A DNA stretch of 32,050 nucleotides, from the NCBI GenBank assembly GCA_018303125.1, contig JAGVYS010000051.1, positions 1 through 32,050 on the forward strand, given 5' to 3'. A program made the translations under genes and the position numbers. The notes under the pieces were generated by a model. That model saw nothing but the letters and a program-made list of their open reading frames with translations. It had not been told where the DNA came from and did not search any database. Origin of the DNA: Candidatus Woesearchaeota archaeon. Lineage in GTDB: Archaea; Nanobdellota; Nanobdellia; Woesearchaeales; WJIZ01. Shown in pieces: positions 1 through 32,050 of this stretch (the first letter of the stretch is position 1; each line of letters begins with the position of its first letter).

Positions 1-16
1 GGCTCCGTAGAAATCC
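1..16 (+). repeat. Left terminal inverted repeat of the insertion sequence
   Basis: Sixteen bases, GGCTCCGTAGAAATCC, that are the exact reverse complement of bases 995-1010. The left edge coincides with the window edge, so the outer boundary is not proven. Confidence 0.8.
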
Positions 17-62
17 CTAGAAAAGTATAATAACCCCCTCAGCCATGAAGCTTTTGGGGGGC

Positions 63-93
63 CATATGTGGTTTTTTCAGGTGACCACATATG
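63..93 (+). promoter_or_regulatory. Hairpin overlapping the transposase start codon
   Basis: CATATGTGGT at 63-72 and ACCACATATG at 84-93 are a perfect 10-bp inverted repeat with an 11-nt loop. The right arm contains the ATG start codon (91-93). In RNA that is read in from outside the element, this stem would bury the start codon and the upstream region. Many insertion sequences use such structures to block translation from read-through transcripts; applying that role here is inference. Confidence 0.6.
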
Positions 94-1071
94 AAGAAAA
101 AGAAAAAAGTAACCTTCTTAATAAGATTTGCCAAGAATATACTAAAGGCGCTGAGGATAAGGAATGTCCGCCTGTATGGAAGCAAGTTCAGCAAAAAGGT
201 GTATACCTTGCACCAGCACATAGTTTTGCTGTCGCTGCGTGAGTTTCACAAGGGAATTGGCTATCGGCTCCTGTGTGATATTCTACCAGACTATTCCCTG
301 CTGCTTGAGTTTCTTGGATTAGCCAGAATACCTCACTTCACGACGCTGCACAAAGTGAGCCAGAGGCTCAGGGGGAGTACTGTGGAGAGCATCTTTCTTG
401 GCTTTGCCAGAAGGGCAAGATTCAGGGCAGGCATTGACAGCACCGGGCTAAGCCTGCAGCACTCTACATACTACTACGAGCAAAGGCTTGAGCATTTCAG
501 GAAGGCAAAGAATAGAAAGCCAGGAAGACCCACAAGCCTTTTTGCTGACCTAGATGGGCAGATTATTCTCTCAGCAAAGCTTCTTCGCGGAAAGAAGTCA
601 GACAGCAAGATGATGATACCCACAATACAGAAAGCAGAAGGGCTATTTGGCAGGATAATAAGCAACGATGCCGATAAAGGCTATGATGCTGAATACAATC
701 ATTGCTTTGTAAATGAATGCATGGGCACAAAAGACTTCATCAAGATGAGAAACGAGCCTGTTCCTGTGCATAGGACTAAAGGAGAGTATCGCAAGAAGGC
801 AAAGAATAGCTCCAGAAAGGCAACAGGAAGGCCAAGGAAAAACCACAGGAACAGGATGGAATCCATAATATTTGCCCTCAAGAAAATATGCGGAGAGCAT
901 TTATCTGCAACAAGCTCCAAAGGGCAGAGGCAGCAAAGCAGATTCAGGATTATTGCGTATAATGCCTATAGGAAGATAAAGGCATTTCTAGTGAGGATTT
1001 CTACGGAGCCCGAGGTGTTGAGATTATACTATATATTCTTCACAGCTTCTCTTCTGACATTAAATGCTTGA
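91..1071 (+). CDS. DDE transposase, IS4/IS5-like
   Basis: A 326-residue transposase that would cut and rejoin the element ends. The catalytic triad is visible: Asp116 in GIDSTGL, Asp195 in NDADKGYDA, and Glu257 with Lys264 in the RNRMESIIFALKK stretch, which fits the R-x-E-(6)-K part of the IS4-type signature. The middle holds the basic motif NRKPGRP, and a similar GRPRKN lies near residue 246. The frame is uninterrupted, so the enzyme may be active. The right terminal repeat falls at residues 302-307, so the last 19 or so residues and the stop codon come from the DNA next to the element. No promoter is obvious inside the element, and the start codon sits in a hairpin. The exact IS family is not certain from sequence inspection alone. 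Confidence 0.85.
   Translation: MKKKKKVTFLIRFAKNILKALRIRNVRLYGSKFSKKVYTLHQHIVLLSLREFHKGIGYRLLCDILPDYSLLLEFLGLARIPHFTTLHKVSQRLRGSTVESIFLGFARRARFRAGIDSTGLSLQHSTYYYEQRLEHFRKAKNRKPGRPTSLFADLDGQIILSAKLLRGKKSDSKMMIPTIQKAEGLFGRIISNDADKGYDAEYNHCFVNECMGTKDFIKMRNEPVPVHRTKGEYRKKAKNSSRKATGRPRKNHRNRMESIIFALKKICGEHLSATSSKGQRQQSRFRIIAYNAYRKIKAFLVRISTEPEVLRLYYIFFTASLLTLNA
995..1010 (-). repeat. Right terminal inverted repeat of the insertion sequence
   Basis: Reverse complement of bases 1-16. It lies inside the transposase reading frame, which reads through it for about 20 more codons into flanking DNA before a stop. Confidence 0.8.
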
Positions 1072-1085
1072 ATTCGGGCAAATCT

Positions 1086-1943
1086 TTAAGCCGGATACCT
1101 CTTCTTATGTATGGTTAGGTACCTTCTTAGAAAATACTGGACAAAGGCCTCCTCGCCTTTTTCCAATGCCCTGTAATAAGACTTCCTCCTCTTGTATTCT
1201 ATGATAAGCATAGGGTATCCGGAATGCCATAAAATATAATTCATCAATAACCTGCCAATACGACCATTTCCATCCCCAAAAGGATGTACCTTCTCAAATT
1301 TATAATGCACTCTTGCTGATAGCTCTACGGGATTTATTTTTTCCCTTGCTTTGATGAATTTTATAAGCTCATCCATTAATTCTTGTACATCTTGCCAATC
1401 CGGAGCAATATATGAGCCAATCCTTACCAAATAGTCCCTATACCTTCCTGCAATATCCTGCTTTGTCTTTCCAAAGATGTCCTCATGCCAGCGCAAAAGC
1501 AATTCATTTGTTATCTCTTCCTTCTTTTCCAGTGCGTTCAGAAAGACTTTGCTATGCGCCTCTGTTTCCCCCACATCACGCAGTGGCTTGTTAGGAGCAA
1601 TCTTGTCATGAATAATCTCCCTAGCTTCTTCCAATGTGATTGTAGAACCCTCGATAGCGTTAGTATTATATGTAAACGCTATGGATATTTCTTCCAGCTC
1701 ATTCTTCCTTACGCTATAAGGAACCCTTTTCCATTCTGTCTGGAAATTCTTCTTTATTGCTTCAAGCTTTTTGCTGATGTCAGGCATTGCCTCTTTCTTA
1801 AACTCAGAAATCAATTCTTTGACATTTGCAGGGATTTTGGTTCCTAAGTATTTTTCTTTAGTGATTACTTTTCCATCGCTTCTCATAGAGTGCTGCAAAT
1901 AAAAGTAATCCTTATTCCCTTTTTTTCTTTTAAGAATCCTCAT
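1086..1943 (-). CDS. Fic family protein (self-inhibited AMP-transferase type)
   Basis: A 285-residue Fic/DOC-fold protein, expected to transfer AMP or another nucleotide moiety onto a protein hydroxyl. The catalytic motif is complete: HPFGDGNGRIGR at residues 220-231 with His220 as the base. An inhibitory helix motif of the (S/T)xxxE(G/N) type is present N-terminal to the core as TNAIEG (residues 94-99). Its Glu98 would reach the active site, which is the arrangement of class II Fic proteins. This predicts that the enzyme is normally held off and needs no separate antitoxin. Residues 1-35 resemble a short N-terminal segment seen in archaeal Fic proteins (YFYLQHSMR...KYLG). A TATA-like box is centred 26 bp before the ATG, supporting this start and a leaderless transcript. 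The target protein is unknown. Confidence 0.92.
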   Translation of the reverse strand: MRILKRKKGNKDYFYLQHSMRSDGKVITKEKYLGTKIPANVKELISEFKKEAMPDISKKLEAIKKNFQTEWKRVPYSVRKNELEEISIAFTYNTNAIEGSTITLEEAREIIHDKIAPNKPLRDVGETEAHSKVFLNALEKKEEITNELLLRWHEDIFGKTKQDIAGRYRDYLVRIGSYIAPDWQDVQELMDELIKFIKAREKINPVELSARVHYKFEKVHPFGDGNGRIGRLLMNYILWHSGYPMLIIEYKRRKSYYRALEKGEEAFVQYFLRRYLTIHKKRYPA

Positions 1944-1964
1944 AAGTATTTTACCATTACAAAG

Positions 1965-1974
1965 TATTTAAATA
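1965..1974 (-). promoter_or_regulatory. TATA box for the Fic gene
   Basis: Palindromic TATTTAAATA centred 26 bp upstream of the start codon at 1943, so the transcript should begin at or next to the ATG. Confidence 0.6.
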
Positions 1975-2105
1975 TTGCGTTTTTTGATTAAATGTAATGG
2001 CAAGATATAAAATAACTACAAAATCGTAATTGAAACAAAGATTTAGTTTTTATTGCTGCATTGATATTTAAAATATTTTAATTTAAGGATTTTTCACAGG
2101 CTTAA

Positions 2106-2348
2106 TTATGCCTGATAATGGTAAATCTTCCTGAGGCTTTTTGCATGTTCCAATTCCTTCTCTTTCCATTTAATCATGCCGCACTCCCGCAGCTTTTTCA
2201 CAGAATTGGTAAGGGAGCCCAGCCCTGAAGCGGAAAAGGTACGGTGCATGATAATATGGATATCCCTCACAGGAAGCCATGGCCGTTTCTTGAATGCTTT
2301 TGTGCGCTTATAGTTCTGCAAGAACTCCAATGTCTCTGCCTGCCCCAT
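2106..2348 (-). CDS. Small winged-helix (HTH) protein
   Basis: An 80-residue protein that looks like a minimal winged helix-turn-helix domain. The segment LTNSVKKLRECGMIKWKE has the usual shape of a recognition helix followed by the turn GMI and a wing, and the protein ends in a short tail (LRKIYHYQA). It likely binds DNA as a local regulator, but no target can be named. A TATA-like sequence (2373-2380) is centred about 28 bp before the start, in keeping with the other units here. The Fic gene lies downstream on the same strand, but it has its own promoter, so the pair is not clearly an operon. No known family was recognised with certainty. Confidence 0.6.
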   Translation of the reverse strand: MGQAETLEFLQNYKRTKAFKKRPWLPVRDIHIIMHRTFSASGLGSLTNSVKKLRECGMIKWKEKELEHAKSLRKIYHYQA

Positions 2349-2372
2349 ATATGCGATGGAGTCCCTATTACG

Positions 2373-2380
2373 TTATAAAT
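2373..2380 (-). promoter_or_regulatory. TATA box for the winged-helix gene
   Basis: TTATAAAT on the plus strand (ATTTATAA in the gene's direction), centred about 28 bp upstream of the start at 2348. Confidence 0.5.
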
Positions 2381-2575
2381 GTGCTTACAAACTTAGAATG
2401 TTGAATTATGCATTATCCTTGAGTTTTTGACCAATATTTAAGGTATGACAAAAAAGGTCATGAGAACGTTTTTCAATAGATGATTCATTCCAAAAAGCAT
2501 ATTGATGTAATTGTTGGTTAATTGGAAGCAGTTACCGTATAATACTTGAGGCCAGGCAAATCATTTTAGATAATA

Positions 2576-2583
2576 TTTATATA
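2576..2583 (+). promoter_or_regulatory. TATA box for the 55-residue membrane protein
   Basis: TTTATATA centred about 32 bp upstream of the ATG at 2612, implying at most a few bases of leader. Confidence 0.5.
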
Positions 2584-2611
2584 AAAATATAAGTGTAGTT
2601 TACCCTTAGAT

Positions 2612-2779
2612 ATGAAAACAAAATTTGATTTAGCTATTAAAGGATGGGGCTTTCCATCTGTGCTTGCTGGGTTAGGTGTAATTGTTTTATTTATTGATAA
2701 TCGCTTCAGAAAAGGAATGATTTCTATTTCTATTATTTTTTATTTTATAAATTTATTTTTAAGATCTAAAAAAAAGTAA
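2612..2779 (+). CDS. Small membrane protein, two predicted helices
   Basis: A 55-residue reading frame with ATG at 2612 and TAA at 2777-2779. It begins MKTKFDLAIKGWGFPS. Two hydrophobic segments, near residues 14-28 (VLAGLGVIVLFI) and 36-50 (MISISIIFYFINLFL), are joined by a basic loop (DNRFRKG), and the protein ends in RSKKK. This is a hairpin membrane protein with both ends probably cytoplasmic. A TATA box is located correctly upstream. Nothing in it identifies a function, and its size makes it easy to miss. It stands alone between divergent and convergent neighbours. Confidence 0.5.
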   Translation: MKTKFDLAIKGWGFPSVLAGLGVIVLFIDNRFRKGMISISIIFYFINLFLRSKKK

Positions 2780-2787
2780 TTGATAGG

Positions 2788-2859
2788 CGCCCCTGCGAGG
2801 AATTGAACCCCGATCTCAAGGACCGCAACCTTGCATTCTATCCTTTATACTACAGGGGC
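2788..2859 (-). tRNA. tRNA-Arg (anticodon GCG)
   Basis: A complete 72-nt cloverleaf on the minus strand. The acceptor stem is GCCCCTG paired with CAGGGGC (7 of 7). The anticodon stem is CAAGG/CCTTG around the loop TTGCGGT, giving anticodon GCG for arginine CGC/CGU codons. The T stem CGGGG/CCTCG encloses TTCAATT. The D stem is weak (one A-A mismatch), as in some other tRNAs. The discriminator base is G. CCA is not encoded (the gene is followed by CCT), so the CCA-adding enzyme at 20179 is needed. No intron is present. Confidence 0.95.
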
Positions 2860-2882
2860 ATAAGTAATAAAAATCAATCTCC

Positions 2883-2890
2883 TTATATAT
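2883..2890 (-). promoter_or_regulatory. TATA box for tRNA-Arg
   Basis: TTATATAT centred 28 bp upstream of the first tRNA base. It overlaps the stop codon of the upstream DUF4416 gene, so the tRNA can be transcribed independently. Confidence 0.55.
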
Positions 2891-3338
2891 ACCTTTTGAA
2901 GAAATCAACATTCTTCCTGTAATCTGCAAAAGTGTGCTTAAAAGAAAGAACTTCACCATCATGAAACTCAAGAACCTTATGGGCATAAACCCCATCGCCA
3001 AGATACTCCTTGAATGGCATCTTTTTGAGAGAAGCAACTATAACGCCCCCTTTAGATATAATGCCGGGGTCAATATTAACGGTCCTTTTGCCATTAGAAG
3101 AAAGGATATCTTCTATCTTGCCTGTATTTAGCCTTGCCTCAGCAAGTGTAGCTATAGGCAAAGAATAAATCACGAACCTTTTTTTCAGGTTTGCACCGAA
3201 TTCAGGTGCATAATATTCTGTGAAATTGAAATCAAACTCATCAGACATGTCTTGGGCTTTTCCAAAATAAGATGAAAGCAATTTAATGCTTTCTGAAAAA
3301 ACAGAAGCATCAGAATACATAATGGCGCAGAAGAACAT
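2883..3338 (-). CDS. DUF4416 family protein
   Basis: A 151-residue protein matching the DUF4416 family by overall pattern: an N-terminal FCAIMYSD strand, TEYYAPEFGANLKKRF at about residues 40-55, the segment ATLAEARLNTGKIE, VNIDPG near residue 87, and a closing block with VYAHKVLEF...HTFADYR. The family is widespread in bacteria and some archaea and has no established biochemical role that I know of. The length is a little shorter than bacterial members. The gene follows the helicase fragment with one base between stop and start, so the two are probably co-transcribed. An alternative start is Met7 (MYSDAS). Confidence 0.82.
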   Translation of the reverse strand: MFFCAIMYSDASVFSESIKLLSSYFGKAQDMSDEFDFNFTEYYAPEFGANLKKRFVIYSLPIATLAEARLNTGKIEDILSSNGKRTVNIDPGIISKGGVIVASLKKMPFKEYLGDGVYAHKVLEFHDGEVLSFKHTFADYRKNVDFFKRYI

Positions 3339-3339
3339 T

Positions 3340-4863
3340 TTACTTGTAATCCGCCAGGCTTGCCTGCCTCTTCTCTTCGATTACAGAACCATCAACCTGC
3401 TTCTTTATGTCTTCTGCAACAGCCCTTCCGACGATTAAGGAAAGCCTTGAAAGCTCTGCTGTCCTAACCTCGCCAACGTCCTTTATGCCGCTATTGAAAA
3501 GCCTTCTTGCCCTTGCCCTTCCTATATTGCGGAGCCTGATCAATGGTATCAGCTCTTCTTTAACGCCATATTTCAGCCTTAGCCTTAACTTTTTCAAGGC
3601 AGGAAGAAGATGCATCATTTTCATTATCCTTGCTATTTCTTCCATGCAGTACAATATCCAATCTGCAATTTCAACTTTAGCCCTTGTTTCCCCTGGCCTT
3701 ATGCCAAATTCCTCAAGCAAGTTCTCTTCACCCTTCTCCTCAATCCACTCATGAAGCAGCATGGCTGTTTTTATCGAATCCTGGAACTTGTCATATTCTG
3801 CCTCATAGATGGAAGGCTCCTTATCAAGAAGGGAATCGCCATATTTGACAAGCATTTCCTGTATGATGTCAAATTCTTTCGACCTTACCTTCAACAATGG
3901 CCTCATCTCAAGGGCAGATGAGACAACATGCAGCAATGCAAAGCTGTGCACTTCTTTTGGCGCTCTCAAAAGCATCTCACAAAGGTAATTGGCAGTCAAT
4001 GGGTCAATATACAGCTCAGATACCCTCTTGCCGAGAATAGTTGCGCTATAAGCTTCCTTACCGAGCTCAGAAGCAGGCCTGAAATCGCCCTTATAGGAAG
4101 ACTCAAGGAGCTTCCAGCCGATAAGCTGCTCAAGGGCTTTTCTAAGGGAAGAGTTCAGGGCGGTTGTGTTTGAGTACTGGTGCGCCCAAAATGTCTTCAT
4201 GAAAAAATCAAGTATGCTCTTTTCAGAGGAAATGAAGCCAGAAGCTATAAGTGACAAGACATATGTCCTTAGCACTGGCTCAGCAGCAAGCTTGGAATAA
4301 ATAGGCTCTGGCTCTCCGTTAATATAGAGTTCTTCCACTTCCGACCTGTTCTCTTCTGATGAGCATACTATTATGGACTCTCCTTTAGAATCATATCGTG
4401 GCCTTCCTGCTCTTCCCGACATCTGCAGGTATTCAATTACAGGAATGTACTGCAAGCCATGCAATCCAAATCTTTTGAGGTCCCGAATTATAACTCTAAA
4501 AGCAGGCATATCAAGCCCTGCTGCCATTGTTGTTGTCGCAGCAACTATCTTTATGTTGCCATTCTTGAAATTGTCCTCGACTAGCCCTCTTTGCCCTGAT
4601 GTTAAGCCTGCATGATGGAACGCTACCTTTTTCTCAAGGCAGCCTGCAAGCCTTTTGCACTGCTTTGTTGGTGGCGATATGTCGCTAGTGGCCTTTCCTG
4701 CCATGCCTGTCAAATCCCTTAGCTTTGTCTTCTTTGCGATTTCCTCTGCTATCTTCTCAGCTGACCTTTTTGTATTTGCGAATACAATTGCCTGCTTGCC
4801 TATTGAAATAGTGTCAAGCGCTAAATTAAGCGCAGGGTCAGAATAAGGGGTATTTATCTTCAT
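3340..4863 (-). CDS. Hel308/Ski2-like helicase, C-terminal half only
   Basis: A 507-residue superfamily 2 helicase that starts directly at the second RecA domain. Visible motifs are IV (QAIVFANTKRSAEKI, residues 24-38), V (IVAATTTMAAGLDMP, 106-120) and VI (YLQMSGRAGRPRYD, 145-158). A winged-helix and ratchet-like region follows. The end carries a helix-hairpin-helix (LRNIGRARARRLFNSGI) as in Hel308. The first RecA domain with Walker A and the DExH box is absent, so it cannot hydrolyse ATP by itself. The frame is closed by a stop 8 codons upstream, and a TATA box lies 26-27 bp before the ATG, so the short form appears to be the real gene rather than a missed start. It may pair with a separately encoded N-terminal half, act as a DNA-binding adaptor, or be a decaying remnant. 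Confidence 0.85.
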   Translation of the reverse strand: MKINTPYSDPALNLALDTISIGKQAIVFANTKRSAEKIAEEIAKKTKLRDLTGMAGKATSDISPPTKQCKRLAGCLEKKVAFHHAGLTSGQRGLVEDNFKNGNIKIVAATTTMAAGLDMPAFRVIIRDLKRFGLHGLQYIPVIEYLQMSGRAGRPRYDSKGESIIVCSSEENRSEVEELYINGEPEPIYSKLAAEPVLRTYVLSLIASGFISSEKSILDFFMKTFWAHQYSNTTALNSSLRKALEQLIGWKLLESSYKGDFRPASELGKEAYSATILGKRVSELYIDPLTANYLCEMLLRAPKEVHSFALLHVVSSALEMRPLLKVRSKEFDIIQEMLVKYGDSLLDKEPSIYEAEYDKFQDSIKTAMLLHEWIEEKGEENLLEEFGIRPGETRAKVEIADWILYCMEEIARIMKMMHLLPALKKLRLRLKYGVKEELIPLIRLRNIGRARARRLFNSGIKDVGEVRTAELSRLSLIVGRAVAEDIKKQVDGSVIEEKRQASLADYK

Positions 4864-4886
4864 GGGATAAAGGCAATTTGCACTTG

Positions 4887-4894
4887 TTTAAAAT
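4887..4894 (-). promoter_or_regulatory. TATA box for the half-helicase gene
   Basis: TTTAAAAT on the plus strand, centred about 27 bp upstream of the start at 4863 and abutting the end of the preceding gene. It supports independent transcription from this start. Confidence 0.5.
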
Positions 4895-4895
4895 T

Positions 4896-6824
4896 TTACC
4901 GCAGAATAGCTAAGCTTATCTCTGGCTTCCTCATGATGTAAATTTCCCATTCCATTATATCTGAGGACTCTCCGTCAGAAACAGTAACAGATATTTTTTT
5001 CTTTCCTGATGAATCATACCTGGCAGTTATTTGTGAACCTGCTTCTGTTTTCTTGAATAAGGAGGTTTTCCATATATAAGTGAGCTTATCATTGTCTGGA
5101 TCATATGCTTCCACGTAAAATTGTATATCCTCATTAACATTGAATGTTTCAGAGTCAATTAGGCTGCTCCCTAATATGGCAACAGGCCTATTTACATTCA
5201 TGACTTTTATCCTGGCTGTGGAGTTGGCGCTTGATTTCCCATCCGAGGCTGAAATGGCTATCTCAACTTGTTTCTCAGATTCTGTACCTAAGACAGTATC
5301 AAATCCAGGTGTCCAAAATAAAGAGTTACCTTTGAAAAAGCTTCCTTGTGGCTTGGGATTTGCAGAATACGTCAATTTGCCTTCCCTGTCAGATGCCTTT
5401 ATTGGTATCTCAAGCATCTCACCTTCATTTACTGAATAGCTGCCTAAATTGCTTATCTCAGGCAAGCTGTTTGAAGATATGATTGTAACTTGCACCATCT
5501 TCTTGTCTGACAGGAATCCATCAGATGCGGATACAGTAACATAAAAATTACCGGGGCTCAAAGCCCTTTGCCCATTTGATGTTATTGGGCCATCAAAGTA
5601 GTAAGATAGGGTATCATTGTCAGGGTCAGTTGCCGAGATGTTGAAGTAAACAGCCTCTCCTTCTGAAACTGTCACAGGAGGTATTGTCAATATCTTTGGC
5701 TGCCTGTTGGTGTTCATTACCTTGATATTGACATTCTCAGTAAGTAGCGATTGATTAGATGATGCATTTATCTGGACAGCAAAATCTCTTCCTAGTAGGT
5801 GATAGAACCATGCTATTTCATCAATAATGTTAATTCTCTCAACAACAGAATAATCTGGCTTCCACCTTATTGTCCCGTTGGAATAGTTTGCACCTGAAGG
5901 AAGATTACCCACTGCTATATTTACAGGGTCGCCATCAGGGTCTACATAATCAAGCACTACTTTAATTTCATCTCCTTCCTGCACAGTATACTGATTTTTC
6001 GACTGTGCTAATGGCGGCCGGTCTACATTCTCTACATTTATCTGGAAACTCTTCGATGCCTTGAACTTGGAATCATCCCATATAGATATCGTAACATCAT
6101 ATTTTCCTGCGCTCTCATACCCTGTCTCCCATCTTGTTAGATTGGAGAATGGCGCGGATATTTCATGCTTCAATCCGTATTTTGTGAAATCAGGAAGCCT
6201 AAGCTCTAGGATATTGCCTTCCTTGACCGTAAGATTGTTGAAACCATCAAGCAGTTTCTTCCTGTCAAAGTCCTGCACGGTTACATTCCATGCTTTTGAT
6301 GCATTAAGCACTCCGTCTGATGCTTCTATTCTTATTGCATGCGTTCCCTGGCTGTAGAAATCAGGATTATATGTGAAATAACTTCCAGTAGCTCTTTCAG
6401 CAGAATCAACAAGCCACCTTAGTTTAACATCATCCTTGTTCTTATCAGTTGCATAAGCATTGAAGAAAATAGACTCTCCCTCTATAATGCTCAAGCTGCT
6501 TTCAGTTGGTGCTTTAACTATAATCTCTGGCAGCTCTTCCTTCTTCTGTATAACAAGGGTTATATTCTTCTCGCTTGTGAGCTTTCCGTCAGAAACAACA
6601 ACTTTAGTATAATACGTTCCTGCATCCCCGTATTTTGTCTGCCATGTTCCATCAGATGACAAAGGTGGCTGAAAATAATAAGAAAGCTTGTCAGCATCAA
6701 GGTCCCTTGCTGATGGCTTCAGGTTCAAAAGGTCAGTTTCATTATACTGAAGCGTGGCTGACAAAGCAGAACCCATTGAGGACAGGAAGAGAATGGTGAA
6801 TAAAACTGCAGTAATCTTTCCCAT
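4896..6824 (-). CDS. Secreted protein with cadherin/PKD-like repeats
   Basis: A 642-residue exported protein. The chosen start, at 6822-6824, gives a clean signal peptide (MGKITAVLFTILFLSSMGSA) and has a purine-rich site GAGGGGA eight bases upstream. A start ten codons earlier at 6854 (MMFSFEG) overlaps the upstream stop as ATGA but puts polar residues before the signal. The mature part is a chain of about six Ig-fold domains of the cadherin/PKD-like type, with recurring DxDxDxL(T/S)Y calcium-type motifs, SDG turns and linkers such as NVNRP and NVDRPP. There are many N-x-S/T sites. It probably sits on the cell surface. The first domain closely resembles one in the lipoprotein encoded just upstream (both have ETDL, WQTKYGD and LTS), so the two genes arose by duplication and may work together. 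No sorting anchor is seen at the C-terminus. Confidence 0.8.
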   Translation of the reverse strand: MGKITAVLFTILFLSSMGSALSATLQYNETDLLNLKPSARDLDADKLSYYFQPPLSSDGTWQTKYGDAGTYYTKVVVSDGKLTSEKNITLVIQKKEELPEIIVKAPTESSLSIIEGESIFFNAYATDKNKDDVKLRWLVDSAERATGSYFTYNPDFYSQGTHAIRIEASDGVLNASKAWNVTVQDFDRKKLLDGFNNLTVKEGNILELRLPDFTKYGLKHEISAPFSNLTRWETGYESAGKYDVTISIWDDSKFKASKSFQINVENVDRPPLAQSKNQYTVQEGDEIKVVLDYVDPDGDPVNIAVGNLPSGANYSNGTIRWKPDYSVVERINIIDEIAWFYHLLGRDFAVQINASSNQSLLTENVNIKVMNTNRQPKILTIPPVTVSEGEAVYFNISATDPDNDTLSYYFDGPITSNGQRALSPGNFYVTVSASDGFLSDKKMVQVTIISSNSLPEISNLGSYSVNEGEMLEIPIKASDREGKLTYSANPKPQGSFFKGNSLFWTPGFDTVLGTESEKQVEIAISASDGKSSANSTARIKVMNVNRPVAILGSSLIDSETFNVNEDIQFYVEAYDPDNDKLTYIWKTSLFKKTEAGSQITARYDSSGKKKISVTVSDGESSDIMEWEIYIMRKPEISLAILR

Positions 6825-6832
6825 GCACTGAC

Positions 6833-6839
6833 TCCCCTC
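6833..6839 (-). promoter_or_regulatory. Ribosome-binding site deciding the start at 6824
   Basis: GAGGGGA on the minus strand, 8 nt before the ATG at 6822-6824. It favours this internal start over the one at 6854. Confidence 0.5.
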
Positions 6840-6850
6840 AAAAGAGAACA

Positions 6851-7921
6851 TCACTTGACCTGTACTATGTCATCTATTACAGGCGGCCTGTTGACGTTTA
6901 TGACAGTTACCTTGATAACTTGGGTATCTGCCATCTCCCCATCTGAAGCAGTAACATTAATCGAATATATTCCTGCATCATCATAGGATGTCTCCCATAT
7001 TCCATCATCCCCGATAGGGTCAGATATTATATAGGATATTTTATCCCCGTCTGTGTCTGATGCATCAGGCTTCAATGTGACTGTCTCTGTTTCCTTGACT
7101 GTTATGTCCCTCATTACCTTCAGCACAGGTGACCTGTCCACATTGGTTATGGTAAGCGACCAAAGCTTGGAAATGCCAGTTATGCCGTCTGACACATCAA
7201 GCTTCACTGTATGCGAGCCTGCACTGCTGTAATCGGCATCAAAGTCAAATAATTTGGATGATGAAATCTGCTTTCCGTCAAGTTTCCATGAGTAGCTGAG
7301 GGTATCATTATTAAGGTCGTATGCCTCAGCCCTGAATTCAAGCTTGCTGTTCTCCATGATAGTTAGTGCAGTTGAATTTGGATGGGCACTGCTCAGGATT
7401 GGTGCTTCCTCCTTCTTGTTCACAATAAGCAATGCGTCCCTTGTTGATGTTAGCTCACCATCAGAAGTTGTTATGGTTAAGGTATACTCACCATTGTCTC
7501 CATACTTTGTCTGCCACTGCCCGGATGAGTTGAGCGGAAGGCTGAAGGTGTGCTTAAGTTCATCACTGTCTGGGTCTTTTGCCACAGGCTTGATGTTGAC
7601 GAGGTCTGTCTCATCAACTATTATTGCAATTGCCTTTGAAGCAGTATCCGGTACTGACACATTCACAGCTGGTGCAGTTACATTAACTGCCATGCTTGCG
7701 TTTGCCTTAACAGAAACATTCATGCTCACATTGGCTACTACTTTAGGAACTGAACCAGAATCATTGCTTGCGTTTATTTCAGTGCCATTTCCGTTTGATT
7801 CGCCTACTTTTATCTTGTCAATAGGAATAAAAGTGACATCCAAATCCTGACTTTCTTGCGTTTGACAACCGCTAATCAGGTATATAGCAAAAACCAACAA
7901 TACGACGAGGAATCTAACCAT
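6851..7921 (-). CDS. Lipoprotein with cadherin/PKD-like repeats
   Basis: A 356-residue exported protein. The N-terminus MVRFLVVLLVFAIYLISGC is a signal sequence ending in a lipobox (LISGC, Cys19), so it is probably lipid-anchored to the outer face of the membrane. Residues 40-100 are a low-complexity linker rich in Asn, Val, Ser and Ala with many N-x-S/T sites (for example NVSMNVS), likely glycosylated. Three Ig-fold domains of the cadherin/PKD-like type follow, marked by DPDSDEL, SDGELTS, DLNNDTLSYSW, DTDGDKISY and the closing NVNRPP. The stop codon overlaps the possible upstream start of the following gene as ATGA. A TATA box at 7975-7985 and a GGGGTG site at 7930-7935 give this transcript a leader of about 33 nt, unlike most genes here. 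Confidence 0.8.
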   Translation of the reverse strand: MVRFLVVLLVFAIYLISGCQTQESQDLDVTFIPIDKIKVGESNGNGTEINASNDSGSVPKVVANVSMNVSVKANASMAVNVTAPAVNVSVPDTASKAIAIIVDETDLVNIKPVAKDPDSDELKHTFSLPLNSSGQWQTKYGDNGEYTLTITTSDGELTSTRDALLIVNKKEEAPILSSAHPNSTALTIMENSKLEFRAEAYDLNNDTLSYSWKLDGKQISSSKLFDFDADYSSAGSHTVKLDVSDGITGISKLWSLTITNVDRSPVLKVMRDITVKETETVTLKPDASDTDGDKISYIISDPIGDDGIWETSYDDAGIYSINVTASDGEMADTQVIKVTVINVNRPPVIDDIVQVK

Positions 7922-7929
7922 TATATTCG

Positions 7930-7935
7930 CACCCC
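7930..7935 (-). promoter_or_regulatory. Ribosome-binding site of the lipoprotein gene
   Basis: GGGGTG on the minus strand, 8 nt before the start codon at 7921, consistent with a transcript with a leader. Confidence 0.4.
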
Positions 7936-7974
7936 ACTAGCAATTTAGTGTTTTTATCATTCTATGATACTAAC

Positions 7975-7985
7975 TTATATTTAAA
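7975..7985 (-). promoter_or_regulatory. TATA box for the lipoprotein operon
   Basis: TTATATTTAAA on the plus strand (TTTAAATATAA in the gene's direction), about 59 bp before the start codon. It predicts a leader of about 33 nt. Confidence 0.45.
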
Positions 7986-8042
7986 CTTTTTGTGTAGTAA
8001 CGAAATTCGATGCAAAAGCACTTCATCTTTTCCCGGCTAACA

Positions 8043-8050
8043 TTTATAAA
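8043..8050 (+). promoter_or_regulatory. TATA box for SRP54, deciding the start
   Basis: TTTATAAA centred 26 bp before the ATG at 8073. It lies inside the longer open frame that begins at 8010, so that earlier start would be upstream of the promoter. Confidence 0.65.
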
Positions 8051-8072
8051 CCTGTTTTGGTTATGGCGCCGC

Positions 8073-9416
8073 ATGGTGCTTGAAAAGCTCGGCAATTCGC
8101 TCAAGAATACTCTAAGTAATATAGCTAAGGCAATATTCGTTGATGACAAGCTAATAAACGACCTTGTGAAGGACATACAGAAATCGTTGCTGCAGGCAGA
8201 TGTAAATGTGAAGCTCGTCTTTGACTTGACAAGCAAAATAAAGAGCAGGATTTCGAAAGAGGAAACCCCTGCAGGCCTTACTAAAAAAGAGCATCTCCTT
8301 AACATAGTATATGGTGAGCTTGTTTTTTTTCTGGGCGGTGAGGGCAACAAGATAGACATAAAAGTCAGGCCTTTCAGGATAATGCTCGTCGGCCTTTTTG
8401 GGGCTGGAAAAACCACAACAGCAGGCAAGCTTGCAAGATTCTACTCAAAAAGGGGCTACAAGACTTGCTTGGTGGGCCTTGATGTGCACAGGCCTGCTGC
8501 AATGAGCCAACTGGAGCAGACTGCAAAGAGAATTAATGTGCCGTCATTCACAGACAGCACATCCAAAGATGCCCTAAAGGCTTATGAAAAATTTGAAAGT
8601 GAAATAAAAGATTTCGAAGTAATAATAATAGACACTGCCGGAAGGGATGCGCTGAGCGCTGGCCTGATAAGTGAGATAGAGGCATTAAACAAAAAGATAA
8701 TGCCTGAAGAAAGGCTTCTCGTGATATCTGCAGACATAGGCCAGGCAGCACAAAAGCAGGCAGAGCAGTTCAACGCAAGCTGCGGCATTACAGGAATAAT
8801 AGCAACAAAAATGGACGGCACTGCAAAGGCTGGCGGGGCCTTGAGCTCGTGCGCAGTAACCGGTTCTCCCATAAAGTTCATTGGTGTAGGGGAAAAGATT
8901 GACGATATAGAGGAGTTCAGGCCAAAGAATTTCGTTGGCAGGATGCTTGGCATGGGCGACCTTGAGGCATTGCTTGAGAAGGCAAAGGAGGCAATGACTG
9001 AGGAACAGGCAGAGGACCTCGGGAAGAGGTTCCTGAAAGGTGAATTCACTCTCCTTGATTTGTATGAGCAGATGGAAGCCATGAGCAAGATGGGCCCTCT
9101 TACAAAGATAGTGGACATGATACCTGGCTTTGGCCAGCTGAAGCTTCCGAAGGAAGCCTTGCAGACTCAGGAAGGAAAACTAGGCAAATGGAAAATCGCC
9201 ATGCAGAGCATGACAGAACAAGAGCTTGAAGAGCCAGATAGCCTGGAAGCAGAAAGAATAGAGAGAATATCAAAAGGCTCAGGGATAAGCCAGGGAGAGA
9301 TAAGAGAACTGGTAAAGCAATACAGGCAAAGCAAGAAAATGGTAAAGCTCCTGAAGGGTCATGGTGACATGGGCAAGATGATGAAGAAACTTGGCGGCAA
9401 AATGCCAAAGCTATGA
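8073..9416 (+). CDS. srp54: Signal recognition particle protein SRP54
   Basis: A 447-residue GTPase that binds signal peptides and 7S RNA and delivers ribosomes to the membrane receptor. The N-terminal helical bundle is residues 1-95. The G domain shows GLFGAGKTTTAGKLA (107-121), DTAGRD, and TKMDGTAKAGG, followed by the conserved GEKIDDIEEF. The methionine-rich M domain follows (MEAMSKMGPL, MIPGF, then SGISQGEIRELVKQYRQ) and the chain ends in a Lys/Met/Gly tail. The frame is open from 8010, but the added 21 residues are unlike the family, and the TATA box at 8043-8050 lies inside them. MVLEKLGNSLKNTL is the standard beginning, so the start at 8073 is preferred and the mRNA is probably leaderless. 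The neighbouring gene on the other strand ends 4 bases after its stop. Confidence 0.97.
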   Translation: MVLEKLGNSLKNTLSNIAKAIFVDDKLINDLVKDIQKSLLQADVNVKLVFDLTSKIKSRISKEETPAGLTKKEHLLNIVYGELVFFLGGEGNKIDIKVRPFRIMLVGLFGAGKTTTAGKLARFYSKRGYKTCLVGLDVHRPAAMSQLEQTAKRINVPSFTDSTSKDALKAYEKFESEIKDFEVIIIDTAGRDALSAGLISEIEALNKKIMPEERLLVISADIGQAAQKQAEQFNASCGITGIIATKMDGTAKAGGALSSCAVTGSPIKFIGVGEKIDDIEEFRPKNFVGRMLGMGDLEALLEKAKEAMTEEQAEDLGKRFLKGEFTLLDLYEQMEAMSKMGPLTKIVDMIPGFGQLKLPKEALQTQEGKLGKWKIAMQSMTEQELEEPDSLEAERIERISKGSGISQGEIRELVKQYRQSKKMVKLLKGHGDMGKMMKKLGGKMPKL

Positions 9417-9420
9417 GCAT

Positions 9421-10032
9421 TTATTCCAGTATCTTTGGATAAAATTCGTCTTCCCACTCGTACAATGCCTCGTCTTCTATGTCAGTAAAGCCAAGCTGGT
9501 AGCAGTCGCTAAGAATGTCAATGTTCTTTCCGTGCTCCTTTGCCATGCAGTTTATAAGTAAGGTATATTGAGGCGTATGCACGTTTGCAAGCGATTTTAT
9601 TTCATAGATAAGTTCAGTCATGCTTTTTTTCTCAGACCAATGAAGCACTATTGTCTCTGTGCCTATGTCAAGTGCATAAGTCATGAATACCTGTTTAGAT
9701 ATCTTTTTTTCTGCACGAGCTATTTTTTCCTGGTCATGAGCGCTTATTTCGTCAAAACCGTTAAACCCTATTGCAGAAAGCCCTTTTATTCCTGATGCTG
9801 CCTTGTATGATTCCAAGAGGCCGCTGGAAAGAAATATTCTAACGCTCAAACCCTGAATGTCATTGCTTATCTCAAGAGTTATTGCAGGGTATTTTTCATG
9901 GAATTTTGAAAAAATTGATTTTGCCTTCTCAACCTGCTTGTCAAGTACTGGGTCGTTCTCCTCTGAGTGCCTTTCAAGGCCTGCTGTTATTCTTACTATC
10001 TCCCTAAGCTCCCTGTCAGCGACCTTTGCCAT
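9421..10032 (-). CDS. Unrecognised soluble protein
   Basis: About 203 residues from the start at 10030-10032 (MAKVADREL). An ATG nine bases earlier (10041) is also possible, but the TATA box centre falls 26 bp from the later one. The protein is acidic overall and soluble, with no signal or membrane helix. It begins with a charged helical stretch (ADRELREIVRITAGL), then alternates strands and helices, including VRIFLSSGLLESYKAASG and TYALDIGTETIVLHWSEKK, and ends in a very acidic tail (DIEDEALYEWEDEFYPK). I do not recognise the family. It is convergent with SRP54, so there is no operon context to suggest a role. Confidence 0.7.
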   Translation of the reverse strand: MAKVADRELREIVRITAGLERHSEENDPVLDKQVEKAKSIFSKFHEKYPAITLEISNDIQGLSVRIFLSSGLLESYKAASGIKGLSAIGFNGFDEISAHDQEKIARAEKKISKQVFMTYALDIGTETIVLHWSEKKSMTELIYEIKSLANVHTPQYTLLINCMAKEHGKNIDILSDCYQLGFTDIEDEALYEWEDEFYPKILE

Positions 10033-10052
10033 CTGATGCATCCATGCATGGG

Positions 10053-10062
10053 TTTATTTAAA
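10053..10062 (-). promoter_or_regulatory. TATA box for the gene at 9421-10032
   Basis: TTTATTTAAA on the plus strand (TTTAAATAAA in the gene's direction), centred 26 bp upstream of the ATG at 10030-10032. Confidence 0.5.
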
Positions 10063-10105
10063 GATTGTGCAAGTTATAATTCTGAAAATCCTAAGAGGGG
10101 CGCAC

Positions 10106-10636
10106 TCAAGGTCTAAAAACAATTTTTGTGAGGCTGGCACCGGGATCTGCGCTATGCATTCTTGCATTCCTTCTTATTTCGTGGAGTGGTTTTGGCACCA
10201 GGGATATTTCAATCCTGTATCTAAGCACAGTGCCAAGAGGGCCGCCTGCATGATATTGCATATTCATGCTATTGAATCCTTCTGCATGTTCATTTAAATT
10301 CTGTTCATCAGGAACAAGTATCTGTGCATCTGAAACAGGTGTCTGTCCTTCCCTAGCCTCACCGCTCAGGCAATATTCTAGTGAATTCCCTGCTGAGCTA
10401 AGTGAAAGAAATGAATATTTGCTAGGAGCAGATTCCAGTACAACACATCCATTTGTATATTTTAGAGTGCCCAACTGTTGATTTAGGAATTCCATTCTTA
10501 CGTCTGTGCCTATTGCAACCTCACCTTTTTGAGTCAAAAAATCATTAACAGGGTACTCAGGGCCGATATCGGATTTTCCCAAATTAAACTTGAGCTTGAG
10601 GTTATAGGATTCGAGTAGAGCTTCGACAGTAGCCAT
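10106..10636 (-). CDS. Unrecognised protein, possible class IV adenylate cyclase-like size
   Basis: A protein of 176 residues from the ATG at 10634-10636 (MATVEALLESYNLKLKFNLG). The frame is open upstream to 10717, but the TATA box at 10659-10666 lies inside that extension, so the shorter form is preferred. The sequence has a strand-rich first half (KGEVAIGTDVRMEFLNQQLGTLKY, shown in its features as alternating hydrophobic residues), a central SLSSAGNSLEYCLSGEAREG, and a tail with SLVPKPLHEIRRNARMH. I see no catalytic motif that identifies a family; the size comparison in the label is only a size comparison and not an assignment. Its promoter is back-to-back with that of endonuclease Q, with both boxes inside 50 bp. 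Confidence 0.6.
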   Translation of the reverse strand: MATVEALLESYNLKLKFNLGKSDIGPEYPVNDFLTQKGEVAIGTDVRMEFLNQQLGTLKYTNGCVVLESAPSKYSFLSLSSAGNSLEYCLSGEAREGQTPVSDAQILVPDEQNLNEHAEGFNSMNMQYHAGGPLGTVLRYRIEISLVPKPLHEIRRNARMHSADPGASLTKIVFRP

Positions 10637-10658
10637 AAAGTTAGGTAACCTGAAGGAA

Positions 10659-10666
10659 TATAAAAA
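10659..10666 (-). promoter_or_regulatory. TATA box for the gene at 10106-10636
   Basis: TATAAAAA on the plus strand (TTTTTATA in the gene's direction), centred 26 bp before the ATG at 10636. Confidence 0.5.
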
Positions 10667-10695
10667 TTTCTTGATTGTGAGATGCATGACAAGAT

Positions 10696-10704
10696 TATTA
10701 TATT
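10696..10704 (+). promoter_or_regulatory. TATA box for endonuclease Q
   Basis: TTATTATAT centred 26 bp before the ATG at 10726, predicting a leaderless mRNA. Confidence 0.5.
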
Positions 10705-10725
10705 TCAGCGGCTTCAAAAGTAGAT

Positions 10726-11973
10726 ATGGATGTTATAGCAGACCTTCACGTGCATTCAAGGCACAGCAGGGCAACCGGCAAAGAGCTGAATCTTGCCAAT
10801 CTTGAGAAATGGGGCAGGATTAAGGGAGTCAATCTTCTTGGGACAGGAGATTTTACGCATCCAAAATGGATTAATGAGATAAAGGAAGAGCTTAGTGAAG
10901 ACGATACAGGAATTCTGAAATCAAAAACAGGCTTCAGTTTCATGCTACAAACAGAGATATCCTTTGTTTACATGCAGGACAGCAGGTTCAGGAAAGTCCA
11001 TCTGCTGGCATACGCTCCAGACATTGAAACTGCTGAGAAAATAGCTTCATGGCTCGGCAGCAGGGGAAGGCTTGATTATGACGGCAGGCCGACATTTGGA
11101 ATGCCCTGCCCTGAATTCGTCGATGCTTTGAAATCAATTGACAGCAAAACAGAGATAATCCCTGCGCATATTTGGACGCCCTGGTTCAGCATGCTTGGCG
11201 CAAGTTCAGGTTTTGACTCTGTCAAGGAATGTTTCCATGACACAGAAAAGCACATTTTTGCGCTCGAGACAGGCCTAAGCTCCGATCCGCCAATGAACTG
11301 GAGGCTCTCGGCGCTTGACAAGTATACTTTAGTAAGCAACTCTGATTTGCACAGTTTCTGGCCCTGGAGACTGGGGAGAGAAGCAAATGTCCTCAGCCTA
11401 AAGGACCTTACCTATAAATCTGTTTTCAATTGCATAAAGTCAAGGGAAGGATTCAAGGAAACAATAGAGGTCAATCCCTCATTTGGAAAGTACCATTGGA
11501 CAGGGCATAGGGAATGCGGGATATCTATTAGCGCCTTTGAGGCAATGAAAATAAAGAGCATGTGCAAGGTATGCGGCAAGAAGCTAACAGTTGGAGTGGA
11601 GCAGAGAGTGGAGGAGCTTGCAGACAGGGAAGAAGGTTACGTCAAGAAAGGGGCTGTGCCTTTCAGGAGCTTAATTCCGCTGTCAGACATAATCTCTGCT
11701 GTTATCAAGAAAAGTGTCTCTTCAAAGGCCGCATGGGGGTATTACAACAGTCTTGTCAAAGGCAGAAGCGAGTATGATGTCCTTCTTTCAGTTTCAGAGG
11801 AGGAACTGATAGCCTCATCGAACGGGCCAATAGCAGCTGCAATAATGCAAAACAGGAATGGGCAGATAGAAGTAAAGCCGGGATTTGATGGGGTGTATGG
11901 CGAGCCGATGATAGGTGCAGACGGGCAAAAACCGAAGAAAAAGGACCAAAAAGGCCTAAAGGAATTTTTCTAG
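10726..11973 (+). CDS. Endonuclease Q (deaminated-base repair nuclease)
   Basis: A 415-residue PHP-domain nuclease of the archaeal EndoQ family, which nicks DNA 5' of deaminated bases such as uracil and hypoxanthine and at abasic sites. Metal-site residues are visible: Asp6, His8 and His10 (DLHVH), Asp42 and His45 (GDFTH), Glu77 (TEIS), His92, His148 (PAHIWTPW), and Asp207/His209 (SNSDLHS). A cysteine-rich insert follows, with Cys264 and Cys280-x2-Cys283 and the family stretch GVEQRVEELADR. The final eight residues, QKGLKEFF, fit the PCNA-interacting (PIP) box, which is known to recruit EndoQ to the sliding clamp in Thermococcales. The start is fixed by a TATA box 26 bp upstream. With Ogg2 at 13283 it forms part of a base-damage repair set. 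Confidence 0.92.
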   Translation: MDVIADLHVHSRHSRATGKELNLANLEKWGRIKGVNLLGTGDFTHPKWINEIKEELSEDDTGILKSKTGFSFMLQTEISFVYMQDSRFRKVHLLAYAPDIETAEKIASWLGSRGRLDYDGRPTFGMPCPEFVDALKSIDSKTEIIPAHIWTPWFSMLGASSGFDSVKECFHDTEKHIFALETGLSSDPPMNWRLSALDKYTLVSNSDLHSFWPWRLGREANVLSLKDLTYKSVFNCIKSREGFKETIEVNPSFGKYHWTGHRECGISISAFEAMKIKSMCKVCGKKLTVGVEQRVEELADREEGYVKKGAVPFRSLIPLSDIISAVIKKSVSSKAAWGYYNSLVKGRSEYDVLLSVSEEELIASSNGPIAAAIMQNRNGQIEVKPGFDGVYGEPMIGADGQKPKKKDQKGLKEFF

Positions 11974-12025
11974 CTGCATTTTCTGCAATACAAATTCTTC
12001 AATTGTCGTCTAAAAAAACAAAACA

Positions 12026-12033
12026 TTTATATA
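12026..12033 (+). promoter_or_regulatory. Strong TATA box for the repeat basic protein
   Basis: TTTATATA within an A-rich upstream stretch. Transcription should start near 12055, leaving a leader of about 45 nt that contains a weak 4-bp hairpin (CGAG 12059-12062, CTCG 12070-12073). Confidence 0.55.
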
Positions 12034-12082
12034 TTTGCTATGGCGAGAAAAAAATCAGCGAGTTTAATTCTCGACTAAAATA

Positions 12083-12090
12083 AGAGGGGG
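12083..12090 (+). promoter_or_regulatory. Ribosome-binding site of the repeat basic protein
   Basis: AGAGGGGG lies 9 nt before the ATG at 12100. It differs from the leaderless pattern of most first genes in this window. Confidence 0.4.
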
Positions 12091-12099
12091 AAAAAGAAA

Positions 12100-12348
12100 A
12101 TGGCAAGCAAAGTAGAAAAGGTTGGCGTTAAGAAACAGTCTGGCTATCTATATTTCGTAGACAAGAAAGGAAACGTAGCCAGAGCCAAAATGGCACGAGG
12201 AAAGAAGAAAGGCAAGGGAAAGATAGAAGTCGTTGCCAAGGTAGGAGTCAAGAAACAGTCTGGCATGCTTTACTTCATTGACAAGCAGGGAGATATTTCA
12301 GCTGCTAAGATGTCAAGAGGCGGCAAGAAGAAGGCCAAGAAGAGATAA
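12100..12348 (+). CDS. Small basic protein with an internal duplication
   Basis: An 82-residue, strongly basic protein made of two copies of a 28-residue motif, residues 7-34 and 47-74, identical at 20 of 28 positions. Each copy runs KVGVKKQSG, then L-Y-F, then a DKxG turn and AKMxRG, so it is probably a small beta-sheet unit. Each is followed by a lysine/glycine tail (GKKKGKGK and GGKKKAKKR). There are no cysteines, no signal peptide and no acidic patch. It has a clear TATA box, a purine-rich ribosome site and a T-rich terminator, which suggests a single, well-expressed gene. The composition fits nucleic-acid binding, for example a nucleoid or ribosome-associated protein, but it is not similar by eye to Sso7d, Cren7, Alba, MC1 or histones. 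The function is not known to me. Confidence 0.85.
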   Translation: MASKVEKVGVKKQSGYLYFVDKKGNVARAKMARGKKKGKGKIEVVAKVGVKKQSGMLYFIDKQGDISAAKMSRGGKKKAKKR

Positions 12349-12355
12349 GTGCCTT

Positions 12356-12371
12356 AATTTTTTTTCTTTTT
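12356..12371 (+). terminator. T-rich terminator after the basic protein
   Basis: Two runs of T (ATTTTTTTTC then TTTTTT) directly after the stop codon, matching the poly-T type of archaeal terminator. It also separates the gene from the convergent DUF1385 gene. Confidence 0.6.
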
Positions 12372-13286
12372 TTATTTGCTGATTAATTTGTCCTTTCTTA
12401 TGACCATATCCATGGCTTTAATGGCAACTTCTATCTGCTTCGCATTTGGCTCTTTTGTTGTAATGTATTGCAGCATAAGCCCAGGCCATGCGAATGCCTT
12501 TAGCAGCTTATTCTTCTCATGGAATGCAGTTAGCCTGAGCAGCTCATAAGAAATCCCAGCCACAACAGGCACAAGCATGAGCCTTGCAGCAAAAAGCAGG
12601 GTTTTCCTGAGCAGCAAAGGATATGAGCTGAAAGAGGGCAACAAAGAAGCCATTATGCCTGGAGTGAATGCAAAAACAAAAATGCTGATGAAGAGCACGA
12701 TGAACAGGAAGCTTGTCCCGCATCTTGGGTGCAATCTAGTGAATCTTTTTGCGTTATCCACATTAAGCTTTTTCCCTGACTCATAGCAGTGCACAACCTT
12801 ATGTTCCGCACCATGATATTCAAACAGCCTATAGATATCCTTGATGCTGGATATTATAAGAAGGTATAGCACAAGTATTGCTATTTTAATGAGCCCATCT
12901 ACAAGATTGAATAGTATTGTCTGTCTTTCCTCATCTATTCCTAGCAGCCAAGTCAGAAAATAAGGCAGGACAAGGAATAAAGCAAGTGAAAAAAGAAGCG
13001 ATATGGCAATTGTAAAGAAAAGCTGCATGCCTGTAAGCTTCTTTCCTGGCTCTTCCTCAAACTGGTCAGCTGACCATGTAAGGGACTTTATGCCTATGAT
13101 AAGCATCTCAAACATGTTAATAATGCCCCTGAGAAATGGAACTTGAGTCCATCTTGGCTTTTTCCTGATTTTATGCATCTCAGTGGCAATCTTCCCATTC
13201 TCAAGCCGTACCGCAGTAGCATAATACCCAGGAGAGCGCATCATTACACCTTCTATAACGGCCTGTCCGCCGATTACTGGCTTCAT
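12372..13286 (-). CDS. DUF1385 family membrane protein (YqhQ-like)
   Basis: A 304-residue membrane protein of the DUF1385 family. The diagnostic N-terminus is present (IGGQAVIEGVMMRSP), followed by VPFLRGIINM, and the central EYHGAEHKVVHCYE and RLHPRCGTSFLF motifs. About four hydrophobic spans are visible, near residues 87-113, 127-148, 193-213 and 227-248. The biochemical role of the family is unresolved; it is common in Firmicutes and known from scattered archaea, so lateral transfer from bacteria is possible. The start codon overlaps the Ogg2 stop as ATGA, which implies translational coupling at the end of the long minus-strand operon. Confidence 0.9.
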   Translation of the reverse strand: MKPVIGGQAVIEGVMMRSPGYYATAVRLENGKIATEMHKIRKKPRWTQVPFLRGIINMFEMLIIGIKSLTWSADQFEEEPGKKLTGMQLFFTIAISLLFSLALFLVLPYFLTWLLGIDEERQTILFNLVDGLIKIAILVLYLLIISSIKDIYRLFEYHGAEHKVVHCYESGKKLNVDNAKRFTRLHPRCGTSFLFIVLFISIFVFAFTPGIMASLLPSFSSYPLLLRKTLLFAARLMLVPVVAGISYELLRLTAFHEKNKLLKAFAWPGLMLQYITTKEPNAKQIEVAIKAMDMVIRKDKLISK

Positions 13287-13882
13287 TTGAATACTCTCCC
13301 AGTCTCGGTGCTCCAGAACAAAAGATCCAGCTCATCCATCGCTATGCCAACAGTTTCACCGAATTTCCTGAACTTCTCCTCTATATCAATGTATTTCCTG
13401 TATGTGAGGGTTTTAGGCATCTCAATTACGCCCAGAAGGCTCAGGTTCTTAAGTATATGCCTGTCCAGTATTGCCAATCCTGTATGTCCTGTATTCCTAA
13501 GGAAGTGTGATGCTTCTTTCATACCCAAGCCAGGCACTTCCCTTACAAGAAACTCCCTTTTATGATGGGAAAGCTTAGAATTCTCCAATCCGCCAATTAT
13601 CTTCGCATAATTCTCCTTCAGGTTAAGCAAGTACTTTGCTTTTGTGTTGTGGAAGCGCGTATGCTTCCTGAGAATTGACGATGGTTCCAGATTATTGCTA
13701 ATAAAATCAGCCTTTTTCAGCTCGTTTATGCAGGCATCGCACTTGAATGCGCTTGACTGGGGAGTAAGCAGGCAAAAGCACATCTCATAGAAATAGTCAT
13801 TGGCCTTTTTGTATCCTTCCAATGCCGCTTTTATGGCAGGCCTTGCTTTTTTGTACTCTCCCCTTAGCTTTTCGAGATTCAT
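13283..13882 (-). CDS. ogg: 8-oxoguanine DNA glycosylase/AP lyase, Ogg2 type
   Basis: A 199-residue helix-hairpin-helix glycosylase that removes 8-oxoguanine and cuts the abasic site. The hairpin VPGLGMKEASHFLRN carries the catalytic Lys122, and the conserved Asp140 is in AILDRHIL. The chain ends in ...GRVFK; a C-terminal lysine (here Lys199) is the feature that lets Ogg2 enzymes distinguish 8-oxoguanine from guanine, so the family assignment and end are well supported. The length is typical of the archaeal Ogg2 family. The start overlaps the stop of the upstream hibernation-like gene (ATGA), and its own stop overlaps the DUF1385 start, so it is in the middle of a tight operon. Confidence 0.92.
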   Translation of the reverse strand: MNLEKLRGEYKKARPAIKAALEGYKKANDYFYEMCFCLLTPQSSAFKCDACINELKKADFISNNLEPSSILRKHTRFHNTKAKYLLNLKENYAKIIGGLENSKLSHHKREFLVREVPGLGMKEASHFLRNTGHTGLAILDRHILKNLSLLGVIEMPKTLTYRKYIDIEEKFRKFGETVGIAMDELDLLFWSTETGRVFK

Positions 13883-14187
13883 TCGCCCCTTTTCTTCATT
13901 ATTTGGCTATCAAGCTTTTTCAGCGCCCCTGATATTGTTTTTTCTGCCCCGAAATCCTGGTTCTCGGCATGGAATCTTCCGTTATCTGAATCCACGTTAA
14001 GCTTGACATAATAAGATGTCCTCCCCCTTGACGTTTCCTTGTGTATATGGCAATCGAGGTTTATGTAAATTTCTGAAAAATCAATTGAGTGCTTCTCACA
14101 GAACTTGCTTAGCTTCTTGTTTATTACTTCCTTTTCCTCATCATTGATTCTGGAAAAGTCACCTACACATTTTATTTTGTTCAGCAT
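13879..14187 (-). CDS. Ribosome hibernation factor-like protein (HPF/RaiA fold)
   Basis: A 102-residue protein with the pattern of the S30EA/HPF family, whose members sit in the ribosome decoding site and stop translation under stress. The likely beta-alpha-beta-beta-beta-alpha order is visible: a first strand and helix (NDEEKEVINKKLSKFCEKH), then strands IYINLDCHIH, RTSYYVKLNVDS and GRFHAENQDFG, and the final helix ISGALKKLDSQIMKKR. The FHA plus D-x-x-x-A/I-x-x-A-L-x-K-L-x-x-Q arrangement is the most telling part. The match is by inspection and moderate. It overlaps PfpI/DJ-1 by 7 nt and Ogg2 by 4 nt, so it is co-expressed with oxidative-damage functions. Confidence 0.6.
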   Translation of the reverse strand: MLNKIKCVGDFSRINDEEKEVINKKLSKFCEKHSIDFSEIYINLDCHIHKETSRGRTSYYVKLNVDSDNGRFHAENQDFGAEKTISGALKKLDSQIMKKRGE

Positions 14188-14705
14188 TTTTTCCCTCCTT
14201 TTAGTTTGTTCAATATCTCCCGCATAAAAGCAGGCAAGTCAGCAGGCATTCTTGAGGTTATTATGTTGTTGCTGGTAATAACTTCCTTGTCCTCATAAGC
14301 CGCTCCGGCTGCTATGAGGTCATCCTTCATGCCCCTATAGCAGGTCATGTTAATTCCCTTGATGTTTATAGAAGAAAGCAAAACCCATGGCCCGTGGCAA
14401 ATTGCCCCTATGGTTTTTGAGCTTTTGTGCATCTCCCTTACAAACCTAAGTATCTCCTTGTCCATCCTGAGTGCCTCTGCTCCTTTTATGCCGCCGGGAA
14501 TTATTGCACAGTCAAATTTGCCTGCGCTTAACTCAGATGTTGTCAGGCTTGGCTCAACTGGATACCCGTATTTCCCTGTCTTTTTTCCCAATTGGGAAGA
14601 CGCAACAACTGCCTGATGCCCTTCCTCAGTCAGCCTGAAAAGAGGATACCAAAACTCCTGTTCCTCATATCCATCAGCAGCTAGAATAGCTATTCTCATG
14701 ACCAT
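14181..14705 (-). CDS. PfpI/DJ-1 family protein
   Basis: A 174-residue DJ-1/PfpI-fold protein. The nucleophile elbow GAICHGPWVL gives Cys103 with His104, and a conserved acidic residue (Glu14/Glu15 in DGYEEQEFW) lies in the N-terminal loop. Members include intracellular proteases, glyoxalase III and deglycases; which activity applies here cannot be told from sequence. A good ribosome site (AAGGAG, 14711-14716) precedes the first ATG at 14703-14705 by 5 nt; the ATG at 14697-14699 is an alternative. It follows the RNase H-fold gene by 19 nt. Confidence 0.88.
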   Translation of the reverse strand: MVMRIAILAADGYEEQEFWYPLFRLTEEGHQAVVASSQLGKKTGKYGYPVEPSLTTSELSAGKFDCAIIPGGIKGAEALRMDKEILRFVREMHKSSKTIGAICHGPWVLLSSINIKGINMTCYRGMKDDLIAAGAAYEDKEVITSNNIITSRMPADLPAFMREILNKLKGGKKC

Positions 14706-14710
14706 ATATT

Positions 14711-14716
14711 CTCCTT
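14711..14716 (-). promoter_or_regulatory. Ribosome-binding site of the PfpI/DJ-1 gene
   Basis: AAGGAG on the minus strand, 5 nt before the first ATG and 11 nt before the second one (Met3). Confidence 0.5.
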
Positions 14717-14724
14717 TGTTCTTT

Positions 14725-15483
14725 TTAATCCTTTTGACGCATTTCGCTTAGCATCCTATTGCTTAGCTCATCATAGCACAGCCCCATTATCTTCTTAAGG
14801 CTTATCACATCCTCCTCGTTATACTCAACAAGGATTTCAAGATAATGTTTATCGCCAGATGCCATGTACATTCTCCAGAGAGTTGCTGCATCCCCTCCAT
14901 GCAGGCTGCTGATTATCTCCCTCCTCTTTATCCCAAGATTTTTCTCAATTTCTTTCAGCCCCCCCTTCATGCCTATTCTCGCGCAGCAATGCCTTAAATC
15001 TATATGAGGCACATCAGGAAGAATTCCTTTCCTTTTTCTTATCAGTGGCATGTCAAAGCTTGAGCCGTTAAAGGTGATTATTATTTGGTATTTCCTAAGC
15101 TCTGCAGAAAGCTTAACATAATCAAGGTTTATGTCTTTGACCATTGTCCTTGTGTCTATCCCATCATACATTCCTATGACATTTATATCCCTATTTCTGC
15201 TTGCCTCAATATCAAGGTAAACTGCATTATCTTTGAAATGGTTGTAAAGCCTCCAGGTTTCTGGGCTTGGAAGAATTGACGAAAAATAGCTTGAATTTCC
15301 TGTATTTAAGGCTCTCTTGGCCATAAGCAGCTTCCTGTCAAAATATGGCTTCTTTGAATTTGATATTAGAGAAATACTCTTTTCCTTCAGGAAGGCATCC
15401 CAGTCAGATATGCCTGATTTCCAAAGAAGCTTTTCCTTTGCTGCAGATACCCTTTCAAGAATCTGAAAAGTATGCCTTATCAT
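14725..15483 (-). CDS. RNase H-fold exonuclease (YprB-like, DEDDy)
   Basis: A 252-residue nuclease of the YprB/RNase_H_2 group. The DEDD metal-site residues are visible: Asp91 and Glu93 (YLDIEAS), Asp144 (TFNGSSFDMPLI), and Asp225 with Tyr221 (YNEEDVISL), with a further conserved HIDLRH at 160-165. The order and spacing fit a 3'-5' exonuclease of the DEDDy type. The first 80 residues are less conserved and probably help bind the nucleic acid. Start and stop place it 2 bases after S27ae, so it belongs to the transcription/translation operon. The substrate is not known. Confidence 0.85.
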   Translation of the reverse strand: MIRHTFQILERVSAAKEKLLWKSGISDWDAFLKEKSISLISNSKKPYFDRKLLMAKRALNTGNSSYFSSILPSPETWRLYNHFKDNAVYLDIEASRNRDINVIGMYDGIDTRTMVKDINLDYVKLSAELRKYQIIITFNGSSFDMPLIRKRKGILPDVPHIDLRHCCARIGMKGGLKEIEKNLGIKRREIISSLHGGDAATLWRMYMASGDKHYLEILVEYNEEDVISLKKIMGLCYDELSNRMLSEMRQKD

Positions 15484-15485
15484 GG

Positions 15486-15668
15486 CTACTTCATTTCAAC
15501 ATAACCGCACTTTCCGCATGTCATGCGGTTCTTGTGCGATGCAAGATAAGAATCAACTCCACATTTAGGGCACATCTTGTTCTTCCTTTCTAATTTTCCA
15601 CCTGAAATAGAATACATCTTATATCGTGAAAATGACTTTCCCTTTTTTACTGCTTTCTTCTCTGCCAT
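15486..15668 (-). CDS. rps27ae: Ribosomal protein S27ae
   Basis: A 60-residue zinc-ribbon protein of the small subunit. The four metal ligands are Cys33, Cys36, Cys51 and Cys54 (MCPKCG and MTCGKCG). The basic N-terminus and the [14 protein letters not shown] stretch match archaeal S27ae. Its ATG shares one base with the S24e stop codon (TAATG), a re-initiation-type junction. Confidence 0.96.
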
Positions 15669-16003
15669 TATTTAGCAACCTCTTTCTTTGGAGCTTCAGC
15701 ATTCTCTTCATTAGCGCCGCCTTCTGCAGCAGCTGCCTTGGCAACCTTGGGCTTCCTTTCAATCCTGGCCATTACCTCTGAATTCGAATAACTATAAGCC
15801 CGAAACACAGCTGAATTGCTGCCGTAATTGGTCTTTATCTTTTTTACAGCCACATTGCTTTGCTCAGTGCTCAATGAATCTGCAATCATTTTCTTTGCCT
15901 GCTCATTGGATGGTGTAGGCTTGCCTTCGAATGTTATTTTTCCCTCTAACTCTAACCTTGAAAGCAACTCATTGCTCTTTTTGTTTGTTATCTCTATGCT
16001 CAA
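15668..16003 (-). CDS. rps24e: Ribosomal protein S24e
   Basis: A 111-residue small-subunit protein. The core matches S24e: [19 protein letters not shown] at the start, [16 protein letters not shown], a central [22 protein letters not shown] and the end of the fold near MARIERK. A tail of Ala, Glu and Lys (residues 87-111) extends beyond the core and is likely disordered. S24e next to S27ae is the conserved archaeal order, here behind Rpo7 and Spt4. Confidence 0.94.
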
Positions 16004-16010
16004 AGTATAA

Positions 16011-16205
16011 TCACCTGACCTTTATGGCGTATTCTCCTGCCTGCTTGAACCCTGCCTTTTCCGCAATCTGGGATTTAGCAGGCTGCAGTATCTGGAGCCT
16101 TCCCTGCCACGTAGCTGAGAAATCTGATTTGTTAAGTTTCCTTTCCTTTATCTCAACATCAGACAGCAACTCTTTAGTTGTCTTTGAAGCCATTTTTTTT
16201 GCCAT
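16011..16205 (-). CDS. spt4: Spt4-like elongation factor (RpoE2) lacking the zinc ribbon
   Basis: A 64-residue protein whose second half fits archaeal Spt4: SATWQGRLQILQPAKSQIAEKAG, then GEYAIKVR at the end. Spt4 pairs with Spt5 and aids processive transcription by RNA polymerase. Archaeal Spt4 normally begins with two CxxC pairs that bind zinc; here the first 27 residues (beginning MAKKMASKTTKELL) contain none, and the protein has no cysteine at all. A stop codon lies seven codons upstream in frame, so no ribbon is hidden behind a wrong start. Its position right after Rpo7, sharing one base with that stop codon (TAATG), is the usual archaeal one and supports the identity. Confidence 0.82.
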   Translation of the reverse strand: MAKKMASKTTKELLSDVEIKERKLNKSDFSATWQGRLQILQPAKSQIAEKAGFKQAGEYAIKVR

Positions 16206-16759
16206 TATTTAGTAACCTCTTTCTTTACCTGTTGGTCATCGATCCATTCCGTCTTGCCAAGCATTCCTTGCCTCATTGTAAGCCCTATTTTTGGATTTTG
16301 GACATCCTTGAACGAAACAGCTATTATCCTTGCCCTGCATCTATCATTGACCTTTAACGCACGCTTTGATTCCTTGCCTGTAAGGACCTTATCCTTGGCA
16401 AAGGATACAAAATCATCCATTGTCTGGGATATATGAATCATGCCATCTATTGGTCCTAGGTTTATGAATGCCCCAAAGTCTGCTATATCCCTTATTGTGC
16501 CGAGTATTACTTCCTGCATCTCAGGCTTGAATGTAAGAAGCTCAAATGCTACTTCATAGTAAGGAGAGCCATCACCTGGGATTATTATTCCCTCGCCTAT
16601 ATTAGAAACACGCAATATGTCCACTACAATTCCTATGTCCTTTGAGATATATCCTTCAAACTTTTTCTTGACACGCTGTACAACAGCTTCCTCAAGAGCT
16701 ATGTTAAACATATTCGGAGGAACTCTGATGTGGTCTTTTAATTCTGTTCTATAAAACAC
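16205..16759 (-). CDS. rpo7: RNA polymerase subunit Rpo7 (RpoE')
   Basis: A 184-residue stalk subunit of RNA polymerase. The N-terminal tip domain (MFYRTELKDHIRVPP, then LEEAVVQRVKKKFEGYISKD) is followed from about residue 80 by an S1 RNA-binding domain (EVILGTIRDIADFGAFINLG, then GMIHISQ). It forms the stalk with Rpo4 and contacts RNA and TFE. The start codon is GTG (16757-16759), with an AGGTG ribosome site 7 nt upstream and a TATA box at 16805-16812 that gives a leader of about 24 nt. It heads the operon that runs to 12372. Confidence 0.96.
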   Translation of the reverse strand: MFYRTELKDHIRVPPNMFNIALEEAVVQRVKKKFEGYISKDIGIVVDILRVSNIGEGIIIPGDGSPYYEVAFELLTFKPEMQEVILGTIRDIADFGAFINLGPIDGMIHISQTMDDFVSFAKDKVLTGKESKRALKVNDRCRARIIAVSFKDVQNPKIGLTMRQGMLGKTEWIDDQQVKKEVTK

Positions 16760-16804
16760 GGTATTGCACCTGCTAAATATATGGAAAAGAGGATAGACAG
16801 GGCA

Positions 16805-16812
16805 TTTATAAA
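16805..16812 (-). promoter_or_regulatory. TATA box for the Rpo7 operon
   Basis: TTTATAAA about 50 bp before the GTG start, predicting transcription from near 16782. A second AT-rich site at 16780-16790 is less consensus-like. Confidence 0.5.
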
Positions 16813-16858
16813 GTTATCGGGTTACTTTTACCGTATCTGATAATATAGCAAATTAAGC

Positions 16859-16999
16859 CTAATCAGGCAACGAAGGAGGCCGGGAAATCCCTCCTGCACC
16901 AAGATTTGAAGGTATAACTTCCTTGAAAAGGGAGAAGTAAATAAGAACTGTTATTACTACAATCACAATAACTAAAATTACTATGTTTTTTGTTTTCAT
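16859..16999 (-). CDS. Micro-protein with one membrane helix
   Basis: A 46-residue frame with ATG at 16997-16999 and TAG at 16859-16861. It starts with a lysine-flanked hydrophobic helix (MKTKNIVILVIVIVVITVLI, continuing YFSLF) and ends in a short polar tail with GAGGISRPPSLPD. It begins two bases after the stop of the secreted protein at 17002-17700, so the two are probably on one mRNA. No family is recognised. Its tight placement makes it likely to be real, though it has no clear ribosome site. Confidence 0.5.
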   Translation of the reverse strand: MKTKNIVILVIVIVVITVLIYFSLFKEVIPSNLGAGGISRPPSLPD

Positions 17000-17001
17000 T
17001 T

Positions 17002-17700
17002 TTACTCAGGAATTATAGGTATTGGTGGAGGCTGTACAACAGGGTTAAAGTCAAATATGCAGTCATTTTCTGCCTTAAACCAAAATGATTCTCCTGTTGC
17101 ACTTTTCTTCTCGGCTCTAGAGGTCATTGCGATAGATACATCACTGCCATTTATGGTCATCCATTCCTGCTTACTGCCATCCCATCCTGCAATTGCCGTT
17201 ATCTTGCAGTCCCCTTTTATATCATTAAAGGATTTGTCCCACATAACAGGCGTTACAGTAAATAAGTTCCACCCTTTGGCTAACTGTAGTTTTCCGGTAT
17301 TATCCCTAAACCATTTATACCTCTCAAGGTCATATGAGCCGCCTATGCTGCACTCTCCGGTTATGTATGCCCATGCGCCTCCAAACATCTCATGTGCATA
17401 GGCATAATAATTATTGGAATCATCAATCAGTTTTTGATTGTCTGCAGAATCTATACTCGTATCATATTTTCCACCTATATACTTCTTCATTGTTGGAGAC
17501 CATATCCATGCATATGTTAACTTACTATCTTTCAAACAGCTCCCTTCCCTGACTGCCATCATGGGTAGGATATACCATCCTGCTTTTTCAATTTGAAATG
17601 TTGCCGTGTTAGTATTTTCATCGTATGTTGGCCTAAGGTACGCTGATACAAGGGCGATAGATAAGACAAACACAGCCATAAAAGCCATAATTTTTCGCAT
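17002..17700 (-). CDS. Secreted protein of unknown function
   Basis: A 232-residue exported protein. The start at 17698-17700 (MRKIMAFMAVFVLSIALVSA) makes a textbook signal peptide and lies about 27 bp from the TATA box centre; an ATG 15 bases earlier (17715) would be too close to that box. The mature region is rich in aromatic residues and has six or so cysteines, several in pairs of similar context (EGSCLKD, GECSIGG, GDCKITA, NDCIFDF), which suggests disulfides outside the cell. A KGWNLFTVTP block resembles repeats often seen in archaeal surface proteins. The end is proline-rich (VVQPPPIPIIPE). The role is not known. Confidence 0.75.
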   Translation of the reverse strand: MRKIMAFMAVFVLSIALVSAYLRPTYDENTNTATFQIEKAGWYILPMMAVREGSCLKDSKLTYAWIWSPTMKKYIGGKYDTSIDSADNQKLIDDSNNYYAYAHEMFGGAWAYITGECSIGGSYDLERYKWFRDNTGKLQLAKGWNLFTVTPVMWDKSFNDIKGDCKITAIAGWDGSKQEWMTINGSDVSIAMTSRAEKKSATGESFWFKAENDCIFDFNPVVQPPPIPIIPE

Positions 17701-17723
17701 AATGCCTAAAGCCATAATGTCAC

Positions 17724-17731
17724 TTATAAAT
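17724..17731 (-). promoter_or_regulatory. TATA box for the secreted protein
   Basis: TTATAAAT on the plus strand, centred about 27 bp before the start at 17700. It decides between two candidate ATGs. Confidence 0.5.
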
Positions 17732-17732
17732 C

Positions 17733-18119
17733 TTATGCCTGAAGCTCCAGATGGCTCTTTTGCCTGAGAACAAGGGTTTTTTTCTTAAGTTTCTTTAACT
17801 CTATCTTAAGTTCCCTATCTTGCGTTGCAACTATTATATCATTTGCTCTGGCCGCTTCAAGTATCGCTGAATCTGCATCCTTTCCAGAAAAGAAAAGTAT
17901 CTCCAGCTTCTTTTTCTTTATAATGCTAAGCGCAAATAAGGCCGCTCTCTTCTCCCTGCCATTGCCCGATGTCATTATTTTCTTGAGCTCCCTTATGCTT
18001 TGCTCAACTATGCAGGAGGAATATTTCTCAAGTATGAGCTTGTCAGCCTCAGCAAAAATATCTACCTTGAAAAGGCAAGGGATAAGGAGAAAATTTGTGT
18101 CAAATATCACTTTAACCAT
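17733..18119 (-). CDS. PIN-domain nuclease (Fcf1-like)
   Basis: A 128-residue single PIN domain, a metal-dependent RNase fold. Acidic site residues are visible as Asp7 (FDTNFLL), Glu44 (IRELKK), Asp83 (KDADSAI) and Asp101 (ATQDRELK). The phrases DTNFLLIP..FKVDIF and VLRQ near the end are characteristic of archaeal proteins related to Fcf1/Utp24, which act in rRNA processing. No partner antitoxin is adjacent, so a VapC toxin is less likely. It shares a promoter region with the divergent S9 peptidase, with the TATA box 26 bp before the ATG. Confidence 0.85.
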   Translation of the reverse strand: MVKVIFDTNFLLIPCLFKVDIFAEADKLILEKYSSCIVEQSIRELKKIMTSGNGREKRAALFALSIIKKKKLEILFFSGKDADSAILEAARANDIIVATQDRELKIELKKLKKKTLVLRQKSHLELQA

Positions 18120-18141
18120 AATGTTTTACTTATCGCTTATG

Positions 18142-18149
18142 ATTTAAAT
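18142..18149. promoter_or_regulatory. Shared palindromic TATA box
   Basis: ATTTAAAT is its own reverse complement and lies 26 bp from the PIN start (18119) and 32 bp from the S9 peptidase start (18177). It could direct transcription both ways. Confidence 0.45.
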
Positions 18150-18176
18150 ATTTGCCCTCAAAACCCTTAAATATCC

Positions 18177-20114
18177 ATGGCATTGCCATTTATTATGCCT
18201 GAAAAAAGGTCTTATATTGAATGGGAGTCATGCATCTCTCCTGAAGAGGTGTATTCTGACATTGTTGGCTTTGTTGAGATTGCTGTTGATAACGGCATTT
18301 TATATTGGCTTGAGATGAGGCCAAAGGAAAATGGCAGGTATGCAATTGTCAGAATGGAAGGCAAAGGAAAAATAGAAGATATTACACCAAAAGGATTCAA
18401 TGTCAGGACAAAGGTTCATGAATATGGTGGTGGGTCTTTCTGTGTTCATAATAACACTGTTTTCTTCGCAAATTATGCAGACCAGAGGTTATACAGGCAG
18501 CCTGTTGGCTCTGATAGGGCAACTCCGTTAACTCCTGCAAGGAATTCTGATGGTTCAATTGGAAAATATGCTTCTATGTGCACAAATGACGGGAAAAAAC
18601 TGATTTTGGTTTATGAGAAAGAACATCAGGGCAGGGAAAATGAAAATTTACTTGCGCTAGCCAATGCAGAAAAAGAGTCTGAGCCTGAAATACTTGCCAG
18701 CGGCTCTGATTTTTACGCCGATCCTGTGCTTTCCAATGATGGTAAAAAAATTGCATGGCTGCAATGGAACCACCCGAACATGCCATGGGACGAATCTACG
18801 CTTATGATTGCAGATTTTGATGGCTCAAGGCTAAGCAACATAAAAAAAGTGGATGGCGGCAATGGGATATCAATATGCATGCCAAAGTTTGACAGAAAAG
18901 GAGCCCTTTATTACATAAAGGATGTAAGGGGCGCAAAGCAAGATGACCCAGAAAACTGGTGGAATATATACAAGTATGAAAAAAATGTAGAAAGAATAAC
19001 ATCAGGATGCTCGGAGTTTGGTGACCCACATTGGGTGTTCGGCCAGAGCACATATGATTTTTTGCCTGACAATTCAATTATAGCAAGAGCTGCAATGCTG
19101 GGCTATGAAAGCCTTTTCAGGATAACTGCTAAAGGGCAAGTTAATGAGATAAAAACAGAATTCAACAATTTTTCCAGCTTGAAATGCGATGACAAGGGAA
19201 ATTTATTTTTTATAGGCGGAAGCAGCTCAGATGTATCAAGAATCTGCAAGCTTAATTCTCAGACAGGAAGCATTGAAGTGATAAGGAAAAGCTCTGGGCT
19301 GGGCTTAGATAAGGAAAATATATCAATGCCAAGGCTAGTTAGTTACAGGACAAAAGACAATAAGGAATCGCATGCCTATCTTTACATGCCAAAAAACTCA
19401 AGGTTTGTCGCACCTGAAAATGGAAAGCCTCCGCTCATTGTGATGGCCCATGGCGGCCCGACATCAAATGCCATTCCATGCTTTTCATTTGTTCTTCAGT
19501 TCTGGACCTCATCAGGATATGCTGTTGTGGATGTTGATTATAGGGGAAGCACAGGCTACGGCAGATTGTACAGGGATGCGCTTATCGCAGAATGGGGAAA
19601 CATTGATGCATCTGATGTCCATGATGCAGTTGCATATCTCATAGCTGCAAAAACTATAGATAGCGGAAAAGTTGCTGTTCGGGGCGGGAGTGCAGGCGGC
19701 TATGTTGTGCAGAGGGTAATGACCCTCTACCCAAACATGTTCAAGGCAGGGGCAAGCTATTTTGGTATAGGCAACCTGATAACATTGGTGGAGCAGACGC
19801 ACAAGTTTGAGTCAAAGTACATAGATAATCTTATAGGTACCAAGTTGCCGGAAGGAAAAGAAGAGTATATGGAAAGGTCTCCGATAAACCATCTCGACAT
19901 GCTGAAATCTCCAATGATAATCCTACAGGGAAGTGATGACAAGATAGTCACTCCAGAATGCTCAAGGGAAATGGCAAGGATACTCAAGGAAAAAGGGATT
20001 GAGCATGAGTATGTAGAGTATCCAGGCGAGGCACATGGTTTCAGGGCAAAGAAGAACTGTGTTGATTCCCTGATGAGGGAATACGAGTTTTACAGAAAAG
20101 TATTCTCCAAGTGA
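18177..20114 (+). CDS. S9 family peptidase (acylaminoacyl-peptidase/prolyl oligopeptidase type)
   Basis: A 645-residue serine peptidase, cytosolic because no signal peptide is present. Residues 30-380 form the beta-propeller that limits access to short peptides (repeats such as FADP, VLSNDGKKIAW, PKFDRKGALYYI). The alpha/beta-hydrolase domain follows with the oxyanion stretch MAHGGPTS, the nucleophile Ser505 (RGGSAGGYV), Asp588 (GSDDKIVTP) and His620 (EAHGFR). The family is S9C, with the length expected for the group. It probably degrades peptides from the proteasome. The promoter is shared with the divergent PIN gene. Confidence 0.95.
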   Translation: MALPFIMPEKRSYIEWESCISPEEVYSDIVGFVEIAVDNGILYWLEMRPKENGRYAIVRMEGKGKIEDITPKGFNVRTKVHEYGGGSFCVHNNTVFFANYADQRLYRQPVGSDRATPLTPARNSDGSIGKYASMCTNDGKKLILVYEKEHQGRENENLLALANAEKESEPEILASGSDFYADPVLSNDGKKIAWLQWNHPNMPWDESTLMIADFDGSRLSNIKKVDGGNGISICMPKFDRKGALYYIKDVRGAKQDDPENWWNIYKYEKNVERITSGCSEFGDPHWVFGQSTYDFLPDNSIIARAAMLGYESLFRITAKGQVNEIKTEFNNFSSLKCDDKGNLFFIGGSSSDVSRICKLNSQTGSIEVIRKSSGLGLDKENISMPRLVSYRTKDNKESHAYLYMPKNSRFVAPENGKPPLIVMAHGGPTSNAIPCFSFVLQFWTSSGYAVVDVDYRGSTGYGRLYRDALIAEWGNIDASDVHDAVAYLIAAKTIDSGKVAVRGGSAGGYVVQRVMTLYPNMFKAGASYFGIGNLITLVEQTHKFESKYIDNLIGTKLPEGKEEYMERSPINHLDMLKSPMIILQGSDDKIVTPECSREMARILKEKGIEHEYVEYPGEAHGFRAKKNCVDSLMREYEFYRKVFSK

Positions 20115-20133
20115 TTATATACTCCGCACTATT

Positions 20134-20141
20134 TTTATATA
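20134..20141 (+). promoter_or_regulatory. TATA box for the cca operon
   Basis: TTTATATA about 42 bp before the ATG at 20179, predicting a leader of about 16 nt that carries the ribosome site AAGGAG (20165-20170). Confidence 0.5.
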
Positions 20142-20178
20142 CTTCTTCTTTTCAATATATAACTAAGGAGATTCCGCA

Positions 20179-21405
20179 ATGAAACCCATACTTGAAGAAG
20201 TGCTGAAAGGCATAAAACCCTCTCCTAAAGAGGAACGTGAGTTCAGGAAAATGGTTAATGCAGTCCTGGCAAGTGTACGCAAGGCTGTGCCTGAAGCAAC
20301 AGTTGTCCTAGGCGGCTCAGGAGAGAAAGGCACACGGCTTAAAGGCACACAGGAAGCAGACATATTTGTTAAATTTCCGTTCAGTTATGCGAATAAAGAC
20401 ATATCATCAATCCTTGGAAAAAAGCTGAAGAAGAAATATGCTATAAAGAAGCTCCATGGCTCAAGAGATTATTATCAGATAGACGCAAATAGGTTTATCT
20501 TTGAGATAATACCAATAATTACCATAAGGAACGCGCAGGAGTCTTTCAATATAACAGACGTTTCTCCGCTGCACTCAAGGTGGGTAAAGAAACACAGGCA
20601 ATATGTTGACGAGATAAGGCTGACAAAGCAGTTTATGAAATCATCTAGAGTATATGGCGCTGAATCGTACATTAACGGGTTTTCAGGATACATATGCGAA
20701 GTATTGACTATCCATTACCTTGGTTTTGCGAAGCTTGTAAAGGCCATGGCAAAATGGTCTGAGCCTGTAACAATAGATACAGAGCGCCATTACAAGAGCA
20801 AGAATATATTCTTTGAGCTGAATGATGCAAAAAGGTCCGGCCCGCTCATTGTCATAGACCCGGTGCAGTCCAACAGGAATGCTGCTGCGGCTGTAAGCCG
20901 TGAAAAATTCAACAAAGCAATAGAATATTCAAAGGAGTTCCTAAGCAATCCCTCCAAGAAATTCTTTGAGATAAGGAGCATAGAAATAAATAAAGTAAAC
21001 AAGGACGGTTCGCTTTTTGTTTTCACAATATCTCCTTTAAGTGGAAAAAAAGATGTCATTGGTTGTAAGCTCCTGAAATGCTTCAATTACATATCACAAA
21101 ACCTCATTGCCCACAATTTCAGCATTATATTTTCTGATTGGCAGTGGGAAAATAAGGCAGAAATGTATTTCGAGGTAAAGAACGATACATTGCCTGAAAA
21201 GGAAGTGATAAAAGGCCCGCCAGAGAGGAAAAAGGATTTTTCCAGGGATTTCAGGAAAAAACACAACGATGTTTATGAGGAAAACGGGGTACTTTATGCT
21301 GTTGAGGCAAGGAAGTACACTAAGCCAGAAGACTTGCTTTCCTCAATTGTTAACGACCCATATGTAAATGAAAGGGTTAAATCAATAAAGCTGGAGAAAA
21401 GGTAG
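20179..21405 (+). CDS. cca: CCA-adding tRNA nucleotidyltransferase (archaeal class I)
   Basis: A 408-residue enzyme that builds or repairs the CCA end of tRNAs; the tRNA-Arg gene in this window lacks an encoded CCA. The nucleotidyltransferase core shows GGSGEKGTRLKGTQEADIFV with the acidic pair Glu59/Asp61; the third acidic position appears as Glu109 in FEIIP. Family blocks such as VSPLHSRWV, INGFSGYICEVL (the body-domain helix) and VIDPVQSNRNAAAAVS are intact. A ribosome site AAGGAG lies 8 nt upstream. The following gene starts immediately after the stop codon. Confidence 0.95.
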   Translation: MKPILEEVLKGIKPSPKEEREFRKMVNAVLASVRKAVPEATVVLGGSGEKGTRLKGTQEADIFVKFPFSYANKDISSILGKKLKKKYAIKKLHGSRDYYQIDANRFIFEIIPIITIRNAQESFNITDVSPLHSRWVKKHRQYVDEIRLTKQFMKSSRVYGAESYINGFSGYICEVLTIHYLGFAKLVKAMAKWSEPVTIDTERHYKSKNIFFELNDAKRSGPLIVIDPVQSNRNAAAAVSREKFNKAIEYSKEFLSNPSKKFFEIRSIEINKVNKDGSLFVFTISPLSGKKDVIGCKLLKCFNYISQNLIAHNFSIIFSDWQWENKAEMYFEVKNDTLPEKEVIKGPPERKKDFSRDFRKKHNDVYEENGVLYAVEARKYTKPEDLLSSIVNDPYVNERVKSIKLEKR

Positions 21406-22443
21406 ATGATTTCAGTCATTCTTGCTGCAGGAATGAGCACAAGGGCTTATCCGTTGACTCTTACAAGGCCAAAGCCTCTCCTCAGGATAGCGAACAAGTC
21501 CCTCATAGAGCACAACCTGGAGCAGCTTAAAGGAATTTCAGAAAAAGTAATCCTCGTTGTAGGCTACAAATCAGAAATGATTATGAAAAGTTTAGGCACA
21601 TCCTATAAAGGCGTAGAAATAGTGTACGTAAAGCAGAAAGGGCAGCTTGGAACTGCCAATGCCCTACAGGAAGCAAAAAAGTTCATAGGAAAGGAAAGGT
21701 TCATGGTGATGATGGGCGATGACCTCTACTCCGGAAAAGACATAGCTGAATGCACAAAGAATGAGCTTTCGGTAATGGGAAAAAGAACTTCAAATTGGCA
21801 GAATTTTGGGGTTATAGTGCAAAAAAACTCCTATCTTGCAGAGATTCTGGAAAAGCCAACTTCCTTTGTTTCTGACATTGTAAACTCTGGAATGTATATC
21901 CTAGACTCTGGTATATTTGAAATCATAAGCTCGCTTAAAAAAAGCAAAAGGAACGAATATGAATTGACGGAAGCAATATCCAAAATGGCATCAGCCAGGA
22001 AAATAAAGGTAGTATATTGCAGTAACTGGATGCCCATAGGCTACCCATGGGATATGCTAAAAGCAGACATGGAGATAAGAAAAGGAAAATCAAGCATAGG
22101 CGACAAATGCATAATAGATGGTGAAGTGCATAATTCTTCAGTTGGCAAAGGTTGCGTTATTAAAGGTTCTGTAAGTGACTCAATAATAGGGGATTATTGC
22201 ACTGTGCATAGTGGTTCAGAAATAGAGTGCTCTGTTCTCGGGGACAATATTGAATTCACTGGCAAAATGGCTTCAGGGAAAAAGATTGATATAATTGTTA
22301 ATGAGAAGAGGATTTGTGTTGAAAATATGGGAAGCGTAATAGGTGATGGCTGCGTGCTTAAGGAAGTATCCGTTGAGCCGGGTACGCTTGTATGGCCAAA
22401 CACGAAATTAAGTAATGAAAAAATAGAAGGGATAGTGAAATAG
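21406..22443 (+). CDS. Sugar-phosphate nucleotidyltransferase with left-handed beta-helix
   Basis: A 345-residue enzyme predicted to activate a sugar-1-phosphate with UTP or dTTP. The catalytic N-terminus is LAAGMSTRAYPLTLTRPKP (residues 7-25), with the nucleotide-binding VGYKSE, GQLGTANAL and the metal-site MMGDDLYSG. From about residue 230 the hexapeptide repeats of a left-handed beta-helix (SIGDKCIIDGEV, SSVGKGCVIKGSV, SIIGDYCTV, VIGDGCVL) follow, as in GlmU-like and archaeal ST0452-like enzymes; an acetyltransferase function is possible but not shown. It starts right after the cca stop, so they are co-translated. Confidence 0.88.
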   Translation: MISVILAAGMSTRAYPLTLTRPKPLLRIANKSLIEHNLEQLKGISEKVILVVGYKSEMIMKSLGTSYKGVEIVYVKQKGQLGTANALQEAKKFIGKERFMVMMGDDLYSGKDIAECTKNELSVMGKRTSNWQNFGVIVQKNSYLAEILEKPTSFVSDIVNSGMYILDSGIFEIISSLKKSKRNEYELTEAISKMASARKIKVVYCSNWMPIGYPWDMLKADMEIRKGKSSIGDKCIIDGEVHNSSVGKGCVIKGSVSDSIIGDYCTVHSGSEIECSVLGDNIEFTGKMASGKKIDIIVNEKRICVENMGSVIGDGCVLKEVSVEPGTLVWPNTKLSNEKIEGIVK

Positions 22444-22454
22444 TTTGCATTAAG

Positions 22455-23033
22455 ATGAAAAAAAGCAAGATAGAGCTTGAAAGGAAGGTAATCCACCTTA
22501 TATTCGGAGTTGTTCTTTCCTTAGCAATATACAATGGCGTGGCAAATGGGCTGATTCTTGCTTCTCTTACCATTGCTGCTTTTGTCCTTTTCTGGTGTTC
22601 TAAATTTACAAATATCTGGCCAATGGAATGGGTGCTTAACAGATTTGAGAGGCCGGATGTAAGGAAAACATTCCCTGGAAAAGGAAGCCTGTTCTACCTT
22701 ATAGGTGCTGTTTTTTCTGTAATCCTGTTCCCTAAGGATGTTGCAGCAGCATCAATAATGATACTTGCGGTAGGAGACAGCGTACCGAAGCTCTTCGGTA
22801 TTTTGGTATCAGAAGGCAAGCTGCCTTCAAAAAAAACGCTCTACGGCGGAATAGCCATGGGCATAGCTGTTTCATTCTTGTTCGCATCCTTCATGCTGAG
22901 ATGGGAAGAAGCATTAGTTTCGTCAATTGTGGCAGTATACCTTGGCACAATGGATATTGGCATAGATGACAATCTTATAGTTCCGCTTAGCGCAGGTTTC
23001 ATTATTTTGGCAGTAAGGTTGATTCTTCCGTAA
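22455..23033 (+). CDS. Polyprenol/dolichol-kinase-like membrane protein
   Basis: A 192-residue membrane protein of the diacylglycerol/polyprenol kinase (SEC59-like) group. The ERKVIHLIFG start, RKTFPGKGSLFYLIG centre and VGDSVPKLFG motif are family marks. About six hydrophobic spans are present. Members use CTP to phosphorylate an isoprenoid alcohol such as dolichol or phytol. Placed 11 bases after a sugar-nucleotide enzyme, it could make the lipid carrier for sugar transfer to surface proteins; that link is inference. Confidence 0.85.
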   Translation: MKKSKIELERKVIHLIFGVVLSLAIYNGVANGLILASLTIAAFVLFWCSKFTNIWPMEWVLNRFERPDVRKTFPGKGSLFYLIGAVFSVILFPKDVAAASIMILAVGDSVPKLFGILVSEGKLPSKKTLYGGIAMGIAVSFLFASFMLRWEEALVSSIVAVYLGTMDIGIDDNLIVPLSAGFIILAVRLILP

Positions 23034-23058
23034 TTAAAGCATTATAGAGACAAGTAGA

Positions 23059-23066
23059 TTTTTAAA
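23059..23066 (+). promoter_or_regulatory. TATA box for the MoxR gene
   Basis: TTTTTAAA centred about 28 bp before the ATG at 23091, and only 16 bp before the ATG at 23079. Confidence 0.5.
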
Positions 23067-23090
23067 GAATATCTAATTATGCGCCTGCCT

Positions 23091-24008
23091 ATGCAATCAG
23101 AAAAACTCAGGGAAACGCTTGAAAGCAAAGACGATTTGTTCACAGACATATTAGGGCAGGAAAGCATAAAGAAAGAGCTCAAGTCTGCGCTCATTTCAGG
23201 GAGAAATATAATAATAGTTGGTCCTCCTGGCATCGGCAAAACAACGCTTGCAAAAAATGTTGCGAAAATTTCTGGCCTGAACAATTTTGTCAGGATTCAG
23301 GGCAGTCCGGACATCACAGTAGAGGATATATTGGGTGACATAGACCCTATTAAAGCCCTTAAGTACGGGCCTTTGTCCATAGAGGCTTTCCAGAAGGGAA
23401 AGATATTCAAGGCTGACAAGGGGGTGCTATTCTTTGATGAGCTCAACAGGTGCCCTGAAAAGGTGCAGAATGCCCTATTGCAGGTCCTGGAGGAAAAGAA
23501 AGCTACAATAGGCAGCTATGATGTTGATTTCGACCTGGACTTCATATTTATAGCAACCATGAACCCAGAAGACTCTTCTACTGAAAAGCTTAGTGACGTT
23601 CTGCTTGACAGGTTCGACATACTTTATATGGGCTACCCTGAGAGCCGGGCTATAGAGGAGAATATTGTAAAGCTCAAGGGAAAAAAGATATGTGAAGTGC
23701 CTGAAAAGATGCTTCGCTTGATTGTTTATTTCATCAGGGCCCTTAGGGAAGAGAAAGAGCTTGAGAAAAAGCCTTCTGTCAGGGCAACTCTTGGATTGTA
23801 TGAAAGGAGCCAGGCAAATGCCATGCTTTCAGGAAGGAAAAAGGTTGTACTTGAAGACATAAAAGAAGCAATTATATCAGTGATTAGCCACAGGATAAGC
23901 CTAAAGCCATCGGTTAAATATCTTGAAAGCACAACTGAATTCGTGGAAAGGCAGTTCAAAAAGCTGAACACAGAAAGGCTCCATGATGAAAGTGGTGGTG
24001 AAGGGTAA
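23091..24008 (+). CDS. MoxR-family AAA+ ATPase
   Basis: A 305-residue AAA+ ATPase. Walker A is GPPGIGKT (residues 44-51) and Walker B is VLFFDELNR (Asp116, Glu117). The sensor-1 region IATMNPED and DVLLDRFD arginine region follow. The C-terminal lid is helical with SVRATLGLYERSQA. MoxR proteins act with VWA partners as chaperones or in metal insertion; the VWA protein is the next gene, overlapping by 26 bases. The earlier ATG at 23079 (MRLPMQSEK) is too close to the TATA box, so Met5 is chosen. The substrate is not evident. Confidence 0.9.
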   Translation: MQSEKLRETLESKDDLFTDILGQESIKKELKSALISGRNIIIVGPPGIGKTTLAKNVAKISGLNNFVRIQGSPDITVEDILGDIDPIKALKYGPLSIEAFQKGKIFKADKGVLFFDELNRCPEKVQNALLQVLEEKKATIGSYDVDFDLDFIFIATMNPEDSSTEKLSDVLLDRFDILYMGYPESRAIEENIVKLKGKKICEVPEKMLRLIVYFIRALREEKELEKKPSVRATLGLYERSQANAMLSGRKKVVLEDIKEAIISVISHRISLKPSVKYLESTTEFVERQFKKLNTERLHDESGGEG

Positions 24009-25182
24009 CGAAGCCGTTGTCTCAGCAAATGATTTTTCAGAAGCGCACGATATAAGTTCAGAGTCTTCCGCAGATGATGAAGATAGGCTATTACATTCTG
24101 TTGTACAGGGCGAGGAAGATGCTATTGACGATGGAAAGCTGGTCAACGAGAGCTTTAACCAGGGGATAAGCTCATTCAACCCAGACATAATGTTCGAGAA
24201 CATCGTAAACAATTATTCCATGGCAAAAAAAGTTTATGGTGGAGCATTGATAAGGCTTCTTTCAGGGTATAGCCAGAATTACATCGAGCGCAATATAAAC
24301 ATACCAGAATTCAAGAAGGAGCTCAAGAAAAAGATAAGCGACAAGGTAGAGGAATTAAAAGATTCTGGTATCCTTAACAAAGACAAAACAGTCTCAGAGA
24401 AAGGGATAAAGCTTGCTTCTCTTGTCCTGTATGTGGAAGAGATTGATAAGCTTCTTCCTAAAGGCATTGCTGGAGAGAAACCGCATAGGAAACTCTCCCA
24501 TTATGGTGAAGCATCTTCTTCAAGAAAGTACCGGAGAGGTGACAGGTACAGGGACATAAGCATAAAGGAAAGCACAAAGCTTGCAATAAGAAGAGGGCAT
24601 GCCAATATGCTCGAATCTGACCTGATGACGCACGAAAGGCAAAGCAAAGGCCAATTGCAGGTAATTTATGCCATGGATGCCTCAGGAAGCATGAAAGGCA
24701 GGAAGGTAGAGATGTGCAAAAAGGCAGGTATTGCACTAGCCTATATGGGAATAACGCAGAAAGACAAAATAGGCTTGATAACATTTGGCTCTGAGATAAA
24801 GGAAGAAATTGCGCCAACATCTGATTTTATGATGCTGATAAAGGCCATAGCCAGGGTAACAGCTGCAAAGCAGACAGATTTCAAAGCCATGCTACACAAG
24901 GCCTTTGAGCTTTTTGGGCCTGGGAATTACACCAAGCACCTAATAGTACTTACGGATGCCATGCCTACAGTAGGCAACGACCCAGAGGCAGAGAGCCTGG
25001 AAGAGATAGCCATGATAAGGTCAGCAGGCATAACAGTATCTTTCATTGGCATAGGCCTTGAGAAAAAAGCAAAGGCGTTCGCAGAAAAAGCTGTTGAGGC
25101 AGGAGAAGGCAAGCTTTACCTTGTGAAAGACGCAGAAAATTTGGATGCCATAGTCCTTGAAGATTACTATTCACATAGCTAA
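23983..25182 (+). CDS. VWA-domain protein, partner of MoxR
   Basis: A 399-residue protein ending in a von Willebrand A domain. The metal-ion-dependent adhesion site is complete: Asp232-Ala-Ser234-Gly-Ser236 (MDASGSM), Thr298 (KQTDF) and Asp325 (LTDAMPT). The N-terminal 230 residues have an acidic stretch (SSESSADDEDR) and helical segments. The gene overlaps the end of moxR by 26 nt, the usual arrangement for MoxR-VWA pairs, so the proteins form one functional unit. There is no signal sequence, so it acts in the cytosol. Two ATGs lie side by side (23983 and 23986); which one is used is unknown. Confidence 0.9.
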   Translation: MMKVVVKGNEAVVSANDFSEAHDISSESSADDEDRLLHSVVQGEEDAIDDGKLVNESFNQGISSFNPDIMFENIVNNYSMAKKVYGGALIRLLSGYSQNYIERNINIPEFKKELKKKISDKVEELKDSGILNKDKTVSEKGIKLASLVLYVEEIDKLLPKGIAGEKPHRKLSHYGEASSSRKYRRGDRYRDISIKESTKLAIRRGHANMLESDLMTHERQSKGQLQVIYAMDASGSMKGRKVEMCKKAGIALAYMGITQKDKIGLITFGSEIKEEIAPTSDFMMLIKAIARVTAAKQTDFKAMLHKAFELFGPGNYTKHLIVLTDAMPTVGNDPEAESLEEIAMIRSAGITVSFIGIGLEKKAKAFAEKAVEAGEGKLYLVKDAENLDAIVLEDYYSHS

Positions 25183-25196
25183 CTGCATCGTAATTG

Positions 25197-25204
25197 TTTT
25201 AAAT
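25197..25204 (+). promoter_or_regulatory. TATA box for the metallophosphoesterase gene
   Basis: TTTTAAAT centred about 25 bp before the second of two adjacent ATGs (25222 and 25225). Confidence 0.45.
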
Positions 25205-25224
25205 CGGTACAATACTCTGGCATG

Positions 25225-25806
25225 ATGAAATTCCTCGCGTTCGTTGATTTGCATGGCAGCGGAACAGCATTTAAAGACATAGATGAGAAGTCAAAGGATG
25301 CTAATTTCATTGTCTGCGCAGGTGATTTTACTCTTTTTGAGAATAACATCAAGACTTGGATGGACAGGATTGCAGCGCTTAAAAAAAAGGTATTCATCCT
25401 GCACGGTAACCATGAAAACGCGTCAGTTGTCAGGAAACTATGCGAAAATTACAGCAATATGGTGTTTATGCACAAGAAAGTGATAGTGCATGATAATATT
25501 TCAATAGTAGGATGGGGCGGTGGCGGCTTCAATGAGCGCGATGGTGAATTCGAAGCTTGGGCAGAAAAAAATACAGGAAAAGATGACAAGATAATGCTCG
25601 TTGCCCATGCCCCTTTTTTCAATACGGCTCTTGATATGATTGGTAAAGAGCACATGGGCAACAAGTCATTCAGGAAATTCCTGCTGACGCATGACGCAAT
25701 AATCGGCATATGCGGGCATTTCCACGAAAATGCAGGAAAAAGCGATGTAATTGGGAAGTGCAAAGTCTATAATCCTGGCCCATCTGGAATTATATTGGAA
25801 ATCTGA
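25225..25806 (+). CDS. Calcineurin-like metallophosphoesterase
   Basis: A protein of about 193 residues with the di-metal phosphoesterase motifs in order: FVDLHG (Asp8, His10 in this numbering), CAGDF (Asp34), HGNHE (Asn62, His63), VAHAPF and GHFHE near the end. It hydrolyses phosphomono- or diesters; the natural substrate is not clear. The small size and YfcE/MJ0936-like layout suggest a stand-alone enzyme. Two ATGs are adjacent; the second fits the TATA spacing slightly better (25222 gives one more residue). It is a single-gene unit. Confidence 0.9.
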   Translation: MKFLAFVDLHGSGTAFKDIDEKSKDANFIVCAGDFTLFENNIKTWMDRIAALKKKVFILHGNHENASVVRKLCENYSNMVFMHKKVIVHDNISIVGWGGGGFNERDGEFEAWAEKNTGKDDKIMLVAHAPFFNTALDMIGKEHMGNKSFRKFLLTHDAIIGICGHFHENAGKSDVIGKCKVYNPGPSGIILEI

Positions 25807-25861
25807 TGGTGTCTACTGATTATAAGTAAGTAGGACTGACTTATTTCCTGCATGTGTAAAT

Positions 25862-26215
25862 TTAAAAATTTGGTAAAGAAGTATTGGGTGGTCGATAGCC
25901 CACAGGAATCAGCCCGACTAGCGATCCATTCGACTCAACTGAAACAATCCGTTCGCCTACTAATTTCTCGGCCTCAATAACGCCATATGCACCAACAAGC
26001 GTTTGAAGATCTCTTTGCCCGCATACTAGTTGTTTCGTTGAGTTTAAACTGCCCGGAGGAGTATCAATGTGCCTAACAATAACTCCTGTCGAGCCAGTAT
26101 AACCTCCAGAAACAATTTTCTCTATAACTGATAAAGAAACCATGCTGCCGGGGAGTATCGCTCCTAAGTATCCATAACGGGTTTCCTGTAAATCTAACGT
26201 GTCTATTCCTCCCAT
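25862..26215 (-). CDS. Unrecognised small protein
   Basis: A 117-residue protein with no known family that I recognise. It is rich in Gly, Ile and Val with a likely beta-sheet character (YLGAILPGSMVSLSVIEKIV, GSTGVIVRHIDTPPG, LVGAYGVIEAEKLVGERIV) and ends in VGYRPPNTSLPNF. No signal peptide, membrane helix or cysteine pattern is present apart from one Cys. The palindromic TATA box (26238-26245) lies 26 bp before the ATG, which argues that the gene is real. It is divergent from the RHH regulator at 26443, so that regulator's operators might influence it; this is inference. Confidence 0.55.
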   Translation of the reverse strand: MGGIDTLDLQETRYGYLGAILPGSMVSLSVIEKIVSGGYTGSTGVIVRHIDTPPGSLNSTKQLVCGQRDLQTLVGAYGVIEAEKLVGERIVSVESNGSLVGLIPVGYRPPNTSLPNF

Positions 26216-26237
26216 ATTTAGTGAAAGTTATTAGTGT

Positions 26238-26245
26238 ATTTAAAT
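26238..26245 (-). promoter_or_regulatory. TATA box for the gene at 25862-26215
   Basis: ATTTAAAT, centred 26 bp before the ATG at 26213-26215. Confidence 0.5.
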
Positions 26246-26341
26246 GTTTATATTTTATTACTATTTAATGACAACTTGGTTAACTCAATGTTATTTTCAC
26301 ATAACGATATCAAACTATAAATTTTGAAGAGTCCTTATAGC

Positions 26342-26365
26342 AAAAGACATCTTTAGTAGTCTTTT
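26342..26365. repeat. Inverted repeat upstream of the RHH promoter
   Basis: AAAAGAC (26342-26348) and GTCTTTT (26359-26365) are perfect 7-bp arms around a 10-nt spacer, ending 12 bp before the TATA box. The position fits a binding site for an activator or repressor; nothing confirms it. Confidence 0.4.
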
Positions 26366-26377
26366 CTAGTAGAAATA

Positions 26378-26385
26378 TTTATAAA
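26378..26385 (+). promoter_or_regulatory. TATA box for the RHH/surface-protein operon
   Basis: TTTATAAA; transcription is expected near 26407, giving a leader of about 36 nt. The putative operators fall between this box and the leader. Confidence 0.5.
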
Positions 26386-26387
26386 CC

Positions 26388-26425
26388 AGTATACTAAAGT
26401 ATACTAAAAGTAACTAATGTATACT
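26388..26425. promoter_or_regulatory. Phased AGTATACT operator array
   Basis: AGTATACT occurs at 26388-26395 and 26398-26405, and TGTATACT at 26418-26425; a degenerate copy AGTAACT lies at 26409-26415. The first two are full palindromes. The starts are 10 and 20 bp apart, i.e. whole helical turns, so bound proteins would lie on one face. The array covers the predicted transcription start of the RHH gene. Autoregulation by the RHH protein is the natural reading, but it is inference. Confidence 0.6.
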
Positions 26426-26442
26426 GAGAAATAAATTTTGCA

Positions 26443-26739
26443 ATGAAAACAAATAGTATATCTAAGATTTCTGAGCATAATTACAAAAGGATTTCAAGCT
26501 TAAAAGTATCTGGTTATGAGCCAAATAACTACATAATCTCTCTTGCGCTTGACAACCTGGAAAGAAACAAAAAAATTCTTCTGGGTGCAAAAGGCACAAG
26601 AAGATCTTTACCAATAACAACAAGGATTTCTCACAAGAACATGCAAAGGATATCTAAGCTGAAGATTACCGGTTATGAGACCAACGATTATGTTATTGGT
26701 TTAGGGCTTGATTTATTGGAGAAAAATGGGAAGAAATAA
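26443..26739 (+). CDS. Tandem ribbon-helix-helix DNA-binding protein
   Basis: A 98-residue basic protein made of two copies of a ribbon-helix-helix-like unit, residues 8-42 and 61-95, identical at 20 of 35 positions. Each has a short strand (KIS or RIS), a first helix ending in the GYE turn (RISSLKVSGYE, RISKLKITGYE), and a second helix (NNYIISLALDNLERN, NDYVIGLGLDLLEKN). RHH proteins normally dimerise to make a two-stranded sheet that sits in the DNA major groove; here one chain carries both halves, so it can act as a single-chain dimer. Upstream palindromes are likely its operators. Its end overlaps the start of the giant surface gene by 14 nt, so the two are probably translated together. 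It is not next to any toxin gene. Confidence 0.75.
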   Translation: MKTNSISKISEHNYKRISSLKVSGYEPNNYIISLALDNLERNKKILLGAKGTRRSLPITTRISHKNMQRISKLKITGYETNDYVIGLGLDLLEKNGKK

Positions 26740-29700
26740 CTATATTTGGATAGCTGCAGCTGGCTTGGTAAGTTTGTTAGTAATTATGCTGCTTCAAATA
26801 CCAAATGGGATGCTCAAATTTGGTATAACCGGCTTTGCCGCTGCAAATATAGGCACAATAGAGCAAAATTTCACTTCCGATGAGAGCATCACCTTGCCAA
26901 TAAATGACATAACTGCACTTTACCTGAACAGCTACATCTCAAGCAATTTCTCAGGAGATGTATTTCTGTATGATGAAAAATGGAGGTATGCCATACTGAA
27001 TTACTCCATCCCAGAGCTTGATGAAGAAGTGGAGAATGCATCAATAGAGTTTGAATTGAATTACAATAAAATCTCTCCTGAAGTAGCCGATCTATCAGTT
27101 GCTGCAGAGCAATATAGCTGCGTTGAATGGAAGATAAACGATGAAAATATCTGCTATGGAGAAAATTCATGCTGCTCTTTATTGAATCTCGAGTCATCCG
27201 GTGAAAAGAATGAGGCACTTTACCTAAATAAGGGAAAGTACAATGCACAAGATAGGAATATAGTGAAAGCTCAATTAGTCTATGCAAATTACAGTTTGGA
27301 TATAGAGAATGCCTATTCTGATATTAGATATAGCGACATCAAAGGCATTGTTGTTGACTTGTTTGACAAATTGCCATTAAGCAATATATGCGGAGAGGCA
27401 TGCAACCTTAACCAGAATGCCAATGCTTACACCTTAGAAATAAAGGTTTATTCCGGCTCATTATTCCTTGAGAATTATACCTATTCGCTCACCCAGAATA
27501 ATGCGCCTGAATTCAAAGAAATGCCAAATATAACATTCTCAGAAAATTATACAATTGATTTGAGTAAATATGTTACAGACGAAGATAATAATGAGTTAAA
27601 TATTGATTATCTGCATGTCAATGGAATTTCAGTTGAATTTGATGGCTTAAATGCAATAATAAGGGCAGATTCTAACTTTACTGGAAAGGCATACACTTTC
27701 TTTACTGTGAATGATTCTTCCCTTTCAGCAACATCAAACATTATAGAATTGGATGTTGTAGATTTCAAGCCTAAAGTTGTTGTCGGGGAAGCAGTAAGAT
27801 GGGTAAAGAAGGCATCTGTTATCAACAATAAAGTATTGCTTGAGCATGAGCCTATCAATATAACAGTTACTGCAAATGGCGAAGAAATACTTGACAGGAA
27901 TGTGGATATTATTGTAGAAGGTGAAAGGAAGGATTTGGATGAGTATGAGTACGATAAAAAACTGGAAAGATTGAATAAGGATATTGATAAAGAATTCAGT
28001 GCAGGAAGGAGCGCTGCTTCACTTGAGGAAAAGAGGGAGAAATTTGTCAAGAGCAAGAGGCTGGAAAATACCGGTAGGGCATTGAGAAAATTAATCTCAA
28101 TAACAGGAAATGTTGTTTTAAATGAAGAGGAAGAGGAAAATACTGTTCTTGTCATTAATGAGGATGTATCAGAAGTAGAGATAGAATATTTCACAGAAGC
28201 GCCAATTGCCATTGAAGAAGAGATTGGTAATGGAAAGAAAGTAACAATAAGCTCAGATATCCATTATGAAGATGTTTTGGCTTTCGCAGGCATACCGGAT
28301 ACGGATGCAAATTCAATAAAGCTTTATCATTTAGTCGACGGAAACAAAGTTCCATCCAATTTCGATGGCTATGACAGTAATGAAAATGGATTAGTGGATT
28401 ATATTGAGTGGACTGTTCCGCATCTCTCTAACCAAACGTATGAGATTATTCTAATTACAGAAGCAGAGCACTTGGATGAAAACAGGACATTTATTGAGGA
28501 TGTTTTTGATTATGTGAAGGCAAGGGATAATAATTTCACTTTAATTCCCGCTAACCATTATCTGAGGGTTAAGTTTGAAACAAATCTGACCTCAAGCAAA
28601 GATATAACCATCTATGCGAGGAGCAATTACTCAAATGCCTCTGTCTTTGTTTATGAGAAGGATGAAAATAATTCAATAGCAGATTTTGGAAGTGTAACAG
28701 ATAACAATAAGTATCAGATTTTCCTCAAAAATCTACTCGGGAGCCAAGACACATTTGATTTGAAGGCAACAAATGATGTTGAGTTTGACTATGTTGTTGA
28801 CCCGACAGTTTGCGACCAGGGAGATGAATCTACTGAGTGCAATATTACAACTGTAAAAACATGGAATGGCAATTTCACATTTATGAATTTGAGAATTAAG
28901 AGTGGTGGTGAGATTACTCACACCGCAAATGCAGATTCACAGGCTTATATCCTTAATCTTACCGTAAGGGGCAATTTTACTATTGAAAGTGGAGGCGTTA
29001 TTAACGTTACTGCAAGAGGATACACAGGAGATAATGGTCCAGGTAAAGGAATTGCCGGAGGCTATGGGAGCGGAGGAGGCCATGGAGGCAGCGGAGGCAA
29101 TGCAAATGATGGCACTGTTGGAGGTAACCAAACAGGCAGCGGGGCAGAACCACTTACAATAGGCAGCGGTGGTGGAAGGGTATCAGGCAGCACTACAGTT
29201 GGAAATGGGGGCGGCTTAGTGATTATTAATGTAAGCGGCACTATGAGTATATCAGGAAAAATAATTTCAAATGGTATCCGTGGTCATGCAGGTAATAACG
29301 GAGGAGGAGGCGCGGGTGGGGGAATCAATATACGCTCGCGAGTGTTTGCAGGCGATGGACTCATAAATGCTTCGGGAGGGCATACTGGAGGCACTCATGG
29401 TGGTGGCGGAGGAGGAGGAAGAATCGCCATTAGATATATTACAAAGACATTCACTGGCTCGATGATAGCTGAGGGAGGGCCTTCTACATCAGGGTATGCA
29501 GGTGGCGCAGGCACAATATATCAGGAAGAAGAAGGAAGCTTGGATGTCAGCAGTGGTGTAACTGTAAGCTTATCAAGCAATAAAACTTATAATAATCTTA
29601 TAGTATCAGGCGGGATACTCTTCATTAACTCCACTGTTAGGGTTAATAACCTAACTCTTTTGGAAAATGGGATTTTAAATATTACTCCCCAAGGAAGTCT

Positions 29701-32050
29701 CAATACAGTTCAATTCAATTTTTCTAATGGTACCTTAAACAATTTTAACGGGGGTAATTTTAATGCTACGTATGCTTCTGTAAATGGCAGTACCATTTTC
29801 AATGGCCGCATGAGAACTGGCTCATTCATTGTACTAAGCACCGGGGATATGACGCATTACCCGAATACGCAATCAGACAATTCTACTGTTTATTTCATCA
29901 ATATTACAACACAGAATTTTACTATCAGGAGTGGCGGATTAATTAATGTAACAAGTAGGGGGTATACAGGGGATAATGGTCCGGGTGAAGGAGCGGCAGG
30001 AGGCTATGGAAGCGGCGGTGGACATGGCGGTGCAGGAGGCAATGCAAATGATGGCACTGTTGGGGGTATTGCCTATGGAAATGTATTAGAGCCGCTCACA
30101 TTAGGTAGCGGAGGTGGAAGGGAAGGAGGCAGCATTACAGTTGGAAATGGCGGAGGATTGGTAATTATCGACGCGAGCGATACAGTCAACATTGCCGGAA
30201 AAATAATTTCAAATGGCATCCGTGGTCATGAGGGTAATAGCGGAGGAGGAGGCGCAGGCGGGGGAATCAATATACGCTCGGGAGTGTTTGCAGGCAACGG
30301 GCTCATAAATGCTTCGGGAGGGCATACTGGACAATCTTATGGTGGTGGCGGAGGAGGAGGAAGAATCGCCATTAGGTATGTTACAAAGACATTCACTGGC
30401 TCGATGATAGCTGAGGGGGGGCCTTCTCCATCAGGGTCTGCAGGCAGCACTGGAACAATATATGAGGAAGAATCAGGCTCATTGGATATAAGCACAGGAG
30501 TTACTTCAAGGCTATCTAACAATGAGACATATAATACTATAATAGTCTCTGGTGGAATCTTAATCATAAATTCCACAGTCAGGACCAACAATATAACAAT
30601 TCTGAAAAGCGGGACTTTGAATATTACATCCATTGGCACACTCAACACACCGCAGCTCAATCTTTCAAGAGGCACTTTAAACAACTTTAATGGCGGCAGC
30701 CTGAACGCTACCCTTGTCTTGGTGAATGACAGCCTTACATTTAATGGGCGCATAAGAACTGACTCATTCATTGTCCTAAGCACTGGAAATATAACTCATT
30801 TGCAAAACCCGCAATCAGACAATTCTACTATTTATTTCATCAACATCACCGCTATAAATTTCACTGTAAAAGCAGGAGGTGTTATTAACGTTACTGCAAG
30901 AGGGTATAGTGCAACGAAGGGTCCTGGTCCGGGAATTAGCGGGGAATACGGCGGCGGCGGAGCATACGGTGGAAATGGAGGAAATTCTCATGGTGCCTCT
31001 GATGCAGGAACTGCGTATGGCAACGCAACTGAACCATTGACGATAGGTAGCGGTGGAGGCAACCGAATTTCCGGCGGTGGGACAACGGGCAGCGGCGGAG
31101 GTTTAGTTATCATAGATGCGAGCGACACGGTTAACATTACAGGTGGTATTAGTGCTTTGGGAGGCAATGGTTTTGGCAACAATGGCGGCGGCGGTGCGAG
31201 TGGGGGCGGTGTGGATATCCGCTCGCGCGTCTTTACAGGTACTGGTGCCATTGATGCCTCTGGTGGTACTGGATATGGATACGGCGGCGGAGGTGGTGGC
31301 GGGCGCATTGCGATTAGGTATACAACAAAGACGTTTACAGGGAGTACTGTTGTAGGGGGCGGCCCACCCGCTGCTGGCTGCGCCTGTAGTGCCCAGGCAG
31401 GCTCAGCAGGCACAATCGCCGAGCTAACCCCAATCCAAATTCACTTCATCCCGAACACACCAAACAATGGTACTGCGATAGGCACAAGCTCATTGACAAT
31501 GAACGTAAGTGCAATATCCATGAGCACAAGCTACAATATAAGGAATATAACTTTCTACCTTTATAACAGCAGCTGGCAGCTTATCAATCAAAGCCTGAAC
31601 ATCAGCAATCATTCTGTTACTATAAACAATTTGCCGGAAGGCACTTATCATTTCAATGCGACAGCATACAACAGCAATACATATGGAAACAGCAACAGCA
31701 CTGAAACAAGGGATGCCATAATAAACTTCCCGCCGGGCATAGGTTACAGCACCAATACTGAAACAAATGGCTCCTCATTTGGTAGGAATTATATAACAAT
31801 TAATGCCACATCCACTGCCTCTGACCTAAGTGCAATTGTAATAGAGCTGTTCAACTCAACAGGGCAAAAAATAAACTCTAGCACTACAACCACATCCCCA
31901 AATTTCGTTAATTTCTCAGGCCTGAGGGACGGAACTTATTACTTCAATGCAACAGCTAATGACACTTATGCCGTCACAAATAACACAGCAACAAGAACAG
32001 TTACAGTAGACACAAGCATACCGACTATACAGTATGAATTGCCAACAGAA
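26726..32050 (+). CDS. Giant surface/adhesin-like protein, partial (runs off the window)
   Basis: An open frame of 1775 codons from ATG at 26726 with no stop before the window ends. The N-terminus (YIWIAAAGLVSLLVIMLL) is a signal sequence or anchor. Residues near 260-330 form a cadherin-like domain (TFSENYTIDL, DEDNNELNIDY). Residues about 400-455 are highly charged and helical. About 500-575 is a module ending in NGLVDYIEWTVPHLSNQ that I associate with DPANN surface proteins. From residue 750, three glycine-rich units of 314 residues follow (the third shorter), then Ig-like domains from about 1565 with phrases such as NNLPEGTYHFNATAYN. N-x-S/T sites are very frequent, which suggests heavy glycosylation. 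It starts inside the RHH gene, with GGAG 4 nt upstream. Likely roles are adhesion, S-layer or host contact. Confidence 0.85.
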   Translation, partial: MGRNNYIWIAAAGLVSLLVIMLLQIPNGMLKFGITGFAAANIGTIEQNFTSDESITLPINDITALYLNSYISSNFSGDVFLYDEKWRYAILNYSIPELDEEVENASIEFELNYNKISPEVADLSVAAEQYSCVEWKINDENICYGENSCCSLLNLESSGEKNEALYLNKGKYNAQDRNIVKAQLVYANYSLDIENAYSDIRYSDIKGIVVDLFDKLPLSNICGEACNLNQNANAYTLEIKVYSGSLFLENYTYSLTQNNAPEFKEMPNITFSENYTIDLSKYVTDEDNNELNIDYLHVNGISVEFDGLNAIIRADSNFTGKAYTFFTVNDSSLSATSNIIELDVVDFKPKVVVGEAVRWVKKASVINNKVLLEHEPINITVTANGEEILDRNVDIIVEGERKDLDEYEYDKKLERLNKDIDKEFSAGRSAASLEEKREKFVKSKRLENTGRALRKLISITGNVVLNEEEEENTVLVINEDVSEVEIEYFTEAPIAIEEEIGNGKKVTISSDIHYEDVLAFAGIPDTDANSIKLYHLVDGNKVPSNFDGYDSNENGLVDYIEWTVPHLSNQTYEIILITEAEHLDENRTFIEDVFDYVKARDNNFTLIPANHYLRVKFETNLTSSKDITIYARSNYSNASVFVYEKDENNSIADFGSVTDNNKYQIFLKNLLGSQDTFDLKATNDVEFDYVVDPTVCDQGDESTECNITTVKTWNGNFTFMNLRIKSGGEITHTANADSQAYILNLTVRGNFTIESGGVINVTARGYTGDNGPGKGIAGGYGSGGGHGGSGGNANDGTVGGNQTGSGAEPLTIGSGGGRVSGSTTVGNGGGLVIINVSGTMSISGKIISNGIRGHAGNNGGGGAGGGINIRSRVFAGDGLINASGGHTGGTHGGGGGGGRIAIRYITKTFTGSMIAEGGPSTSGYAGGAGTIYQEEEGSLDVSSGVTVSLSSNKTYNNLIVSGGILFINSTVRVNNLTLLENGILNITPQGSLNTVQFNFSNGTLNNFNGGNFNATYASVNGSTIFNGRMRTGSFIVLSTGDMTHYPNTQSDNSTVYFINITTQNFTIRSGGLINVTSRGYTGDNGPGEGAAGGYGSGGGHGGAGGNANDGTVGGIAYGNVLEPLTLGSGGGREGGSITVGNGGGLVIIDASDTVNIAGKIISNGIRGHEGNSGGGGAGGGINIRSGVFAGNGLINASGGHTGQSYGGGGGGGRIAIRYVTKTFTGSMIAEGGPSPSGSAGSTGTIYEEESGSLDISTGVTSRLSNNETYNTIIVSGGILIINSTVRTNNITILKSGTLNITSIGTLNTPQLNLSRGTLNNFNGGSLNATLVLVNDSLTFNGRIRTDSFIVLSTGNITHLQNPQSDNSTIYFINITAINFTVKAGGVINVTARGYSATKGPGPGISGEYGGGGAYGGNGGNSHGASDAGTAYGNATEPLTIGSGGGNRISGGGTTGSGGGLVIIDASDTVNITGGISALGGNGFGNNGGGGASGGGVDIRSRVFTGTGAIDASGGTGYGYGGGGGGGRIAIRYTTKTFTGSTVVGGGPPAAGCACSAQAGSAGTIAELTPIQIHFIPNTPNNGTAIGTSSLTMNVSAISMSTSYNIRNITFYLYNSSWQLINQSLNISNHSVTINNLPEGTYHFNATAYNSNTYGNSNSTETRDAIINFPPGIGYSTNTETNGSSFGRNYITINATSTASDLSAIVIELFNSTGQKINSSTTTTSPNFVNFSGLRDGTYYFNATANDTYAVTNNTATRTVTVDTSIPTIQYELPTE
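28973..29914 (+). repeat. Glycine-rich repeat unit 1 (942 bp)
   Basis: First of three units with an exact 942-bp period, coding residues 750-1063. It contains GGGGGGGRIAIRY, NGGGLVII and NNFNGGNFNAT motifs. Units 1 and 2 are nearly the same over long stretches. Confidence 0.85.
29915..30856 (+). repeat. Glycine-rich repeat unit 2 (942 bp)
   Basis: Second unit, aligned base for base with unit 1 at a shift of 942 (for example AATTTTACT at 28973 and 29915). It codes residues 1064-1377. Confidence 0.85.
30857..31430 (+). repeat. Glycine-rich repeat unit 3, shortened
   Basis: Third unit, with the same phase (AAT at 30857), but it stops after the GRIAIRY and GTI section, where the first two units continue for about 120 more residues. 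Ig-like domains take over. The end is approximate. Confidence 0.75.

What the first reader, a model, noticed from the sequence alone, without database searches (positions are those of the whole stretch)
3340..4863. Free-standing C-terminal half of a Hel308-like helicase with its own promoter
Motifs IV, V and VI and the HhH end are intact, but Walker A and DExH are missing. The frame is closed upstream, the preceding gene is unrelated, and a TATA box lies about 27 bp before the ATG. A decayed pseudogene would not be expected to have a start and promoter in the right place. This could be one half of a split helicase, as DPANN genomes are known to split other genes, or a regulatory fragment.
Basis: partly seen in the sequence, partly recalled or inferred. 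Interest (0 to 1): 0.6.

Follow-up and report, generated by a model that had tools for sequence, protein, structure and literature searches.

The report
DNA helicase split into two genes
A DNA-repair helicase (Hel308) that is a single protein in other archaea is encoded as two separate half-proteins throughout the archaeal group Woesearchaeota, with the cut lying exactly between the two motor lobes, so the two proteins presumably have to come together to make a working enzyme.

Summary
Window 3340-4863 is on the minus strand and encodes a complete 507-aa protein. It is the RecA2, winged-helix, ratchet and HhH part of Hel308, with no RecA1 domain. The frame is closed upstream and a TATA-like box lies at -29..-24.

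It is not a decayed fragment. The same C-half occurs across the order to which the genome belongs (named members: Candidatus Woesearchaeota). The missing RecA1 half is a separate gene of about 221 aa in 56 of 60 relatives, usually on another contig or tens to hundreds of kb away. None of 242 order genomes at least 85% complete has a full-length Hel308, while other orders of the class that have Hel308 carry it as one 687-755 aa frame. The halves tile the protein and lose only a few linker residues. All motifs are kept, dN/dS is 0.05-0.095, and the split fits one origin on a tree.

The N-half is absent from this genome's assembly, probably through an assembly gap: the contig holding its usual neighbour, ftsY, ends in a dispersed repeat where it should follow.

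Best explanation: an ancient gene fission giving a two-subunit Hel308. Association of the halves is inferred, not shown. I found no published report; split Lhr in Nanoarchaeota is the nearest precedent.

The parts
3340..4863 (-). C-terminal subunit gene of split Hel308 (RecA2, winged helix, ratchet domain, HhH), 507 aa
   Evidence: ORF; Pfam and NCBIfam; AlphaFold model of mean pLDDT 89.6 whose best solved-structure match is Hel308 2p6r, E 2e-33
4887..4892 (-). TATA-like promoter element TTTAAA at -29..-24 from the ATG
   Evidence: Position conserved across 87 orthologues: 55 with a box against 12.8 in shuffles
4888..4890 (-). In-frame stop codon TAA that closes the frame upstream of the start
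   Evidence: Sequence and frame reading
4399..4806 (-). RecA2 domain (Helicase_C), motifs IV-VI
   Evidence: Pfam PF00271 aa 20-155, 50.9 bits
4501..4542 (-). Motif V, AATTTMAAGLDMPA (most orthologues read TPTLAAG)
   Evidence: Alignments A1 and A3
4393..4425 (-). Motif VI, QMSGRAGRPRY, with its invariant arginines
   Evidence: Q147, G150, R151, G153, R154 and P155 invariant in 62 sequences
4105..4383 (-). Winged-helix domain (HTH_61)
   Evidence: Pfam PF20470, 39.7 bits
3565..3939 (-). Ratchet domain (Helicase_dom4_arc)
   Evidence: Pfam PF21280, 106.3 bits
3397..3543 (-). Helix-hairpin-helix domain
   Evidence: Pfam PF14520, 23.3 bits, below the curated cut-off of 27
3346..3366 (-). PIP-box-like C-terminus QASLADY (Q-x-x-L-x-x-Y), possible PCNA contact
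   Evidence: The pattern occurs in the last 22 aa of 82 of 110 locus sequences, mostly split C-halves and with some records duplicated; Pyrococcus Hjm has a C-terminal PIP box (PMC2636818)
2883..3338 (-). DUF4416 gene immediately downstream (1 bp gap), probably co-transcribed; a neighbour, not a helicase part
   Evidence: Pfam PF14385; lies near the C-half in 9 of 109 related loci, including most same-family ones

Best explanation
The gene encodes the large subunit of a two-polypeptide Hel308 helicase. In the ancestor of this archaeal order (Woesearchaeota), the hel308 gene was cut in the short linker between its two RecA lobes. The pieces became separate genes with their own start codons and promoters. 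The small subunit (RecA1, about 221 aa) carries the nucleotide-binding motifs: Walker A PTASGKT, DExH and SAT. The large subunit, seen here, carries motifs IV-VI, the winged helix, the DNA-dragging ratchet domain, the HhH domain and a PIP-box-like tail. Shown: the two-gene arrangement, its fixed cut point, its order-wide conservation, purifying selection on the C-half and retention of all motifs. Inferred: that the halves bind each other without covalent joining, form the ATP site at their interface and act together as a 3'-5' DNA helicase at stalled forks, possibly on PCNA.
For: The C-half (model positions ~220-715) is found in 52 of 60 relatives and a separate N-half (positions 1 to ~221) in 56 of 60. 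Of 242 order genomes at least 85% complete, none has a full-length match: the best E is 3.7e-146, against 1e-182 to 1e-232 for single full-length ORFs in other orders of the class. In one search, 76 of 85 order genomes show two matches at E<=1e-60. The N-half aligns to Hjm structure 2ZJ2 residues 18-214 and the C-half to 229-716. Against full-length relatives only a few linker residues are missing. Walker A, DExH and SAT are conserved in every N-half aligned, and motif VI arginines are invariant in the C-half. dN/dS of the C-half is 0.05-0.095 in pairs that could be measured. The split needs one change on a tree of 53 sequences, against 16.1 for shuffled labels. The absence of the N-half from this assembly is explained: contig C31 ends 145 bp past ftsY, in a repeat also present at the start of C43, exactly where Yip1 and the N-half follow in relatives, and the rimK-like gene on the other side is missing too.
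Against: No physical association or activity of the halves has been shown, and I could not model the complex. The N-half was not found in this genome's own assembly. A few good assemblies have only one half, for example G078 (C only, 20 contigs) and G141 and G219 (N only). The window's C-half departs at 10 of 126 highly conserved columns, second highest of 62, so it is evolving faster than most. The tree branch separating split from full forms has weak support (59).
Confidence: 0.86

Rival explanations
1. The C-half acts alone as a DNA-binding or regulatory protein (winged helix, ratchet, HhH), with no need for a RecA1 partner.
For: The C-half holds the DNA-binding domains; a few assemblies have it without the N-half (G078); the partner is not in this assembly.
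Against: ATP-dependent motifs V and VI stay conserved, which a pure DNA binder would not need. The complementary RecA1 gene, cut at the same point, is kept in 56 of 60 relatives with all catalytic motifs.
Confidence: 0.08
2. A truncated pseudogene or relic of Hel308.
For: Missing the first 220 residues; slightly accelerated evolution of the window copy.
Against: Intact 507-aa frame, conserved start and TATA position, dN/dS 0.05-0.095 in related pairs, conservation across the order.
Confidence: 0.02
3. An assembly or frameshift artefact that cuts a full-length gene.
For: Most genomes are metagenome assemblies in many contigs.
Against: The same cut point recurs in independent assemblies, including single-contig G016 and G174 where both halves are far apart; frames are closed by stops on both sides.
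Confidence: 0.01
4. The small RecA1 subunit has other partners, or the C-half borrows the RecA1 lobe of another helicase such as the intact Ski2-like 633-aa protein on contig C14.
For: Several genomes hold the N-half without a detectable C-half (G012, G018, G141, G219); the Ski2-like paralogue is widespread in the order.
Against: One-half genomes are mostly incomplete assemblies; the paralogue has its own RecA2 and is complete; no evidence for partner exchange.
Confidence: 0.03

Closest known systems
Archaeal Hel308/Hjm (PDB 2P6R, 2ZJ2, 2VA8)
   Same: Domain order, motifs, winged helix, ratchet domain, HhH; C-terminal PIP box as in Pyrococcus Hjm
   Different: Known Hel308 is one polypeptide; here RecA1 and the rest are two genes cut in the interlobe linker
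Split large helicase-related protein (Lhr) of Nanoarchaeota (NEQ003-409, Nst 172-239; PMC3655853)
   Same: An SF2 helicase encoded as two genes in a DPANN-type archaeon
   Different: Another helicase family; cut at different sites in the two genomes listed, whereas here one cut site is shared by the whole order
Other DPANN split genes: reverse gyrase, tRNA synthetases, Dph1/2 (PMC6349945)
   Same: Gene fission of informational proteins with presumed assembly in trans
   Different: No Hel308 case is mentioned in the papers I could search

Membership tests
Hel308 helicase family | Motifs IV-VI, winged helix, archaeal domain 4 (ratchet), HhH | tested here: met
   Pfam and NCBIfam, structure match to 2p6r; the HhH hit is below its cut-off
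Hel308 helicase family | RecA1 lobe with Walker A and DExH | tested here: inconclusive
   Absent from this protein; present as a separate gene in 56 of 60 relatives; not found in this assembly, where a contig ends at its expected place
Hel308 helicase family | Single polypeptide over the family's curated cut-off | tested here: not met
   435 bits against a cut-off of 887; no genome of the order reaches the cut-off. Intact copies elsewhere in the class also fall below this cut-off, so the cut-off itself is a weak test; the single polypeptide is the feature not met
Hel308 helicase family | ATP-dependent 3'-5' DNA unwinding | not testable with these tools
   Needs purified proteins
Split-gene protein (fission with assembly in trans) | Both parts have closed frames and together tile the ancestral protein | tested here: met
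Split-gene protein (fission with assembly in trans) | Both parts retained together across a clade whose sister lineages have the intact gene | tested here: met
Split-gene protein (fission with assembly in trans) | The parts associate physically | not testable with these tools
Split intein (parts joined by protein trans-splicing) | Intein halves at the end of the N-part and the start of the C-part | tested here: not met
   The N-half stops about 15-30 aa after the conserved WRPV; the C-half starts with Hel308 sequence; no extra domain

The most novel reading that the evidence does not exclude
Hel308 in this order is an obligate two-component motor whose ATPase lobe (RecA1) is made from its own promoter and assembles with the DNA-handling subunit only when needed, so that subunit assembly itself switches the helicase on at stalled forks.
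Probability: 0.2. Interest if true: 0.78.

Novelty: new variant of a known kind. Interest (0 to 1): 0.62.

Why it matters
SF2 helicases work by ATP binding between two RecA lobes normally held on one chain. Here evolution has separated the lobes, apparently once, and kept them apart through a whole order of archaea. That gives a natural test of whether the covalent linker matters for a motor, and possible two-part helicase reagents. It is also a clean evolutionary marker for the order. It shows that DPANN gene fission is not confined to the most reduced genomes. Annotation pipelines would be likely to call both halves fragments.

Tried and rejected
Pseudogene: rejected by dN/dS, frame and promoter conservation. 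Assembly artefact: rejected by single-contig genomes. Split intein: no intein sequence at the cut; inteins do occur elsewhere in some C-halves, at motif V. N-half hidden in this genome: searched with the Hel308 model and DEAD model at E<=10 and with an alignment of N-halves; only other helicases found. Intact Woesearchaeota copies L140 and L146: L140 is identical to genome G091, which lies in another order. The N-half could not be folded under the structure tool's input rule; the C-half was folded alone. Literature searches for a split Hel308 returned nothing relevant.

Full report
What is there. Window 3340-4863, minus strand, encodes 507 aa. Pfam places RecA2 (Helicase_C), a winged helix (HTH_61), archaeal helicase domain 4 and an HhH domain along it. 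NCBIfam Hel308 models match from position ~223 onward. RecA1, with Walker A and DExH, is absent. An in-frame TAA closes the frame 9 codons upstream of the ATG. A TTTAAA box lies at -29..-24; over 87 orthologues a box at about this distance is found in 55, against 12.8 in shuffles. The AlphaFold model is confident (mean pLDDT 89.6), and its best solved match is Hel308 2p6r.

Is it conserved? Yes. In 60 relatives the C-half is found in 52, nearly always in an open frame of about 500-590 aa that starts at Hel308 position ~220. Among 80 named loci the records are almost all Candidatus Woesearchaeota or Nanoarchaeota, and 75 lack RecA1. The five full-length ones are three Aenigmatarchaeota and two labelled Woesearchaeota (L140, L146). 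L140 is identical to genome G091, which the tool places in another order of the class.

Where is the other half? A separate gene of about 220-250 aa encodes exactly the missing RecA1 and is present in 56 of 60 relatives. It ends about 15-30 aa after the conserved WRPV. Its Walker A (PTASGKT), DExH and SATIGN motifs are conserved in every copy aligned. Against the Hjm structure 2ZJ2 the N-half covers residues 18-214 and the C-half 229-716. Aligned with intact relatives, the two proteins tile the full sequence with only a few linker residues missing. In single-contig genomes the genes are far apart: about 37 kb in G016 and about 142 kb in G174.

How universal? In 242 genomes of the order at least 85% complete, no match approaches full length: best E 3.7e-146. 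Intact Hel308 in other orders of the class gives 1e-182 to 1e-232 in one frame. By my reading of that table, 204 of the 242 genomes have two or more matches, 33 have one and five none; a few second matches are a paralogue near E 1e-57. In one search, at E<=1e-60, 76 of 85 order genomes have two matches. On a tree of 53 C-regions the split form needs one change, against 16.1 for shuffled labels, although the branch itself has weak support (59).

This genome. No RecA1 partner was found in G000 (94.7% complete, 54 contigs). In family relatives the N-half lies beside Yip1 and ftsY on one side and a rimK-like gene on the other. In G000, ftsY lies at C31:146-1249 and its downstream side is the contig end. 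Those 145 terminal bases are a repeat, 99% identical to the start of contig C43. The rimK-like gene is also absent from the assembly. An assembly gap is therefore the likely reason, but this is not proven. The window's copy is somewhat faster evolving than most (10 deviations at 126 columns that are at least 90% conserved), which could reflect its lineage (its FtsY is also more divergent) or relaxed constraint.

Function. Selection on the C-half is strongly purifying: dN/dS 0.05-0.095 where measurable; synonymous sites are saturated in the N-half pairs, so no ratio was obtained there. Keeping every helicase motif on both sides of the cut argues for a working two-chain motor rather than two new functions. 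A C-terminal PIP-box-like motif is found in 82 of 110 locus sequences. Pyrococcus Hjm has a C-terminal PIP box needed for PCNA binding (PMC2636818). Association, ATPase and helicase activity are inferred and need the bench tests listed.

Known or new. Split genes are known in DPANN archaea (PMC6349945), and a split Lhr helicase is listed for two Nanoarchaeota (PMC3655853). I found no report of a split Hel308 in the open-access library searched, but subscription papers and bioRxiv were not searched. I therefore call it a new variant of a known kind.

Noticed in passing
G013:C5, G032:C2, G044:C1, G171:C9, G262:C41, G270:C2; L151:2099-2600: In these genomes the C-half frame is about 1000-1075 aa with an insert at motif V (model position ~340); in L151 part of it weakly matches the Pfam intein splicing domain (below cut-off), so the split helicase probably carries inteins in some lineages.
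   Followed up: partly
G095:C4 (L167, L168): A genome of another order in the class has Hel308 broken at position ~385 into two frames on opposite strands about 25 kb apart, as a single inversion would give; an independent break or a misassembly.
   Followed up: partly
L115:2474-4756 (G045:C56): The C-half is continuous in frame with a Methyltransf_30 (PF05430) domain at its C-terminus, in one genome.
   Followed up: partly
G078, G226 (C-half only); G012, G018, G141, G167, G219, G250 (N-half only): Several fairly complete assemblies show only one half; gaps are likely, but real loss or partner change is not excluded.
   Followed up: partly
G000:C31:1-145, C43:1-140, C35:15327-15422: Dispersed repeat at contig starts in the window's genome, probably a mobile element end; it breaks the assembly next to ftsY.
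   Followed up: partly
window 91-1071 and 1086-1943: A DDE transposase gene at the contig start, next to a Fic-domain protein gene.
   Followed up: no
window 4896-6854 and 6851-7921: Two adjacent, slightly overlapping genes for PKD/Ig-like repeat proteins upstream of the helicase gene, probably surface proteins.
   Followed up: no
G000:C14:722-2623 (L004): An intact Ski2/Hel308-like helicase of 633 aa, a second family member conserved in many genomes of the order and not split.
   Followed up: partly
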